DNA of 64,000 nucleotides from Acidobacteriota bacterium. GTDB taxonomy: Bacteria > Acidobacteriota > Terriglobia > Bryobacterales > UBA6623. The notes below the pieces were generated by a model that saw nothing but the letters and a program-made list of their open reading frames with translations, searched no databases and was not told where the DNA came from. The position numbers and the translations under genes were made by a program. The DNA is taken from the NCBI GenBank assembly GCA_016125275.1, contig WGMB01000007.1, forward strand, positions 248,001 to 312,000, given 5' to 3'. This document shows, piece after piece, positions 1 to 64,000 of the stretch (within the stretch, counting starts at the first letter, position 1; each line of letters opens with the position of its first letter).

Positions 1-109
1 ATGGGGTCGTCCGAACGTGCATTCGGCGTCGACCTTGCAGCCGACGCCAACCTTCTCAGTCTATCCGCGCTGCTCCGAGCCCGTCAACAGAAGACGCTAT
101 GCTGGCCCT

Positions 110-541
110 GTGGAGAGCGAGTCAGGGTTCGAGGTTCTCGACCACGTAGCCGACACGGGGTTCCGCTGCTGGGGCCCCACCTACGAGCAGTGCCTGCTGG
201 CGGCCGGCCGGGCCTTTTTGGCCCTGGCGGTGGAGACCGAGTCGGTGGCGGCCCGCGATGAAAGGCTGTACGAGATCGAGGGCGAAGACCCGGCCGAGAG
301 ATTGGTCGACTGGCTCAACGACCTGCTGTTTACGATCGACGCCAATCTGTTCGCACCGCGTGAGGTCGTCGCGGTGGATGAGCGGGCTCCCGGCCGCTGG
401 GTCGCGCGGGTCGTGGGCGAGGGCCCTCGGGACCCGGCCCGGCATCCCTGGAAGCTCATCATCAAAGGCGCCACCTATCATGAGCTGGATGTCTCCGAGC
501 GCAACGGCCGCTGGGAGGCCCAGGTGATTCTGGACGTATGA
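110..541 (+). CDS. Archease, RtcB-activating protein
   Basis: Archease is a small acidic metal-binding protein that helps the RNA ligase RtcB become guanylylated and turn over. The protein opens with FEVLDHVADTGFRCWG, the family signature carrying the conserved metal-binding Asp, and has LVDWLNDLLFTID in the middle and IIKGATYHELDV near the end. The GTG at 110 gives 143 residues, the normal archease length. An ATG at 17 in the same frame would add 31 residues that do not look like the family, so GTG is preferred. The stop overlaps the rtcB start as ATGA (538-541), so the two genes should be translationally coupled. Identity is secure; the exact start is less so. Confidence 0.9.
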   Translation: MESESGFEVLDHVADTGFRCWGPTYEQCLLAAGRAFLALAVETESVAARDERLYEIEGEDPAERLVDWLNDLLFTIDANLFAPREVVAVDERAPGRWVARVVGEGPRDPARHPWKLIIKGATYHELDVSERNGRWEAQVILDV

Positions 542-1983
542 GGTTCGCCCACCGCCTACAGCCGATCGACGCCTACCGCTGGCGCATCCCTCGCGACGCC
601 GACTACGGCATGCGGACCGACGTGCGCATCTACGCGAGCCGCGCGCTGGTGGATCAGATCCGCTCGGATGATTCGCTCGACCAGGCGGCCAACGTGGCCA
701 CTCTGCCCGGCATCGTGGGCTCTTCGTTGGCCATGCCGGACATCCACCAGGGCTACGGCTTCCCGATCGGAGGCGTCTGCGCCACTGACCCGGCCCGTGG
801 CGGCGTCGTCTCACCCGGCGGCGTGGGGTTCGACATCAACTGCGGCGTGCGGCTGCTGCGCACCAACCTGGACGAGCCGGAGGTGCGGGCCTCGCTCGAC
901 GAGCTCGTGGAGCAGACTTTTCGCGACGTACCCTGCGGAACCGGCGGCTCGGGGTTCGTGAAGATCAACGAAAAGGACCTCGACGGCGTGCTCGCCGGAG
1001 GCGCCCGCTGGATGACCGCTCACGGCTACGGCCCCGTAGCGGACGCCGAGCGTTGCGAGGCCGGCGGAAGCCTGCCGGAGGCAGACCCCGGCAAGGTTTC
1101 GCTCAAAGCCAAGCAACGCGGGCGGCCGCAGTTGGGCACCTTGGGCAGCGGCAACCATTTTTTGGAAGTCCAGTACGTCGAGTCCATCCATGACGCCGAA
1201 GCCGCCCGGGCGTTCGGTCTGGAGGCCGGTCAGGTCGTGGTGCTGATCCATTCCGGCTCGCGCGGGCTCGGTCACCAGGTCTGCACCGACGCCCTCAAGC
1301 AAATGGGCGCGGCGATGAAGCGCTACGGCATCGAGCTGCCGGACCGTCAGCTCGCCTGCGTGCCGGCCGACTCCCCCGAGGGGCGCGACTACTTGGCGGC
1401 CATGCGCGCGGCGGCCAATTTCGCCTGGGCCAACCGCCAGGCCATCACGCACTTTCTGCGCAATTCCTTCGCAACCGTGTTCGGCGCCCGGGCCCGGCTC
1501 GGCGTGGTGTACGACGTCTGCCACAACATCGCCAAGCTCGAGCGCCACGATGTCGACGGCGACGCCAAGCCCGTGCTGGTGCACCGCAAGGGCGCCACCC
1601 GCGCGTTTCCGCCGCGCCACCCGGAAACCCCGGCCGCCTATCGAGCCGTCGGTCAGCCGGTCTTCATCCCCGGCAGCATGGGGACGGCCTCCTGGGTGCT
1701 GGCCGGCCAGGAGGGCTCGATGCGGGAGAGCTTTGGGACCTGCTGCCACGGCGCCGGCCGGCTGCTGAGCCGCAAGGCCGCCAAGCAGGGCCGAACTGTC
1801 GAAGACGTGCTCGCCGCGCTGGGCTCCCGTGGCATCGTGGTCCGTTCGGAGACCCGCAAGGGGCTGCTCGAAGAGATCCCCGAGGCCTACAAGGACGTCG
1901 ACGAAGTGATCGAGGTCGTCCACAGCGCGGGTTTGGCCAAGAAGGTCGCCCGGCTGCGCCCCATGGGCGTGATCAAGGGCTGA
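538..1983 (+). CDS. rtcB: RNA-splicing ligase RtcB
   Basis: RtcB is a GTP- and Mn2+-dependent ligase that joins 2',3'-cyclic phosphate (or 3'-phosphate) RNA ends to 5'-OH ends, used for RNA repair and tRNA splicing. All signature segments are present in this 481-residue protein: PDIHQGYGFPIGG, GVGFDINCGVRLL (metal ligands Asp99 and Cys102), GSGNHFLEVQ (His207), VVLIHSGSRGLGHQ (His238), DVCHNIAKLE (His329), VHRKGATRAFPP, IPGSMGTASWVL and TCCHGAGRLLSR, whose His404 fits the guanylylated residue. There is no intein, although rtcB is a common intein site. No RtcA cyclase or RtcR regulator lies nearby. Confidence 0.97.
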   Translation: MRFAHRLQPIDAYRWRIPRDADYGMRTDVRIYASRALVDQIRSDDSLDQAANVATLPGIVGSSLAMPDIHQGYGFPIGGVCATDPARGGVVSPGGVGFDINCGVRLLRTNLDEPEVRASLDELVEQTFRDVPCGTGGSGFVKINEKDLDGVLAGGARWMTAHGYGPVADAERCEAGGSLPEADPGKVSLKAKQRGRPQLGTLGSGNHFLEVQYVESIHDAEAARAFGLEAGQVVVLIHSGSRGLGHQVCTDALKQMGAAMKRYGIELPDRQLACVPADSPEGRDYLAAMRAAANFAWANRQAITHFLRNSFATVFGARARLGVVYDVCHNIAKLERHDVDGDAKPVLVHRKGATRAFPPRHPETPAAYRAVGQPVFIPGSMGTASWVLAGQEGSMRESFGTCCHGAGRLLSRKAAKQGRTVEDVLAALGSRGIVVRSETRKGLLEEIPEAYKDVDEVIEVVHSAGLAKKVARLRPMGVIKG

Positions 1984-1993
1984 GGCGGCGGGC

Positions 1994-2905
1994 TCAGGCG
2001 CCGAAAGCGCGCGCGTACTCCTGCTTGAGGTAGGCGTAGTCGCGCTCGACCGCCTCCAAGGTCTTCTCCTGGCGGGCGGCTTCGGTCGGGCCGTCGATCT
2101 CGTACTCCACATGCAGCGAGAGCGGTCCGGCAAAGCCCGTTCCGGCCAGCATGTCGAAGAACTTCGGGTAGTTGACCATGCCCTGGCCGAGCGGACACAT
2201 GCGCGCGTCCCACTTGCCCTTGGACTTCTCCCAATAGAAGTCCTTGCAGGCCACCATGTTCAGCCGCGGCGCCACGCGGTAGAAGCTCAGCTCCCAACCG
2301 GCCTTGCCGCCCTCGATGGTGGCGTGGCAGGGGTCGAAGTAGAAGCCGATCGCATTCGTCGCCACGTCTTCGAGCAGGTTCCAGCTATCCCAGACCGACG
2401 AGCCGATGTAGGCGCCGGAGTGGTTGTGGAAGCCGCCCTGGATCTTGGCGTGTCCGGCCAGAGCGGCCAGCGAGTCGATCTGCGGCTTGGCCGCCCGGCG
2501 CTCCTCCACCATGTTCGCCAGGTTCTTGTAGCGGTAGTAGCCCAGCTTGAAGAAGGGAATGCCCAGCTTGGCGGCCGTGTAGAGCGTGGGCCGCGCGGCC
2601 GGGTCGGCGTTGGAGAGCAGGCCGGTGGTGATCATCGGGACCGACACGCCCTCCGAGGCCAAGGCTTCGTGGGCCCGCGGCAAGTCCCGCTCGGCGTTTT
2701 CCGGCAGGACGTGCCCGCCGGGCCGGACCGTCAGATCCACGCCCGGAAAGCCCATCTGCTGCAAGGCTTTCGCCAGCTCGGGGTAGCTCAGCCCCGGCAG
2801 GTGCTTGGAGAACAGGCACAGGGTCGGCTTCTTGGCCGGACCCGCGGGGGCTGCGGCGGCCAGGGCGGCTCCGGCGAGAACTTGGCGGCGGGTGTAACGA
2901 GACAT
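1994..2905 (-). CDS. Tat-exported sugar phosphate isomerase/epimerase-like TIM-barrel protein
   Basis: This 303-residue protein belongs to the xylose-isomerase-like TIM-barrel superfamily (AP endonuclease family 2 fold). It starts MSRYTRRQVLAGAAL, a twin-arginine-type leader rich in alanine, so it is probably exported folded. Barrel features include GFPGVDLTVRPGG near residue 50, GGFHNHSGAYIG, GFYFDPCHAT (metal-binding Asp/His) and LSLHVEYEIDG near the C-terminus. The longer open frame upstream reads through the promoter region and is antisense to the VWA gene, so ATG 2905 is chosen. It is divergent from the VWA gene and shares its promoter gap. The substrate cannot be predicted. Confidence 0.82.
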   Translation of the reverse strand: MSRYTRRQVLAGAALAAAAPAGPAKKPTLCLFSKHLPGLSYPELAKALQQMGFPGVDLTVRPGGHVLPENAERDLPRAHEALASEGVSVPMITTGLLSNADPAARPTLYTAAKLGIPFFKLGYYRYKNLANMVEERRAAKPQIDSLAALAGHAKIQGGFHNHSGAYIGSSVWDSWNLLEDVATNAIGFYFDPCHATIEGGKAGWELSFYRVAPRLNMVACKDFYWEKSKGKWDARMCPLGQGMVNYPKFFDMLAGTGFAGPLSLHVEYEIDGPTEAARQEKTLEAVERDYAYLKQEYARAFGA

Positions 2906-2921
2906 GGCTTTTCGCGACCCT

Positions 2922-2929
2922 AGTATAAT
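2922..2929. promoter_or_regulatory. Overlapping divergent -10 elements
   Basis: TATAAT at 2924-2929 on the plus strand lies 12 bases before the VWA start. TATACT on the minus strand (complement of 2922-2927) lies 16 bases before the isomerase-like start. The two hexamers share four base pairs, so the polymerases for the two genes cannot occupy them together. No good -35 was found for either. Confidence 0.6.
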
Positions 2930-2941
2930 CCCGGAACCCGG

Positions 2942-4999
2942 ATGCGGAAGCTCCTTCTCATCTTGGCTTGTGTGGCGGCGGCGTTGTCGGCGCAGGACCC
3001 CGTCTTTCGGTCCGAGACGGCGCTGATCGAGGTGGAAGTGCGCGCCCTGGACCGCCAGGGTCGCCCGATCCCGGATCTGAAGGCGGAAGACTTCCGGCTG
3101 TTCGAGAACGGCGAGCCGCAACCGATCCGGTTCTTCGAGTACGTCGCCTCTCCCACGGACGCGGACGCGCCGCCGGCGGCGGTCGGCGTCACGCCGGCGA
3201 GGCCGGCCGATCCCGGTGACTCCAACCCGGGCCGAGCGACGGGCCGTTCCGCCGCCGAGCTGCGCAACGCGGCCTTCCTCTACATTGCAGCCCGCGGGGG
3301 ACCCGCCGATCGTGTCCCGATCGTTGCCGCCATCCGCAAGTTCCTGGGCGAGAGCCTGCGCCCCGGTCTGTACGTCTCGCTGGAGGGCCGCCCGTTCACC
3401 GCGGACCGGGCGGAGCTCGAAATCAGTCTCGATGAGATGCTCGAGTCGAGCTGGTCGGGCGGCGGAGGAGCCGTGGACCGGCTGGACGTGGCGCTCGACC
3501 AGGAGACCGCTGGACAAGCGGACTGGCAAGCCCTCGCCGACCTCAACAGCGGCTTCGGCAGCGCCGTCGAGGAGATTGCCGGCCGCGAAGAGTTCTACCG
3601 CCGGCTGGCCCTGTACCGCTACCTCGACTTGATCCAGGCGCTGAGCGCGTTCCCCGGCAAAAAGATGGTGGTGCTGTTTTCGCGCGGGTTGACCCTCGAT
3701 GAAGAGAACCTCGACATCGTCAACCGCTTCGCCTCCGAGGCGATGCGCAACCGAGTGGTCTTCTACACCGCTGACGTCAAGCGGCTCACGGCCGGCAGCT
3801 CTGTCTATGACGCCGAGGAGTCCGCCGACATCGGCGCCTTGATGGGCGACCCGACCAAGGTCTTCAATCGGCAGTCGACCTACCAGGACGAGCAGGACGG
3901 GCTGTTCGAGCTGGCGCGGGCCTCGGGCGGCAAGGCCATCGAGAACGCCAACGATCTGGGGCTGGTCTTCGAGGCGGTGGAAGAGGATTTGGGCTCGTAC
4001 TACCTGCTCGGGTACTATCCGCAGGACGCCACCGAGAAGGGCCGCTTCCGCAAGATCAAGGTCGAGACCGAGCGCTCCGGCGTGCGCCTCGACTATCGCA
4101 AGGGCTACTACGAGGAGCAGCCCTTCGAGCGGATGACCGACGCCGAGAAGCGCCTGCAACTCTACCAGGCCTTGGAGTTCGACTCTGCCTACACGGACTT
4201 GGCGCTGACGGCGGCGTTCGAGTTCTTTCGCGGTGAGAACGGCCCCGTATTGGCGTACAGCTTGGGTCTCCATCCGCGCGACTTGGACGCCAAGGGCGGC
4301 CGCAAGGCGAGCTTTGCCGTCGTGGTGCAGGCGATGCACCGGGGCGAGGGCAAGGCCGCCTTCGAAGAGCGCAAGCTCGAGCTGAGCGTGCCGCCGGACG
4401 CCTGGAAGCGTATGGGCTCCGACCCCGACGCGCGGCTGCGCTACGCCTCGCAGATGCAGTTGCCGCCCGGCGACTACGACTGGAAGGCCGTGGTGCGCGA
4501 TGAGGCGACCGGCAAGATGGGCAGCTACAAGGCTGAGCTCCGCATCGCCGGTTTCGAGCAGCCCGTGCAGCCCAGCTCATTGCTGGTGACCGCGCAAGCG
4601 CAGCCCTTGGCCAAGCGCCGCAAGAAAGACGAGGGCGGCGGCTCCGTGCTCGACGCCGCCGGCTACCGCCTCGCGCCGGACTCGACGCGGGTGGTGGAAC
4701 GCGGCCTTTCGGTGTGGGCTCTCTATGACCTCTACAACCTGCCCGAGGGCCTGCGCGACAAGCCGCCGGACGCCAAGCTCGCCCTGGTGCGAGGCAGCGA
4801 GCGCATCGCCAAGCTGCCCATCAGCGAGTACCAGATGACGCCCCTGCCCGACGGCGGCGTGCGCTACCTGGCCCGCTTGGAGACCCGCACGCTGCCGCCC
4901 GGCGAGTACATTCTCGCGGCGATGACGCCGCCGCGCGCCGACGGCAAGTCCGGCGTCATCTACCGCCGCCTCCGCATCACTCCGCGCGCCAAGAAGTAG
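2942..4999 (+). CDS. Secreted VWFA-related acidobacterial domain protein
   Basis: The 685-residue protein starts with a Sec-type signal peptide (MRKLLLILACVAAALSAQD). Residues about 25-60 (ETALIEVEVRALDRQGRPIPDL.. DFRLFENGEPQ) match the opening of the VWFA-related domain that is greatly expanded in Acidobacteria. The von Willebrand A-like core follows (GKKMVVLFSRGLTLDEENLD.., VVFYTADVKRL) and ends near LGSYYLLGYYPQDATEKGRFRKIKVETERSGVRLDYRKGYYE, a common C-terminal signature of these proteins. The remaining 300 residues are beta-rich without a recognised domain. The role is unknown; the fold suggests protein binding outside the cytoplasm. Confidence 0.85.
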   Translation: MRKLLLILACVAAALSAQDPVFRSETALIEVEVRALDRQGRPIPDLKAEDFRLFENGEPQPIRFFEYVASPTDADAPPAAVGVTPARPADPGDSNPGRATGRSAAELRNAAFLYIAARGGPADRVPIVAAIRKFLGESLRPGLYVSLEGRPFTADRAELEISLDEMLESSWSGGGGAVDRLDVALDQETAGQADWQALADLNSGFGSAVEEIAGREEFYRRLALYRYLDLIQALSAFPGKKMVVLFSRGLTLDEENLDIVNRFASEAMRNRVVFYTADVKRLTAGSSVYDAEESADIGALMGDPTKVFNRQSTYQDEQDGLFELARASGGKAIENANDLGLVFEAVEEDLGSYYLLGYYPQDATEKGRFRKIKVETERSGVRLDYRKGYYEEQPFERMTDAEKRLQLYQALEFDSAYTDLALTAAFEFFRGENGPVLAYSLGLHPRDLDAKGGRKASFAVVVQAMHRGEGKAAFEERKLELSVPPDAWKRMGSDPDARLRYASQMQLPPGDYDWKAVVRDEATGKMGSYKAELRIAGFEQPVQPSSLLVTAQAQPLAKRRKKDEGGGSVLDAAGYRLAPDSTRVVERGLSVWALYDLYNLPEGLRDKPPDAKLALVRGSERIAKLPISEYQMTPLPDGGVRYLARLETRTLPPGEYILAAMTPPRADGKSGVIYRRLRITPRAKK

Positions 5000-5014
5000 C
5001 GCGCCCCGCCGCGG

Positions 5015-7540
5015 CTAGTCTTCGCCGAGCTTGGACGAAGGCAGCTCGTGGTCCAGCGTGTCGCCGCTGGCCTGAAAACCGTCGTGGCCGGTGTCCACGT
5101 AGATCGGGTTGGTGTAGGCCGTGGGATGCTCGCTGCCCTGCGGGTTCAGGCCCCAGCCCTTGGACAAGTCCGAATCCTCGCTGACGGCGGCCACGATCAG
5201 GTGGGCGTCCTCTTGCAGCGGGACCCGCACGGTCTGCTCGAAGCGCACCACGCCGGAGCGGAACATCTCCGGATGGGTGCGCGCGGTGAAGTTCAGCGAC
5301 TCGGGCATCCGCCCGTTCACCAGCACCTGCACGCGGTCGACGTCGATCCAGTTCGCCGCCTGCACCTTGATCTTCAGGTCGACGTAGCCCTCGGCGTGGA
5401 TGGTGGACCCGATGGGCATGCCGTTGACGGTCTGCACCTGCAGGAACGGCCCGTTGGTCACCATCATCTGGCCGGCCTTGGCGTTGCGGACGATCTCGGC
5501 GTGGTCGATCTCGCCCGGCTCGTCGGTCGAGCTGGGGACGTAGGTGCGCCAGTCGCCCACGCCGTTGCCGAAGATGCGGTGGGCGTCGGACACCGACACG
5601 CACCAGACGTGGCGGCCCTGGTTGAGCATCTGGAGCCAGAAGAACGTGCGGTTCGGCCACTTCTGGCCGCGGCGTTCCACCATCGGCTCGTGATGCAGGA
5701 TCTCGGCGCTCCAGACCTCGGCGGCATCGATCAGCTTCTCGAAGCCGACGAACCCGCCGTCGCGCACGCCGTCCTCGTCGCGGTCGAAGAAGACGTTCTG
5801 CACGACCGGGTGATTGGCCTGCACCCAGCGGTCGGAACCGCCGCCGAAGCGCACGTCGCGGGCATTGCGGGCGTTGGCGCCGGAATCGTAGCGGGTGCCC
5901 CCGTGCAGCGACGGCGTGCCCCAGTCGCGCAGCACGATGGCGTTGATGCGCGGGTCGAAGGTCCACACCGGAGCGCCGCCGTTCTGCGTCAGCGGATCCG
6001 GCGACAGCGGAAAGGCGTTGAAGTGCTGGCCCGAGCCGGTGAGCTCGATGCCGGGCACGGTCTTCAGCCGCGCGCTCAGCCCCAGCCGGTCGATGTGCGG
6101 GGCCCAGTCATAGATGCGGTTGTGCTCGGTGGTCGGGGCGAACTCGATGTGCTCGGCGGCAAAGTTGATGATGCGGTCGTCGGTGCGCGTGTAGTTGTCG
6201 CCCGACGGCGTGGAGTGGGCGTGGAAGTCGGTGGAAACCCAGCCGGCGGTATCGACCGAGCGCTTCAGGGTGGCGTTGATCTCGACCGTTTCGCCCTTGC
6301 CGACGGTGATTTCCTGCTCGTAGAGGTCGAACTCCGGGCCGTGGGTGATGCGCACCAGGTAGTCGCCGGGCGGGACCTGCTGTTCGAAGCTCCCGTCGTG
6401 GGTCTGGTACTGGTGGGAATTGCCGTGGACGCGGTATTCGGTGCCGAAATTCGGGGTCGGCGTGCCGTTGCGGCCGAGCCACTGGACCTTGGCCGGCGAA
6501 GCCGCGCCGGAGCTGTCGCGCACCGTGCCGCGCACCAGGGCGGCCTTGCCGACCTTCCAGTCGAGCGTGGCGGTCTTGTTCTTGGCCACCTGCACCGATT
6601 GCTGCACGGCGTCGCGGCCAATGTCCTCGATCTTCAGCGTCTGAGAGCCGGCCGGCAGGGCGATGGAGTACTTGCCGTCGGCGTCGGGATAGCCCTTCAG
6701 CGCCGTTCCGGAGATCGTCGCCACCAGCGCCGCGCGCACGGCGGGCTTGCCGTCGGGGTCGGCGATGCGGCCCGTCACCAGGCCGGCGTCGCCGAGCAGC
6801 CCGGCGACCACGCCGTAGGCGGCCAGGGGCGATTCCGCCACGGCGAAGGCGATCTTGTAGGTCTTGGATTCGCCCGGCTGCAGCATCAGGTCGTCAGGGA
6901 CTGTCCGCGGCTCGATCGGAGCCCAGGCGTAGCCCCGCTTGTCGAACGAGTCGATCGAATCGCCGGTGCGGACCTCGCCGGCTCGGGCCTCCTGGTCGAG
7001 GCCTTTCCAGGCGGCCGGAGGCGTGATTTTGCGGGCGGCCTTGCCTTCGTTGCGGTACGTGCTGGTGACCAGCACGTACTGCCAGCCGGTCTCCAGGCGA
7101 TACTCGTGCCGGGAGTAGAGGCCGTCGCCCGAGGGCGCCGTGCGCACGGCTTCCACCGCCGCCGCGCCCGCGCCGGGGGCGTCCACGAGCTTCACCCAGG
7201 TCATCATGCCGCGCTCGTCGCCGGGGCGGAAGGCGGTAAGCTGGTCGTTGCGGCCGTCGCGCAGGTCCAGATCGAAGATCGTTCCGGGGATCGGCGAGCC
7301 GTATTCGGTGGTCATGTTGGCGCGGCGTAGCGGCAAGTTGCCGCCGATGAGCAACTCGACCTTGTCGTTGCGCAGCACGAAGTCGCCGGGCAGCCCGTCG
7401 GCCTCCTTGCCCTTCGGCATGCGGTCGGTGGTGTCGCGGCCGACCTCGAAGGCTTCCACGCCGCTGCGTTGGGCCGTCACGGAAAGCAGGCCCAGCAGCG
7501 CAAAGGCCGCCAGCAAAAGGGTTCGGGTGCGCATCGTCAT
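5015..7540 (-). CDS. Secreted CehA/McbA-type PHP-domain metallohydrolase with Ig-like repeats
   Basis: An 841-residue exported protein with an N-terminal signal peptide (MTMRTRTLLLAAFALLGLLSVTAQ). Its first half is beta-rich with two carboxypeptidase-regulatory-like stretches (VTGRIADPDGKPAVRAALVATI and VRGTVRDSSGAASPAKVQWLG). The PHP metal site begins near residue 436 with STDFHAHSTPSGDN, followed by FAPTTEHNRIYDW, and a late catalytic stretch VSVSDAHRIFG. This order is that of the CehA/McbA family, whose characterised members hydrolyse esters or carbamates; the substrate here is unknown. A GGAGG sequence 7 bases before the ATG supports the start, and a TATGCT hexamer (complement 7567-7572) lies about 25 bases upstream. 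Confidence 0.82.
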   Translation of the reverse strand: MTMRTRTLLLAAFALLGLLSVTAQRSGVEAFEVGRDTTDRMPKGKEADGLPGDFVLRNDKVELLIGGNLPLRRANMTTEYGSPIPGTIFDLDLRDGRNDQLTAFRPGDERGMMTWVKLVDAPGAGAAAVEAVRTAPSGDGLYSRHEYRLETGWQYVLVTSTYRNEGKAARKITPPAAWKGLDQEARAGEVRTGDSIDSFDKRGYAWAPIEPRTVPDDLMLQPGESKTYKIAFAVAESPLAAYGVVAGLLGDAGLVTGRIADPDGKPAVRAALVATISGTALKGYPDADGKYSIALPAGSQTLKIEDIGRDAVQQSVQVAKNKTATLDWKVGKAALVRGTVRDSSGAASPAKVQWLGRNGTPTPNFGTEYRVHGNSHQYQTHDGSFEQQVPPGDYLVRITHGPEFDLYEQEITVGKGETVEINATLKRSVDTAGWVSTDFHAHSTPSGDNYTRTDDRIINFAAEHIEFAPTTEHNRIYDWAPHIDRLGLSARLKTVPGIELTGSGQHFNAFPLSPDPLTQNGGAPVWTFDPRINAIVLRDWGTPSLHGGTRYDSGANARNARDVRFGGGSDRWVQANHPVVQNVFFDRDEDGVRDGGFVGFEKLIDAAEVWSAEILHHEPMVERRGQKWPNRTFFWLQMLNQGRHVWCVSVSDAHRIFGNGVGDWRTYVPSSTDEPGEIDHAEIVRNAKAGQMMVTNGPFLQVQTVNGMPIGSTIHAEGYVDLKIKVQAANWIDVDRVQVLVNGRMPESLNFTARTHPEMFRSGVVRFEQTVRVPLQEDAHLIVAAVSEDSDLSKGWGLNPQGSEHPTAYTNPIYVDTGHDGFQASGDTLDHELPSSKLGED

Positions 7541-7620
7541 CGCTCGTCCTCCAGGTTTTCCCGCCCAGCATAGCGGTTCGGCGTTACAGATGGATCACGC
7601 GGCGGCCCGCCCCGGCAGTC

Positions 7621-7626
7621 TATAAT
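7621..7626 (+). promoter_or_regulatory. Consensus -10 element next to the CDGSH gene
   Basis: A perfect TATAAT sits 9 bases before the ATG at 7636. There is no Shine-Dalgarno sequence in that gap, so transcription from here would yield an mRNA with almost no leader. Confidence 0.6.
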
Positions 7627-7635
7627 CGGGCATCT

Positions 7636-7860
7636 ATGGCAACCACTGTCAAAGTGTTCAACAACGGTCCGCTGCGGATCGAAGGCGAGTTCACCATCGT
7701 CGACCAGAGCGGCAACGAATTCGGGCTCGGGGGCCGCACCGCGCTCGGCCTTTGCCGTTGCGGAATGTCCGCCAACAAACCCTTTTGCGACGGAACCCAC
7801 GCCCGGGAAGGCTTTTCATCCGAAGTGGAGGCGCGCGAGCTGCCTCCCATGAAGAAGTAG
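7636..7860 (+). CDS. CDGSH iron-sulfur domain protein
   Basis: A 74-residue single-domain protein that should bind a [2Fe-2S] cluster. The ligand set C40-x-C42 ... C51 ... H55 is visible in LCRCGMSANKPFCDGTHAREGF, the CDGSH signature in its bacterial CDGTH form. No membrane segment is present, so it is a soluble cytoplasmic protein likely involved in electron transfer or redox sensing. The Rid-like gene follows after 14 bases and is probably co-transcribed. Confidence 0.92.
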   Translation: MATTVKVFNNGPLRIEGEFTIVDQSGNEFGLGGRTALGLCRCGMSANKPFCDGTHAREGFSSEVEARELPPMKK

Positions 7861-7874
7861 CAAGGAGAGCCCTG

Positions 7875-8720
7875 ATGGAACTGACGCGTCGCCGTCTGAC
7901 ACAAATCCTCGCCGGGACCGCCCTGGCGGCGTGCGCACAGCAACAGGACTCGGCCCAGGAGGAACCCGTCGTGATCGACAACCCGAAAGGAAACTTTCAA
8001 TTCGTCAAGGGCAGCGGCCCTTACTCATCCGGAGCCGTGGCTTCGCCGGGCTTCGAAGTGGTGCATGCCATCTTCCAGCCCTTGCCGGAGCTCTTTAGCG
8101 CGTTCGAGATCATCGAAAAGCATCTCGAAGCCGCCGGCCGCCCGCTCAACGCTCTGTGCGGTATGGAGCTGCGCATCCCCAAGGCCCTCTCGGTGGAGGA
8201 CTTCAACACCTTCAACCAGCCCTACATCGACCGGCTGGAAGCCTGGAAGCTGCACGTCGACGGCCTGAACCCCGTCGCCAGGACCAACGTGGCCCCGACC
8301 GTGCGCCCGGTCTCGCAGCCGTCGGTCTACGGCTTCTCCTACACCGTGCCGTCGGACTACACGGGCAAGACCTTCGTGGTGGCCGGGGCGGGCGAGTTCC
8401 GCACCTCCGGTCTCGATGAGGACAACCTGGTGGCTCGCGGAGACACCTCCACGGCCGGGCTGACGCAGAAGGCCGAAATGGTGCTCAGCATCATGACCAG
8501 CCGCATCGAGGCGATGGGCGCGAGCTGGGCCGACGCGACGCAGTCGAACATCTACTGCATCCACGACATCCATCCGCTGATGGCGGGCGCGATCGTGCCG
8601 GCTCTGGCGGAAGCGTCCATCCACGGCGTGCGCTGGTTCTACGCCCAGCCGCCGGTGCTCGAGGTCGAGTACGAGATGGACGTCAGAGGCGTGCGCAAGG
8701 AAATCATCGTCACGCCCTAA
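7875..8720 (+). CDS. Exported Rid-like (YjgF superfamily) protein
   Basis: The 281-residue protein starts MELTRRRLTQILAGTALAAC, an arginine-containing leader ending in a lipobox-like LAAC, so it looks like an exported lipoprotein. The mature part resembles the Rid/YjgF fold: FVKGSGPYSSGAV near the start, FNTFNQPYIDRLEAW, RTNVAPTVRPVSQPSVYGFSYT, and a second half with AGAGEFRT, TQKAEMVLSIMTSRIEAMGASWADATQSNIY, possibly two tandem Rid-like units. The family's enamine/imine deaminases are normally cytosolic and about 130 residues, so export and size are both unusual. AAGGAG at 7862-7867 supports the start. Catalytic activity cannot be judged. Confidence 0.62.
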   Translation: MELTRRRLTQILAGTALAACAQQQDSAQEEPVVIDNPKGNFQFVKGSGPYSSGAVASPGFEVVHAIFQPLPELFSAFEIIEKHLEAAGRPLNALCGMELRIPKALSVEDFNTFNQPYIDRLEAWKLHVDGLNPVARTNVAPTVRPVSQPSVYGFSYTVPSDYTGKTFVVAGAGEFRTSGLDEDNLVARGDTSTAGLTQKAEMVLSIMTSRIEAMGASWADATQSNIYCIHDIHPLMAGAIVPALAEASIHGVRWFYAQPPVLEVEYEMDVRGVRKEIIVTP

Positions 8721-8745
8721 GGCGGGAACGAGCGGAAGCCAGTGG

Positions 8746-8770
8746 GGCCGGACATTCTGTCCGGCCTCTT
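8746..8770 (+). terminator. Rho-independent terminator, convergent genes
   Basis: Stem GGCCGGACA (8746-8754) pairs with TGTCCGGCC (8758-8766) around a TTC loop and is followed by a CTCTTT tract. It ends the CDGSH/Rid unit just before the converging acid phosphatase gene. Confidence 0.8.
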
Positions 8771-8791
8771 TCCATTTGCGCCGCAGAAGGA

Positions 8792-9616
8792 CTACTCCGG
8801 CAACTCCGCGGGTCCGTCCAGCCGCTGCTCGAGGTCCGGGCCCAGCGCCCCCACCCAGTCGCCGTAGACAGGGTTCGGCAGCACGAACCACTCCGAGCCC
8901 CACTTGTCGGCGAGCTCGGCCACCCGAGCGTTACGCGCCTCCAGGTCCCCTGCCTCGGCCTCGAACACGCCGTCGAAGTCCGCCAGGTTGTCGCCCACCA
9001 AGGCCAGCACGGACCACTTTTCAGCGACGACGGCGCGCCGCTCGATCTTCGACGACGTATCGGTGCGCAGCAGCAGCCGTTCCGGCTCGTCGTGTTGCAG
9101 CGCGCCGAGTCGTACCAGCGCCTTCACCGTCTGCTCGCGCGCGGATTCCTTGCGGTTGGAGACGAACACGGGCGTGACCCCGGCCTGCTCCAGAGCCCGC
9201 AGGAAGGCCAGCGCTCCGGGCACGGCTTCCACCTGCCCCTCGCCGGCCTGCCAGCGCTCCCATTGCCCCCAGCCACCGCTGGAGTAGGTGGCGCTCTGCC
9301 GGTGCAGCCAAGTCTGGAAGCCGGAGTTGTCGATCACCGTCTCGTCGAGATCCAGGATCACCGCGGGAGGTTTGGACAGCCGGACCCGCGAGAACCGCTC
9401 CAGGATGACGCGCTCAGCGTCTTGGTAAACCTGCCGGCACAGCGCCTGGTACTCGGCGGAGCGCTGAATCCACAAGTTCGCGTAGAGCGCCGTGGCCTGG
9501 GGGTTCGCAACGACCGCGGGGGGCGGCGGCGGAGGAGGCGGCGCGACGGCGACCTGCTTTTGCGAGCAAGCCGCCGTCCACAGCAGCAGGAGGCACAGGC
9601 CGTAGCGGCGTCTCAT
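8792..9616 (-). CDS. HAD acid phosphatase, lipoprotein e(P4)-like
   Basis: A 274-residue lipoprotein: the signal (MRRRYGLCLLLLWTAACSQ) ends in an AAC lipobox and is followed by an eight-proline linker. HAD motif I is VILDLDETVIDNS, motif II lies in VFVSNRKESAREQT, and motif IV is ALVGDNLADFDGVF. This arrangement matches class C acid phosphatases/5'-nucleotidases of the e(P4) family, which release phosphate from nucleotides at the cell surface. The ATG is preceded, after 6 bases, by a TATCTT hexamer on the minus strand (complement 9623-9628), suggesting a leaderless mRNA. Confidence 0.88.
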   Translation of the reverse strand: MRRRYGLCLLLLWTAACSQKQVAVAPPPPPPPPAVVANPQATALYANLWIQRSAEYQALCRQVYQDAERVILERFSRVRLSKPPAVILDLDETVIDNSGFQTWLHRQSATYSSGGWGQWERWQAGEGQVEAVPGALAFLRALEQAGVTPVFVSNRKESAREQTVKALVRLGALQHDEPERLLLRTDTSSKIERRAVVAEKWSVLALVGDNLADFDGVFEAEAGDLEARNARVAELADKWGSEWFVLPNPVYGDWVGALGPDLEQRLDGPAELPE

Positions 9617-9622
9617 GCGGCC

Positions 9623-9628
9623 AAGATA
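9623..9628 (-). promoter_or_regulatory. -10-like hexamer of the acid phosphatase gene
   Basis: TATCTT on the minus strand ends exactly 6 bases before the ATG at 9616, so the start of transcription should fall at or next to the start codon. Confidence 0.5.
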
Positions 9629-9634
9629 GCGCAG

Positions 9635-11218
9635 CTACCGCGCCGTCGTTTGGTCCTGCGCGATCGGTGTCGGAGCGTCCACGGCCTCGAACAGCTCCTG
9701 GAATCGCCTTTCTTCGGCCGTGGCGCCGTCCAGAGCCGCGGCGTGAGCGGGCTTGATGTTTTGGAACAGCGCTTCGACCGTCACGGTCCAAGGCCCCGCG
9801 GCCGGATCGACCGTGGCGACGTAGGTCACCTTGTCGGCGCCCGGGCGAAAGTCGGGGTCGTCGCCCACGCCCACCGGGGCCAGCGACAGAGACTCCAGGC
9901 CCTGCGGCCTTCCCGCGCCGTCGCGGAAGCCCAGCGGAAGCAGGCGATTGTCCTTGGCGAAGCCGCCGGCCCGCAGCAGCGAATGAGTCGCCGACCCGCC
10001 GGGGCTCGCCAACTCCGCCTCATAGATGGCCGTTTGCCGACCGTCGTCGATCCGGTCGTGATGCGGCTCCGGGCCGGTGGCGCCGCGCCGGCTCAGGATC
10101 TCGCCGGTAGAGGGGTCCCAGGCGCCGGACTCGAACACCGTGCGGCCCTTCGCGTCGTGCACCCGCAGGTGCAGCCAGAGACGCCGCGAGGGGAAGCCCG
10201 TCGGCAGCTTGTGGCCGGCCGAGCTCGCCAGTCGGACCCGGGCCGTCAGCCTGTCGCCGTCGCGCGTCGCCTCCACGCGCACCGTCAGCGCGCGTTCGAG
10301 CATGGCCTGGGCGCGCCGTGCGGACTGCTGGTAGGCTTCGGCGCGGGTCGGTTCGGCCGCCGCCATCAGCTTCAGCCCTTGCACGTTGGCGCCGCCGAAG
10401 TCGTGCAGGCCGAACGGGGTCCGTGGCCGCGTCGGTCCAAAAAAGCCCCCGTGCGGCGTCCGGGCGATGTACATCGGCGCAGGCTTGCCGTCCGGGCCTT
10501 CCAGCGGCGCCAAGTGGCAGCTCTGGCAGCTCTTGCCGCTGCGCGGGTAGGAGGAGTCCAGCCATTCCAGATAGGTGGCCTGCTCCAAGAACCGCCCGGT
10601 CGTCGTGCCGTCGGCCGAGAGCGTCGGCGTGATCACCGTATGGCAGGTCCCGCAAAGGGCCGAGTCCAGAATGTGCTGGGAGAAGGTCGGCGTTCGTCCC
10701 GTATGCATGCGCATCGGCATGGGGAAGGGGTTGGCGTGTGGGCCATAGATCCGCCCTTGCTCATTGATGGTGAAGCCCGCCGTGAACGACGCCGCTGTTC
10801 CGAGATTGTCCGCAGCGATCTGGTGGCAGACCGTGCAACTGACGCCCTCCGCCCCGGCCTGGTCGACCGCGTCGAAACGCGCAACGGCGCCTTCCATCCG
10901 CCGCTCGTATTGCTGCATCGGAGCGTGGCAGCTCAGGCAGGCGTTTTCGATGGTTGCGGCTGCGGCCGGCGTCGCCCGCGTCTCATAGCGAACCTTCGCC
11001 TGCCAGTAAGGGTCTCGAACCGAAGCGCCCATCATCGAGGCCGACCACAGATCGTAAGGTCCTACCGAGGCGTTCGAGCCGCCGGGCGTGCGGCCCGGAG
11101 GATACAGGTCCGCATGGCAACTCGAGCAGACCTCCGCGGAAACGAATCGAGGGGAGGGCCAATCTTGCGCGACCGCCGCGGCCGCGAACAGGACGGCCAT
11201 AAACAGCGCCCGTCGCAT
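9635..11218 (-). CDS. Periplasmic pentahaem cytochrome c family protein
   Basis: A 527-residue protein with a signal peptide (MRRALFMAVLFAAAAVAQ) and five CxxCH haem-attachment motifs: CSSCH at 31, CLSCH at 94, CTVCH at 128, CGTCH at 189 and CQSCH at 231. The C-terminal half has no haem motif and looks like a beta-sandwich domain (AGHKLPTGFPSRRLWLHLRVHD.. GRTVFESG) often attached to multihaem cytochromes in soil bacteria. It should act in periplasmic electron transfer; no reductase or quinone-oxidising partner is adjacent. AGGAGG 6 bases before the ATG gives a strong ribosome binding site. Confidence 0.88.
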   Translation of the reverse strand: MRRALFMAVLFAAAAVAQDWPSPRFVSAEVCSSCHADLYPPGRTPGGSNASVGPYDLWSASMMGASVRDPYWQAKVRYETRATPAAAATIENACLSCHAPMQQYERRMEGAVARFDAVDQAGAEGVSCTVCHQIAADNLGTAASFTAGFTINEQGRIYGPHANPFPMPMRMHTGRTPTFSQHILDSALCGTCHTVITPTLSADGTTTGRFLEQATYLEWLDSSYPRSGKSCQSCHLAPLEGPDGKPAPMYIARTPHGGFFGPTRPRTPFGLHDFGGANVQGLKLMAAAEPTRAEAYQQSARRAQAMLERALTVRVEATRDGDRLTARVRLASSAGHKLPTGFPSRRLWLHLRVHDAKGRTVFESGAWDPSTGEILSRRGATGPEPHHDRIDDGRQTAIYEAELASPGGSATHSLLRAGGFAKDNRLLPLGFRDGAGRPQGLESLSLAPVGVGDDPDFRPGADKVTYVATVDPAAGPWTVTVEALFQNIKPAHAAALDGATAEERRFQELFEAVDAPTPIAQDQTTAR

Positions 11219-11267
11219 CGCCGGCCTCCTGTTCTTTCGATGCCCTTTCCTTTCCCGTCGATGCGGC

Positions 11268-11273
11268 TAAAAT
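11268..11273 (+). promoter_or_regulatory. -10-like hexamer, short-leader start
   Basis: TAAAAT lies 8 bases before the ATG at 11282, with no Shine-Dalgarno sequence between. Confidence 0.5.
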
Positions 11274-11281
11274 CGAGAGCC

Positions 11282-12634
11282 ATGCAGGGTTCCTTCTCCC
11301 CCTCTCGCCGCCGGTTCTTGCAGACCCTGGCCGCCGGCGCCCTGGCGGCGCCCGCCGCCGCGCAGATTCCGGGCGAACGGCCCCGCCGCGACCCGGGAGT
11401 CGAAGTCCTCAACCCCCTGGCGCGCGTGCCCGTGTCGATCATCATCGACGACTCCACCTGCCTGGTGAACCTGAACCACTTCTCGATCCCGCAGTTCCGC
11501 CGCGCGTGGGACTACAAGAGCTATGAGCAGGACTGGCGCAGCACGCCGCGGGAGATTCCGGACTCGTTCGTGCGGAAGTTCGGCGAGTGGGCCGCCGAGA
11601 ACGGCGTGAAGGGCAAGTACTCGATCGTGCCCTATCCGGCCTGCGTCGGGCGGCTCGATATCGAGGTCCCCGGCTGGACCCGGCAAGAGCTCGACGCCTC
11701 CATCGGCCTCGTCCGCGACCTGATGACCCCGAACTGGGACATACACCCCGAGATGATCACGCACACCCGTGTGATCGACCTGAAGACGGGCCATCCCATC
11801 CCCGAGTGCAACCTGCAGACGATGGAGAACTGGCGCTGGAGCGACAATCGCTCGGTGGACGAGCTGGCCTCCTACATGAGCTACGCCCTCCGCATCCTGC
11901 ACAACATCGACCTGCCGTGCGAGGGCGTCACGACGCCGGGCGGGTTTGGGACGCGCGCTTTGCCGCAGCTCTCCCAAGCCACCTTGGAGGCTTGCCGCGA
12001 CGTCTACCGGGCCGAGATTCCGCACTACTTCCGCCACTTGTTCGACAAGGGCGAAGAGAGCGTGGCGCCGCGCGTGGAGTACGCCGCGGGGCTCGACACC
12101 GACGACCCGCGCTGCGCCGTTTCCATCATCGGCTGCACCGGCGATTGGACCGGCGGCTGGGACGCCTCCACCGAGGGCGAGCTCGACCGCTTCATCACGC
12201 CGGATCTATCCGCCGGCCGCCTGGTGGACGTGATCGAGCGCGGCGAGCCGGCCTGCATCGTCTGCCACTGGACGGGCGTCTACTGGAACGGCCGGGAAGT
12301 GGGCTTCAAGATCTTCCAGGAGGTCGTGCGGCGCCTGCACGCCCGCTACGACCACCTGACGTGGATGAAGCTCGGCGAGATCTCCCGCTATTGGGCCGCC
12401 AAGGAGCTTACCGCCGTGGAGAAGACCGCGGCGGGCGCGACGTTCCGGGCGCCGTTCGCCGCTCCCGCCTTCACCGTGGCGATCGAGGGGCCAGGAGAGC
12501 CGCGCTTTCAGGGCAAGCCGCTCCAGCGCGTGGGTTCGGCCAAGCAGCTCCGCGCCGGGACGTTCGCCGAAGACGGCGCCCGGCGCATCGTTTGCTTCGA
12601 CTTGCCGAAAGGCCGGTCGGAGCTCAGCGTGTAG
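11282..12634 (+). CDS. Tat-exported protein of unknown function, possibly deacetylase-fold
   Basis: A 450-residue protein starting MQGSFSPSRRRFLQTLAAGAL, a clear twin-arginine signal with SRRRFLQ. I do not recognise a named family. Segments such as VSIIIDDSTCLVN after the leader, GKYSIVPYPACVGRLD, GVTTPGGFGTRALP and YDHLTWMKLGEISRYW near the end resemble the general plan of NodB-like polysaccharide deacetylases (an early Asp pair, a late strand with a hydrophobic core), but the standard zinc HxxxH motif is not evident. It is divergent from the five-haem cytochrome gene across 63 bases. Product name is therefore tentative. Confidence 0.6.
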   Translation: MQGSFSPSRRRFLQTLAAGALAAPAAAQIPGERPRRDPGVEVLNPLARVPVSIIIDDSTCLVNLNHFSIPQFRRAWDYKSYEQDWRSTPREIPDSFVRKFGEWAAENGVKGKYSIVPYPACVGRLDIEVPGWTRQELDASIGLVRDLMTPNWDIHPEMITHTRVIDLKTGHPIPECNLQTMENWRWSDNRSVDELASYMSYALRILHNIDLPCEGVTTPGGFGTRALPQLSQATLEACRDVYRAEIPHYFRHLFDKGEESVAPRVEYAAGLDTDDPRCAVSIIGCTGDWTGGWDASTEGELDRFITPDLSAGRLVDVIERGEPACIVCHWTGVYWNGREVGFKIFQEVVRRLHARYDHLTWMKLGEISRYWAAKELTAVEKTAAGATFRAPFAAPAFTVAIEGPGEPRFQGKPLQRVGSAKQLRAGTFAEDGARRIVCFDLPKGRSELSV

Positions 12635-12646
12635 AAGGCGGCCCCG

Positions 12647-14062
12647 TCAACGGGCGCCGTCGACCACCCGGGCGGCGGTTCCGGCGATGTCGACGCGGCC
12701 CTGGATGCGGTTGTCGATGAGCAGGTTCCCGCCGCCGCCGCGGGCCGCGACCGCCGTCCAGTCGGCCTCGCCGGCGTTTCGTAGCACCGAGTCGGAGACG
12801 CGGATGTCGCGGCTGTCCTCCAGCCGTAGGCCCGGGCCGCGCGCGTCGAGAATCTGCACGCCGTCGATGTTCACGTTCTCACAACGGCGTAGCACGAGGG
12901 CCCCGTCGGCGGCGAGTGAGCCGTTCAGGTGCGCGCCCTGGATGGTGGAGTCGCGCACGTCCTCCAGCAGCACGCCGTTGGCGCTGTCGGCCGGCTGGTA
13001 GTCGGGGTTGCGGTCGAAGACGTTGGGTCCGATGACGAGGTTCGACGAGCCCACCGCCAGCAGGTCGTGGTCGAAGCCCTTCCAGAAGGAGTTGCCCATG
13101 ATCGAGACGCCGCGCACGTGCTCCAGCCGCACGTTCACGAACACGTCGCTGAGCGCGTTGGCCGAGATCGAAAAATAGCCCGCCTTGTGCGGCTGCTTGG
13201 CTTCTCCGAGCATCCAGATGTTGGCCGAGCCGGCGGCGTCGTGGTGGTGCTGCAAGGTGCAGCCCACGATGGCGCCTTCGCGCACCGAGCCCTTGCGGAC
13301 GTCGAGGAAGACGTTGGCGGTGGGCGGGCCCTGGGGGTCCATGTTGGCCTCGATGTCGCAGGTCCCGATCTGCAGGTTGCGCACCTCGGACTCTCGCACC
13401 ACGATGCCGCCGCCCCCGTTGTAGCTGATGTGCGAGTCGGAGACGTTGATCTGGTGCAGATTGAGCTTCTCGAGAAGCAGGCCCACGCCGCGGTTGTCGT
13501 AGAGGTGAACCGTGTCGATGAGGATGTTACGGTTGCGGCCGGTGAGCACGATGCCGTGCCGGGCCCGGCGGACGCCCAGGCGCGACACCGTCGCCTGCAT
13601 CGTGCCGCGAATCTCCAAACCGTCGGCCGAAGCGTGATCGCCGACGATCTCGAATCCGTCGACCAGCGGCGTCCGCTGGCGTTCCCACACGGCCGGCTCC
13701 ACGCTGTTGGGGTCGGCCGTGCCGGCGTGGGTCCCGGTCAGCCGCAGAGCCGGTCCGGGGCCGGCCATCACCAGCGTCGCCGTCCCGTCGCCCTGGATCG
13801 AGAACGGCCCCACGGCGTCGAGATCGATGTCTATGGTGCGGCTGAGGCGATATCGTCCGGCGGGCAGCCGCAGGCCGCCGCGGCCCGCCCGCACGGCCCT
13901 GTCGAAGGCGTCGGCGTCGTCGGTCTCGCCGTCGCCCACCGCGCCGAAGTCGCGGACCGAGCGCAGCTCGCCGTCCTGCGCCTGAACCGGCGAAGGGGTC
14001 GGGAAGCGGCCGCAGCCCGAGGCGGCAATCACCAAGCAGACGGCGAGAACGGGACGAACCAT
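12647..14062 (-). CDS. Secreted parallel beta-helix (pectate lyase-like) lipoprotein
   Basis: A 471-residue protein with a lipoprotein-type signal (MVRPVLAVCLVIAASGCG). Right after it comes VRDFGAVGDGETDDADAFDRAV, the typical opening of pectate-lyase-superfamily right-handed beta-helix proteins, then GGLRLPAGRYRLSRTIDID. The remainder is a series of short beta-helix turns (GNRNILIDTVHLYDNRGVGLL.., VNVSDSHISYNGGGGIVVRES, GVLLEDVRDSTIQGAHLNGS). Such proteins bind or cleave polysaccharides; no catalytic residues can be assigned. It converges with the Tat-exported protein gene, ending 12 bases from its stop. Confidence 0.78.
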   Translation of the reverse strand: MVRPVLAVCLVIAASGCGRFPTPSPVQAQDGELRSVRDFGAVGDGETDDADAFDRAVRAGRGGLRLPAGRYRLSRTIDIDLDAVGPFSIQGDGTATLVMAGPGPALRLTGTHAGTADPNSVEPAVWERQRTPLVDGFEIVGDHASADGLEIRGTMQATVSRLGVRRARHGIVLTGRNRNILIDTVHLYDNRGVGLLLEKLNLHQINVSDSHISYNGGGGIVVRESEVRNLQIGTCDIEANMDPQGPPTANVFLDVRKGSVREGAIVGCTLQHHHDAAGSANIWMLGEAKQPHKAGYFSISANALSDVFVNVRLEHVRGVSIMGNSFWKGFDHDLLAVGSSNLVIGPNVFDRNPDYQPADSANGVLLEDVRDSTIQGAHLNGSLAADGALVLRRCENVNIDGVQILDARGPGLRLEDSRDIRVSDSVLRNAGEADWTAVAARGGGGNLLIDNRIQGRVDIAGTAARVVDGAR

Positions 14063-14122
14063 GGGGGCAGTGTCGCGCACCTGTCGCCCGCGGCGCCAAG
14101 GATCGTGCAGAATGGTAGGCCC

Positions 14123-14965
14123 ATGCGATTTGGCGTCAACACACTGATCTGGTCGGCCACGTTCGATCCGGCCCTGGTTCCCTGGGATGCGCTCGTCGCC
14201 GCCGGAGTCGACGGCATTGAAGCGCCCTGCTTCTCTCCGGCGGATTTTGACCGCGCCGGCTTTGACAAAGCGCTGGAAACCCACCGCTTGTCGGCCACGC
14301 TGGTGTCAGTGAACCCGCCCGGCGCCAACCCGATCAGCGATGATGCCGGCGAGCGCGCGCGGGCGCTGGAGCACTGGCGCGCCGTGATCGCCCTGGCCGG
14401 CGAGGTCGGCGCCGAGAGCCTGGTCGGCCCCACCTATTCGCCGGTCGGCCATCTGCCCGGCCGGCGGCGGACGCAGCAGGAGTGGGCGCGTGCCGTGGAC
14501 TTCCACCAACAACTTGGCCCCGCGCTCGAGGACGCCGGAATCGAGCTCGCCATCGAGCCGCTGAACCGCTTCGAGACGTACTTCCTCAACACCGCCGCCG
14601 ATTCGGTGGCGCTGGCGCAGGCGATCGACCATCCGCGGATCGGCATCCTGCTCGACACCTTCCACGCCAACATCGAAGAGAAGAGCCTGGAGGCCGCTTA
14701 CCGGACCTGCGGCCCGTACCTCAAGCACGTACACACCTGTGAGAACGATCGCGGCATCCCGGGCAGCGGCCACGTGAGCTGGAGCGCCGTGCTGCGGTCG
14801 ATTCGCGAGACCGGCTACGACGGCTGGTTGACGATCGAATCCTTCAACGCCAACCAGCCCGAGATCGCGGCGGCGACCGCCATCTGGAGGGATTTGGCTC
14901 CCTCGACCGACGATATCGCCGTGCGCGGGACGCAGTTTTTGAGGGGACTATGGGCGACGCTGTGA
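14123..14965 (+). CDS. Sugar phosphate isomerase/epimerase, tagatose 3-epimerase-like
   Basis: A 280-residue cytoplasmic TIM-barrel protein without a signal peptide. Diagnostic segments are MRFGVNTLIWSATFDP, LAIEPLNRFETYFLNT (metal-binding Glu), GILLDTFHANIEEKS (metal-binding Asp and His), KHVHTCENDRGIPGSGHVSW and WLTIESFN. This pattern is that of D-tagatose/D-psicose 3-epimerases, which invert C3 of ketohexoses with a Mn2+ or Co2+ ion. The exact sugar cannot be predicted. It is divergent from the beta-helix gene, which may point to carbohydrate use. Confidence 0.87.
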   Translation: MRFGVNTLIWSATFDPALVPWDALVAAGVDGIEAPCFSPADFDRAGFDKALETHRLSATLVSVNPPGANPISDDAGERARALEHWRAVIALAGEVGAESLVGPTYSPVGHLPGRRRTQQEWARAVDFHQQLGPALEDAGIELAIEPLNRFETYFLNTAADSVALAQAIDHPRIGILLDTFHANIEEKSLEAAYRTCGPYLKHVHTCENDRGIPGSGHVSWSAVLRSIRETGYDGWLTIESFNANQPEIAAATAIWRDLAPSTDDIAVRGTQFLRGLWATL

Positions 14966-15010
14966 CGGCCGGCGCCGCGGCCTGATTGGGATTTTGGAGA
15001 CCCGGGCGGC

Positions 15011-15430
15011 CTAGGAGCCGCCGCGGTGCTCTTCTTGCTTGTCGTGCCGAGCCCGCTCGCGCTCCTCGAGAATCCTCGCGTAGCGCAGCCGCTGGTCGGG
15101 CGTCAGCACGCCCATGATCAGCGCCGCCCGCTCGGCCCGAATGGCTTCGAACTCCGGCTCCATGGCGTCGCGGACTTCATGGAAGCGCTCGCCCACCTTG
15201 TCGAGAATCAACAGGATGTCCGACTCCTGATCCTCATCCAGTTGCAGCTCGTTGTCGAGCTCCGTCACCAGATTACGACGGTACTCCTGCGCCGAGAAGG
15301 GCTTGTTGGCCTCCTTGGCCTCCGCCGAATGGGCGGAAACGAACTGGCTCGTGGCGAATCCGAAGGCTGCTCCGCCAAGGAACACGAGCCCCAGATAGAG
15401 GGCCGCGGACCGCTTGGATCGTGCGTTCAT
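15011..15430 (-). CDS. Spy/CpxP-like periplasmic protein, membrane anchored
   Basis: A 139-residue protein with one N-terminal transmembrane segment (AALYLGLVFLGGAAFGFATS) and a charged helical tail. The tail contains ELDNELQLDEDQESDILLILDKV and LTPDQRLRYARILEERE, the helical hairpin with an LTPEQ-like motif seen in Spy/CpxP/ZraP proteins and periplasmic heavy-metal sensors. It is the last gene of the sigma factor operon; its start overlaps the preceding stop (15427-15430). It may be a chaperone or stress-sensing partner of the anti-sigma factor. Confidence 0.7.
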   Translation of the reverse strand: MNARSKRSAALYLGLVFLGGAAFGFATSQFVSAHSAEAKEANKPFSAQEYRRNLVTELDNELQLDEDQESDILLILDKVGERFHEVRDAMEPEFEAIRAERAALIMGVLTPDQRLRYARILEERERARHDKQEEHRGGS

Positions 15431-15780
15431 TGCTGGTGGTGCTTGGCGCTGCCGGCCAGGATCCACATGGCGCCGTCGTGTTCGTCGAGCGAATCGACCG
15501 TCAGCGCCTCGATATAGCTCTTGTCCACCACGGCGGCGTGTTGCGCGGCGTGATTGGGGAACCACAAGGCCGACGACATGATTGCCGCGGCCGCTACTCC
15601 TGCCACGGCGATGCGCGGCGACCAGCGCTCGATCACCGCCAGCCAGTCGGTCGGGCGCGACGCTTCAATGCGGGCCCAGACTCCGGCGAGGAACTCCGGC
15701 GAAGGGTCGAGCTCCTCGGGGAACGCGTCCTGTGCCGCCCGAAACAACTGGTCCAGTTCCTGTTCTCGTTGCTCAGCCAT
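15427..15780 (-). CDS. Putative anti-sigma factor, single membrane segment
   Basis: A 117-residue protein whose N-terminal half is acidic and helical (QELDQLFRAAQDAFPEELDPSPEFLAGVWARIE) and is followed by one membrane segment (IAVAGVAAAAIMSSALWFP) and a short outer tail. No zinc-binding HxxxCxxC motif is present. The anti-sigma call rests on topology and on position: it starts 23 bases after an ECF sigma gene and overlaps the Spy-like gene by four bases. It could also be a small membrane protein of other function. Confidence 0.6.
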   Translation of the reverse strand: MAEQREQELDQLFRAAQDAFPEELDPSPEFLAGVWARIEASRPTDWLAVIERWSPRIAVAGVAAAAIMSSALWFPNHAAQHAAVVDKSYIEALTVDSLDEHDGAMWILAGSAKHHQQ

Positions 15781-15803
15781 CGGTTTCTGCCCCAGTGATG
15801 CTA

Positions 15804-16379
15804 TCAGATTGCCTGCCGCTTCTTGAGTTTGTCGTAAGCCCGCAGAACCCGCTTTCTGGCTCGGAAGAGCCGCACCTTCAGCGCGTTCTCGTTCACCTTG
15901 TAGACTTCCGACAACTCTCGCAGCGACAAACCCTGTACTTCCTTGAGCGTCAGCAAGATGCGGTCTTCTTCGGAGACCTCATCGAGCAACGTGTTCAACA
16001 TCTCGCGGACCTCGATCTGTCCACGCTCGTCGTGATTGCGGCGTCCGCTCTCGGCCGCGTCGGCGGCAATCACCTGCTCCTCGCTCAGGTCCGCCATCCG
16101 TACATCCATCGACCGGCGCCGCTTCCGCAAGTAATCGTAGGCGGCGTTGACGGTCAAACGGTAGAGCCAGGGTTCGAAGACTTCAACCGCGCGCAACTGA
16201 TCGAGAGAGTAGTACAACCGGACGAATACGTCCTGGCTGACATCCTCGACGTCGTCGCTGCGGCCGATGAGGCGGTAGATGGTGCCCAAAATCCGCTTGC
16301 GATAGGCCAGTACGATTCGATTGAAGGCCGCTTCGTCGCCTGACTGCGCCTTCTCGATCGTCTCCGGCTCAACCAGCAT
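15804..16379 (-). CDS. RNA polymerase ECF sigma factor, RpoE-like
   Basis: A 191-residue sigma-70 family protein with only regions 2 and 4. Region 2 is visible as FNRIVLAYRKRILGTIYRLIGRSDDVEDVSQDVFVRLYYSL (the D-V-x-Q-D-V core) and FEPWLYRLTVNAAYDYLRKRRR. Region 4 is EVSEEDRILLTLKEVQGLSLRELSEVYKVNENALKVRLFRARKRV, a helix-turn-helix for -35 recognition. It heads a three-gene operon with a putative anti-sigma factor and a Spy-like protein, which suggests envelope stress control. A GGAACT sequence on the same strand (complement 16466-16471) about 90 bases upstream resembles an ECF -35 and could mean autoregulation, but no matching -10 is clear. Confidence 0.92.
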   Translation of the reverse strand: MLVEPETIEKAQSGDEAAFNRIVLAYRKRILGTIYRLIGRSDDVEDVSQDVFVRLYYSLDQLRAVEVFEPWLYRLTVNAAYDYLRKRRRSMDVRMADLSEEQVIAADAAESGRRNHDERGQIEVREMLNTLLDEVSEEDRILLTLKEVQGLSLRELSEVYKVNENALKVRLFRARKRVLRAYDKLKKRQAI

Positions 16380-16591
16380 TCGGATTCGGGATCGCTTCTA
16401 CAGCCGACCCTCACCCAGCTCTCCACGGGACGAATCTGTGTGTCCAAAGCAAGAGGCGAGGCTGTAGTTCCCCAGGTTACGATATTTTCAGGACGCCGTA
16501 AGCTTTGCGGTATCAACGACATTGAGAATGGGCCGCGAGGGCCGTTTCCGCACCGTACGGAATCGAACCATACCGCGCCGCGCTGACGCCC

Positions 16592-17302
16592 TCAAGGGGC
16601 CGTCGGACGCACTCGCTCGTCGGCCCGCAGCAGCGGCTCCAGAAAGTCCGCCACGTGCCGGGCGACCCGCTCGTTGCCCTCGGCGGTGGGATGTATGCCG
16701 TCTTCTTGGTTGAGCTCCGGCACGGCGGCCACGCCGTCGAGCAGGAAAGGCAACAGCGGCAGATCGTACTCCCGGGCCAGGCGCGGATAGACGGCCTCGA
16801 AGCCGGCGATGTACTCCTGGCCGTAGTTGCGCGGCAGCGTCATCCCGGCCAAGGCGACCTTGGCGCCGGCCTGGCCAAAGCGCTCGATCATCTGCCGCAG
16901 GTTGGCCTCCATGGCCTCCACCGGCAGCCCGCGCAGCCCGTCGTTGGCGCCCAAGGCGATGATCACCCAGGCCGGCTTGTCGGCGAGAGCCATGTCCACA
17001 CGGGCCAGCGCGGCGGCCGTGGTGTCTCCGCTGACGCCTTCGTTGACCACGCGCAGGTCGAAACCGCGGTCGAGCAGCTCTTTCTGCAGGAAGTCCGGGT
17101 AGCTCTTGCCCGGCGGCGCGCCGTAGCCCGCCGTGAGGCTGTCTCCGAAGGCGACCAGCACGGGGCCGTCGAGGGGCTGCGGCGCCGGAGAAGCCGCGGC
17201 TCTCGATTCCGCCGGCTCCGGCGGGGCCGGAGCGGGCTCCGAAGAGGCGCCGCCGCAACCCGCCAGTAGCGCAACAGCAACGATCCAAAGTAGGCCGGCC
17301 AC
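16592..17302 (-). CDS. tesA: SGNH-family arylesterase/lysophospholipase TesA-like, lipoprotein
   Basis: A GDSL/SGNH hydrolase: block I FGDSLTAGYGAPPGKSYP (nucleophile Ser), block II Gly in VVNEGVSGDTTA, block III ALGANDGLRGLP, and block V EDGIHPTAEGN (catalytic Asp and His). The N-terminus is a lipoprotein signal (GLLWIVAVALLAGCGG), followed by a Pro/Glu/Ala-rich linker. Two starts are possible: GTG 17302 (236 residues, 8 bases after a -10-like TAGTAT) or ATG 17335, which overlaps the opposite ybbA start. I prefer GTG because it puts the signal peptide at the very N-terminus. The order tesA divergent from ybbA-ybbP is the same as in E. coli. Confidence 0.88.
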   Translation of the reverse strand: MAGLLWIVAVALLAGCGGASSEPAPAPPEPAESRAAASPAPQPLDGPVLVAFGDSLTAGYGAPPGKSYPDFLQKELLDRGFDLRVVNEGVSGDTTAAALARVDMALADKPAWVIIALGANDGLRGLPVEAMEANLRQMIERFGQAGAKVALAGMTLPRNYGQEYIAGFEAVYPRLAREYDLPLLPFLLDGVAAVPELNQEDGIHPTAEGNERVARHVADFLEPLLRADERVRPTAP

Positions 17303-17310
17303 TGCATGCC

Positions 17311-17316
17311 ATACTA
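17311..17316. promoter_or_regulatory. Shared -10-like element of tesA and ybbA
   Basis: ATACTA on the plus strand reads TAGTAT on the minus strand. TAGTAT ends 8 bases before the GTG start of tesA. On the plus strand, CATACT or TACTAA at the same place lies 16-18 bases before ybbA. One short AT-rich patch in GC-rich surroundings therefore probably serves both directions. Confidence 0.45.
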
Positions 17317-17333
17317 AAAACTCCGCCGCCGAC

Positions 17334-18059
17334 ATGTCGAATCCGGCCCCGATTCTGGAAGTCCGACAGCTCGTCAAGTCGATCGACAGCGGCGCCCACC
17401 TGGTCGAAATCCTCCGCGGGCTGAGCTTCGCCGTCCCGCGCGGACAGTTCGCCGCCATCCGCGGCCCGTCGGGCAGCGGCAAGAGCACCTTGCTGGGTCT
17501 GCTGGCTGGGCTGGACGCCCCGACGGCCGGCCAAGTCTTCATCGACGGTCAAGAGATCAGCGGTTTGGACGAGGATTCCCTGGCCGTGCTGCGCGCCCGC
17601 AAGGTCGGCTTCGTGTTCCAGTCCTACCAGCTCGTGCCGACGCTCACGGCGGAGGAGAACGTGCTGCTGCCGCTGGACCTGATCGGCGACGCCGACGGCT
17701 CGGTGGATCGCGCCCGGGCGCTGCTCGACGAGGTCGGCTTGAAGAACCGCCACGACCACTACCCCGTGCAGCTCTCCGGCGGCGAGCAGCAGCGGGTGGC
17801 GCTGGCGCGCGCCTTCATCAATCGGCCGGCGCTGATTTTGGCCGACGAGCCGACCGGCAACCTCGACACGGCCAACGGCGCGCACGTGCTCGACATGCTC
17901 CGCGACCTCAATCGCCGCGAGGGAGCGACGCTCGTGCTGGTGACCCACGACGAGCAGCTCGCCCGGCAGGCCGACCGCATCATCACGCTGCGGGACGGCG
18001 AGATCGTGGCCGATGAGCTCGCGGCGCAGAGCCGCGAAGCCGTCGAGGCCGCTCGATGA
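17334..18059 (+). CDS. ybbA: ABC transporter ATP-binding protein YbbA-like
   Basis: A 241-residue ATPase of the LolD/MacB/YbbA group. Walker A is GPSGSGKST, the Q-loop lies in VGFVFQSYQLVPTLTAEENV, the ABC signature is LSGGEQQRVALARAF, Walker B is LILADEPTGNLD, and the switch His is in LVLVTHDEQLA. It should pair with the following permease, whose start overlaps its stop by four bases (ATGA at 18056-18059). The group acts in mechanotransmission from the cytoplasm to lipid- or lipoprotein-handling periplasmic domains. Confidence 0.93.
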   Translation: MSNPAPILEVRQLVKSIDSGAHLVEILRGLSFAVPRGQFAAIRGPSGSGKSTLLGLLAGLDAPTAGQVFIDGQEISGLDEDSLAVLRARKVGFVFQSYQLVPTLTAEENVLLPLDLIGDADGSVDRARALLDEVGLKNRHDHYPVQLSGGEQQRVALARAFINRPALILADEPTGNLDTANGAHVLDMLRDLNRREGATLVLVTHDEQLARQADRIITLRDGEIVADELAAQSREAVEAAR

Positions 18060-20632
18060 GCCCGCTCGAGCCGCCCTCGGGGGGCTGGCGGACGGCCGCC
18101 AAGATCGCCTGGCGCGAGTCCCGCTCCTCGGCCGGCAAGTTCCTGTTCGTGATTCTCGCCGTGGCCGCCGGCGTGGGCGCCCTCAGCGGCGTGCGCGGCT
18201 TTTCCGGCGCGTTCCGCTCGATGCTGCTCAAGGACGCTCGCCAGCTCATGGCCGGCGACTTGTCGGTCCGCATGTACCACGAGCCCGACGCCGCCGAGCG
18301 CAAGGTGCTCGACGCCATCGTGGCCGACGGCGCCGAGCGGACCTGGATCACCGAGGCCGTCTCGATGGCGACCGCGCCGGGCTCTCCCCGCCCCCTGATG
18401 GTCTCGGTCAAGGCCGTCGAGCCCGAAAAGTACCCCTTCTACGGACAGGTTCTGCTGCGTCCGGAGATTCCCTTGCGCGAGGCGCTCACGCCGGACTCGA
18501 TCGTCGTCACTGACGATCTGCTCATGCGGCTGGGCGTGGAGGTCGGCGACCGGATTCGGCTCGGCGAGGCGACCTACCGCATCGCCGCCGTCGTGACGGT
18601 GGAGCCCGACCGCATGACCGGCAGCTTCAACGTGGGCCCACGGCTGCTGATGAGCCGCCAGGCGCTGGACCGCTCGGAGCTGATGCAGGTGGGCAGCCGC
18701 GCCGCCCAGCGCTACCTATTCAAGATTCCCTTCGGCGACGACTCCGACGCCCGGATCAGCAAGGCCCGCGCGGCGCTCGAAACGGTGTTCCGCAAGTATT
18801 GGATCGCCGACTACCGCGAGACCCACCCGACGATCCGGCGCGGGCTGGACCGGGCCACCAATTTCTTGAGCCTGGTGAGCCTGGTGGCCATGATCGTCGG
18901 CGCGCTCGGCGTGGCCATGGCCATGCATTCGCATCTGCAGCAGCGGCTCGACACGATCGCGATCATGAAGTGCATCGGCGCCCGCTCCAACCAGATCCTG
19001 AGGATCTACCTGTTGCAGACGCTGTCGCTGGGCCTGGTCGGCAGCCTATTGGGCGTGGCCGCCGGATACCTGGTCCAGGCCGGCGCCCCGCGGCTGATCG
19101 CGAACTACTTCCCCAGCGCCCCGAGCTTCAGTTGGGAGCCGCTGATGGCGGCGCAGGCCCTGCTGATCGGCGTGCTGACGACGTTGCTGTTCAGCGCGCC
19201 GCCGCTGCTGGCGATCCGTAAGATCCGGCCCGCATTGATCTTCCGCCGGGAGATGGAGGGCCGCAGCAAGGGATTGCTCGACCGGCTGCGGATGACGCCC
19301 GCCGGGATCGTCTCGGGCGGGGTGATCTTGACGGGTTTGGCCGTCGTGGCCGCTTGGCTGGGCGATTCGCTGATCTTGGGCCTGTGGTTCGCCGGCGGCT
19401 TGCTGGTGAGCGTTCTGGTGCTGGCCTTTGCGTCGTGGGCCCTGCTGCGCGGGCTGGAGGCCTTGCCCGCCAAGCTGCCGTTCCGGCTGCCCACGGCGCT
19501 GCGCCACGGCATCGCCAACCTGCACCGGCCGGGCGTGCACGCCGAGGCGATCTTGGTGGCGCTGGGCATCGGCGTAACGTTCACGCTCTCGGTCTACTTG
19601 ATCCAGAGCTCCGTGCTCGATCAGATGGTCCAGAGCGCTCCGCCGGAGATGCCCAACATCTTCCTGGTCAACGTCACCAGCCTGGAGCACGACGACCTGA
19701 AGACCTTCTTGGAGGGCTACCCGGGCGTGGAGGAGGTGATCCTGACGCCTTCGGTGCCGGGCCGGCTGCTGTCGATCGACGGCATGAAGCTCGAGGACAT
19801 GAAGCTGGGCGAGGACGGCGAGCGCTTTCGACAGACCCGCGGCCTGACCTGGTTCGACGAAAAGCCCCCCGAGGAGATCCAGCCGCTCGAAGGGAGTTGG
19901 TGGGCCGCCGGAGACCCGAGCGCGCTGGCCGGGCTGCGCGAAGACGTGGCCGAGACGCTCGGCGTGCGTGTCGGCTCGACGCTGGAATGGATGGTCGGCC
20001 GCGACGTCATCACGGCGAAGGTGAACCTCATCTATCGCGTGGAGAGCATCCGGCCGGTTTCGTCGACCTACTTCGTGCTCACCAGGTCTGCGCTCGCCAA
20101 CCGTCCGGCGGTCTACTATGGCGGCGTCCGCATCGCGCCGGACAAGGCTCTCGACCTGCAAAAAGACGCCTACGATCGCTTCCCGACGGTGCTGGTGGTC
20201 AACGTGGCCGACGTGATTCGGATCGTCCAGGAAGTCGTCGACCAGATTGGGCTCGTGGTGCAGATCGTCTCCGGGTTCGCCATCCTCGGCGGCGTGGTCA
20301 TCCTGGTCTCGAGCGTGATGGCCACGCGCTTCCGGCGGATTCGGGAGACGGCGATCCTCAAGGCCTTGGGTGCGACGCGCGCGAAGATCGCCCAGATCTT
20401 CTCGGTCGAGTTCCTACTGCTGGGGCTGGCGGCCGGCGCCATCGGAGCGTTGCTGGCGTCCGTCTTCTCGGCTTTGCTGCTCGAACGGATGCTCGACGCG
20501 CACTTTGTATTCCGGCCCTGGCCGAGCTTGGCGGCGGCGGCGGGCACGGCGCTGCTGGCCAACGTCGCCGGTTGGCTGGCGAGCTTCCGCATCTTGAGCC
20601 GGAAGCCGCTGGAAGTGTTGCGCGGCGAGTGA
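18056..20632 (+). CDS. ybbP: FtsX-like ABC transporter permease YbbP-like
   Basis: An 858-residue permease with the long YbbP-type architecture: one N-terminal membrane segment (FLFVILAVAAGVGALSGV), a large periplasmic MacB-like domain, an FtsX core (FLSLVSLVAMIVGALGVAMAM.., IKC-type coupling helix IAIMKCIGARSNQILRIYLLQ), central membrane helices, a second periplasmic domain, and a second FtsX core (FAILGGVVILVSSVMATRFRRIRETAILKALGATRAKIAQIF). The two FtsX cores indicate a fused, internally duplicated permease working with the YbbA ATPase. It ends 2 bases before a converging gene. Confidence 0.92.
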   Translation: MSPLEPPSGGWRTAAKIAWRESRSSAGKFLFVILAVAAGVGALSGVRGFSGAFRSMLLKDARQLMAGDLSVRMYHEPDAAERKVLDAIVADGAERTWITEAVSMATAPGSPRPLMVSVKAVEPEKYPFYGQVLLRPEIPLREALTPDSIVVTDDLLMRLGVEVGDRIRLGEATYRIAAVVTVEPDRMTGSFNVGPRLLMSRQALDRSELMQVGSRAAQRYLFKIPFGDDSDARISKARAALETVFRKYWIADYRETHPTIRRGLDRATNFLSLVSLVAMIVGALGVAMAMHSHLQQRLDTIAIMKCIGARSNQILRIYLLQTLSLGLVGSLLGVAAGYLVQAGAPRLIANYFPSAPSFSWEPLMAAQALLIGVLTTLLFSAPPLLAIRKIRPALIFRREMEGRSKGLLDRLRMTPAGIVSGGVILTGLAVVAAWLGDSLILGLWFAGGLLVSVLVLAFASWALLRGLEALPAKLPFRLPTALRHGIANLHRPGVHAEAILVALGIGVTFTLSVYLIQSSVLDQMVQSAPPEMPNIFLVNVTSLEHDDLKTFLEGYPGVEEVILTPSVPGRLLSIDGMKLEDMKLGEDGERFRQTRGLTWFDEKPPEEIQPLEGSWWAAGDPSALAGLREDVAETLGVRVGSTLEWMVGRDVITAKVNLIYRVESIRPVSSTYFVLTRSALANRPAVYYGGVRIAPDKALDLQKDAYDRFPTVLVVNVADVIRIVQEVVDQIGLVVQIVSGFAILGGVVILVSSVMATRFRRIRETAILKALGATRAKIAQIFSVEFLLLGLAAGAIGALLASVFSALLLERMLDAHFVFRPWPSLAAAAGTALLANVAGWLASFRILSRKPLEVLRGE

Positions 20633-20634
20633 CC

Positions 20635-21234
20635 TCAGGCTTGGATGCGGGCCGCCAGCTCGCGAGCCCGGAAGGCCAGCCACTTGAAGACCCTCGGCGC
20701 AAACACCGTGGTCGAGCCGGCTTGCCGCAGCAGGTTCGGCGCCTCCTTCCGCACGGCTGTGTAGATCCAGAAGCTCTCGGCCAGGGAAGGCTGTCGGCGG
20801 GCGTTGAGGAAGGCGTTGTTGAGCTCGGCCAGAACCCCCTTTACCGTCCCATGGTGGATGAACGGGTCCGTCCCGTTGATGTCGCTCAAGGACTTCTGGA
20901 CCCGATACGACTGCCGCTCGAAGACGAACCACTCGTGGCCTTTCGTCTGCTGGGCCAACCCGCAGGCCAAGCCCAACTCGAAAGGCATGTTGAACCGGGG
21001 AGTGCGGGGCGCCGGCAAGTCGTGTCGCAAGTACGACAAGTCATGCACGGACGAGCGGCACTCCAGCAGCAAGCCCCAGATCCGGTCCAGCCGCCGCGCG
21101 CCGCTGGTCACCTCGAGCGCCGTACGAGGCGTCAGGCCCAGGGCCGCAATCCCTGCGATGTAGGCCACGAACAGTCGTTCGTAATCCTTGTGGTAGGGCA
21201 GGTTCAGAAAGACGTTGTGGACGTCCGCCGCCAT
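20635..21234 (-). CDS. Uncharacterised FNMPFELGL-motif protein, possible TIR/deoxyribosyltransferase-like fold
   Basis: A 199-residue protein with no assigned function. Visible motifs are NVFLNLPYHKDYERLF near the start, TPRTALEVTSGARRLDRI, LLECRSSVHDLSYL, TPRFNMPFELGLACGL around residues 80-95 and QKSLSDINGTDPFIHHGT. The alternating strand/helix plan with an internal MPFELGL resembles Rossmann-like effector folds such as TIR or nucleoside deoxyribosyltransferases, where an acidic residue in a similar position is catalytic; this is inference only. It follows a 78-codon gene after 7 bases, so the two form one unit. Candidate enzyme or effector of a small conflict or regulatory system. Confidence 0.6.
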   Translation of the reverse strand: MAADVHNVFLNLPYHKDYERLFVAYIAGIAALGLTPRTALEVTSGARRLDRIWGLLLECRSSVHDLSYLRHDLPAPRTPRFNMPFELGLACGLAQQTKGHEWFVFERQSYRVQKSLSDINGTDPFIHHGTVKGVLAELNNAFLNARRQPSLAESFWIYTAVRKEAPNLLRQAGSTTVFAPRVFKWLAFRARELAARIQA

Positions 21235-21241
21235 GCCGCGA

Positions 21242-21478
21242 CTAGGCCGAGCCGTGCTTGGAAGCGGGAGCGGACGTGGAGCGAGAACCTTCGCTGGGAG
21301 CGGCCGGGCCGCGACGGGCTCTCTCGCTCTTCGATCCCAAAACGCTTTGCAGGTACCGTCGCGCCGCCTGGTCGGCCCATTTGCGGCCTTCGTCGGCTTC
21401 TTTCTTGGTCAGACCCAGGGCCTTCGCCACGGCTTCCGTCGTCGGCGGGGGACCCTTGATGATGACTCGCTTCGGCAT
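21242..21478 (-). CDS. Small basic protein of unknown function, partner of the FNMPFELGL protein
   Basis: A 78-residue basic protein. The first 30 residues (MPKRVIIKGPPPTTEAVAKA then LGLTKKEADEG) could form a short helix-turn-helix (TTEAVAKALGLTKKEA); the middle is helical (WADQAARRYLQSVLG) and the end is a low-complexity Ser/Ala/Pro/Arg tail. It could be a DNA-binding or neutralising partner for the next gene, 7 bases downstream. No family is recognised. The conserved-looking N-terminus and tight linkage argue that it is a real gene. Confidence 0.55.
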   Translation of the reverse strand: MPKRVIIKGPPPTTEAVAKALGLTKKEADEGRKWADQAARRYLQSVLGSKSERARRGPAAPSEGSRSTSAPASKHGSA

Positions 21479-21545
21479 CTCTAATGCGCCACTCTCAGCC
21501 TATCACCTCGGAAGAACCCGGCAGCGCGCGAGCCGACCGGTCCCC

Positions 21546-22913
21546 TCAGCCTTCGTCCACCGGCTTGTGATGGCGCGGCAGCATGCCGATCGCGATCGCC
21601 CCCAGCGCCGCCATGCCGAATACCGCCCACAAGGCCGACGAGTAGCCGCCCCAAGCCGCGCGGAGCCCGGCCACGAAGGTCGGGAACCAGAACTGCGTAA
21701 TCGTGTCCGTCGGCAGAATGGCCGACATCGCCCGCGCCAGGGTGGCTAGACCGAACTGGTCCGCCGCCATCAGCGGAATCAGCATGTAGTCGGCGCCCAT
21801 CGCGAATCCGAAGATCGTCGCGAACACGTATACGAAGCCCGGCGACTGCGGCGTCACCAGGAACAGCGTGGGAATCGCGATCGCCACGATGGCGTAGGTC
21901 GCCAGCATCACCCATTTCCGGGGGAACTTGTCCGCCAGATAGCCCGCCAGCAAACGGCCGCCAATCGAGGAGATCAGGATGGCCGACTGGGCGTCACTCC
22001 AAACCGCGTCGCGCGCGGCTTGGTCGGTAAAGCCCTGTTCCTCGAACACGAACTTCATCAGGAAGTTCACGCAGGCGATCGAGCCGATCGAGGCCGCCGA
22101 TCCCACCAGCAACAGCCAGAAGGGGACCTTGCCGAGCAGGAACTGAAAATCCTTGGGCGGCGCGGCCGGCTTCGCCGCCGCAACCTTCTCCACGCTGGTC
22201 TTGCCGTCGGGCAGTTGACCCACGTCTTCGGGCTTGTCGCGAATCACCAGCAGCGCCAGCGGCCAAGCGGCCAAGGCCAAGAAGCCCAAAAACTTCAGGG
22301 CCGAAGTGTAGGCCACGTCGTCGGGCATGGCCGCGGCGGAGCCGTCGCGCACCCACAAGGCGACCGAGCCCATGATGCTGTCGAAGGTGGACGAGTAGCC
22401 GCCGTCCGGCGGCAGATCCTGCCGCAGGTGGATCATCAGCGCGGGGCCGATCTTGTTGACCGCCGCTCCCACCACGGCTACGCCCACGTAGGTGATGCCC
22501 ATGGCGAAGCCGCGCCGCTCCTTGTACCAGTTCGAGATGATGATCTGGTGCGGAATCGGGCCGGCCAGAAAGTAGCCCAGCATGTACAGGCACCAAGCCG
22601 CGTAGTACTCATACTCCGAACCGCTCAGACGCCCAAACCACTGGAAGGCGCAGAACGTCAGCCCCGTTCCGGTGACGATCAGCAGCCTCGGGCTCACCCG
22701 CGGCACGATGATCGGGCCGGCCCAGATGGTCAGCAGAACGGCGATCGGAGCCCCCAGCGTCACGAAGCTCTGCGTCCAGCCGTGGTCGTCCCGCAGATAG
22801 TCGAAAAAGAACGCGATGTTGTAGTAGGGAAAGCCCGTGGAGATGCCGAACGTCAGAAAACAGGCGGCGATCATCCAGGGGCCGCGGAAGGGCTTCGAGC
22901 TGGCGGGTGGCAT
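21546..22913 (-). CDS. Major facilitator superfamily transporter
   Basis: A 455-residue membrane protein with about 12 predicted helices. Helix 1 is WMIAACFLTFGISTGFPYYNIAFFF, and the loop between helices 4 and 5 holds NWYKERRGFAMGITYVGVAVVGA, typical of the oxalate:formate antiporter/monocarboxylate-like branch of the MFS. The central loop contains DKPEDVGQLPDGKTS, another feature of that branch (RxxPEdxGl.pdG). The substrate is probably an organic acid anion but cannot be named. The start ATG 22913 lacks a Shine-Dalgarno sequence; a TACACT hexamer (complement 22942-22947) lies 28 bases upstream. Confidence 0.88.
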   Translation of the reverse strand: MPPASSKPFRGPWMIAACFLTFGISTGFPYYNIAFFFDYLRDDHGWTQSFVTLGAPIAVLLTIWAGPIIVPRVSPRLLIVTGTGLTFCAFQWFGRLSGSEYEYYAAWCLYMLGYFLAGPIPHQIIISNWYKERRGFAMGITYVGVAVVGAAVNKIGPALMIHLRQDLPPDGGYSSTFDSIMGSVALWVRDGSAAAMPDDVAYTSALKFLGFLALAAWPLALLVIRDKPEDVGQLPDGKTSVEKVAAAKPAAPPKDFQFLLGKVPFWLLLVGSAASIGSIACVNFLMKFVFEEQGFTDQAARDAVWSDAQSAILISSIGGRLLAGYLADKFPRKWVMLATYAIVAIAIPTLFLVTPQSPGFVYVFATIFGFAMGADYMLIPLMAADQFGLATLARAMSAILPTDTITQFWFPTFVAGLRAAWGGYSSALWAVFGMAALGAIAIGMLPRHHKPVDEG

Positions 22914-23003
22914 GGCGGATGGGTTCGGAAAGGAAGCGAACAGTGTACACGATCCCCTGGGGGCGCGGAACTTTCCTGTGCTAGCCTGCGAACCGATCCA
23001 GTG

Positions 23004-23924
23004 ATGCGATTGTTGGCGATTTGGGCCTTGCTCGCGCTCTCGGCCGCTCCGTTCGCGGCGCAGTCTCCGTCGTTGGCCGGCCGGATGAAGGATCTGGCCT
23101 TTGGCCGGCGCAGGGCCGAGGCGCTGCAGCTCATCGAAGAGAGCCGCCCCGAGGGCTGGCAGCGCGATCCGGCCTTCCTGGAGGCTCTCTCCTGGATGGC
23201 GCGCGGCGCGAGCTTCGCCCAGGATTGGGAGACCGCCGAGAAGTACGCGCACCAGTGCTACGAAGCGAGCTTGGGGCTGGCCCTCGACGGCGGCGCGGAC
23301 TCCTCGCCCGCGCTGGCTACGGCGCTGGGAGCCTCGGTCGAGGTGCTGGGGCAGGCGCTCGCGGGTCGTGGCGAGCGGGCCGCGGCGATCGACTTTCTGG
23401 GCCGCGAGCGGGAAGCCTGGGCCGGAACGTCCATCGAAACCCGCATCCAGAAGAACTACCTGCTGCTCGGCCTGGAAGGGCGGCCGATGCCGTCGTTCGA
23501 GATCGAACGATACATCGGCGCCGAGCAGCCCGTCGACGCAGCCGGCCAGGTCGCGCTGTTCTACTTCTGGGCCCACTGGTGCGCCGACTGCAAGGCCCAA
23601 AAACCCTCCCTGCTGCGACTCCACGAGCGGTACGCCGCGCAGGGGCTGCGGATCATCGGTCCCACTCGCCTCTACGGCTACTACGGCGACCGGACGCAGG
23701 TTCCCCCGGCGGAGGAGATCGCCTACATCGAAGGCCCTTGGCAGGCCGAGCACCCGCTGCCCGACTGGATGCCCAAGCCGCTGACCAACCAGGGCTTCGT
23801 GGATTTCGGCGTCTCGACCACCCCGACCCTGGTGCTGGTCGACCGGCAGGGCGTGGTGAGCCTCTACCATCCCGGCCAGATGAGCTACGAAGAGCTCGAA
23901 AAGGCGATCCGTCCGCTGCTGTGA
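23004..23924 (+). CDS. Exported thioredoxin-like (TlpA-type) protein
   Basis: A 306-residue protein with a signal peptide (MRLLAIWALLALSAAPFAAQ). Residues 20-150 form a helical, TPR-like region (AFLEALSWMARGASFAQDWETAEKYAHQC..). The thioredoxin domain starts near 165 with the active site HWCADCKAQ (Cys193 and Cys196) and continues through the cis-proline in VSTTPTLVLVDRQG. It should act as a periplasmic thiol-disulfide oxidoreductase. The stop overlaps the GTG start of the next gene, a GT2 glycosyltransferase, an odd functional pairing. Confidence 0.82.
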   Translation: MRLLAIWALLALSAAPFAAQSPSLAGRMKDLAFGRRRAEALQLIEESRPEGWQRDPAFLEALSWMARGASFAQDWETAEKYAHQCYEASLGLALDGGADSSPALATALGASVEVLGQALAGRGERAAAIDFLGREREAWAGTSIETRIQKNYLLLGLEGRPMPSFEIERYIGAEQPVDAAGQVALFYFWAHWCADCKAQKPSLLRLHERYAAQGLRIIGPTRLYGYYGDRTQVPPAEEIAYIEGPWQAEHPLPDWMPKPLTNQGFVDFGVSTTPTLVLVDRQGVVSLYHPGQMSYEELEKAIRPLL

Positions 23925-24931
23925 AGATCAGCGTCCTGCTGCCGGTCTACAACGAGCGGACGCTGCTGGGCGAAGCGCTCGATTCGCTGCTGGCGCAAAC
24001 CGAGCCCGACTTCGAGATCGTCGCCGTCGATGACGGCTCCACCGACGGGACGGCCGACCTACTCGACGCGCGAGCCCGGCAGGACTCTCGCCTGCGCCCG
24101 CTCCACTTGCCCCACGGCGGCATCGTGGCGGCGCTCAACGCCGGCCTCGCCGTCGCCCAGGGACGCTACATCGCCCGCATGGACGCCGACGACGTGGCTC
24201 GGCCGGATCGCCTACGGCTCCAGGCGGAGCTTCTCGACCGGCGCCCGGAGGTCGGCTTGGTCGCGGGCCGCGTGCGCTTTCTGGGCGATGCGCAGGCGCA
24301 GGCGGGCATGGCTCGGTTCGTCGGCTGGACCAACGGGTTGCTCTCGGCCGAGCGGATTTCGTGCGAACGGTTCGTGGAGTCGCCCTTCGTACACCCGAGC
24401 GTGATGTTTCGCCGGGAGCTGGTCGAACAATTCGGCGGCTACCGAGCCGGCGACTTTCCCGAGGACTACGAGCTCTGGCTGCGCTGGCTCGAGGCCGGCG
24501 TGCGGATGGAGAAGCTGGACGCCGAGTTGCTGGACTGGAGGGAGCGTCCGCAGCGGCTGACGCGCACCGACCCTCGCTACGGGGTGGAAGCCTTCTTCCG
24601 CTGCAAGGCGCCGTACTTGGCTCGCCGCCTGGCGGAAATCAACCCGCAGCATCCGAGAGTGGTCGTCTGGGGCGCCGGGCGCGTCACGCGGCTGCGCCTC
24701 CGGCCGCTGTTCGAGCTGGGGATCGAACCCTCCGCTTGGATCGACATCGACCGCAACAAGATCGGCTGGACGGTGCAAGGCGCGCCCGTGCTGGGGCCGG
24801 GCGACTTGCCGCAGCCCGCCGAAACCTTCGTCTTGGCGGCGGTGGGCAAGCGCGGCGCCCGCGAGCTCATCGAGCCGGTTTTGCGCCGGAGGGGCTTCGT
24901 GGTCGGCCGGACCTGCCTGTTCTGCGCCTAG
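23921..24931 (+). CDS. GT2 glycosyltransferase with C-terminal Rossmann-like domain
   Basis: The start is GTG 23921, overlapping the previous stop as GTGA. The 336-residue protein opens MKISVLLPVYNERTLLGEAL, followed by VAVDDGSTDGTADLL and YIARMDADDVARPDRL (DxD metal site), the GT2 family core, with an HPSVMFRRELVEQFGGYR acceptor-side motif and FPEDYELWLRW (ED catalytic region). From about residue 240 comes an added domain starting VVVWGAGRVTRLRLRPLFELG and IDIDRNKIGWTVQGAPVLGPGDL, a dinucleotide-binding-like fold similar to the N-terminal part of PglD-type sugar acyltransferases. The sugar donor and acceptor are unknown. Confidence 0.83.
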   Translation: MKISVLLPVYNERTLLGEALDSLLAQTEPDFEIVAVDDGSTDGTADLLDARARQDSRLRPLHLPHGGIVAALNAGLAVAQGRYIARMDADDVARPDRLRLQAELLDRRPEVGLVAGRVRFLGDAQAQAGMARFVGWTNGLLSAERISCERFVESPFVHPSVMFRRELVEQFGGYRAGDFPEDYELWLRWLEAGVRMEKLDAELLDWRERPQRLTRTDPRYGVEAFFRCKAPYLARRLAEINPQHPRVVVWGAGRVTRLRLRPLFELGIEPSAWIDIDRNKIGWTVQGAPVLGPGDLPQPAETFVLAAVGKRGARELIEPVLRRRGFVVGRTCLFCA

Positions 24932-24941
24932 TCTCGCCGGC

Positions 24942-25259
24942 TCAGCCGAGGTTGGCGGCGATCCATTCCAGGTAGGCGGCCGAGCCGGACTCGACCGGCA
25001 GAACCACGAATTCCGGCGTGTCATAGGCGTGCAGCTCACGGACGGCCGCCTCGAGCGCCGGCGCCGTCTCCGCGTCGGTCTTCATCAGCAGCAGAACCTC
25101 GGCGTCGTCCTGCACGGCGTCGTCCCACCAATAGAAGCTCCGGACGCCGGGGATGATGTTGACGCAGGCGGCCAGCCGTCGCTCCACCAGCGCCCGCGCC
25201 AGCTCCGCCGCGGCGTCCGCGCCGCCGCAGGTCGTCAGAGCGATGCGTTTATTCGTCAT
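24942..25259 (-). CDS. cutA: Divalent cation tolerance protein CutA
   Basis: A 105-residue protein matching CutA1 throughout: ALVERRLAACVNIIPGVRSFYWWDDAVQDDAEVLLLMKT, then LHAYDTPEFVVLPVESGSAAYLEWI. CutA forms very stable trimers and is linked to copper tolerance, although its precise role is debated. The usual length is 100-115 residues. It is divergent from the ftsB-like gene across 42 bases. Confidence 0.93.
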   Translation of the reverse strand: MTNKRIALTTCGGADAAAELARALVERRLAACVNIIPGVRSFYWWDDAVQDDAEVLLLMKTDAETAPALEAAVRELHAYDTPEFVVLPVESGSAAYLEWIAANLG

Positions 25260-25289
25260 TTCTTTGCGCCCCAAACGCCCATTCTCGAC

Positions 25290-25295
25290 TATCCT
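25290..25295 (+). promoter_or_regulatory. -10-like hexamer of the ftsB-like gene
   Basis: TATCCT ends exactly 6 bases before ATG 25302, with no room for a ribosome binding site. This predicts a leaderless mRNA. Confidence 0.55.
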
Positions 25296-25301
25296 AGGCC
25301 C

Positions 25302-25607
25302 ATGCAGCTCCAAACCGCCCGGCGCAGCCAACGACGCTTCATCCTGTGGGGCGTGGCGGCGTTCGCCGTCTTGGCCTGGGTGCAGCTATCGGGATTGCAG
25401 ACCGTGCTGGAGCTCCGCCAGGCTTGGCGCCAAGAAGCTCAGCTCGAACAGGATGTGGAGCGGCTGGAGGAGAGCGTCGGCGAGCTCGAGGCCAGCGTCG
25501 AGAGCTTGGCGTCGGACGACAGCGAGGCCATCCAACTGTTGGCCCGAGAGAAGCTGGGGCTGGCCCGCCGCGGCGAGATCGTCGTCAAGGTTCCCAACAA
25601 ACAGTAG
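25302..25607 (+). CDS. Septum formation initiator, FtsB/DivIC-like
   Basis: A 101-residue bitopic protein: a short basic cytoplasmic tail (QLQTARRSQRR), one membrane helix (FILWGVAAFAVLAWVQLSGL), a coiled coil rich in Glu and Leu (QEAQLEQDVERLEESVGELEASVESL), and the conserved end IQLLAREKLGLARRGEIVVKVP. This is the FtsB/DivIC plan. The family bridges FtsL and FtsQ in the divisome. No other division gene is nearby. Confidence 0.85.
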   Translation: MQLQTARRSQRRFILWGVAAFAVLAWVQLSGLQTVLELRQAWRQEAQLEQDVERLEESVGELEASVESLASDDSEAIQLLAREKLGLARRGEIVVKVPNKQ

Positions 25608-25637
25608 GTTTGAGTCCTCGGCCGCTGGCTCTAGCCG

Positions 25638-25895
25638 TCAGTAGGCGTCCTTCCTGTGGCGAATTCGCGTTATGTCGATTCGGAAGGTCTTGTCATCGAT
25701 CGTGTAGATTACGCGATAGTCGCCCACACGAAGGCGCCAGGACTCTTTGTCGCCCTTGAGCTTCTTACAGCCGGAAGGGCGGGGCTCTTGTCCGAGACCT
25801 CTGATTCGGTCGAAGATCCGCTCAACGATGTCGGATTCCAGTCGTCCCAATTCTTTGAGAGCGCTCGTCTTGATGCCGACGGCGTATTCAGCCAT
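25638..25895 (-). CDS. RelE/ParE family toxin
   Basis: An 85-residue protein with the RelE fold: KTSALKELGRLESDIVERIFDRI (helices 1 and 2), CKKLKGDKESWRLRVGDYRVIYTIDD (strands with the conserved R-x-G-x-Y-R motif) and the basic end ITRIRHRKDAY. RelE toxins cleave mRNA at the ribosomal A site. It overlaps the upstream antitoxin gene by eight bases, as usual for such pairs. Confidence 0.9.
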   Translation of the reverse strand: MAEYAVGIKTSALKELGRLESDIVERIFDRIRGLGQEPRPSGCKKLKGDKESWRLRVGDYRVIYTIDDKTFRIDITRIRHRKDAY

Positions 25896-26079
25896 CCAAC
25901 TTTCCGCGGCGAATCAACTCCGCTCGGGCTTCCTCCAGCGGGATTGACCTCTCGCGCTTCCGAGAGTGGGACACCAGGACATCTTCCATGTCCTTCCACA
26001 GCTCCCCGTGGGTCTTGAGATCCAGCACCACCGCGACCCGTTTGCCCGCCTCATCCGTGACGTAACGAACCCCTTCCAT
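25888..26079 (-). CDS. Antitoxin partner of the RelE-type toxin
   Basis: A 63-residue protein (MEGVRYVTDEAGKRVAVVLD then LKTHGELWKDMEDVLVSHSR) with an N-terminal strand-helix resembling Phd/RelB-type dimerisation and a charged helical C-terminus (IPLEEARAELIRRGKLDG) suited to wrap the toxin. The DNA-binding half would also bind the promoter. ATG 26079 is 7 bases after a TAACGT hexamer (complement 26087-26092); in-frame ATGs at 26085 and 26115 are alternatives but lie in or before that hexamer. Confidence 0.8.
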   Translation of the reverse strand: MEGVRYVTDEAGKRVAVVLDLKTHGELWKDMEDVLVSHSRKRERSIPLEEARAELIRRGKLDG

Positions 26080-26166
26080 CGCCATCACGTTAGCGCACGC
26101 CGACGGGGCCGACAAGCCTGTCGTCGATGCCGCCCCGGGGCCGCGCTACACTGGCGGTTTCGCCCC

Positions 26167-27168
26167 ATGTCCGAAAGCAAACCGCGCATCTTCTCCGGGA
26201 TGCAGCCGACCGGCACGCTGCACATCGGCAACTACCTCGGCGCCCTCCGCAACTGGACCCAGATCCAGTACGACTACGAGCCGATTTTCTGCGTCGTCGA
26301 TCTGCACGCGATCACCCTCTACCAGGACCCGGCCGAGCTACGCGAAGCCATCGACCGCACGGCCGCGCTCTACATCGCCGCCGGCATCGACCCCGAGCAC
26401 TCCGCCGTCTTCGTGCAGTCGCAGATCGCCGGGCACGTCGAGCTGTCGTGGATCTTCACCTGCTGCACGCCGCTGGGTTGGCTGAACCGCATGACGCAGT
26501 TCAAGGCCAAGTCCGAAAAGCAGAAGCAGGAGTCGGTGGGGACCGGCCTGCTGGCCTACCCCGTGCTGATGGCGGCGGACATCCTGCTCTACCAGGCCAA
26601 GATCGTGCCCGTCGGCGAGGACCAGTCCCAGCACCTGGAGCTGACCCGCAACATCGCCGAGCGCTTCAACCACCTCTACGGCGACACCTTCGTGGTGCCG
26701 GAGACCCGTCTGCCCGCCGTGGGCGCCCGCATCATGGGCCTCGACGATCCGACGCAGAAGATGTCGAAGTCGTCGGAGAACCCCAACCACGCCGTCAGCA
26801 TGCTGGAGGCGCCGAGCCGCATCAAGAAGCTCTTCGGCCGCGCCGTCACCGACTCGAACCCGGCTGTCGACTACGAGACGATGGGCGACGGCGTCAAGAA
26901 TCTGCTGGCCATCTACCAGGCCTTCTCCGGCGATGCGAACGACCGCATGCGCGCCGAGTTCGAGGGCATGCGCTACGGCGACCTCAAGAAGCGCGTCACC
27001 GAGATCACCGTCGCCAAGCTGGAGCCTATCCAGGCCAAGTACCACGAGCTGATGGCCGACCGCGGCGAGCTGCACGCCCTGCTCGCCCGCAGCGCCGACC
27101 GCATCCGGCCCTGGGCCGAGGAGACGGTGCAGTTGGCCAAGCGGCGCACTGGCCTGTTCGTCAACTAA
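26167..27168 (+). CDS. trpS: Tryptophanyl-tRNA synthetase
   Basis: A 333-residue class I aminoacyl-tRNA synthetase. The HIGN motif is at residues 19-22 (GMQPTGTLHIGNYLGAL) and KMSKS at 198-202 (DDPTQKMSKSSENPN). VGEDQSQHLELTRNIAERFN and TGLLAYPVLMAADILLY are typical of bacterial TrpS. It charges tRNA-Trp with tryptophan using ATP. A TACACT hexamer at 26147-26152 lies 14 bases upstream. Confidence 0.97.
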   Translation: MSESKPRIFSGMQPTGTLHIGNYLGALRNWTQIQYDYEPIFCVVDLHAITLYQDPAELREAIDRTAALYIAAGIDPEHSAVFVQSQIAGHVELSWIFTCCTPLGWLNRMTQFKAKSEKQKQESVGTGLLAYPVLMAADILLYQAKIVPVGEDQSQHLELTRNIAERFNHLYGDTFVVPETRLPAVGARIMGLDDPTQKMSKSSENPNHAVSMLEAPSRIKKLFGRAVTDSNPAVDYETMGDGVKNLLAIYQAFSGDANDRMRAEFEGMRYGDLKKRVTEITVAKLEPIQAKYHELMADRGELHALLARSADRIRPWAEETVQLAKRRTGLFVN

Positions 27169-27181
27169 GGGCGGGGAATCC

Positions 27182-27730
27182 TCAGCGCTGGCTGGCTTCT
27201 CCGGCGGCCACCCGTTGGTTGTAGCTCGCCGATTGGTTGCGCGGAATGGTCAGGGCCCTCCAGCGGCTGTGTCCCAGGTGCTTGGCCAGCATCACGATCT
27301 GCCCCACGTGGTAGCTGTAGTGCGCCATCTGGCGGTTCAGCGCCTGCAGCACCGAGTGGGCTTCGCCGCGAATGGTGATCGTCCGCGTGAGATCGGCTTC
27401 CGACAGCGATTCCAGTCCCGCGAAGACGCACGCCCAGCCGCTCTTCCACAGGGCTAGAAGCTCCTCGCGCGTCGCCGGCGGATCGACGAACTCGCTGTCG
27501 CGGTTGCGATCGGGCTTCTCGCCGTCGGACGTCAGAAAGTCCGTCCAGCGGGAGCGCATGTTGCCGGCCAAGTGCTTGACGAGAATCGCGATGGAGTTGC
27601 TCTCTTCGTCGAGCGCGACAAAGAGTTGCTCCTCGTCGACCTGCTGCATGGCGCCCTCGGCCAGCTTCTTGTAGAACCGGAAGAGCGTCAACGAATCCTC
27701 GACGTAGTTCGTGGTGAGTTGCAGGGCCAT
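27182..27730 (-). CDS. DinB-superfamily protein, DUF1572-like
   Basis: A 182-residue four-helix-bundle protein. Histidines placed as in DinB metal sites occur in ILVKHLAGNMRSRW and QMAHYSYHVGQIVMLAKHLG. The end, WRALTIPRNQSASYNQ, is typical of DUF1572 members. Function is unknown; DinB-fold proteins often are thiol-dependent metalloenzymes. TAGACT (complement 27737-27742) ends 6 bases before the ATG. Confidence 0.82.
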   Translation of the reverse strand: MALQLTTNYVEDSLTLFRFYKKLAEGAMQQVDEEQLFVALDEESNSIAILVKHLAGNMRSRWTDFLTSDGEKPDRNRDSEFVDPPATREELLALWKSGWACVFAGLESLSEADLTRTITIRGEAHSVLQALNRQMAHYSYHVGQIVMLAKHLGHSRWRALTIPRNQSASYNQRVAAGEASQR

Positions 27731-27736
27731 ACCGCC

Positions 27737-27742
27737 AGTCTA
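27737..27742 (-). promoter_or_regulatory. -10-like hexamer of the DinB-like gene
   Basis: TAGACT on the minus strand is 6 bases from ATG 27730. Only 32 bases separate it from the -10-like hexamer of the divergent kinase gene. Confidence 0.5.
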
Positions 27743-27774
27743 GTAGCACTGTGCTCTGGGCGGCCTGGTCGCGC

Positions 27775-27780
27775 TACGCT
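27775..27780 (+). promoter_or_regulatory. -10-like hexamer of the HipA-like kinase gene
   Basis: TACGCT lies 6 bases before an in-frame TTG at 27787, the position where family-like sequence begins. Confidence 0.4.
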
Positions 27781-27786
27781 TTCGGT

Positions 27787-28548
27787 TTGGCCCTTCTCCG
27801 CACGGTCCGGGCGACGCGCTACGCCACTCCTCTGCGCGAAGGCGGCTCGCTGCCGGCGATCGTCGAAGCCGACGACCTCGGCATGTACGTCGTCAAGTTC
27901 CGCGGCGCCGGCCAGGGACCGGCTGCGCTGGTGGCCGAGCTCATCGGTGGGGAGATCGCCCGCCTGCTCGGGCTGCCCATGCCGGAGATCGTCTTCGTGG
28001 ACGTCGATGCGGCTTTGGGCCGCAACGAACCGGACCCGGAGATCCGCGACCTGCTCAAAGCCAGCGTGGGGCTCAACCTGGCGCTGGACTACTTGCCCGG
28101 CTCGGTGATGTTCGATCCGGCCGCGCGGGAAAGCGTAGACGCCGATCTGGCCTCCCGCATCGTCTGGCTCGACGCCTTTCTGCTCAACATCGACCGCACG
28201 CCGCAGAACCCGAACCTTCTGCTTTGGCACCGCGAGCTCTACCTCATCGACCACGGCGCCGCTCTGTACTTTCAGCACCGCTGGGAGAGCGCCCCGCAGG
28301 CCGCCCTGTCGCGCTTTCCGCAGAGCAAAGACCACGTGCTGCTGCCGTGGGCCGACCGGCTCTCCCAGGCCGACGAGGCGCTGCGTCCTCTGCTCAGCGA
28401 AGAGGCCGTCACGAATGTGGTCGCGGCCGTTCCCCAGGAGTGGCTGACAGCGGAGCCCGCCGCCTACGTCGACATTCTGCTGCGGCGGCTGGAGGCCGCG
28501 CCCGCGTTCACTGAGGAGGCCCAGCGTGCCCGCGCCCAGCTCGTATGA
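27787..28548 (+). CDS. HipA-like kinase, short form
   Basis: A protein of about 253 residues resembling the kinase part of HipA without its N-terminal regulatory domain. It opens LRTVRATRYATPLREGGSLP and continues VVKFRGAGQGPAALVAELIGGEIARLLGLP (nucleotide-binding Lys), then WLDAFLLNIDRTPQNPNLLL (catalytic D-x(4)-N motif) and LYLIDHGAALYF (metal-binding Asp). TTG 27787 is preferred as start because family-like sequence begins there and a -10-like hexamer is 6 bases away; an in-frame GTG at 27751 is the alternative. The DUF3037 gene overlaps its end, a recurrent pairing. The target is unknown. Confidence 0.8.
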   Translation: MALLRTVRATRYATPLREGGSLPAIVEADDLGMYVVKFRGAGQGPAALVAELIGGEIARLLGLPMPEIVFVDVDAALGRNEPDPEIRDLLKASVGLNLALDYLPGSVMFDPAARESVDADLASRIVWLDAFLLNIDRTPQNPNLLLWHRELYLIDHGAALYFQHRWESAPQAALSRFPQSKDHVLLPWADRLSQADEALRPLLSEEAVTNVVAAVPQEWLTAEPAAYVDILLRRLEAAPAFTEEAQRARAQLV

Positions 28549-28954
28549 CTACGCCGTCATCCGCGTGGTGCCGCGGGTGGACCGGGAGGAGCTGATCAAC
28601 GCCGGCGTCGTGCTGTTCTGCCTTCAGCGGCGCTTCTTGGGAGCGCTGGTGCGGCTGGACGAGGCGCGGCTGCGGGCTCTGTGGCCGGACCTCGACTTGG
28701 AGCTGGTCCGCGAACGCTTGGAAGCCTTTGTGCGGGTGGCCGAAGGCGATCCGGCCGGAGGGCCCATCGCACGGCTCACGCAGCGCGAGCGCTTCCACTG
28801 GCTCACCTCGCCCCGCAGCACCATCGTGCAGGTCTCGCCCGTCCATAGCGGCCTCTGCGAGGAACCTGAGGCGGCTCTGGAGCGGTTGTTCGGCGAGCTG
28901 GTCGCGACCGGCGCCTCCCCCGGTCGACCCGCCGCGCCGAACCCGCTATCCTAA
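28526..28954 (+). CDS. DUF3037 family protein, partner of the HipA-like kinase
   Basis: A 142-residue protein matching DUF3037: YDYAVIRVVPRVDREELINAGVVLFC, LRALWPDLDLELVRERLEAF and RFHWLTSPRSTIVQVSPVHSG. GTG 28526 is preceded by GAGGAGG (28513-28519), an excellent ribosome binding site, and lies inside the end of the kinase gene. DUF3037 genes often accompany short HipA-like kinases, suggesting a regulator or substrate adaptor. Confidence 0.85.
   Translation: MPAPSSYDYAVIRVVPRVDREELINAGVVLFCLQRRFLGALVRLDEARLRALWPDLDLELVRERLEAFVRVAEGDPAGGPIARLTQRERFHWLTSPRSTIVQVSPVHSGLCEEPEAALERLFGELVATGASPGRPAAPNPLS
28947..28952 (+). promoter_or_regulatory. -10-like hexamer of the DUF1501 gene
   Basis: TATCCT lies 10 bases before ATG 28963. 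It overlaps the stop region of the DUF3037 gene. Confidence 0.45.
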
Positions 28955-28962
28955 GCACCGGC

Positions 28963-30390
28963 ATGACCCGTCGCGAATGGCTCTTCCGCTCGGCCAACGG
29001 CTTCGGCGGCCTGGCTCTGGCGGCGCTCTTGCAGGAACAGGCCGGCGCGGCGTCGCCCGCGTTCGACCGCTCCACGCAGCCCTTGGCCGTGCGCGCGCCG
29101 CACTTCGAGCCGCGCGCCAAGAACGTCATTTTCCTGTTCATGGACGGCGGACCGTCCCAGATCGACTCCTTCGACCCCAAGCCGCGCTTGGCCAAGGAGC
29201 ACTGGCAGCCGATCCAGATGGACAACCTGCCGACGACGGTCTTCAACATCTCTAACCGCGTTTTCCAGTCCCCGTTCGAGTTCCGCCAGTACGGGCAGTC
29301 CGGCGCCTGGGTCAGCGACCTATTTCCCAACGTCGCTCAGTGCGTGGACGACCTGTGCATCATCCGTTCGATGGTCGCCGACCACTCCGAGCACACCGCG
29401 GCGAACTACTTCATCCACACCGGTTCGGGCTTTCAGGGGCGTCCGTCGATGGGCGCCTGGGTCACCTACGGCTTGGGAAGCGAGTGCAACAACCTGCCCG
29501 GCTTCATCGTGCTGGACTCGGGCCTGATTCCGCCCGGCGGCATGGACTGCTTCGGCGCGGGTTTCCTGCCGGCTTCGTATCAGGGGACGCTGTTTCGCAA
29601 GGGGAAGACGCCGGTGGCCGACATCGAGCCGCGCGAGGACGACCCGGCTTTGCAGCGCGGCAAGCTGGACCTGCTGCGCTCGCTCAACCAAGGGACGCTC
29701 GAGCGTTTCGGGCGGGTCAGCGAGCTCGAAGCCACCATTTCGAACTACGAGCTGGCGTTCCGGATGCAGAGCGAAGTGCCCGATCTGCTCGACTTCGCCG
29801 GCGAAACCGAGACGACCAAGGATCTGTATGGGCTCGGCGAGCCTGACACCGAGGAGTTCGGGCGGCAGTGCCTGCTGGCCCGCCGGATGGTCGAGCGCGG
29901 CGTCCGCTTCATCGAGCTGTTGACGCCGCGCCGGCAGGGTCAGGATCGTTGGGACCAGCACCACAAGCTCGAAGAAGGCCACCGCATCAACTCCCGCGCC
30001 GTGGACAAGCCCATCGCGGGCCTGCTGACCGACCTCAAGGGCCGTGGTTTGCTCGACGAGACGCTGGTGATCTGGGGCGGCGAGTTCGGCCGCACCCCCA
30101 CCGCCCAGACCATGGAGACGGGCTACTCGTCCGGCGTCGGCCGCGACCACAACCCGTTCGGGTTCACCATGTGGCTGGCCGGCGGCGGCGTGAAGGGCGG
30201 CATACGGTATGGGGCTACCGACGATTACGGTTATTTCGCGGTCGAAAATAAGGTCCACATGCACGATCTGCATGCGACGATCCTGCATTTATTGGGGATG
30301 GACCACAAACGCCTGACGTACCCGTTTTCCGGCCGGGACATGCGTTTGACCGACGTTCACGGCAACGTCGTGCACGACATCCTGGCGTGA
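28963..30390 (+). CDS. Tat-exported DUF1501 protein
   Basis: A 475-residue protein beginning MTRREWLFRSANGFGGLALA, a twin-arginine leader. The body matches DUF1501, a branch of the alkaline phosphatase/sulfatase superfamily: KNVIFLFMDGGPSQIDSFDPKP, MVADHSEHTAANYFIHTGS, LPGFIVLDSG, LVIWGGEFGRTPTAQ and GRDHNPFGFTMWLAGGGVKGG. In Planctomycetes and Acidobacteria these genes commonly sit beside DUF1553/DUF1549 cytochrome-containing proteins; here it stands alone. Enzymatic activity is not established for the family. Confidence 0.92.
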   Translation: MTRREWLFRSANGFGGLALAALLQEQAGAASPAFDRSTQPLAVRAPHFEPRAKNVIFLFMDGGPSQIDSFDPKPRLAKEHWQPIQMDNLPTTVFNISNRVFQSPFEFRQYGQSGAWVSDLFPNVAQCVDDLCIIRSMVADHSEHTAANYFIHTGSGFQGRPSMGAWVTYGLGSECNNLPGFIVLDSGLIPPGGMDCFGAGFLPASYQGTLFRKGKTPVADIEPREDDPALQRGKLDLLRSLNQGTLERFGRVSELEATISNYELAFRMQSEVPDLLDFAGETETTKDLYGLGEPDTEEFGRQCLLARRMVERGVRFIELLTPRRQGQDRWDQHHKLEEGHRINSRAVDKPIAGLLTDLKGRGLLDETLVIWGGEFGRTPTAQTMETGYSSGVGRDHNPFGFTMWLAGGGVKGGIRYGATDDYGYFAVENKVHMHDLHATILHLLGMDHKRLTYPFSGRDMRLTDVHGNVVHDILA

Positions 30391-30428
30391 GCCCCAGCAC
30401 CGTTAATTCGCCCCATTTCTAAAATTCA

Positions 30429-30458
30429 TTGGACGCCGTGACGGTTCGGCGTTAGTAT
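30429..30458 (+). promoter_or_regulatory. Sigma70-like promoter of the receiver-like gene
   Basis: TTGGAC (30429-30434) and TAGTAT (30453-30458) are separated by 18 bases. Transcription would start near 30465, leaving a leader of about 115 bases before the TTG at 30579. Confidence 0.55.
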
Positions 30459-30578
30459 CACGGTTGGTTGATCGGATCGCGCCCGGACGAGCGTCTCGAT
30501 CAAGATGTCCCTGTCCGACCTCCACAAGCCCGAATTTTGGCTTTCCGCGCCCGAATGGCGCGCCGGAGGTTTACGAAG

Positions 30579-30965
30579 TTGCTGCAGAAGATTTTGTTGT
30601 TAGGGCTGGATGAGGCCACGGCCTCGGCGATGGCGGCGGCGCTGCCGGCGGACGGCTACACGGTTCACGTCGCCCCCGTCGAGAACGCCACGGAAGCGCA
30701 GCGTGTGATCGAGGCTTTCCGTCCGGATGTCATCTGCGCGCCGCCGGGTTCGCCGGAAGCGCGGGACGCCCTGCGGGAGACCGGTTCCAAGGCCCCGCTC
30801 ATCGCCATCAGTCAGAAGGCGAATCCGCGCGAGTGGCTGGCGGCGGTCCAGGGCGGCGCTTGGGATTACTTTGGCGGGCCGTTCGAGGCGCGCCAGGTGC
30901 AATGGATCCTGCGCAGCGCCACCAGCGGCTCCGGCATGCCGACGGTGCTGTCGCTCACCGCCTGA
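30579..30965 (+). CDS. Stand-alone degenerate response-regulator receiver domain
   Basis: About 128 residues with the receiver fold order: strand 1 KILLLGLDEA, strand 3 FRPDVICAPPGSPEA, strand 4 APLIAISQKA, then VQGGAWDYFGGPFEARQVQWIL, which matches the usual GAxDYLxKPF region. The acidic pair after strand 1, the phospho-accepting Asp after strand 3, and the Lys of KPF are all missing, so it is probably a pseudo-receiver that cannot be phosphorylated. TTG 30579 is favoured because GGAGG (30565-30569) is 9 bases upstream; an ATG at 30555 is the alternative. There is no output domain and no kinase nearby. Confidence 0.65.
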   Translation: MLQKILLLGLDEATASAMAAALPADGYTVHVAPVENATEAQRVIEAFRPDVICAPPGSPEARDALRETGSKAPLIAISQKANPREWLAAVQGGAWDYFGGPFEARQVQWILRSATSGSGMPTVLSLTA

Positions 30966-30991
30966 GTCCGAGCAGATCACTGTTCTTGCCG

Positions 30992-31021
30992 AAGGCCGCA
31001 GGCTCCCAGCCTGCGGCCTTT
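30992..31021. terminator. Bidirectional terminator
   Basis: AAGGCCGCAGGCT (30992-31004) pairs with AGCCTGCGGCCTT (31008-31020) around CCC. It lies between the receiver-like gene and the converging rhodanese gene and can serve both. Confidence 0.8.
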
Positions 31022-31026
31022 CGCAT

Positions 31027-31458
31027 TCAGCGGCGGCTCCTGAGCTCTTCGTAGGTGGCTCCCGCGTCCGGCTCCAGCGCGACCGGCAGGTCGAGCCGCG
31101 CCCAGCCCTCATAGCTGAGCACGCCCCCCGGCCCCATCTCACCGTCCAAACCTCCCCGCATGTCCTTGACGTGCACATACCCGGCGGACAAGAGGATGCG
31201 GGCCGCCTTGGTCGACCGGCCTCCCCGCAAGCAGCCGGTGATGATCTTCGAGTCCTTCGGAAAGTTCGCCTCGACCACGGCGAGGAACTCGGGGTTCGGG
31301 CTCATTCCCATCGAATCGCGCACCATGATCGGGACGTTGCGCGCTCCCGGCACATGGCCGGCGGCGAACTCGTCCTCGGCGCGCACGTCCAGGTAGACGT
31401 AGCCCTCGCCGGACTCCAGCAGCTCCTTCACTTCGTGCGGTGAGATGCGATCGAACAT
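31027..31458 (-). CDS. Rhodanese-like protein
   Basis: A 143-residue single rhodanese domain: ISPHEVKELLESGEGYVYLDVRAEDEFAAGHVPGARNVPI, then IITGCLRGGRSTKAARIL, with the catalytic Cys76 in CLRGGRS. It should transfer sulfane sulfur or act on similar thiol chemistry in the cytoplasm. It is divergent from the sialidase/sulfatase fusion gene. Confidence 0.9.
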   Translation of the reverse strand: MFDRISPHEVKELLESGEGYVYLDVRAEDEFAAGHVPGARNVPIMVRDSMGMSPNPEFLAVVEANFPKDSKIITGCLRGGRSTKAARILLSAGYVHVKDMRGGLDGEMGPGGVLSYEGWARLDLPVALEPDAGATYEELRSRR

Positions 31459-31521
31459 TTCGGTATCAAACTGTCTGGGCCGCGGGTCGCGTCCGCGGAA
31501 GAATCGAGCCCCGCCGCAAGG

Positions 31522-31527
31522 TATGCT
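31522..31527 (+). promoter_or_regulatory. -10-like hexamer of the sialidase-sulfatase gene
   Basis: TATGCT lies 8 bases before ATG 31536. Confidence 0.45.
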
Positions 31528-31535
31528 TTGGGGCG

Positions 31536-34061
31536 ATGCGAATGCTCCTGCTCCTGGCGCTGACGGCCACGGCCGCCGCGGCGCCGTCGGACAATCCGTT
31601 CGGTCTGCCGATCGTCGACCTCTCCGGCGAGACCCACCGACAATCTATCGTCGATCGCGAGCCGAAACAGTACCTCGGCCACCCCTCCACCCTGCTGCTG
31701 CCCGATGGCCGCACCATCCTGGTGGCGTACCCGAAGGGCCATGGCAAGGGGCCGATCCTGCTCAAGAAGAGCTATGACGGCGGTCGGACCTGGGGTGAGC
31801 GTTTGCCTACGCCAGCCAACTGGGCGACCTCGGAGGAGACGCCGACACTCTACCGGCTGATCGATCCCAACGGCAAGGCCCGCATTCTGCTGTTCTCCGG
31901 CAAGGCCGGCGGCATCCGCGTGGCCTACTCCGAGGACGACGGGGAAAGCTGGTCGCCGCTCGAAGACATCCGGACGCCGGGCGCCGCGTTCGGAGGCATT
32001 GTGGCGATGAGCTCGGTGGTCGCTCTGCGCGACGGCTCCTATATGGCTCTGTTCCACGACGACGGGCGGTGGCTGCGGAGCCCTCCGGAGCACCCCGAAG
32101 GGCGGCATTTCCGGGTCTACAAGACGGTTTCGGACGATGGCGGGCTCACCTGGAGCCAGCCCGAGACGATCGCTGAGCACGCCCAGGCTCATCTGTGCGA
32201 ACCCGGGGCCCTCCGCTCGCCGGACGGCAAGACCATCGCCGTGCTGCTGCGCGAGAACAGCCGGACGCTACGCTCCTTCGTGATCTTCTCCCGGGACGAG
32301 GGCGACACCTGGACCGAGCCGCGCGAGCTGCCCGCCACCCTCACCGGCGATCGCCATACGGCTCACTACGCCCCCGACGGACGACTCTTCATCACGTTTC
32401 GCGACAACGGCGTCCCCGAAAGCCCCACCCACGGCGACTGGGTCGGCTGGGTAGGGAGCTGGGAAGACCTCGTCGAAGGCCTGCCGGGCCAGTACAGGGT
32501 GCGCCTGATGGACAACCAAGAGGGCGCCGACACGGCTTACCCCGGACTCGAGCTGCTGCCGGACGGGACCTTCGTGACGACTACCTACGGGCACTGGGCC
32601 GCCGGAGAGCCGCCGTACGTCGTCAGCGTTCGCTTCCGGATGCAGGAGCTGGACGCCCGCGCTGCGTATCCGGACAAGACGGGCTTGACCAGCTTGGTGG
32701 TCGGGACGGACGAGGAGTTCCCTCCGCCGCCGCCGGGTAAGCCGAACATCCTGTTCATCTCGTTCGACGACCTCAACGACTGGGCCTTGGCCCCGGACTC
32801 TCCGCTGGCATTACCGCACTTGGAAGGGCTGGCCCGGCAGGGCGCGTTCTTCGAGCGGGCCTACGCCGCCTCGCCGGCCTGCAATCCGTCGCGCGCGGCG
32901 CTGTTGATCGGCAAGCGTCCGACCACGACGGGCGTCTACGGCAACAGCTCGGACTGGAAGGCCGCGTTGCCCGACGCCGTGACCCTGCCCCGGGCGTTTC
33001 TGGAGGCCGGCTATCGCGTGGAGGGGGCGGGGAAGGTCTTCCACCATCACAGCAACAGCGCCTATCACGACGACCGCGCCTTCCACCGCTTCTGGAAGAT
33101 GCAGCTCGATCCGATCCCCGCGCGTAAGCTCAATGGGATTTATGACATCCGTAGTGAGAACTTCGACTGGGGGCCTTGGCCGCTCGACGTCTCCGAGACC
33201 CCCGACGCCCGCAGCGCCGAATTCGGGGTGGAGTTCTTGCAGCGGCGGCACGATCGGCCGTTCTTTCTGGCGATCGGGCTCTTCCGGCCGCACATGCCGT
33301 TCCACGCGCCCCCTTCGTCCTTCGCCCAGTACCCGGAGAAGGACGTGGTTCTGCCCTTGCGCCCGCCGAACGACCTCGACGACATTCCCAGCGGCGGCAA
33401 GGCCTTGCTCGAGCAGACGCGGCGCTTCTGGGACGCCGTGCTCCACGGCGAGGCCGACCGGCCGGGAACTTGGCGCGACTCCGTGCGGGCCTACCAGGCG
33501 TCGGCCAGTTTCGCTGACCAACAGCTCGGCCGGGTCCTGACTGCTTTGGCGGCCTCCCCCTATGCGAAGTCTACGATTGTCGTAGTGTGGTCCGACCACG
33601 GCTACCACCTGGGCGAGAAGGAGCATTGGGAGAAGTTCGCCCTGTGGGAGAAGACGACCCGGGTGCCGCTGGTGATCCTCGCCCCGGGGCTCACTCAACC
33701 CGGGGCCCACGTGGAGGCTCCGGTCAGCCTGCTCGATCTCTACCCGACCCTGCTGGAGCTGGCGGGGCTGCCGAGCCGCTCCGACCTCGAGGGGCGCAGT
33801 CTGGCTCCCCTGCTGCGCGATCCCCAGGCGGCCTGGGACGAGCCGGCCCTGATGAGCTGGGGCCCGGGCAACCACGCTGTGCGAGACCGTCGCTGGCGCT
33901 ACATCCGCTATGCGGACGGAACCGAGGAGCTGTACGATCACGCCTCGGACCCCCACGAGTGGACCAACCTGGCGGGCTCGCGGCCGGACGTGGCGGCCCG
34001 ACTGCGCCGCTTCCTTCCGACGGCCGAGGCGCCGGCGGTCCCCGACTACCGCCGAGACTGA
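31536..34061 (+). CDS. Secreted fusion of sialidase-like beta-propeller and sulfatase
   Basis: An 841-residue exported protein (signal MRMLLLLALTATAAAA). Residues about 20-395 form a sialidase-like propeller with repeated Asp-box motifs (SYDGGRTWGE, SEDDGESWSP, SDDGGLTWSQ, SRDEGDTWTE). A short linker (EEFPPPPPGKP) leads at about residue 402 into a sulfatase: NILFISFDDLNDW (metal-binding Asp pair) and CNPSR, with Cys449 in the CxPSR formylglycine motif, followed by VVVWSDHGYHLGEKEHWEKF and a C-terminal part like iduronate-2-sulfatase. The two halves usually occur as separate genes. The protein probably acts on sulfated, sugar-capped glycans; activation would need a formylglycine-generating enzyme, not seen here. 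Confidence 0.88.
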   Translation: MRMLLLLALTATAAAAPSDNPFGLPIVDLSGETHRQSIVDREPKQYLGHPSTLLLPDGRTILVAYPKGHGKGPILLKKSYDGGRTWGERLPTPANWATSEETPTLYRLIDPNGKARILLFSGKAGGIRVAYSEDDGESWSPLEDIRTPGAAFGGIVAMSSVVALRDGSYMALFHDDGRWLRSPPEHPEGRHFRVYKTVSDDGGLTWSQPETIAEHAQAHLCEPGALRSPDGKTIAVLLRENSRTLRSFVIFSRDEGDTWTEPRELPATLTGDRHTAHYAPDGRLFITFRDNGVPESPTHGDWVGWVGSWEDLVEGLPGQYRVRLMDNQEGADTAYPGLELLPDGTFVTTTYGHWAAGEPPYVVSVRFRMQELDARAAYPDKTGLTSLVVGTDEEFPPPPPGKPNILFISFDDLNDWALAPDSPLALPHLEGLARQGAFFERAYAASPACNPSRAALLIGKRPTTTGVYGNSSDWKAALPDAVTLPRAFLEAGYRVEGAGKVFHHHSNSAYHDDRAFHRFWKMQLDPIPARKLNGIYDIRSENFDWGPWPLDVSETPDARSAEFGVEFLQRRHDRPFFLAIGLFRPHMPFHAPPSSFAQYPEKDVVLPLRPPNDLDDIPSGGKALLEQTRRFWDAVLHGEADRPGTWRDSVRAYQASASFADQQLGRVLTALAASPYAKSTIVVVWSDHGYHLGEKEHWEKFALWEKTTRVPLVILAPGLTQPGAHVEAPVSLLDLYPTLLELAGLPSRSDLEGRSLAPLLRDPQAAWDEPALMSWGPGNHAVRDRRWRYIRYADGTEELYDHASDPHEWTNLAGSRPDVAARLRRFLPTAEAPAVPDYRRD

Positions 34062-34126
34062 GCGCCGTCTCGCAACGCAAACAGCGTGCTAGATTGGCCC
34101 TGAGGGCCCCGCTCTCGACGCCTGCC

Positions 34127-35251
34127 TTGCCTCGTCCCGTTCCCGTCCTCCTGCTGGTCCGCGAGCTGAACCTCGGCGGCTGCGAGCGTGATCTGACGCG
34201 CTTGGCGCTGGGCCTCGACCGCTCGCGCTTTACGCCGCACGTCGCCTCGCCGCACCCGGAGGGCTTGCGCGCCGACGAGCTTCGCTCCGCGGGCGTCCCG
34301 CTGTTCCGCCTGCCCCTGGAGAGCTTCCTGTCGGCGGACGTTTGGCGGGCCGGCCGAGCCCTTTTGCGCTACTGCCGCCAGCACGGGATTCGGATCGTCC
34401 ACGCCTGGGACATCCCCATGACGCTGTTTGCCGCGCCGGCCGGCCGCTGTGGCCGCGACCTGAAGGTCGTGACCGCGCAGTTGAGCTACCGGGGCTTCTA
34501 CCGCGGCTGGGAGCAGAAGCTGCTCTGGCTTACCGACCGACTTTCCGATCGAGTGGCGGTGAACTGCCAGACCGTGATCGACGACTCCGTTGAGCGCTTT
34601 CGGATGCCTCGGGCGAAGGCGGCGCTGATCTACAACGGGGTCGACACGGCGGCCTTCCGGCCCGGCCCCCGCAATCGCTCTCTTTTGCCGGACAGTTTTC
34701 GACAAGCGTCGTTGGTCATCGGGACCGTCTGCGCGCTGCGCCGCGAAAAGAGCCTCGAAACGATCCTCGAAGCCTTTGCCGCCGCCGGGCCGGCCCAGCG
34801 CGACTGGCGGCTGGTGATCGTCGGCAGCGGCGCCGAGCTCGGCAAGCTGCAGGCGCTCAGCCGGTCGCTCGGAGTGGAAGCCCTGTGCCACTTCGAGCCC
34901 CAGACCGCCGAGGTTCCGGCCTGGCTGAAGGCCCTGGACGTATTCGTCCTCTCATCCACATCCGAGAGCTTCCCCAACGGCTTGCTCGAAGCCATGGCCT
35001 GCGGCTGCGCGGTCGTCGGCACGCGGATCGGCGGCGTCCCCGAAATGATCGAGGAGGGGCGGTCCGGCTTGCTGTTCCCGGTCGGCGACGCCTCCAGGCT
35101 CCGGGAGCATCTGGTGCGGCTGGCCGACCCTGCTCTGCGAGCCGACCTGGCGTCCGCTGGGGCTCAGCGAGCCGTCGAGCGCTTCTCCGCCGAGCGCTTC
35201 TGCCAAGCCTACGAAGATCTTTACGACGAGCTGTTGGCCGACCGGAAGTGA
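34127..35251 (+). CDS. GT4 family glycosyltransferase
   Basis: A protein of about 374 residues with a GT-B fold. N-terminal acceptor half: VPVLLLVRELNLGGCERDLTRLALGL; linker LIYNGVDTAAFRPG; donor half with GTVCALRREKSLETILEAFA, LVIVGSGAELGKLQ and the E-x7-E motif in SSTSESFPNGLLEAMACGCAVVGTRIGGVPEMIEEG. It should transfer a nucleotide-activated sugar to a lipid or glycan. The start is uncertain: TTG 34127 is likely, CTG 34100 is possible, and TAGATT at 34090-34095 is a candidate -10. Its last 31 bases overlap the end of thiL on the other strand. Confidence 0.85.
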   Translation: MPRPVPVLLLVRELNLGGCERDLTRLALGLDRSRFTPHVASPHPEGLRADELRSAGVPLFRLPLESFLSADVWRAGRALLRYCRQHGIRIVHAWDIPMTLFAAPAGRCGRDLKVVTAQLSYRGFYRGWEQKLLWLTDRLSDRVAVNCQTVIDDSVERFRMPRAKAALIYNGVDTAAFRPGPRNRSLLPDSFRQASLVIGTVCALRREKSLETILEAFAAAGPAQRDWRLVIVGSGAELGKLQALSRSLGVEALCHFEPQTAEVPAWLKALDVFVLSSTSESFPNGLLEAMACGCAVVGTRIGGVPEMIEEGRSGLLFPVGDASRLREHLVRLADPALRADLASAGAQRAVERFSAERFCQAYEDLYDELLADRK

Positions 35252-36201
35252 TCGAAGCCGGCCTCGGCCAACGGGGTCTCCCGGCCCTGCTCGCGCAAGA
35301 CCACGCCCTCGCCGGCCCTGAGCTCGCCGATCGGACGAATGTCGGAGCCGGCCAGCCTCTCGGGCAGTGCCAGCCCCGCGGGCGCCGTGAACAGCAGCTC
35401 GTACTCCTCCCCGCCGTGCAGGGCTTGCTGCCGAGAGGCCCCGGGGAAGAGTGGGACGTCGCCGGCGTCTACGACAGCCTGCAATCCGGAGGCCTTGGCC
35501 AAACGACCAAGGTCGGAGGACAGGCCGTCGCTGAGGTCGATCGCCGCCGAAACTCCCGCTTCCCGCAGCGCCGAACCCAAGGCCAGCAGCGGCGTCGGGC
35601 GCAGGTGGCGGTCGACCGCCGGATCCGTCTCGTCGGCGACGCCTCCGGCCAGCAAACGTTGGAGCCCGAGAGCCGATCCGCCGAGCGCTCCCGAGACGTA
35701 GATCCTGTCGCCGATTCGCCCTCCGGCCCGCTGCAACGCGCGGCCCCGAGGGACCGTTCCGCAGGCCGTGATGTGGCCCGTAAACCGTTCCGCAGCAGAC
35801 AGATCCCCCCCGGCGAGAACCAGCTCTCCGCCAGGGTCTAATGCCCGGATCGAATCAAACATTTCTGACAGAAACTGTTCCAGCCAGTCCCCCCGCGCCC
35901 AGTCCGGCAGGCCCAGCGACAGGAGCATCCAAGCCGGCGCGGCGCCCATGGCGGCGAGATCGCTGAGTCCGCGGGCCAGCAACTTGCGCCCGAGCGCGCC
36001 GGCCGGATGGGAATCTCGCAGAAAATGTTTATTTTCTATGACTTGGTCGGTCGTGACGACCATCTCGAACGCTTCAGAGGGCGGGCGAATAATGGCGCAA
36101 TCGTCGCCGATGCCCAGCCGAACCGAGCTCTCCGGCCGTTGCGGCGCATGACGCTGAATCCACTGGATTATCGACTCTTCCGTTGTTTTCGCCCCCGCCA
36201 T
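35221..36201 (-). CDS. thiL: Thiamine-monophosphate kinase
   Basis: A 326-residue enzyme that phosphorylates thiamine phosphate to thiamine diphosphate with ATP. Family landmarks: TEESIIQWIQRHAP at the N-terminus, VRLGIGDDCAIIRPP, MVVTTDQVIENKHFLRD, LARGLSDLAAMGAAPAWMLLSLGLP, LAGGDLSAAERFTGHITACGTVP, and SAAIDLSDGLSSDLGRLA. The C-terminus shares 31 base pairs with the converging GT4 gene. No other thiamine gene is in the window. Confidence 0.95.
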   Translation of the reverse strand: MAGAKTTEESIIQWIQRHAPQRPESSVRLGIGDDCAIIRPPSEAFEMVVTTDQVIENKHFLRDSHPAGALGRKLLARGLSDLAAMGAAPAWMLLSLGLPDWARGDWLEQFLSEMFDSIRALDPGGELVLAGGDLSAAERFTGHITACGTVPRGRALQRAGGRIGDRIYVSGALGGSALGLQRLLAGGVADETDPAVDRHLRPTPLLALGSALREAGVSAAIDLSDGLSSDLGRLAKASGLQAVVDAGDVPLFPGASRQQALHGGEEYELLFTAPAGLALPERLAGSDIRPIGELRAGEGVVLREQGRETPLAEAGFDHFRSANSSS

Positions 36202-36241
36202 TTTATGCCCGCTTTTCCCGCCGAAACGCCAACAACGGCGA

Positions 36242-36271
36242 TTGACATCCCGCGCCCCGAGTTGGTATCTT
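36242..36271 (+). promoter_or_regulatory. Strong sigma70-like promoter of the M23 peptidase gene
   Basis: A perfect TTGACA (36242-36247) and TATCTT (36266-36271) are spaced by 18 bases. This is the best -35/-10 pair in the window. An inverted repeat CGTCA-GTC-TGACG (36275-36287) overlaps the expected start of transcription and could be an operator. Confidence 0.75.
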
Positions 36272-36298
36272 CTACGTCAGTCTGACGCAGAAGAAGAG

Positions 36299-36417
36299 AA
36301 ACCGTCCGCAGAGACGGTTCCACTCAACAAACCTTACCGCGAAGCATCCCTTCGCGCATGCAGCCTTCCTGATTGGGCAGCTCGCCCCAGGAAGAACAGA
36401 GGACGATTCGGTCAGGA
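36299..36417 (+). promoter_or_regulatory. Structured 5' leader of the M23 peptidase gene, three hairpins
   Basis: Three consecutive hairpins can be drawn. The first is AACCGTC (36300-36306) with GACGGTT (36313-36319). The second is CGCGAAG (36338-36344) with CTTCGCG (36350-36356). The third is CTTCCTG (36365-36371) with CAGGAAG (36388-36394), carrying an inner GGGC/GCCC stem. An AGAGGAC sequence follows about 15 bases before the ATG. The leader is about 140 bases long while many genes here have none. I do not recognise a known riboswitch class. Confidence 0.55.
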
Positions 36418-37296
36418 ATGAAGCGTAACTACTTTGTAGTGGTTTTGGCTCACCCGTCCTACGGGCGAATCAAACGTATCCACATCCCACACTACGCAGC
36501 CCACCTGGCAGTCTGCTTCGCCATCTTCGCGGGGATCGTGACTGTCGGATTCACTTCCAGCTATGCCCGCATGCTCGGCAAGATCTCGGAGTTCAATGAC
36601 TTACGCGCCGAGAACGCAGCCCTGCAAAAGCGTCTGGAGACGCTGCAGGAGAAGGCTGCGGACGCCGACGTGCAATTGGCTTCGCTCGGGTCGCTGGCCT
36701 CGGAAGTTTCGATCGCCTTCGGCATCCGGCGCAGCTTTACCGGCGGCTCTTCCGACGATTTGAACTTCGCGTCGGTTCGCAACCCCACCAGCCAGTACGA
36801 CATGCTCAAAGCCGTACGACTGCCGTCGGAGAGCGACGGCTCGATGTTGTCGTACTTGTCGAACACCACGCCGTCGATCTGGCCGATCAAGGGGCGCATC
36901 AGCAGCTCGTTCGGCCGCCGTATCGACCCGTTCCTGGGGCGGGGCGCCTTCCACTCCGGCCTCGACTTGAGCGCCGGTCGCGGCACTCCGGTGATCGCTA
37001 CGGCTGACGGGACGGTCCGGGAAGCCGGGTGGAGCGGCGGTTACGGCAAGGCCGTCGTGATTAGCCACGGCAGCAACGGCATGTCGACGCTCTACGGCCA
37101 CCTCACCGAGATTTTCGCCACGCCCGGGCAGGTTGTCCGCCGCGGCGAGGTCATCGGGCGCTCGGGCAGCACCGGTCGTTCGACGTCAGCCCATCTGCAC
37201 TACGAAGTGCGCTACCACAACACGCCGGTCAATCCGTACAAGTACCTGCAGCGGTCGCAATCCAGCGGCGACGACGGGATGGTCCTGACCGACTAG
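36418..37296 (+). CDS. M23 family peptidoglycan endopeptidase, membrane anchored
   Basis: A 292-residue protein: short cytoplasmic tail, one membrane helix (LAVCFAIFAGIVTVGFTSSY), a coiled coil (EFNDLRAENAALQKRLETLQEKAADADVQL), then the LytM/M23 domain from about 155. Zinc ligands are His179 and Asp183 in FHSGLDLSAG and His261 in SAHLHYEVRY, with catalytic His in LYGHL. All ligands are present, so it should be active, cutting peptidoglycan cross-links in the periplasm or activating division amidases. It is preceded by a strong promoter and a structured leader. Confidence 0.92.
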   Translation: MKRNYFVVVLAHPSYGRIKRIHIPHYAAHLAVCFAIFAGIVTVGFTSSYARMLGKISEFNDLRAENAALQKRLETLQEKAADADVQLASLGSLASEVSIAFGIRRSFTGGSSDDLNFASVRNPTSQYDMLKAVRLPSESDGSMLSYLSNTTPSIWPIKGRISSSFGRRIDPFLGRGAFHSGLDLSAGRGTPVIATADGTVREAGWSGGYGKAVVISHGSNGMSTLYGHLTEIFATPGQVVRRGEVIGRSGSTGRSTSAHLHYEVRYHNTPVNPYKYLQRSQSSGDDGMVLTD

Positions 37297-38225
37297 AGCT
37301 GTTCCAGAAGACGCGCGGGCGTCGTCCAATGGGCCCTCACCGAGCGGCCCTCGACGGTCACGTCGAGACTGTCGACGACGCCCCGCCAAGCTCCCAGATC
37401 CTTGCCCGCCGCGGAGGCCGCCAGCCCGGCGGCCATCTTGTTCAGGGCCTTGAGCACGGCGCCCAGCTCCGTGGCGGCGGCGTCGTCCGGGCAGGCCGCC
37501 TGCAAAGTCAAGCGAATCCCGTCGCCTTCTTCGCGCAGCAGCAACTCGGCGCTGTCGGCCGGACGCAAAGCCCGGGCCACCAGCGACAAGTTGACCCAGC
37601 CGGCCGGCGGATTGCGCATGACGGCGTCGAGAGCCTGCGGGTCTAGACCGGCCCAGACCACCGCGCCGCTATCGAGCGCCGCGCGGGCCTTCGCGATCTC
37701 GTCAACGGGGTCCGGGTTCGAGGCGGACATGCGGTCGGCGGCCGTTGGGTCCGGCGAATGCGCGATGGCCAGCAGGTTGTCCTTGAGCAGCCTCATCGAC
37801 AGATAGCCCCCGGCCGACGCCTTGCTGGCGCAGGCGGCCTCGTCGAGCGGCTGCGAGCAGCCGGCCTTGCGCTGCGCCAGGTAGCTCACCGCGCCGGCGT
37901 CGGTCAGATCGAGCGCGCCCACGAGGTAGACGCTGTCTTGCCCCAAGGCAATCGAAAGCCCTCGAACTCCCGCCGCCAGGGGCAGAGCATCGTCCTGTTC
38001 GGCCAGCTTGCGGGCAATCCAGGGTCCCAGATGCGGCGCTCGCCGCAGGGACGGCACGTCCACGTAGGCTACGATTGCCGGCTCGCCCGGCAAGGCGCCG
38101 AGCAGAAGCTCGAGCGTCGGCTGGGGCCGCAGGTGGCTCCACCATACGCCGACCACGACCGCCAGCAACACCAGCAGGAGCGCCGTTCCCGCCCGCACTT
38201 TTCCCGTCCGACCGCCATTTGGCAT
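37293..38225 (-). CDS. Hypothetical membrane-anchored protein
   Basis: A 310-residue protein with one N-terminal membrane helix (AGTALLLVLLAVVVGVWWSHL) and an outside domain of unknown family. Segments such as LPGEPAIVAYVDVPSLRRAP, LYLVGALDLTD-like VYLVGALDLTDAGAVSY, and LLAIAHSPDP resemble DUF3352-like proteins in which a repeated unit evaluates a product against a threshold, but I cannot assign it. Its stop overlaps that of the M23 gene by four bases (CTAG). TATACT (complement 38234-38239) is 8 bases before the ATG. Confidence 0.7.
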   Translation of the reverse strand: MPNGGRTGKVRAGTALLLVLLAVVVGVWWSHLRPQPTLELLLGALPGEPAIVAYVDVPSLRRAPHLGPWIARKLAEQDDALPLAAGVRGLSIALGQDSVYLVGALDLTDAGAVSYLAQRKAGCSQPLDEAACASKASAGGYLSMRLLKDNLLAIAHSPDPTAADRMSASNPDPVDEIAKARAALDSGAVVWAGLDPQALDAVMRNPPAGWVNLSLVARALRPADSAELLLREEGDGIRLTLQAACPDDAAATELGAVLKALNKMAAGLAASAAGKDLGAWRGVVDSLDVTVEGRSVRAHWTTPARLLEQL

Positions 38226-38233
38226 GAACTCCC

Positions 38234-38239
38234 AGTATA
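38234..38239 (-). promoter_or_regulatory. -10-like hexamer of the hypothetical membrane protein gene
   Basis: TATACT on the minus strand ends 8 bases before ATG 38225. Confidence 0.45.
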
Positions 38240-38280
38240 GGTTCGAGCCCGGTTGTAACCGCTCGGATACCGTCCACTGC

Positions 38281-38286
38281 TATGCT
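38281..38286 (+). promoter_or_regulatory. -10-like hexamer of the phosphoesterase gene
   Basis: TATGCT ends exactly 6 bases before ATG 38293, predicting a leaderless mRNA. Confidence 0.55.
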
Positions 38287-38292
38287 CTCGCC

Positions 38293-39195
38293 ATGAAGGC
38301 GCCATCGAAGATCTGGCTCATCCACGCCCTGCTGCTTGCCGGGTTCGCCGCCCTCGGGTTGCACGCCGTCGACGAGCCGCGCAACAACTTCCGGTTCGCC
38401 ATTCTCGGCGACCGCACCGGCGGCGCTCAGCCGCAGATCTACGGCCGGGTGTGGCGCGAGGTCGACCTGATGCACCCGGACTTCGTGATCAACGTCGGCG
38501 ACACGATCCAGGGCGGCAAGGACGAGTCCGCGGAAGAGGAATGGAAGGCGATGCGACCCATCTGGGCGCGCTACAACCACTACCCTCTCTACTTCACGCC
38601 AGGCAACCACGACATCTGGTCCGACATCTCGCGCAGGCTCTATGAGCAGGAGTCGCAGCGGCCTTCGCACTACAGCTTCGACTTCCAGGACGCCCACTTC
38701 ACCGTCCTCGACACGGCCCGCGCCCGCGAGCTGACCCCTGAAGAGACCAAGTTCCTCGCCGATGACCTGGAGGCGAACAAGGACAAGGGCCCCAAGTTCA
38801 TCTTCTTCCACCACCCCTACTGGATCGGCCTGCTCGAGAGCGAGACCCAGGACTTCGAGCTGCACCGGCTGGCCCGCAAGTACAACGTCAGCCACGTGAT
38901 CAGCGGCCACGGCCACCGCTTCGTCCGGCGGGTCCGCGACGGAATCGTCTACATGGAGGTCGGCAGCTCCGGCGGCCAGATGACCAGCGGTCTGGTCCGC
39001 GGCGAGGGCTTTCGCGACGGACGCTTCTACCACTGGGTGTGGGCGAACGTGAAGGGCGGCAAAGTTTCGGTGACGGTCAAGGAGATCGGCGGCCAGATGG
39101 GCGAGGGCCGCATGTTCAAGGCCGAGGACTGGGACGAGAGAGGCCCGCAGTTCGAGATCGACGACCCGGCCCTGAGCATCGTTCCGGAGACCTAG
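38293..39195 (+). CDS. Exported metallophosphoesterase
   Basis: A 300-residue calcineurin-like phosphoesterase with an N-terminal signal (IWLIHALLLAGFAALGLHA). The metal-binding blocks appear in order: FAILGDRTGG, FVINVGDTIQGG, YFTPGNHDIW, FIFFHHPYW and HVISGHGHRFVRR. The first block reads GDRTG rather than GDxH, a variant known in several subfamilies. The likely substrate is a phosphomonoester or phosphodiester outside the cytoplasm; it cannot be specified. Confidence 0.88.
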   Translation: MKAPSKIWLIHALLLAGFAALGLHAVDEPRNNFRFAILGDRTGGAQPQIYGRVWREVDLMHPDFVINVGDTIQGGKDESAEEEWKAMRPIWARYNHYPLYFTPGNHDIWSDISRRLYEQESQRPSHYSFDFQDAHFTVLDTARARELTPEETKFLADDLEANKDKGPKFIFFHHPYWIGLLESETQDFELHRLARKYNVSHVISGHGHRFVRRVRDGIVYMEVGSSGGQMTSGLVRGEGFRDGRFYHWVWANVKGGKVSVTVKEIGGQMGEGRMFKAEDWDERGPQFEIDDPALSIVPET

Positions 39196-39213
39196 CCGCG
39201 GCGGGCGACCCGC

Positions 39214-39219
39214 TACAAT
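39214..39219 (+). promoter_or_regulatory. -10-like hexamer that decides the macro-domain start
   Basis: TACAAT overlaps the in-frame ATG at 39218 and ends 7 bases before GTG 39227. If it is the -10, the ATG cannot be transcribed and GTG must be the start. Confidence 0.5.
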
Positions 39220-39226
39220 GGCGGGC

Positions 39227-39793
39227 GTGTCAGAGATCGTTGTCGGCGGCAGCGTGCTGGCCTTGGCCGAGGGGGACATCACCCGGTTCACGGCCGACGC
39301 TATCGTCAACGCAGCCAACTCCCGCTTGGCCGGCGGAGGGGGCGTGGACGGCGCGATCCACCGCGCCGGAGGCCCCTCGATCATGGCCGAGCTCGACCGC
39401 ATCCGAGCCGAGATCGGCTCCTGCCCCACCGGTGACGCCGTCGTGACCGCCGCCGGTGATCTGCCTGCCCGCTGGGTGATCCATGCCGTCGGTCCCGTGT
39501 ACCGCGACGGCAAGCAGGGCGAGCCGGAGCTGCTGGCGGCTTGCTATCGGCGCGCTCTGGAGTTGGCCGCGGCCCACAGCGCGCGCAGCATCTCCTTTCC
39601 GGCCATCAGCGCCGGCATCTACGGCTATCCTGTGGCGGAGGCGGCCCGCATCGCGGTTTCGACCGTAGCGAGCGGCCTGCGGCAAGGGGAATCGAGCGTC
39701 GAACGAGCGACCTTCGTGCTCTTCGGTCGAGAAGTCTTTGACATCTTCGCCGCAGCCTTGGATCGTCAGGGCCGGCCTTCCGCCGATGGCTGA
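39227..39793 (+). CDS. Macro domain protein, ADP-ribose binding or hydrolysing
   Basis: A 188-residue macro domain: LALAEGDITRFTADAIVNAANSRLAGGGGVDGAIHRAGGP contains the ADP-ribose-binding Asp, Asn and Gly-rich loop of MacroD-type enzymes, and SISFPAISAGIYGYPVAEAARIA is the second loop. MacroD enzymes deacetylate O-acetyl-ADP-ribose and remove ADP-ribose from proteins. GTG 39227 is chosen from the promoter position. It overlaps the next gene by eight bases. Confidence 0.92.
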   Translation: MSEIVVGGSVLALAEGDITRFTADAIVNAANSRLAGGGGVDGAIHRAGGPSIMAELDRIRAEIGSCPTGDAVVTAAGDLPARWVIHAVGPVYRDGKQGEPELLAACYRRALELAAAHSARSISFPAISAGIYGYPVAEAARIAVSTVASGLRQGESSVERATFVLFGREVFDIFAAALDRQGRPSADG

Positions 39794-40925
39794 GAGCCTG
39801 GGTGAGCTCGCCGTCCTCGGACGCCGTCTCTGCGAGCCCCTCACCGGCGTCGGACGCTATCTCGAGAAGCTCCTGGAGCATTGGGCTTTGCTCGAGCACC
39901 CCTTCGAGCGCATCTGCGTCTATGCGCCGGGGGAGCCGCGGCTGTCTCCGGCGGCGCTGGCGGGCCGCAACACCGTTTGCATCATCCCCCAGAAGGTCTC
40001 GCCGATGGTCTGGGAGCACGTGCAACTGCCCACGCGGCTGCGCGCCGCAAACTTGCTGTTCTCTCCCTACACGTTGCCGTGGACGCTGGCGGGGAGGGGC
40101 GTCGTCTCCAACCTGGGGATCTACGACGGCCGCCCCGGCGACTTCCCCTTGCTGGCTCGCTTGCGCACGACGCCGTTCTTCCGTCACAGCGCCCGCCGCG
40201 CGCTGGCTGTGCTGGCGAACTCGGGCTCGACCCGCGACGATCTGATCGAGCACTATCAGGTCTCCCCGGCGAAGATCGAGGTGATCTTGCTGGGGGCCGA
40301 CGAGCGGCTCAGCCCGGGCTCCGCCCCGGAGCAGCCCTTGCCGGACCAGGTGCGCCGGCGCTACGGCCTCCCGGCCGGCCCGTTCTTTCTGTTCGTGGGC
40401 AAGATCTCGAAGCGCCGCAATATCCCCCTGCTGGTCGAATCGTTCGCCCGTGCGGCGCGGGCCCACGACCTGCCCCAGCGGTTGGTGATCGTGGGGCCGG
40501 ACGCCTGGGGCGTCAACCCGCTCGGTCTTGCGCAGCGCCACGGGGTCGGCGACAGGGTCTGTTGGATCCAGCACGTCCCCATGGACGACCTGCTGCACTT
40601 CTACCGGGCGGCGCGCGCCTTCGTGTTGCCGACCGAGCACGAAGGCTTCTCTCTGACAATTGTCGAAGCGATGGCGTGCGGCCTACCGGCCCTCGTCTTC
40701 GACCACGCGGCGCTGCAGGGGCCGGTGCGGGCAGCCGTGCATCTGGTTGGTCCGCTGCAACTTGCGGACGCGCTGGCGGAAATTGCCCGTTCAGCCGAGC
40801 TCTACGCGCGTCAGCGCGAGGCCGGTTTGCGTTGCGCTTACAGCTATCGTTGGAAGACGACGGCCGAGGCGACCATGCGCAGCCTCGTTCGGGCCGCATG
40901 TGGGCTTGTCGAAACGTCTCGATAA
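39786..40925 (+). CDS. GT4 family glycosyltransferase
   Basis: A 379-residue GT-B enzyme. The N-half has EPLTGVGRYLEKLLEHW and LANSGSTRDDLIEHYQVSPAKIEVILLGADERLSP; the donor half has FFLFVGKISKRRNIPLLVESFARA, RLVIVGPDAWG and the E-x7-E motif in LPTEHEGFSLTIVEAMACGLPALVFDHAALQGPV. It is similar to mannosyltransferases of the WbpY/WbaZ group. Its start lies inside the end of the macro-domain gene, so translation is probably coupled, though the functions have no obvious link. Confidence 0.87.
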   Translation: MAESLGELAVLGRRLCEPLTGVGRYLEKLLEHWALLEHPFERICVYAPGEPRLSPAALAGRNTVCIIPQKVSPMVWEHVQLPTRLRAANLLFSPYTLPWTLAGRGVVSNLGIYDGRPGDFPLLARLRTTPFFRHSARRALAVLANSGSTRDDLIEHYQVSPAKIEVILLGADERLSPGSAPEQPLPDQVRRRYGLPAGPFFLFVGKISKRRNIPLLVESFARAARAHDLPQRLVIVGPDAWGVNPLGLAQRHGVGDRVCWIQHVPMDDLLHFYRAARAFVLPTEHEGFSLTIVEAMACGLPALVFDHAALQGPVRAAVHLVGPLQLADALAEIARSAELYARQREAGLRCAYSYRWKTTAEATMRSLVRAACGLVETSR

Positions 40926-40994
40926 GGATATTTTTTCGCAGAATCTTCAATCGGCGGCCCCATCCGCATTGACGCCCCGACGCCGGCCTGCGTA

Positions 40995-41023
40995 TTGTGA
41001 GAACAGGAAGTTTAGGGTTTATT
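40995..41023 (+). promoter_or_regulatory. Promoter of the GntR-type regulator
   Basis: TTGTGA (40995-41000) and TTTATT (41018-41023) are spaced by 17 bases. The -10 ends 5 bases before ATG 41029; a TATTAT two bases further is an alternative. The mRNA should be essentially leaderless. Confidence 0.5.
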
Positions 41024-41028
41024 ATCAA

Positions 41029-41733
41029 ATGACAAGGCTCCAGCCGCTAAAGAACGGGTTGCTGGCGGAGCGAGTCGCCGAAACGTTGCGCCGAGCGATC
41101 TTCTCAGGTCACTTCGCGCCGGGCGGCCAGCTTCTAGAAGCTCACTTGGCCCGCGAGCTCCAAGTGAGTCAGACCACCGTTCGCGAAGCCCTCGTTCGGC
41201 TTCACCAAATTGGACTCGTTACCCGCGTTCCGAACAAGGGTTCGTTCGTCGCTGCATTGAGCGAAGACGAAGTCCGGGATCGGCTCACCATTCGCTGGCT
41301 TTTGGAGGGATTCGCTTGGTTCGAAGCCTCCCAGCGCATGACGGCCGCCGACTTCGAAGAGCTCGAGGCGAAGCTCGAAGCGCTGCATCAGGCCGTGCAA
41401 GGGGATGATCTGCCCCTCGCCGCCGATGTGGAGCTCGACTTCCACAGCGTCATCTGGAAGAACTCCGGCAACAAAGCGCTTGCCGAAACCTTGCAGAAGC
41501 TTACGCCTCCCTTGTTTGCTTACAAGACGCACCAGCGTCGCGAACGCGGTGAGCCGCTCGACGTTGGTTTCGAGCGTCACCGCAATGTCGTCTCCGCCTT
41601 GCGTTCCAAGGATCCCCGGCAGCTCCGGGAGGTTCTGGGCGAGCATTTCCGCACGTATCCCTTCTTATTCGAGCCGCCTTCGGCCGAAGAGCAGATCACG
41701 GCGGATTTGATTCTCACGAACGCCAGGGCCTGA
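41029..41733 (+). CDS. GntR/FadR-type transcriptional regulator
   Basis: A 234-residue regulator. The winged helix is at the N-terminus: LAERVAETLRRAIFSGHFAPGGQLLEAHLARELQVSQTTVREALVRLHQIGLVTRVPNKGSFV. The rest is the helical FCD effector domain (LTIRWLLEGFAWFEASQ, ELDFHSVIWKNSGNKALAETL, RHRNVVSALRSKDPRQLREVLGEHF), which in FadR-like proteins binds a carboxylate ligand with metal. The next gene in the same direction is a TonB receptor 453 bases away, a likely target. Confidence 0.92.
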   Translation: MTRLQPLKNGLLAERVAETLRRAIFSGHFAPGGQLLEAHLARELQVSQTTVREALVRLHQIGLVTRVPNKGSFVAALSEDEVRDRLTIRWLLEGFAWFEASQRMTAADFEELEAKLEALHQAVQGDDLPLAADVELDFHSVIWKNSGNKALAETLQKLTPPLFAYKTHQRRERGEPLDVGFERHRNVVSALRSKDPRQLREVLGEHFRTYPFLFEPPSAEEQITADLILTNARA

Positions 41734-42186
41734 GGCTCCACTCGAAATCGTCGCCCGCGGGGCCCGTCGCCGGGTCCCCGGGAGATCTCCGCTCAAAAAG
41801 TCCTTCAGCCGACGCCTTTCTTCCGAAAGGGTTTTCGCAGGCCGCGATGCAATCGCTTACGCGGCGTGACCGGGATATCCCTGTCTCGCTCATTGCCGGC
41901 CGCTGCCTTTTCGGAAAGCGGGCCTCCTGAGCCTCTCCGCACCCATTTCTCCTCACTCGGTCCGACCCCTTCTGGGAGCGAGGTCGCTCCGCCTCGGCCT
42001 CCGTGAAAGCCGATCCTTGCGAAAGGCCTTTCATGGAGAACCATAAATTTCTTCTTGCGAAACTACCGTCTTTGGGCGTATCTATTTCTCGGCGACGGTG
42101 CGTTTTTTCACGACGCCCTCCGTGTAGCCAAGGGAATAGCGGACCGGTGAATGTAAGCCGGTTCACGAATAGGGGTCTGCACGTCC
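41734..42186. other. 453-base non-coding region upstream of the first TonB receptor
   Basis: It holds no convincing gene; open frames here have atypical composition. Near the left end are two hairpins: GGGGCCCG (41759-41766) with CGGGTCCCC, and CCTTTC (41815-41820) with GAAAGG (41825-41830) followed by GTTTT, a weak terminator for the GntR gene. A candidate promoter is near the right end. The region 41840-42050 shows no structure I can name. Confidence 0.5.
42055..42084 (+). promoter_or_regulatory. Candidate promoter of the first TonB receptor
   Basis: TTGCGA (42055-42060) and TATCTA (42079-42084) are spaced by 18 bases. The leader would be about 95 bases and includes a small hairpin, ACCGG/CCGGT, near 42143-42160. 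Confidence 0.45.
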
Positions 42187-45100
42187 ATGAGTAAGAAAAG
42201 ACTGCAACTTTGCAAGTTGATCGGCTTGGCCCTGTTGCTGGCCGCCGCCGTCTTCGGACAGTTGGGCGTCGGCACGATTACCGGCCGACTCACCGACTCC
42301 ACGGGCGCCGTAATTCCCGGCGCAACCGTGACCATTACCAACACATCGACCAACTTTACGCAGCCGTCGGTGTCGAATGAGTCCGGACTTTTCCGCGTCC
42401 CCGGCCTGCAGCCTGGGCCCTATCGAGTGACGATCGAGGCGGAAGGCTTCAAGACCTACATTCGCGAGAATCTCGAGCTGCGCACCGGCGCGACGCTCCC
42501 CGTGGACGCCGTGCTCGAGATCGGCGCCGTCACCGAGCAGATCGAAGTGACGGCCGACACGCCCCTGCTCGAGACCGAGACGTCGGCGGCCGGCGCCGTG
42601 CTCGAGGGCGAGACGATGTACAAGCTGCCCAACTACCAGCGCTACGCCGCCTCCACCTTCAACTTCGTGCCCGGCCTCACCACCGGCGGCTACGCCTACG
42701 GCGGCGGCCTCGGCAGCTACCGCGTCGCGGGCCAGCGCAACACCGCCACGGCCGCCTTCGACGACGGCGTGCCGACCAACGACGCCCTCGCCGGCACCGA
42801 GTACATCAAACCCGTGCTCAATTCCGTGGAGGAGATCAAGGTCATCACGACCAACGTGCCCGCCGAATACGGCCACACCGGCGCCGGCGTGATGGACGTC
42901 GTCAAGAAGTCCGGCACGAACCAGTTCCACGGGCTCGCCTCGCTCTACGGACGCTCCCGCAGCATGCAGCACCGGCTGTTCTTCGACCGGCAGCGCACGT
43001 CGCAGCCGCAGGACGGCCTACCCAACGGCACCCAGTCGATCTTCTTCCTCCCCGACTTCTCCTTGGGCGGGCCGTTCATCAAGAACAAGACCTTCTTCTT
43101 CACCGGCTTGCAGCACCTGATCGAGAAGAAGACCGCGCAAGCCTTCGCGACCGTTCCCACCGACGGGATGCTCAACGGCGACTTCTCGTTCGGCGGCGTC
43201 GGCAACCCGATCTACGACCCCACCACGACCCGCCGGTTGGCCGACGGGACCTGGACGCGCGATCCGCTCCCCAACAACGTCGTGCCCCGCAGCCAGTTCG
43301 ACCCCGTGGCGCAGGCTCTGCTCGGCATCGACCCCTGGCGGCGGCCGAACCTGACCGGCGCGATCACCTCCAACGGGCCTAGCGACAACCTGCAGTACAA
43401 CGAGAACTCGCGGGTCTTCTTCTACGACTTCAACGCCCGCGTCGACCACCAGTTCACGCCGAACCTGCGCATGTTCTGGGCCTTCACGTCGAACTACAAC
43501 CAGGGCCTCCAGCGCTTTCCGCGCGGCCTCGACGTGATGACGTTCGACGCCGTCGACGGCTTTACGCAGCCCTCGATGAACTCCAACTGGAGCCTCGGCT
43601 TCAACTACGTGCTCAACCCGACGATGATCTTCGACACCCGGTTCGGATACAACCGCCGCGACCTGCACCGTGACGTCCCCGGGTACCAGGAAGGCATCGC
43701 GCAGCAGCTCGGGATCCCGAACGTGTCCGACGAGCTACCGCCCGCCTTCGGCGCCAACAGCGACGGGGCCGGCTCAGCCAACACCCTGTACGGCATCTAC
43801 CCCACGGGGCCCCGCAACGAGGTCTCGGAGACGTTGTCCTGGCGCGCCGACGTGACGAAGGTCTACGCCAGCCACTCCTTCAAGTTCGGCTATGAGCTCA
43901 TCAAGCTGCGCGCCAACTACAAGCAGGTCGATACGCCGTCGGGCCGCTTCTACTTCGACGGCATGACCTCGGCCTTGCAGGCCGGCGGCCAGTCCGTGCC
44001 CAACACGGGCAACTCCTTCGCCGGCTTCCTGATGGGCTACTACCGCGAGGCGGAGTTCACAAACAATCTGGCGTCTTGGCTGCCGCGGGGCAACTTCAAC
44101 AGCTTCTACGTGCAGGACGACTGGAAGGTCACGCCGAACATCACCATCAACATCGGCGTGCGCTACATGTCCGAGGGCCAGTACCGGACCAAGTACGGCC
44201 AGCACTCGAACTTCGATCCCACCGCCATCGACGCGCTCACGGGCAAGCAGGGAGCGATCGTCCACACCGGCGACCCGCTGGCGTCCCGCGACAAGAACAA
44301 CTTCCAGCCGCGCTTCGGCTTGGCCTGGAAGCTCAACGAAAAGCTGGTCTTCCGCGGAGGCTTGGGCGTCAACACCATCGACATCAAGTTCCCCTCCACC
44401 CGCGGCAACTTCGCCGAATATGTGGGGACGGCCAGCCAGATCCGCGCCGCCGGCGACCCGCGTCCGTTCGCCCGCATCAGCCAGACGCCCGCCCCACCGG
44501 CGTTCAACATCCTGCCCGACGGTACCTCGCCCATCCAGGTCACCGGCAACAACTTCAGCGGCCGCACGGTCGACTGGTGGGACCAGAACCTCAAGAACGC
44601 CTACGCCCTCAACTTCAGCGCCGGGCTGCAGTACTCGCTCAAGAGGAACTATCTGGTGGAGTTGACCTATCAGGGCTCCTCCGGCATCGGGCTCATCGAG
44701 CGTTGGAACATCAACTCGTTCCCGATCACCTTCGGGGCCGACGATCCGGCTCTGCGGCAAGCGGCCTTCAACCGCCCTCAGGACTTCCGGCCGTTCAATC
44801 AGTTCGGGGACATCTTCCTGCGCTCGAACTTTGGGCACTCGACCTTCCACTCCGGGACGGTCAAGCTCGAGAAGCGGCTGTCGGGAGGCGTCAGCTTCAT
44901 CACCTTCTACACGCTGTCACGCTCGATCGATTCCCAGAGCAACAACAACGATGGCACCGGCGTAGCTCCGCTGACTAACCGGCGGCTGGAGAAGGCCCTG
45001 TCGGACTTCCACCGCAAACACCGCTGGATGGGTGTAGCGACCTATGAGCTGCCCTTCGGTCCGGGCAAGCGCTGGCTGTCGAGCACGGGCGCGATGCGCC

Positions 45101-45627
45101 ACCTGTTCGGCGGTTGGGAGCTCTCGGCGATCCAGACCCTCGAGAGCGGCAATCCGCTGGACTTCTCGTTCGCCAACAGCCCGAACAACTACTACCCGAC
45201 CTTCGCAGGCATCCGCCGTCCGGATGCTGCGTCGTCGGACATCCAGATGATCGATACTTGGCGCTCGGACGTCTACAACAGCCCGGATCGGTTCAGCCTG
45301 GCCGGCATCGCCCCGATTCTCAACATCAACGACTTCGCTTACCCGGCCGCCTTCACGCCGGGAACGCTGGGCCGGAATGCGGTGATCGGGCCGAACTTGG
45401 TGTGGACGCAGGTCTCAGCGGCGAAGAACTTCAAGTTCGGCGAACGCTTCGACTTCCAGGTGCGCTGGGACATGCAGAACGCGTTCAAGCACTACAACTT
45501 CAACCCGCCGACCACGAATGTGGACTTCAAGAATCCCAACACGTTCGGTAAGGTTCGGTCGGACCCGCGGACGGCGTCCATCGGCGGTCAGCCGCTGATG
45601 AACATCACGCTGGCTTTGCGGTTCTAG
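42187..45627 (+). CDS. Oar-like TonB-dependent outer membrane receptor
   Basis: A 1146-residue protein with a signal peptide ending near VFGQ, then a carboxypeptidase-regulatory-like domain (GTITGRLTDSTGAVIPGATV.., GLFRVPGLQPGPYRVTIEAEGF), a plug region (VTEQIEVTADTPLLETE.., AEYGHTGAGVMDVVKKSGTNQFHG) and a long beta barrel that ends in an aromatic residue (NITLALRF), as expected for outer membrane insertion. Oar-like receptors are abundant in Acidobacteria and are thought to import glycans or metal complexes, or act in adhesion; the substrate is unknown. A GntR regulator precedes it and a paralogue converges on it. Confidence 0.93.
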   Translation: MSKKRLQLCKLIGLALLLAAAVFGQLGVGTITGRLTDSTGAVIPGATVTITNTSTNFTQPSVSNESGLFRVPGLQPGPYRVTIEAEGFKTYIRENLELRTGATLPVDAVLEIGAVTEQIEVTADTPLLETETSAAGAVLEGETMYKLPNYQRYAASTFNFVPGLTTGGYAYGGGLGSYRVAGQRNTATAAFDDGVPTNDALAGTEYIKPVLNSVEEIKVITTNVPAEYGHTGAGVMDVVKKSGTNQFHGLASLYGRSRSMQHRLFFDRQRTSQPQDGLPNGTQSIFFLPDFSLGGPFIKNKTFFFTGLQHLIEKKTAQAFATVPTDGMLNGDFSFGGVGNPIYDPTTTRRLADGTWTRDPLPNNVVPRSQFDPVAQALLGIDPWRRPNLTGAITSNGPSDNLQYNENSRVFFYDFNARVDHQFTPNLRMFWAFTSNYNQGLQRFPRGLDVMTFDAVDGFTQPSMNSNWSLGFNYVLNPTMIFDTRFGYNRRDLHRDVPGYQEGIAQQLGIPNVSDELPPAFGANSDGAGSANTLYGIYPTGPRNEVSETLSWRADVTKVYASHSFKFGYELIKLRANYKQVDTPSGRFYFDGMTSALQAGGQSVPNTGNSFAGFLMGYYREAEFTNNLASWLPRGNFNSFYVQDDWKVTPNITINIGVRYMSEGQYRTKYGQHSNFDPTAIDALTGKQGAIVHTGDPLASRDKNNFQPRFGLAWKLNEKLVFRGGLGVNTIDIKFPSTRGNFAEYVGTASQIRAAGDPRPFARISQTPAPPAFNILPDGTSPIQVTGNNFSGRTVDWWDQNLKNAYALNFSAGLQYSLKRNYLVELTYQGSSGIGLIERWNINSFPITFGADDPALRQAAFNRPQDFRPFNQFGDIFLRSNFGHSTFHSGTVKLEKRLSGGVSFITFYTLSRSIDSQSNNNDGTGVAPLTNRRLEKALSDFHRKHRWMGVATYELPFGPGKRWLSSTGAMRHLFGGWELSAIQTLESGNPLDFSFANSPNNYYPTFAGIRRPDAASSDIQMIDTWRSDVYNSPDRFSLAGIAPILNINDFAYPAAFTPGTLGRNAVIGPNLVWTQVSAAKNFKFGERFDFQVRWDMQNAFKHYNFNPPTTNVDFKNPNTFGKVRSDPRTASIGGQPLMNITLALRF

Positions 45628-45664
45628 GCGGGGAACGAAGCAGGCAGGAAGGGTGGAAGGATGT

Positions 45665-45693
45665 CGGGGCGGAGCCATTGCGGCTCCGCCCCG
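45665..45693. terminator. Shared terminator of two convergent TonB receptors
   Basis: CGGGGCGGAGCC (45665-45676) and GGCTCCGCCCCG (45682-45693) form a perfect 12-base-pair stem with loop ATTGC. The flanking runs of T are poor, so it may act partly by blocking convergent transcription. Confidence 0.7.
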
Positions 45694-45709
45694 AGCTCTT
45701 TGCGGTTCG

Positions 45710-48700
45710 TTAGAAGCGGTACTTGAGCGCGAACTGAATCACGCGCGCTTCGTTGGGAACGCCGGCCGCGCCTTGCGCCGCGGTGGTGATCACGCCGAAC
45801 GACTGCGGCGCGGTGATCGACAGACCGGGAGCGCCGAGGTTGACCACGTTGAGCGCATTGAAGAACTCAGCGCGGAACTGCAGCGTGTGACCCTCGACGA
45901 TCTGGATGTCCTTGATCGCCGACAGATCGACGTTATCCATGCCCGGCAGGTAGATCGGCATGCGCGAGGCGTTGCCGAACTGGCCCAGCGGGGTGACGAA
46001 GAAGGCGTTGGTGTTGAACCACTGCTCCCGCGAACGGCTGTCGTGACCGGGGAAGCCGACCTGGCCGGGAACCACGCTGACGCGCGAGCTCACGCCCGTG
46101 CCGGTAGTGTCGCCCACGCCGCTGAGCGACGAAGCGAAACCGGTGGACATCGTGATGATCGCGCCGACCTGCCATCCGCCCAGCACGCGACGAGCAACGG
46201 GGTTGCTGATCGGTCCGGTCGGAATGTTGTAGAGCGTGGCCAGCGAGAAGCGGTGCCGGATGTCGAACGCCGAGGGAGCGAACTCCGCATCCAGGTTGTA
46301 GATGTTCTGGATGCCGCCGAGGAACGAGCCGCCGCCGACGGTCGAGATGTCAGAGTTGCTGAGCGTCTTGCCGTAGGTGTAGGAGGCCAGCACGGACAGG
46401 CCCTGGGCGAGACGACGCTCGGCCTTGACCTGCAGCGAGTGGTAGTTCGAACGGCCGATCGACTTGGCCGTGTTGATGCCCGCGAAGCCCGCCAGCGGAC
46501 GCCGCGAAGCCACCGACGGAGCGCCCGCGCCCGGGGTGATCGTGGTGACCGGCCGGTTCGCGTCGAACGCCGTGGTCAGGTTGTTGGCCTTCGAGCCGAC
46601 ATAGGCGACGTCGAGGATGACCTGCGCCGGCAGCTTCTTCTGCATCGTGAAGTTCCACTGCTGGTTGTAGGTGTCACGCAGATGCGGATCGACCGCGAAG
46701 GCGCCGAAACGGCCCTGCGCCTGACCCTGGCCGGTGAAGGCCGTCTCCACCTGCAGCGGGTTGTCGAACGTGCCGGTGAACTGGTAGGTGTTCACGATCG
46801 GCGCGTTGAGGGTCAACGAGGTCCAGGAGTTGGTGATCTCTGGCGTGTAGTAGATGCCGTAGCCGCCACGAACCACGAAGTCCTTCACGAAGCCCGGCTG
46901 CCAGGCAAAGCCGATGCGCGGGCCGAAGTTGTTCCGGTCTGGGTTGACCATGTCCTTCGACGGGGCGCCGGAGAGGTTGTCGGTGTAGCCGGGAACGTCG
47001 CGCAGCCACTGCTGCGAGGCGACGAAGCCGGGCGTCGAGCCGCCCAAGTCGAAGTTCGCCGTCGGTCCGTCCTGGTGCGGAATCGAGAAGTACTCGTAAC
47101 GCATGCCGATGTTGACCGTGAAGTTCGACTTCACCTTCCAATCGTCCTGGATGTAGTAGCCCTGCCACCAGTTGCTCATGCGCGTGGCGAAGGGCTCGAC
47201 GCTGATCTGGGCCGAGGTGGCCAGACCCAGCAGGAACGACGCGAACTGGTTCTCGCGCAACGCCGAAGCGCCGGCCGAGGTCGTGCGACCGTCGAAGGTG
47301 AACGAGCCGCGGGGATCCACCGACTCGTCGAACGTCCAGTAGCGGCGAGCGATCATCCCGCCGGCCTTGACGAAGTGGTTGCCGAAGCGCAACGACACGT
47401 TGTCAGAGAACTGGTAGATGTCGTTCGAACGATCGCGCGGGCCGATGCCGCGAACGCTCGGCAGCGAGTAGCCGGTCGAGAACGTCGGCGGTCCGTAGTT
47501 GCGCGGGTCCGTCGAGACGCCGGGGATGCCGATCAGGTTGGCGATGTCGAGCGACGAGTTGTCGGTGGTGCCGAAGAATTCATGCTCGAAGAAGCGGTGG
47601 AAACCGAACCGCGCCTCGTTGACGATCGACGGCGAGAACACCTGCGTGTCGGCGATCGAGAAGTTCCGGCCCTTGGCCTGGTTGCCGCGGCGCTGGTCCC
47701 ACTCGGTCAGCAAGCCGACCGTGTCGTCAGCCTGCTTGTTGAACATGAAGCTGCCGTAGAGGTTGTTCGTGTCGGACAGGCGGTAGTCGCCGCGCCCGAT
47801 GAACTGGTCCTGATTGATCGGCGCCGAGCCCGAGGGGGCGCGGAAGTTGAAGGCCGACGCGTCCGCGTTGGGCGCGGGCGTGAACTGGTTCAGGAACGTG
47901 CTGGCGTAGCTCTTGATGCGGTTCGCCGGGATGATGTTGTTGGCAAACTGCTGGCCGGTGGTCGGGTCGATGATCGGAACGCCCGAGCCGGAGAAGTCGC
48001 CGGTACGGTAGGCCGTGGGCGGCACGAAGGCGGTGCGCACGGACTGGCCGGCGACCTGACGGCCTGCTTCCCAGTTGAAGAAGAAGAAGGCCTTGTCCTT
48101 GATGACCGGACCGCCGACGTTGGCGCCGTACTGGTTGCGGTTCAGCTTCGGGGGCTTGGCGTCCGGCGAGTAGGGCGTGAAGGGCGGAACGGCCGAGAAC
48201 GCGTCGTTGCGGTTGAACCACCACGCGCCGCCGTGCAGGTTGTTGGAGCCGGACTTGGTGGTCAGGTTGACCTGGCCGCCCGGAGCGCCGCCGACTTCGG
48301 CCGAGTAGGTGCTGGCCTGCACCTTGAACTGGTCAATGGCGTCGATCGAGGGCGAGAAGCTGAAGCTGTAGCTGTCCAGATCCATCGCCTCGATGCCGTC
48401 GAAGTAGAAGCGGTTCTGCGTGTCGCGGGCGCCGTTGGCGGACATGCCCACCGACTGGCCCAGCGAGCCGCGCTGGCGGCGAACGGTGATCGAGCCCGGC
48501 GTGCCGGGGTTGACGCCCGGCGTGAGCTGCGCCAACTGCACGAAGGACCGGCCGTTGAGCGGCAGCTCGACAACCTTCTGGCTGTCGATGACCGTACCCA
48601 CGGTGGAATCCTCCGTCTGCAGCGACACCGCGTCGGCCGAGACGTTGACCGTTTCGCTGACCTCGCCGATCGTCAACGAGACGTTGACGCGGGCGACCTG

Positions 48701-49018
48701 GTCGACGGCCAGATTGAAGCTCTCGACGGCCGTCGTCTGGAACCCGGCCGACTCCACAGTCAGCTCATACGTTCCGATCGGCAAAAAGGAGAACTCGTAG
48801 CTGCCGGTCTCGTTGGTCGAGGCCGTGCGGGTGAGATTGGTCGCGGTGTTCCGGACCGTAACGGTGGCCCCAGGGACGGCGGCGCCACTCGGATCGGAAA
48901 CGGCGCCCACGACTTTCGCCGTGATCGCCGCTTGGCCCAACAGTGTGTCGGGCAAGGAAAGCGAGAACAATAGGGCCAGGGACAGCCCTAAAGCTACCTT
49001 ACACCTATCGAAAGACAT
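45710..49018 (-). CDS. Oar-like TonB-dependent outer membrane receptor, second copy
   Basis: A 1102-residue protein: signal peptide (VALGLSLALLFSLSLPDTLLGQ), carboxypeptidase-regulatory-like domain (VVGAVSDPSGAAVPGATVTV.., GSYEFSFLPIGTYELTVESAGF), a plug (VTIGEVSETVNVSADAVSLQ-type region, QSVGMSANGARDTQNRFYFDGIEAMD) and a beta barrel ending FALKYRF. ATG 49018 is preceded by AGGAGG at the right distance; a longer frame upstream has no signal peptide. It differs from the first copy in sequence throughout, so it is an old paralogue rather than a recent duplication. Confidence 0.93.
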   Translation of the reverse strand: MSFDRCKVALGLSLALLFSLSLPDTLLGQAAITAKVVGAVSDPSGAAVPGATVTVRNTATNLTRTASTNETGSYEFSFLPIGTYELTVESAGFQTTAVESFNLAVDQVARVNVSLTIGEVSETVNVSADAVSLQTEDSTVGTVIDSQKVVELPLNGRSFVQLAQLTPGVNPGTPGSITVRRQRGSLGQSVGMSANGARDTQNRFYFDGIEAMDLDSYSFSFSPSIDAIDQFKVQASTYSAEVGGAPGGQVNLTTKSGSNNLHGGAWWFNRNDAFSAVPPFTPYSPDAKPPKLNRNQYGANVGGPVIKDKAFFFFNWEAGRQVAGQSVRTAFVPPTAYRTGDFSGSGVPIIDPTTGQQFANNIIPANRIKSYASTFLNQFTPAPNADASAFNFRAPSGSAPINQDQFIGRGDYRLSDTNNLYGSFMFNKQADDTVGLLTEWDQRRGNQAKGRNFSIADTQVFSPSIVNEARFGFHRFFEHEFFGTTDNSSLDIANLIGIPGVSTDPRNYGPPTFSTGYSLPSVRGIGPRDRSNDIYQFSDNVSLRFGNHFVKAGGMIARRYWTFDESVDPRGSFTFDGRTTSAGASALRENQFASFLLGLATSAQISVEPFATRMSNWWQGYYIQDDWKVKSNFTVNIGMRYEYFSIPHQDGPTANFDLGGSTPGFVASQQWLRDVPGYTDNLSGAPSKDMVNPDRNNFGPRIGFAWQPGFVKDFVVRGGYGIYYTPEITNSWTSLTLNAPIVNTYQFTGTFDNPLQVETAFTGQGQAQGRFGAFAVDPHLRDTYNQQWNFTMQKKLPAQVILDVAYVGSKANNLTTAFDANRPVTTITPGAGAPSVASRRPLAGFAGINTAKSIGRSNYHSLQVKAERRLAQGLSVLASYTYGKTLSNSDISTVGGGSFLGGIQNIYNLDAEFAPSAFDIRHRFSLATLYNIPTGPISNPVARRVLGGWQVGAIITMSTGFASSLSGVGDTTGTGVSSRVSVVPGQVGFPGHDSRSREQWFNTNAFFVTPLGQFGNASRMPIYLPGMDNVDLSAIKDIQIVEGHTLQFRAEFFNALNVVNLGAPGLSITAPQSFGVITTAAQGAAGVPNEARVIQFALKYRF

Positions 49019-49186
49019 CGATAGACCTCCTGAAACTGGGAATGTAGTGGTCAGGGGACGGTGAGGACTTGCGCAGCGTCGCGCAGGCCCCCGTTCGGCC
49101 AAGCCTGTGAAGCAACTCTCCACCCCCCACCTGAGGACGGCCTGACTGCGACACTCGACTCGGAGAGTCCGTGCCTCATGACACAA

Positions 49187-49208
49187 CCGGTGCGAAAATT
49201 CGCACCGG
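49187..49208. promoter_or_regulatory. 22-base perfect palindrome, candidate operator
   Basis: CCGGTGCGAA (49187-49196) and TTCGCACCGG (49199-49208) are perfect inverted repeats around AA. On the minus strand the palindrome begins about 11 bases after the candidate -10, so it covers the expected start of transcription of the TonB receptor. It could also form a hairpin in the mRNA. Confidence 0.5.
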
Positions 49209-49284
49209 CCTCAGCGATAACGATAGCACTGATTGGCCCGCAACGAAAGCGATACACTCCCCGGGTTGTGGTGTTTAGTCCGCA

Positions 49285-49301
49285 AACGTTGCGAAAACGT
49301 T
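49285..49301. promoter_or_regulatory. Two AACGTT operator-like cores, 11 bp apart
   Basis: AACGTT occurs at 49285-49290 and 49296-49301, both flanked by GC-rich half-sites (GCA..GCG and GAA..GCA). The 13-mer CGCAA-ACG-TTGCG at 49281-49293 is palindromic. Cores of this kind resemble LacI/PurR-family operators, and the spacing is one helical turn. Confidence 0.4.
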
Positions 49302-49356
49302 GCATCTTTCGCTGGCCGAAACCAACGTCAAGGCTGATGCCGCGTCTGTGAGGCGG

Positions 49357-50250
49357 TCAGGCTTGCCAGCCGTGAGCCGACGCTTGCGGAATCCGGTGGA
49401 TCAGGTCCGACAGCTCCGTGACGCTCTCGGCGCCGATCGTGAACACGTCCACACACTTCAGCGCCAGAGCATGCTGCAGCGCGTAGTCCACGCGGTGGCG
49501 CAGCGAACCCGCGCCCAGGATCTTCATGCCGATGACACCAATGCCGGCGGCCTTGATGTTCATCAGCTCTTCCACCACAGTAGCAGGATCGGCGTCCATG
49601 GCCGTCCCGATCGGGTTGATGCGGGCCAGATCCACGTCGATGTAGTTCGAGGTTGCCACTCGCCGCAGGGCCGGCAGAGAGTGGCAGGAGATGCCCCGGC
49701 TGCGCACCACGCCCTTCTGTTTGTATTCGTTGACGACGTCCATCGCCCCGGCGTAGTTTTCCACCCACTGCGGGTCGGTGACGGCGTGCAGCATCAGCAG
49801 GTCGAGGTAGTCGGTGTTGAGCTCTTTGCGGAAGCGCTCGATGTCGGCCCGCATGTCGGCGGCCGTGGTCGCCCGCGACTTGGTCATGATGGCGACCTTG
49901 TCGCGCGGCACGTATTCGAGCGCCTTGCGCAGGTGAGGATGCGAGCCGTATTGGTCGGCCGTGTCCCAGAAGGTCACGCCGTTGTCGAAGCCGTACTGGT
50001 AGAGCTCCGAGATGCCTTTGACGCCCAGCTTGCGGGTCTGGTTCGAGGAGCCCAGCACGCCCGACGTGCCCGTCCCCATCGCCAGCCGCGACAGCTCGAT
50101 CCCGTCCGGGCCGAGCTTCACGCGATCGAAGGCGAACTTCCGTTCCGGCGCCGCAAAGGCTTCCGTCGGGGCGGCGTAAACGCCGCAGGCCCCCACCGAG
50201 AGGGCCCCGCCGAGAGCCAGGGAGTGCTTCAGGAAGTCGCGTCTTTGCAT
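49357..50250 (-). CDS. Tat-exported aldo/keto reductase
   Basis: A 297-residue AKR-fold protein beginning MQRRDFLKHSLALGGALSVG, a Tat signal. Catalytic features: VTFWDTADQYGSHPHLRKAL (Asp and Tyr), VAIMTKSR (Lys), DLLMLHAVTDPQW (His), followed by VRSRGISCHSLPALR and VIGMKILGAG. The DxxxY-K-H tetrad is complete. Family members reduce carbonyls with NADPH; export would need a cofactor supply outside or acquired before export. Confidence 0.87.
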   Translation of the reverse strand: MQRRDFLKHSLALGGALSVGACGVYAAPTEAFAAPERKFAFDRVKLGPDGIELSRLAMGTGTSGVLGSSNQTRKLGVKGISELYQYGFDNGVTFWDTADQYGSHPHLRKALEYVPRDKVAIMTKSRATTAADMRADIERFRKELNTDYLDLLMLHAVTDPQWVENYAGAMDVVNEYKQKGVVRSRGISCHSLPALRRVATSNYIDVDLARINPIGTAMDADPATVVEELMNIKAAGIGVIGMKILGAGSLRHRVDYALQHALALKCVDVFTIGAESVTELSDLIHRIPQASAHGWQA

Positions 50251-50292
50251 GGAGTTGCTCCGGAAAATCTGCCGTCAGGGTAGCACAGGGGT

Positions 50293-51624
50293 TCAGCTCC
50301 GAGCGATGCGGTACAGCGCCGCGCCGGTCCTGAGAATGAGCCCTCCGTCCACGATCGCCGGCGTCGCCATACATAGCTCGCCCAGGCTGTTCTTACCCAG
50401 CAGCTTGTACTCGGCGCCGGCTTCGAAGACGTAGCAGTCGCCGTCTTCGCTCAAGGCGAACAGCTTGCCGTTGTAGGCCCAGGGCGAGGCCGTGAAGGCC
50501 GTCGCGCCGACCTCGATGCGCTGCTTGCCGTAGACCTCTCGGCCGGTGGCTGCCTCATGGCAAGTCAGAAAGCCCCGGTCGTACAGCGTGTAATAGTAGT
50601 CGCCGTAGACGATGGGCGAGGGATTGTAGGGCGCGCCTTGCGGCAGGCTCCAGACGATGGCCCCGTTGGAGGTTTCACCGGGCCCCAGGCTGATGTCGCC
50701 CGTGGCGCCGGGTCGAATCACATACACCGGCCGCGTCTCGTCGCCCACGTAGCCGGAGGCCACGTACAGCAGCCCTCGGCTCTCGAACGGCGTCGGAATG
50801 ACGATCGAGGAGTTCGGGCCCAGCTCCCACAGTAACTTTCCGTCGAGGTCGTAAGAGCGGGTCTTGTTGTAGCCGGGGACGACGATCTCCGTCCGCTCGG
50901 CGTTTTCCCACACATAGGGCGTGGCCCAGTTGGACTTTTCGTCCCGCTCCACGCGCCAGATCTCCCGGCCCGTGGCGGCCTCGAGCGCCAGCAGGTAGGA
51001 TTGCTCCTCGTTGTCGTTCACCAGGTACAGCCGCCCATCATGGACGATCGGCGACGCCGACGTGCCCCAGCCATAGCGGGTGGCGTACGGCGGCCAGGTC
51101 TTCGACCAGACGAGCTCGCCGTCGAAGTCGTAGCAGAACGTGCCCAGATGACCGAAGTGGGCGAAGAAGCGCTTGCCGTCGCTGGCGGGCGTCTCCGAGG
51201 CGAAGGAGTTCTTGAGGTGGCGCGAGGTCTTGGGAACGCCCCGATGCGCCAGCTTCTCCCAGCGCAGCTCGCCGCTGTCCAGATCGTAGGCGCGAGCCAG
51301 CCAGCGATGCATGGCGCCGGGCGGCTCGGGGCGGTTGCCGCCGCCGTACAGGCCCTTCTTCAGCGGTTCCTCAGGGACTTCCGAGATCGCCGCGGTCAAG
51401 AAGACCGTCCCGTCCCAAACGATCGGCGAGCCCCACCCCTTGCCGTCGAGCGGCGTGCGCCAGCGGACGTTCTCGGTGCGGCTCCACGATTCCGGCAGCC
51501 GCGGATCGTCTTCGGAAAGCCCGCGCGAGTCGGCTCCGCGGAACTGCGGCCAGTTCGAAGGCGAGGCCGCCCGCAGCGCGGGAGCGGCGGCGGCTGCCAG
51601 TAAAGCGCGGCGGCTCAGTCGCAT
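50293..51624 (-). CDS. Exported PQQ-like beta-propeller protein
   Basis: A 443-residue protein with a Tat-like leader (MRLSRRALLAAAAAPALRAA) followed by NWPQFRGADSRGLSEDDP, a frequent opening of PQQ-like repeat proteins in Planctomycetes and Acidobacteria. Repeated blade motifs such as YDLDSGELRWEK, LALEAATGREIWRV, YDLDGKLLWELG and CHEAATGREVYGKQ support a propeller of about eight blades. It lacks evidence for a PQQ cofactor site and is more likely a scaffold or binding protein. ATG 51624 is 7 bases after TAGAAT (complement 51632-51637), which decides it over ATG 51633. Confidence 0.83.
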   Translation of the reverse strand: MRLSRRALLAAAAAPALRAASPSNWPQFRGADSRGLSEDDPRLPESWSRTENVRWRTPLDGKGWGSPIVWDGTVFLTAAISEVPEEPLKKGLYGGGNRPEPPGAMHRWLARAYDLDSGELRWEKLAHRGVPKTSRHLKNSFASETPASDGKRFFAHFGHLGTFCYDFDGELVWSKTWPPYATRYGWGTSASPIVHDGRLYLVNDNEEQSYLLALEAATGREIWRVERDEKSNWATPYVWENAERTEIVVPGYNKTRSYDLDGKLLWELGPNSSIVIPTPFESRGLLYVASGYVGDETRPVYVIRPGATGDISLGPGETSNGAIVWSLPQGAPYNPSPIVYGDYYYTLYDRGFLTCHEAATGREVYGKQRIEVGATAFTASPWAYNGKLFALSEDGDCYVFEAGAEYKLLGKNSLGELCMATPAIVDGGLILRTGAALYRIARS

Positions 51625-51631
51625 ACAGCCC

Positions 51632-51637
51632 ATTCTA
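51632..51637 (-). promoter_or_regulatory. -10-like hexamer of the PQQ-like gene
   Basis: TAGAAT on the minus strand ends 7 bases before ATG 51624, in the short gap after the DUF481 gene. The PQQ-like gene therefore seems to have its own promoter. Confidence 0.45.
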
Positions 51638-51642
51638 GGGCG

Positions 51643-52668
51643 CTAGAACGCAAAGCCAAAATTGCTGACCAAGCCGTAGTCGTTGTGCAGCACGTCCTCC
51701 CGGGGAGGCTGGCTGTCGTAGCGGTCGAACAGGCTCCAGCTCCAGGTCAGGCCGGAGATCAGCGGGATGCGCACGCTCGAGTCATATTCGATGCGGTAGC
51801 GGCCCTTCTGGACGACATTGGGGTGGGCCGTCAGGCGCGTGGTCAGGGTCATGCCCCGGAACTGCGTGGACTTCCATTCGAAGCCGAACAGTCCCTCGCC
51901 CGTCGTATTGCGGGGCAGCCTCTCCCCGTCGTCGGCCCGAAACTGTTCGTTGGTGGCCGTAAAACCGCCCAGCAGGTCGAACTGCACCTTGGGGCGCTGC
52001 TTGATTTTCCAACCGAATCCGCCACCGAAGCGGGAGCGCAGGTCGAGCTTCTGCCGGTCGTTGCGCTCGAAACCCGTCAAGCCGAAGGCGAAAGCGCGCT
52101 CTCCCAGGTAGCGGTCGATGCGGCCGTTGAGCGCGTGGCGGCTGGTCGACTGCGAGTCCTGCTGCCGGCTGAAGATCGAGTTCAGGTCGCCGTGCAGGGC
52201 ATAGGCTTCGCTGCGGTAGGTGCCCTCCGAGGCCAGCGACGAGGTCGTCTGCCGGGAGTTGCCCCGCGTCAGGGAGTAACCCACGCCGATCGAGCCCTTC
52301 AAGGTCTTCCAGAAGCCCGGCGGCTCGGCGTTGGCGTCCGCCCGCGTCACCGAGACCACCCGCGGGGTCTCCACGGTGACTTGCACGTCTTCCACCTGGA
52401 CCGCCAACTGGTCGCCCTGCCGTGAGACGGCGCCGGTGTAGCGCCGCCCGGTCTCGACCTCCACCGTGTAGGCCGAGGCCGTCTTCAGGTCGGTGACCTT
52501 GGTCCAGTCGATCTGGATCGTGCCGGCGTAGCCGGTCTTGAGGAACAGCTTGCCGCCTTCGATCTTGACCACCTCGCCATGGAGCTCATCGCCGCTGTCC
52601 ACGGTGACGGTGTCCGCGCTGAGGGCGGCGAAGAACAGCAGCAGGAAGAGGGGGAGTCGCAAGCACAT
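51643..52668 (-). CDS. DUF481 outer membrane beta-barrel protein
   Basis: A 341-residue protein with a signal peptide (LRLPLFLLLFFAALSAD). Residues 20-110 form small SH3-like units (DTVTVDSGDELHGEVVKIEGGKLFLKTGYAGTIQIDW..). The barrel part starts with LKGSIGVGYSLTRGNSRQTTSSL, the typical DUF481 entrance, and continues in alternating amphipathic strands to a terminal Phe (LVSNFGFAF). It is likely an outer membrane protein of unknown role. Confidence 0.85.
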   Translation of the reverse strand: MCLRLPLFLLLFFAALSADTVTVDSGDELHGEVVKIEGGKLFLKTGYAGTIQIDWTKVTDLKTASAYTVEVETGRRYTGAVSRQGDQLAVQVEDVQVTVETPRVVSVTRADANAEPPGFWKTLKGSIGVGYSLTRGNSRQTTSSLASEGTYRSEAYALHGDLNSIFSRQQDSQSTSRHALNGRIDRYLGERAFAFGLTGFERNDRQKLDLRSRFGGGFGWKIKQRPKVQFDLLGGFTATNEQFRADDGERLPRNTTGEGLFGFEWKSTQFRGMTLTTRLTAHPNVVQKGRYRIEYDSSVRIPLISGLTWSWSLFDRYDSQPPREDVLHNDYGLVSNFGFAF

Positions 52669-52721
52669 GAGGCAAAATGCTGAGGACGCGCCGCGCCCGG
52701 GGCTCGTTTCGACCGCCGCGG

Positions 52722-53237
52722 CTAGCGAGTGATTTCCCAGACCAGATGCTCCAGCTCCGGCGCGATCAGCTTCTCCCACGCCAGCCGCACCGCGGCCGGC
52801 GAACCCGGCGTCGAAACCACCACGGAGTCACGATATACGCCCGCCGTCGCCCGCGACAGCATGGCCGCCGCGCCGACTTGTTCGTAGCTCAACATCCGAA
52901 AGATCTCGCCGAAGCCCGGCAGCTCTTTGTCGAGCTTGCGGCTGAGCACGTCGAAGGTTCGGTCGCGGCGCGAAACCCCAGTGCCGCCATTGAAAAGAAT
53001 GAGTTGCGCGCCGGCGGCGGCGAGCCCGTCGAGCGCCTCCGCCACCTCGGCCGGTTCGTCGCGCACGATGCGCGTCGAGTGCACCCGGTGGCCGGCGGCC
53101 TCGAGCTGCTCGCGCAGGTAGCGGCCGTTCACGTCGGTCTCCGGCGTGCGGGTGTCGCTCACCGTCACGACGGCGGCCAGGACGGGGCCGCGCTCGGCGG
53201 CCTTGCGTTTGTGTTCGGAAGCGCTCGCGGAGGCCAT
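52722..53237 (-). CDS. moaB: Molybdenum cofactor biosynthesis protein MoaB/Mog-like
   Basis: A 171-residue MoCF-domain protein: [23 protein letters not shown] at the start, [20 protein letters not shown] (the molybdopterin-binding GGTG motif) and [31 protein letters not shown]. It should adenylate molybdopterin or act in that step. No other moa gene is in the window. ATG 53237 is used. Confidence 0.92.
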
Positions 53238-53264
53238 TACCAGCCCGTCTCCAGGTTGTAGCCC

Positions 53265-53274
53265 ATTGTAGTAT
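53265..53274. promoter_or_regulatory. Overlapping divergent -10 elements of moaB and the methyltransferase gene
   Basis: TAGTAT (53269-53274) is exactly 6 bases before ATG 53281. On the other strand TACAAT (complement 53265-53270) is placed for moaB. The hexamers share two base pairs. Confidence 0.5.
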
Positions 53275-53280
53275 TGAGCG

Positions 53281-54300
53281 ATGCCCGCGCCGGACCCGAT
53301 CGCCCGCCCCGTTCTCGAGCTCATGGACGGATTTCGCGCCTCCAAGGCGCTGTTCGTGGCCGTCTCGCTCGGCGTCTTCGATCGCCTCCATGAGGGTCCG
53401 CAAACCGCTGCGGAGCTGGCTTCTCGGCTCGATTGCGCGCCGCACGCGCTGGAGCGTCTGCTGGGCTTTCTGGCCTCCCGTGCGCTGCTGGAGGTCGACG
53501 CCCACGGTATCTTTCGAAACCGCGAGACCGCCACGCGCTTTCTGCGCACCGACGCCGAAGAGACGCTCGCCGGCTACATTCTCTACTCCGACCGCATTCT
53601 CTACCGTCTGTGGGGCCGTCTGGAGGACGCCCTGCACGAAGGGTCCAACCGCTGGACCCAGGAGTTTGGCTCGAAGGACGGCATCTTCGACCACTTCTTC
53701 TCGAGCGACCAGGACAAGGAGACCTTTCTGCGGGGCATGCACGGGCTGGGCCTGCAGAGCTCTCCCAAAGCCGTCGCCGCATTCGACTTGAGCCGCTTCC
53801 GGACCCTGGTGGACCTGGGCGGCGGCACCGGGCATCTGGTGACGGCAGCCTGCCGGCGCTATGAGGGCCTGCACGGCAAGGTGTTCGACCTGCCGGCCGT
53901 CCAGCCGGTGGCGGAGCGCTACATCCGCGAGGCCGGCCTGAGCGACCGCATCGACGTGCTGGCGGGCGACTTCTTCAGTGACGCCCTCCCAGAGGCCGAC
54001 CTGTACGCCATGGGCCGCATTCTGCACGACTGGTCCGACGAGAAGGTTGAAATCTTGTTGCGGCGCGTCGCCGAGCGTTTGCCGCCGGGCGGCGGACTGT
54101 TACTCTGCGAGCAACTGCTCACCCCGCGCAAGGACGGAGCGCCGACGGCCCTGTTGCAGTCGCTCAACATGCTGATCTGCACCGAAGGCCGCGAGCGCTC
54201 GGCGGCGGAGTACGAGAAGTTGCTGCGGGAGGCGGGATTCGGGGAAGTGCGCTCGGCCAAGCTGCAAGCCCCCGTGGATGTGGTGCTGGCCGTCAAGTAG
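53281..54300 (+). CDS. SAM-dependent O-methyltransferase
   Basis: A 339-residue protein of the plant-type/acetylserotonin O-methyltransferase family. The N-terminal winged helix holds [38 protein letters not shown]. The SAM site is [16 protein letters not shown], with [16 protein letters not shown] and [32 protein letters not shown] (catalytic His in the LHDW motif). The acceptor is likely a phenolic or hydroxylated small molecule, unknown here. Confidence 0.88.
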
Positions 54301-54302
54301 AC

Positions 54303-54809
54303 GTGAGGCGAATCATGGGAATCGTGTTGGCGGTTGTCGGCGGCCTCGTGCTGCTGTATGTGGGCCTTGCCTTCGCCAAGGGCAAGACCGAGGCGCTGGC
54401 GATGGTTTTCGGAGCCGTCGATCGGGAACCGGTCGACTTTGAGACCCTCCAACTCAAGAGCACCCCGAACCAGTTTCTGGTCGCTCCGCAGGGCCTGTGC
54501 CGCAACGCCAAGCCTCACCTGGAGGCGCCCGTGTTCGACATTCCGGTGGTCGCCTTGCGGGAGCGCTGGATGCAACGCATTCCCCAGCAGCCGCGGGTGA
54601 CGGAGCTGACGGCCGACCCCCGCCGCGAGCAGTACGACTTTGAGCAGCGGTCCGCCCTGGTGGGCTTTCCGGACACCATCACCGTGCGGTTTCTGCCGGC
54701 CGGCGAAGGCCGCTCCACGCTGGCGATCTACAGCCGCTCGCACTACGGCAAGGCCGACTTCGGCGTGAACGAGAAGCGGATTCGGGCCTGGCTGGCGCTG
54801 CTGAGCTGA
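54303..54809 (+). CDS. DUF1499 family protein
   Basis: A 168-residue protein with an N-terminal membrane helix (IMGIVLAVVGGLVLLYVGLAFA) and a C-terminal domain with LVGFPDTITVRFLPAGEGRSTLAIYSRSHYGKADFGVNEKRIRAWLA, matching DUF1499. GTG 54303 is used; ATG 54315 is an alternative that would retain the membrane helix. It starts 2 bases after the methyltransferase stop, so the two are co-transcribed. Function is unknown. Confidence 0.85.
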   Translation: MRRIMGIVLAVVGGLVLLYVGLAFAKGKTEALAMVFGAVDREPVDFETLQLKSTPNQFLVAPQGLCRNAKPHLEAPVFDIPVVALRERWMQRIPQQPRVTELTADPRREQYDFEQRSALVGFPDTITVRFLPAGEGRSTLAIYSRSHYGKADFGVNEKRIRAWLALLS

Positions 54810-54822
54810 GCGCCCCCAGCGG

Positions 54823-55740
54823 CTACATCTCGAGGGTTCCCACCAGCTCGGCTGAGCTGGCGAGGCCCGCCCGGTCCAGAAAGCGACCCAGCTCCTGGGC
54901 CACGCGCGCCGGCCGTCGCGGGTCCCAGAACGACGCCGTACCGACCTCCACTGCCGTCGCGCCGGCGATGAGGAACTCCGCGGCGTCCTCCCCGGTCGCC
55001 ACGCCGCCCAGCCCGATCACCGGGATCTTCACCGCCCGGGAGGCTTGCCAGACCATGCGCAGGGCGATCGGCTTGACGGCCGGACCCGACAAACCTCCCA
55101 TCCCGGCGCCGATCTTGGGCTTGCGCGTCTCGGCGTCGATCGCCAGCGCCTGCACGGTGTTGATCAGCGAGACGGCGTCCGCGCCGGCCTCCTCGGCGGC
55201 TCGGGCCATCACGGCGATGTCTCCCACGTTCGGCGAAAGCTTCACCCACAACGGGCGCTTGGAGGAGACCGCCTTGCGGCAGAGCGCCGTCACCTCGCCC
55301 AGCAGCCGCGGGTCTGCGCCGAACTGCAGCCCGCCGCACTTGGTGTTGGGGCAGGAGACGTTGATCTCGTAGGCGGCCGGACCGGCGGCGTCTTCCAGCC
55401 GCTCGAGCACCGCCACGTAATCCTCCGGCGTGTAGCCGAACACGTTGACGACCACCGCGGCATCGACCTTGGAGAGCAGCGGCAGCTTGTCGCGCAGAAA
55501 GGCTTCGACGCCCACGTTCTGCAGGCCGATCGAGTTGATCATGCCCGAGGCCGTCTCGACGATCCGGGGCGGCGGATTGCCTGCGATGGGCTCCCGCGAG
55601 ATGCCCTTGACGACAAATCCGCCCAGCGACTCCAGATCGACCAGCCCGGCCAGCTCCAGGCCGTAGCCGAAGGTTCCGCTGGCTGCCAGCACCGGATTGC
55701 GCAAGCGCAGGTCGCCGAGTTGTGTTTCGAGTCGCGCCAC
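54823..55740 (-). CDS. pyrD: Dihydroorotate dehydrogenase, class 1B catalytic subunit
   Basis: A 305-residue flavoenzyme of pyrimidine synthesis that oxidises dihydroorotate to orotate. Key segments: NPVLAASGTFGYG, GFVVKGISREP, IVETASGMINSIGLQN, AAYEINVSCPNTKCGG (the active-site base is Cys, as in class 1), LWVKLSPNVGDIA, LINTVQALAID and IPVIGLGGVATGEDAAEFLIAGATAVEVGTA (FMN phosphate site). Class 1B enzymes normally need a PyrK electron-transfer subunit, which is not adjacent. The start is GTG 55740. Confidence 0.94.
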   Translation of the reverse strand: MARLETQLGDLRLRNPVLAASGTFGYGLELAGLVDLESLGGFVVKGISREPIAGNPPPRIVETASGMINSIGLQNVGVEAFLRDKLPLLSKVDAAVVVNVFGYTPEDYVAVLERLEDAAGPAAYEINVSCPNTKCGGLQFGADPRLLGEVTALCRKAVSSKRPLWVKLSPNVGDIAVMARAAEEAGADAVSLINTVQALAIDAETRKPKIGAGMGGLSGPAVKPIALRMVWQASRAVKIPVIGLGGVATGEDAAEFLIAGATAVEVGTASFWDPRRPARVAQELGRFLDRAGLASSAELVGTLEM

Positions 55741-55763
55741 CTTGGCCTGTAAGAAACCTCGAA

Positions 55764-57335
55764 TCAGGGCAGGGGACTGGGCGGTCCCACCACCGGCTGC
55801 CCCGGGCCGCGCATGGCGCGCACCAAGGGCTCTCCGGTCGCCGAGCTCGGCGTGGCCAGCCCCAAGGCGGCCGTCAGCGTCGAGGCGAACGACGACGCCA
55901 GCGCGGGCCCTTCGTAGCGCCCGGGCCGAAACGCCGAACCCATCAGAATCAGCGGCGTCTCGGTGTCGTAGCGGTACATCGAGCCCGGTGTCACGCCGCG
56001 CCCGTCGCCGAAAGCCTCGCTGTAGTAGGGCTCATAGGCCAGGATCAGGTCGCCGCTGCGGCCCGGGTAGGAGGCGTTCTCAAACAGCCTCTGCCGCTCG
56101 CCGAGCGCGGACGGCGCCAGCGGCGAATACCACAGCGCCACGCCCGGCTCCGTCGTGGCGGCGCGGCCGGCCGCCTCCAGAATGTGCTGCCGATCCAGCG
56201 GCGAGCGGCGCTGCACCGAGGCCGTCAACTGCAAGAAGGGGTAGACGTAGCTGCGGACCCCGATGCGGTCGCCGAACTCGCTCTGCAGCACGTCGTCCAC
56301 CGTGGCGGCGATGCGGTCGCCCGGAATCGCCCCGGAGATGAAGCCGGCCAAGCGCGCCTGCTCCCGCTGCGGCGGAGCGCCGTGCAGACCGGTGAAGGCG
56401 ACCAGCGTGGAGTCCAGGCCCACCTCTCGGTCGAGCTCCGCCAGGAACTTCGCGATCGCGTCATCGAGCCGCAGGATCAGGTCGTGCATCAGCGGTGAGT
56501 CCGCGCCCGTCTCGAGCGCCAGCCGCGCGGGCGCACTGAGGGAAAGGATCAGCAGGTCCGGCTGACCCCGTTTGCCCAGCTTCTCGGCCTTCAGCGCCTC
56601 CAGCCCGAAGGCGAACAGGTCGTCGATGGCGAACGGCGACGCCTGGTAGAGCTGCAGAAACCCTTCGGTATCGAGCACCCGCAGTGCCGGAGCGTCCGCT
56701 GGGGCTCCGCGCGCGATCCACAGCCGCCGGCCAGCCGGCGTCAGCGCCCGTTCGGAGACGTAGTTGGAAACCCACTTGGGGAGGCTGGCGCCGTAGAAGC
56801 TCGAGCTCTGCCAGGCGCCGCTCTCGCCGCGCCAGTAGCAGCCTCGCGGACGGCGTCCGCCCAGCAGGACCGCCGCGGTCGGATCGCCGGAAATCGCCAC
56901 GATGCGCGCCCGCCCGTCGGTGGCCGCGAACAGCTCGTCGGCGAAGGTGGACCCCACCAGGCGGTTCGGCGCCGGGCCCTGCGCGCTCTCGGTGGCCCTC
57001 ACCACGCGTCCCTCGGCTTGGTCGAACCAGGCGTCGGCCACGATGCCGTGTCCGTTGGCCCACGCTCCCGTCGCCAGCGTCGCGGCCGCCGGCGCGGCCC
57101 ACGACGAGGCCGTCTCGTAGCGCATGCGCGGGAAGACCGCGCCGTTCTCGATCAGCCGGCGCAGTCCGTCCGGACCGAATTCGTCGGCATAGCGCTCCAG
57201 GTAATCGGCTCGAAACTGTTCGGCAACCAACACCACCGTGAGCTTGGGAGACTCGGCCCTCAATGCGCCGCCCAGCCAGAGGCTCAGCAGCAGCCCGCCC
57301 AGGCTGCAGTGTCGAAGGATTCTGGGGATCGCCAT
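55764..57335 (-). CDS. Exported alkaline phosphatase superfamily protein
   Basis: A 523-residue exported protein (signal LRHCSLGGLLLSLWLGGALRA). The alkaline phosphatase-like core starts KLTVVLVAEQFRADYLERY and carries YETASSWAAPAAATLATGAWANGHGIVADAW, where Thr/Ser of the TASS region fits the nucleophile of nucleotide-pyrophosphatase/phosphodiesterase enzymes, and later LILSLSAPARLALETG and LVAFTGLHGAPPQREQA where normal metal ligands (D-x-H) are partly altered. The altered late motifs leave activity uncertain. ATG 57335 is used; GTG 57350 is an alternative. Confidence 0.82.
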   Translation of the reverse strand: MAIPRILRHCSLGGLLLSLWLGGALRAESPKLTVVLVAEQFRADYLERYADEFGPDGLRRLIENGAVFPRMRYETASSWAAPAAATLATGAWANGHGIVADAWFDQAEGRVVRATESAQGPAPNRLVGSTFADELFAATDGRARIVAISGDPTAAVLLGGRRPRGCYWRGESGAWQSSSFYGASLPKWVSNYVSERALTPAGRRLWIARGAPADAPALRVLDTEGFLQLYQASPFAIDDLFAFGLEALKAEKLGKRGQPDLLILSLSAPARLALETGADSPLMHDLILRLDDAIAKFLAELDREVGLDSTLVAFTGLHGAPPQREQARLAGFISGAIPGDRIAATVDDVLQSEFGDRIGVRSYVYPFLQLTASVQRRSPLDRQHILEAAGRAATTEPGVALWYSPLAPSALGERQRLFENASYPGRSGDLILAYEPYYSEAFGDGRGVTPGSMYRYDTETPLILMGSAFRPGRYEGPALASSFASTLTAALGLATPSSATGEPLVRAMRGPGQPVVGPPSPLP

Positions 57336-57341
57336 GCAGTG

Positions 57342-57373
57342 GTCGTCCACGATGGACGACTCCCGTCATTCTA
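57342..57373 (-). promoter_or_regulatory. -10-like hexamer and 5'-end hairpin of the phosphatase-like gene
   Basis: TAGAAT on the minus strand (complement 57368-57373) is followed by a perfect 8-base-pair hairpin, GTCGTCCA/TGGACGAC (57342-57349 with 57353-57360). If transcription begins about 7 bases after the hexamer, the mRNA starts with this hairpin. Confidence 0.45.
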
Positions 57374-57411
57374 GATGGTTTGGCTCCGGCGCCCCTCCGT
57401 TGCAAATCAGA

Positions 57412-57480
57412 TACAATGGCTGAGGCGCTTCGCGCGCCGAGTACCGAGAGACCGCGGTCGAGGTCGGCCGCGGTTTTTTT
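57412..57480 (+). promoter_or_regulatory. Attenuator-like leader of the inositol phosphate synthase gene
   Basis: TACAAT (57412-57417) is a candidate -10. About 34 bases downstream, ACCGCGG (57451-57457) pairs with CCGCGGT (57468-57474), with the last stem base merging into a run of seven T (57474-57480). This is the form of an intrinsic terminator, yet it lies 30 bases before the ATG of the gene on the same strand and after the start of transcription. No upstream plus-strand gene needs it. Confidence 0.6.
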
Positions 57481-57510
57481 CCGTCCGCTGGGTGAGGAAG
57501 AAGATTGACT

Positions 57511-58830
<1,320 letters not shown>

Positions 58831-58860
58831 GCCGTCAAGAGCCCGGTCGCCGAGCAAGCA

Positions 58861-58894
58861 AAAGAGCCCTTGGCCGGCCGGCCAAGGGCTCTTT
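58861..58894. terminator. 34-base perfect palindromic bidirectional terminator
   Basis: AAAGAGCCCTTGGCC (58861-58875) and GGCCAAGGGCTCTTT (58880-58894) are exact inverted repeats around GGCC, itself palindromic. It lies between ino1 and the converging RND gene and is flanked by A and T runs as expected for both directions. Confidence 0.9.
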
Positions 58895-58927
58895 CCATTT
58901 GCGGTCTGGCTCCGGGGCGGGGCCGCT

Positions 58928-61900
58928 CTAGTCGCCGGCCGCCGGTTCGGGTGAAGCCTCGGAGCTTCGCGCCGCTTGCGGATTGCTCTCACGCCACAGG
59001 CGGCCCCACCAGCGGCCCAGATCGTCGAGCAGCGTGTAGTAGGTCGGCAGCACCACCAGGGTCAGGGCCGTCGAGGCGATCAGGCCGCCCATGATGGTGC
59101 GCGCCATCGGGAAGTAGCGCATGTTGCCGATGCCCGAGTTGCCGAAGGCCAGCGGAACCAGACCCACCACCGTGGTCGAGGCGGTCATCAGAATCGGCCG
59201 CAACCGCTCGCGGCAACCTTCGCGGATCGCCAACGGCCGCGGATAGCCCTTGCGGCGCAGGTTGTTGATGTGGTCGATCAGCACAATGCCGTTGTTGACC
59301 ACGATGCCCACCAGCACCAGCATTCCGATGCGGGCCATCATGTTGTACGGCGTCCCCGTCACCAGCAGGAATCCGGCAATGCCCACCGCGGCGAACGGCA
59401 GCGACAGCATGATCGCAAACGGGTGCGCCAACGACTCGAACAGGGCCGCCATCACGAAATACACCATGAACAGCGCCAGCAGCAGGTTGAACAGCATGTC
59501 CATGTTCTCCTGCGCCTCCTGCTGCGTCCAGAACCCGAACGACCAGCCGTAGCCGGGCGGGAAGGCGTAGTCGTTGAGCACCTTCTCGAACGCCGCCTTG
59601 CCCTCGTCCTTTTTGTCGCCGGAGTAGATCGCGCCGAACCAGGCGTAGGTCTGGCGGTTTTCGCGGCGAATCTGGCCGGCGATCTGCTCCACGTCGAAGC
59701 TCGCCACCTGCTCCAGCCGAATCGGCGCTCCTTCGGGGCTCGCGCCCACGATGATCGAGCGCAGGTCGTTGAGGTCCTGCAGGTCGTCGGGGTGCAGCCG
59801 AAGCCAGATCTCCACCTCGCCGTCCGGCGTGCGATAACCGCGGATCTGGCGCGCCCGTGCGACGATGGCCAGCACCTCGCCCACGGTCTGCGGGTTCACC
59901 CCCAGCTTGCGAGCCAGGGCCCGGTCCAGGCGCACCTGCACCTCTTCGCGCGAACCGTCGTCGCCGGCGAAGGCCTCGGAAAACAGCGGATTCTCGAGCA
60001 GCTTCTTGCGCAGATCCACCCCGATGCGCCCCAGCTCGGCCGGATCGTCGCCATAGAGGTTGGCCGAGATCCAACTCGTGTTCTGCCCGCCTTCCTGGCG
60101 GCCGGTGCGGATGGCCGCTCCCGGAATCACCGGCAGCTCGTCGTTGATCTGCTTGCGATACTCCTGCGCCTCGTCGAGCGTGATGTTGTCCTTGTCGAAA
60201 TAGATCCGGGTGGAGGCGGAGTTGTTGGAGTAGCGCGAGAGGTAGTCGGCGATCTTGAAGCGCTGCCGGTTGGCTTCCAGGAACTTCTCCACCGGGTCCA
60301 CATAGTCGGCTTCGATCTTGGCGTAGTGGAAGTTCTCCGAGAACTCGTACTGCACCATCAGCTCACCCATCTCCTGCGCGTCCGGCGTGTTGTCCGGCAC
60401 CTTGTTCAGCAGCAGATAGACGGAGGCGGCGATCATCGCCGGCACCAGGAGGAACCCTGTCAGGAAGCGGTGCCGCAAGGGCCAATCGACCGAGCGCAGA
60501 TACAGCGCCGTGAATCGGCTGGTCTCGGCCTCGGCCGAGGCCGCCGCGAGCGCCCGGGCTGACTTCGATCGGCCCATCAGCTTGGCCGCCATGGCCGGAA
60601 TCAGCGTCAACGAAATGAACAGCGAGCACAGTAGGGCGAAGATGACCGAGCGCCCCACGTGGCCCAGAAAGACCGACATCTCCGTCTTGGCGCCGAACAC
60701 CAGCGGCACGAAGATGATGATCGACGTCAGCGTCGCCGCGATGACCGCCGTCGTCACCTCGCCGGCTCCGTCGGCGGCCGCTTGATCGGCCGGCTCGCCG
60801 CGCTCGAGCTTCTGCACGATCGACTCGAGCACCACCACGGCGTTGTCCACCAGCATGCCCGCCGAGAGCATCAGCCCCATCATCGACAGGATGTTGAGCG
60901 TGCCGCCGGTGAAGTACAGGAAGCCCAGCGCCGCGATCACCGAGAACGGGATCGCCAGCCCGATGCCGATGCTCGGCCCCAGCCGCCGCAGGAACAGCAA
61001 CAGCGTCACCACGGCCAGCAAGGCGCCGTAGGTGCCCGCGCTCAGCAGGCTCGACAGGGATTTGGTGATCTCCTCGCCGGCGTCGTGCCACACATGGAGC
61101 TTCACGCCTTCGAAGGCCGGGTCGTTCTCCAGGTCCTTGAGAACCGCGAGCACCTGGTCGACCGTCTCGACCGTATTGGCTTCCGAGCCTTTGCGAACCG
61201 AGAAGCCGATGCCGTACTGGCCGTTGAGGTGCTGGCCCGAGTTGGCTACCGGCGCGTCGTAGATGATGTCGGCGATCTGTTCGAGCCGCAGGCCGCGCTC
61301 GTTGACGGGGAAGTTGCGGATGTCGTCCACCGAGGCCATCACGCCTTTCGAGACGGCGCTGTAGCGGCTGCCGGCGTCTTCGGTGCGGCCCAGCGACAGG
61401 TTCAGATTGGCCTCGTCGAGGGACCGGAACAGGCGCCCCACATCGACCTGATAGCGTTTCAGGTCGTCCAGCCGCAGGTAGATGTCCACCTGCTCCCGCT
61501 GGGTTCCCCACAGCTCGACCTCGGCGACGCCGGGCACCCGCTCGATCGGCTTCTTGAGCTTGGCGTCGAGAAAGTCATAGGAGGAGCGCAGGTCCCGGTT
61601 CGACGAGATCGTGGCCTCCAGGATCGGGATGTCGTCGGAGCTGAAGTTCCGCACCACGATCCGCCGAACGTCCTCGGGCAGCTCGTTGCGGATCTGGTCG
61701 ACCTTCTCGCGGACCTGGGCCCGCACGATCGCCACGTCGGTGTTCCAGTCGAACTGGACCTGCACCTGCGCTGAGTCGGCCGAAGAGCTCGAGCTCATGC
61801 GCTTGACGCCCGGCACCGTCGCGATCACCTCTTCGAGCGGCCGTGTGATCGTCTCCTGAATCTGCTCCGGCGTGGCGTTGGGGTAGGGGACGTAGACGAA

Positions 61901-62101
61901 CAGAAAGGGGAACTGCACGTCCGGCATCATCACCAGCGGGATGCGCGTGGCGGCGATCAGCCCGACCACGACCAGCGACACGAACAGCATCGAGATCGTG
62001 ACGGGCCGTTGGACCGAGAAGGTTGCCACCGCCGATCCCATCTCGGCGGATGCGTCGTGCTCCTCGTCCTGCGGTCGGCGGTGCGATTCGTTCTCGATCA
62101 T
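58928..62101 (-). CDS. RND efflux transporter permease, AcrB/MdtC-like
   Basis: A 1057-residue RND permease with the classic plan: helix 1 FSVQRPVTISMLFVSLVVVGLIAATRIPLVMMPDVQFP, a first periplasmic domain (TITRPLEEVIATVPGVKRMSSSSS..), helices 2-6 with proton-relay LSAGMLVDNAVVVLESI (Asp pair in helix 4), a second periplasmic domain, and helices 7-12 ending with GNSGIGNMRYFPMARTIMGGLIASTALTLVVLPTYYTLL. It exports drugs, lipids or metals with a membrane fusion protein and outer membrane channel, not seen here. It starts 22 bases after the upstream RND gene; AGGGGGA precedes the ATG. Confidence 0.93.
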   Translation of the reverse strand: MIENESHRRPQDEEHDASAEMGSAVATFSVQRPVTISMLFVSLVVVGLIAATRIPLVMMPDVQFPFLFVYVPYPNATPEQIQETITRPLEEVIATVPGVKRMSSSSSADSAQVQVQFDWNTDVAIVRAQVREKVDQIRNELPEDVRRIVVRNFSSDDIPILEATISSNRDLRSSYDFLDAKLKKPIERVPGVAEVELWGTQREQVDIYLRLDDLKRYQVDVGRLFRSLDEANLNLSLGRTEDAGSRYSAVSKGVMASVDDIRNFPVNERGLRLEQIADIIYDAPVANSGQHLNGQYGIGFSVRKGSEANTVETVDQVLAVLKDLENDPAFEGVKLHVWHDAGEEITKSLSSLLSAGTYGALLAVVTLLLFLRRLGPSIGIGLAIPFSVIAALGFLYFTGGTLNILSMMGLMLSAGMLVDNAVVVLESIVQKLERGEPADQAAADGAGEVTTAVIAATLTSIIIFVPLVFGAKTEMSVFLGHVGRSVIFALLCSLFISLTLIPAMAAKLMGRSKSARALAAASAEAETSRFTALYLRSVDWPLRHRFLTGFLLVPAMIAASVYLLLNKVPDNTPDAQEMGELMVQYEFSENFHYAKIEADYVDPVEKFLEANRQRFKIADYLSRYSNNSASTRIYFDKDNITLDEAQEYRKQINDELPVIPGAAIRTGRQEGGQNTSWISANLYGDDPAELGRIGVDLRKKLLENPLFSEAFAGDDGSREEVQVRLDRALARKLGVNPQTVGEVLAIVARARQIRGYRTPDGEVEIWLRLHPDDLQDLNDLRSIIVGASPEGAPIRLEQVASFDVEQIAGQIRRENRQTYAWFGAIYSGDKKDEGKAAFEKVLNDYAFPPGYGWSFGFWTQQEAQENMDMLFNLLLALFMVYFVMAALFESLAHPFAIMLSLPFAAVGIAGFLLVTGTPYNMMARIGMLVLVGIVVNNGIVLIDHINNLRRKGYPRPLAIREGCRERLRPILMTASTTVVGLVPLAFGNSGIGNMRYFPMARTIMGGLIASTALTLVVLPTYYTLLDDLGRWWGRLWRESNPQAARSSEASPEPAAGD

Positions 62102-62123
62102 GAGCCGTCCCCCTGTGTGTCGC

Positions 62124-64000
<1,877 letters not shown>

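Follow-up and report, generated by a model that had tools for sequence, protein, structure and literature searches.

A structured leader behind a strong promoter at an M23 peptidase gene of the Acidobacteriota

At a rough probability of 0.45, the leader of the M23 peptidase gene described here is a protective, insulating structured 5' UTR behind a strong promoter; judging from its sequence, it resembles an ordinary structured leader more than any known RNA switch. Namely, the murein-peptidase gene would be driven by a strong, housekeeping-type sigma-70 promoter of the extended -10 kind, and the hairpins of its structured leader, about 140 nt long, which lie between the 5' end and the ribosome site, would slow the decay of the mRNA and limit its misfolding with the coding region. 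Such effects of the leader on mRNA stability and translation are something that we infer. If only the presence of some structure matters, one would expect the hairpins to turn over fast between genera, while promoter and leader persist.

The promoter, the leader and the gene

The window, that is, the whole stretch of 64,000 nt that was analysed, holds the following features at the locus.

35221 to 36201, minus strand: thiL, thiamine-phosphate kinase, the divergent neighbour (TIGR01379, 240.1 bits against a cut-off of 184.15)
36242 to 36271, plus strand: sigma-70 promoter, with -35 TTGACA (36242-36247), a spacer of 18, the TG of an extended -10 (36263-36264) and -10 TATCTT (36266-36271); a like promoter lies in 114 of 120 homologue regions
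36270 to 36292, no strand assigned: imperfect inverted repeat spanning the predicted transcription start; possibly an operator, or chance
36277 to 36417, plus strand: 5' leader of about 140 nt, its start inferred from the promoter and uncertain by a few nt
36300 to 36319, plus strand: hairpin H1, 7 bp, perfect, loop CGCAGA; the closed loop is identical in the closest relative (L007), where three pairs of the stem differ on both sides
36338 to 36356, plus strand: hairpin H2, 7 bp, perfect, loop CAUCC; after its own H1, L007 has a hairpin of different sequence
36365 to 36394, plus strand: hairpin H3, 7+4 bp around an internal loop; the 5' arm includes UUCCUGA (36366-36372)
36412 to 36417, plus strand: SD-like stretch UCAGGA, as read from the sequence, immediately 5' of the ATG
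36418 to 37296, plus strand: M23 (LytM-type) peptidase gene, 292 aa, with the Pfam M23 domain at residues 178-273

The initial annotation had named TTGACA-18-TATCTT as the best promoter of the window, and it does come out on top. Namely, scanning both strands of the 64 kb for sites with at least 4 of 6 matches in the -35, at least 9 of 12 in all and a spacer of 16-18 gave eight sites, among which the M23 promoter ranks first with 10 of 12 plus the TG, the remaining seven having 9 and no TG. The extended -10 was absent from that annotation and was found in the scan. Of the inverted repeat, which had been placed at the start of transcription, the presence holds (9 of 10 arm pairs), but its grade is not rare, the window yielding 50 such entries, with overlapping ones counted separately. 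Since it straddles the expected start, its left arm would be mostly untranscribed. As a conserved operator it was rejected, because no counterpart was seen by eye in L007. In genus g25 (L025, L028), an inverted repeat, ACCTGTGTC ... GACACAGGT, overlaps the -35 of the M23 promoter and might, by eye, be an operator.

The downstream gene is an M23 peptidase, as had been proposed: PF01551 (Peptidase_M23) scores 114 bits against a gathering score of 28.7, while all 15 NCBIfam models listed stay below their cut-offs, and an N-terminal membrane segment is visible by eye. Between the predicted start and the ATG at 36418 lie about 140 nt of leader, in line with the length given before. Two upstream starts, the ATG at 36358 (a four-codon frame by eye) and the in-frame TTG at 36373, were rejected; the starts of relatives agree with the ATG at 36418. 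Elsewhere in the window, positions 31440-34061 (plus strand) form a single 873-aa frame in which a BNR_2 match precedes a nearly complete sulfatase domain, possibly a fusion protein.

The three hairpins of the initial annotation were recovered, H1 and H2 as perfect 7-bp stems and H3 as a stem of 7+4 bp with an internal loop. Two perfect stems of at least 7 bp within 141 nt occur in 0.2% of 3193 window tiles of that length, which overlap one another and include those over the leader itself, and in 0.04% of 5000 shuffles. The folding energy of the leader is only moderately low, with a z of -2.06; a value of -2.09 is reached by 7% of 453 tiles. The minimum-energy fold closes UCUGAC with GUCAGG, and UUCCUGA in the 5' arm of H3 is a seven-base perfect complement of the SD and start (36412-36418), a complementarity that is within chance in this leader (p about 0.08).

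Conservation across the order and covariation within lineages

Homologues of the M23 peptidase match at E<=1e-20 in 240 of the 257 genomes of the order, and we compared 120 upstream regions from 42 genera, namely 16 from the window's own family, 24 loci from the homologue search and 80 from further down its score list; G050 was passed over in this choice, and the closest homologues are over-represented. Under the rule TTGAC[ATG]-N16-18-TAnnnT within 260 nt upstream, a promoter is present in 114 of the 120 regions and in 41 of the 42 genera, as against 1 of 120 on the reverse strand of the same regions; for exact TTGACA the counts on the two strands are 88 and 0, and for the extended -10 form 83 and 0. 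A separate scan under a different rule finds TTGACA in 87 of the 120 regions and in 8 of 2400 shuffles. Six regions have no promoter by the TTGAC[ATG] rule (L011, L029, L079, L093, L101 and L118, the last being cut by a contig end). When the 114 promoters are aligned on the -10, the T and G of the extended -10 have frequencies of 0.71 and 0.83, spacers are 17 or 18, and the distance from -10 to start codon has a median of 99 nt (range 33 to 180). The flanking genes vary among the loci read by eye; a conserved operon was considered and rejected, since the next genes vary among 22 loci (by eye; some translated). Read from these comparisons, the leader belongs to the M23 gene.

The nearest relative, L007, is of a different genus, its protein being 63% identical, and its leader forms a hairpin whose closed loop, CCGCAGAG (loop CGCAGA), is that of the window's own M23 leader (L002), on a rewritten stem. 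In particular, three pairs of H1 are changed on both sides, two are kept, and two outer pairs are lost in L007. When L007 is shuffled, 7 of 20000 shuffles share any closed loop with the real L002, and when both are shuffled, 20 of 20000 do so (stems of at least 5, loops of 4-8). The pair count is a weak control with two sequences, 54 of 500 pair shuffles being equally high. In 18 family genomes, a model of the H1 hairpin has no matches but the two loci it was built from (E<=10 after the first pass of the search); the window's genus and g2 are represented by one genome each.

Covariation in homologous leaders, which the initial annotation had suggested as a check, is seen in H1 and in three further groups, while six g6 leaders and two g34 leaders have no double-changed pairs at all. 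In g28, a three-helix structure pairs 95.8% of cells in 9 of 17 leaders (alignment A4; the remaining 8 are of another type), and both partners are replaced in four pairs, every one of them in the third helix; 3 of 500 shuffles give as many, while the number of pair types is equalled by 175 of 500. In g15, 91.2% of cells pair in 8 of 10 leaders (A3, with L062 and L108 left out), and there are three double-changed pairs, a count reached by 41 of 500 shuffles and likewise by one of the slid controls (+3). Finally, a motif of 12 leaders from four genera, g56, g70, g71 and g78 (A2), pairs 84.2% of cells, a share that none of 500 shuffles reaches; seven of its cells are double-changed, which 2 of 500 shuffles equal, and these lie in four pairs, a number attained by 68 of 500 shuffles, while slid controls have three at most. 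All leaders with the UCUCCGGC start but one are in A2 (12 of 13), the exception, L098, having only this start and no GGAGA; A2 also holds 9 of the 16 promoter-bearing leaders of g70 and g71. All these shuffle controls (H1, A2, A3, A4) ignore relatedness. On the sense strand, G-U cells stand against A-C cells as 24 to 1 in g15, 11 to 2 in g28, 8 to 7 in the four-genus motif and 0 to 0 in H1, where it should be noted that sense-strand folds supplied the structures, and such folds favour G-U. Groups that align poorly or have two sequences, L002 and L007 excepted, were not used as evidence, and neither were eight short g28 leaders, with 4 double-changed pairs but 17 unpaired cells. Signs of selection on leader hairpins thus come from H1 (two genera), g28, g15 and the four-genus motif, other groups being weak or negative, and the hairpins look selected within lineages.

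Two of these leader types have a recognizable order of elements. The four-genus motif (L065:101-169 on the minus strand, L058, L087, L114, L102, L113, L071, L107, L038, L040, L068 and L095) runs from UCUCCGGC through a variable stem, GCCGA (varied in L068 and L095) and GGAGA to the start codon, and its UCUCC could pair with the SD (GGAGA). In the eight short g28 M23 leaders (A5: L026:1436-1503, L027, L033, L035, L036, L037, L051 and L053), CAUG and UCGAGCAUG are unchanged, and beneath a variable hairpin the region around the start codon could base-pair with CAUG(C).

Across the order, leaders fold better than shuffles on average (mean z -0.78, with 29% at p<0.1, in 113 leaders). By position, in 110 leaders, pairing exceeds that of shuffles at nucleotides 15-25 from the 5' end and falls short of it over the 5 nt just ahead of the start codon; the opening 5 nt of the coding sequence, counting the start codon, pair more with the real leaders than with shuffled ones (t 3.8). 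Nucleotides 1 to 15 show no excess of pairing over shuffles, so that a terminal stem-loop of the ompA type is not general, and we rejected a 5'-terminal hairpin as an order-wide feature. Occlusion of the SD gave no signal either by accessibility, which is not below that of shuffles (mean z +0.13 in 113 leaders, +0.47 in L002), or by the longest complement, which is not enriched order-wide (4.4% of the 113 leaders at p<0.05).

Known RNA families and alternative readings

The initial annotation had held that the leader fits no known motif and had named the Rfam models as a test; in agreement with it, no Rfam family matches the leader (36230-36480) even at E<=10. At gathering score, no family matches in the window or in 15 related loci, while a permissive search (E<=1) of 20 further loci returned five microRNA families, each with its match on L114 and short of gathering score; for the four-genus motif, 11 of its 12 leaders have no relevant match. 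Between 36242 and 36418 there is no plus-strand terminator-like site, as a transcription attenuator would need. Among the papers listed by literature searches, none dealt with the M23 leader, which is not proof of its absence from print.

A shared sequence core was sought in 113 leaders, which represent 41 genera. No k-mer of 6 to 8 nt occurs in more genera than shuffles give, while 10-mers of one motif, the four-genus motif, reach four genera, the shuffle maximum being 3. Among the 100 sources searched, which are not all loci, a model of this motif matches its 12 sources and, weakly, L098 (E 0.036), and a model of the g28 leader matches its nine sources, with weak minus-strand echoes in eight of them; neither model matches the window. 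A degenerate pattern for the four-genus motif proved too loose, matching in at least 197 of 257 genomes, where the matches that were read looked like coding sequence. In other words, neither sequence k-mers nor the two leader-type models give the conserved core across relatives that marks a riboswitch. The interpretation as an RNA sensor of a known kind was not upheld: there is no Rfam match, no cross-genus core besides the four-genus motif, and no systematic occlusion of the SD, and other strong promoters of the genome have long leaders behind them too. If structure rather than sequence is kept, a cross-genus core beyond the four-genus motif is not expected, and since leader and structure persist while the sequence turns over, a protective 5' UTR fits better than an aptamer.

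Would a reading with less, or with more, selection on the RNA serve better? It is quite improbable that the hairpins arose by chance in a GC-rich spacer, with selection on the promoter only. That said, a folding z of about -2 is within reach of 7% of window tiles, and the leaders do not align across genera, their k-mer sharing equalling that of shuffles with the exception of the four-genus motif; it is the rarity of two perfect 7-bp hairpins, in tiles and shuffles alike, and the covariation in H1, g28, g15 and the four-genus motif that speak against chance. At least as improbable is that H1 is no leader element but a minus-strand intrinsic terminator, shielding thiL from antisense read-through. 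H1 followed by its T-rich tail, 36321-36298 on the minus strand, does score as terminator-like, and a T-rich minus-strand tail is seen by eye in L007 too, but a 12-kb region holds 6 such sites where shuffles have 8.3, a terminator does not need the conserved loop, and on the sense strand G-U lies far above A-C in two other genera, although for structures taken from sense-strand folds. A translational switch or thermometer, in which the start is hidden by pairing of the SD UCAGGA with either UUCCUGA of the H3 5' arm or the segment UCUGAC nearer the 5' end, is unlikely, though less so. The perfect seven-base complement, the closing of UCUGAC with GUCAGG in the minimum-energy fold and the UCUCC/GGAGA complement kept in 12 leaders all suit it, and so does the order-wide pairing of the start codon and the bases next to it. 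What is more, this pairing argues against the start region being simply left open, so that it leaves us with less confidence in the protective 5' UTR and more in occlusion. Against the switch stand the chance level of the SD complement, both in L002 and order-wide, and an SD that is no less accessible than in shuffles.

The nearest rival to the protective 5' UTR is a lineage-specific cis-regulatory RNA, in which the CGCAGA loop of H1, or other hairpins elsewhere, would bind a protein or small RNA that sets translation or decay; we regard it as possible, if tentative. The best evidence for such a binding element is the CGCAGA loop itself, identical in two genera, where few shuffles share any closed loop, on a stem that was rewritten, with three pairs changed on both sides; the model of the hairpin matches at just the two source loci; the identical loop is more conservation than mere structure requires, and to that extent it counts against the protective 5' UTR. 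The different motif common to 12 leaders of four genera points the same way. On the other hand, the CGCAGA hairpin is known from two sequences only, its pair changes are equalled by roughly a tenth of pair shuffles, no element is common to the whole order, and long structured leaders occur at other strong-promoter genes too. A bolder form of the idea, which we find doubtful, is that the CGCAGA-loop leader and its counterparts are undescribed cis-regulatory RNAs, that the whole order controls one murein peptidase post-transcriptionally, and that each lineage rewrote the RNA behind an unchanged promoter, perhaps tracking a co-evolving RNA-binding protein or small RNA.

Likeness to other leaders

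The other strong promoters of the same genome offer a direct comparison. The full extended consensus occurs at seven sites in the 7.55-Mb genome (the reversed pattern at 1), and 4 of the 6 other such promoters precede TonB-receptor-like outer-membrane genes (L159, L160, L162 and L165). In each of the four proteins, CarboxypepD_reg and outer-membrane barrel domains score above cut-off, with a Plug domain in three, and the leaders, 81-329 nt long, have folding z values from -1.7 to -2.2 (counted in L160 to the ATG at 145, where another in-frame start, a GTG, stands at 64). A looser consensus gives 53 sites (reversed pattern 7), behind which lie, by eye, groES, rpsL, atpD, Hsp20 and more TonB-type receptors. 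We folded the leaders of 21 of these 53 matches, picked where a likely start was visible: the M23 leader has a z of -2.0 in a range from +2.5 to -5.7, and no unusual structure is seen in L168 and L169 (z -0.39 and -0.81), the leaders of two genes that look receptor-like by eye. Since other strong promoters of the genome also have long, similarly folded leaders, the M23 leader is no exception there. The four TonB-receptor-like leaders share with it the full-consensus extended -10 promoter, the length and a similar folding z, but differ from it in that the H1 model has no match in them, nor any further match elsewhere in the window's genome.

Among described systems, the protective 5' UTR suggested here would work most like that of ompA in E. 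coli, whose mRNA is stabilised by elements in its 5' UTR (PMC2777011). There it is the mRNA of an envelope protein, here the gene of an envelope enzyme with a structured leader; the M23 leaders differ in having no general 5'-terminal hairpin. A c-di-AMP (ydaO-type) riboswitch, reported for C. glutamicum in the leader of a cell-wall-related peptidase gene (PMC9960051), is likewise a leader RNA before a cell-wall peptidase gene, but the M23 leader has no match to the ydaO-yuaA family of Rfam. Nor does it have an Rfam match to Acido-1 (RF01686) or Acido-Lenti-1 (RF01687), structured RNA candidates of Acidobacteria that are marked in their report as not cis-regulatory (PMC2864571).

Strong promoters with long leaders may thus be a habit of envelope genes in this group. 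What is more, a unit of promoter, leader and gene that is kept in 41 of 42 genera, while the hairpins of its RNA are rewritten, would be a useful test case for the role of structured leaders that have no visible shared aptamer.
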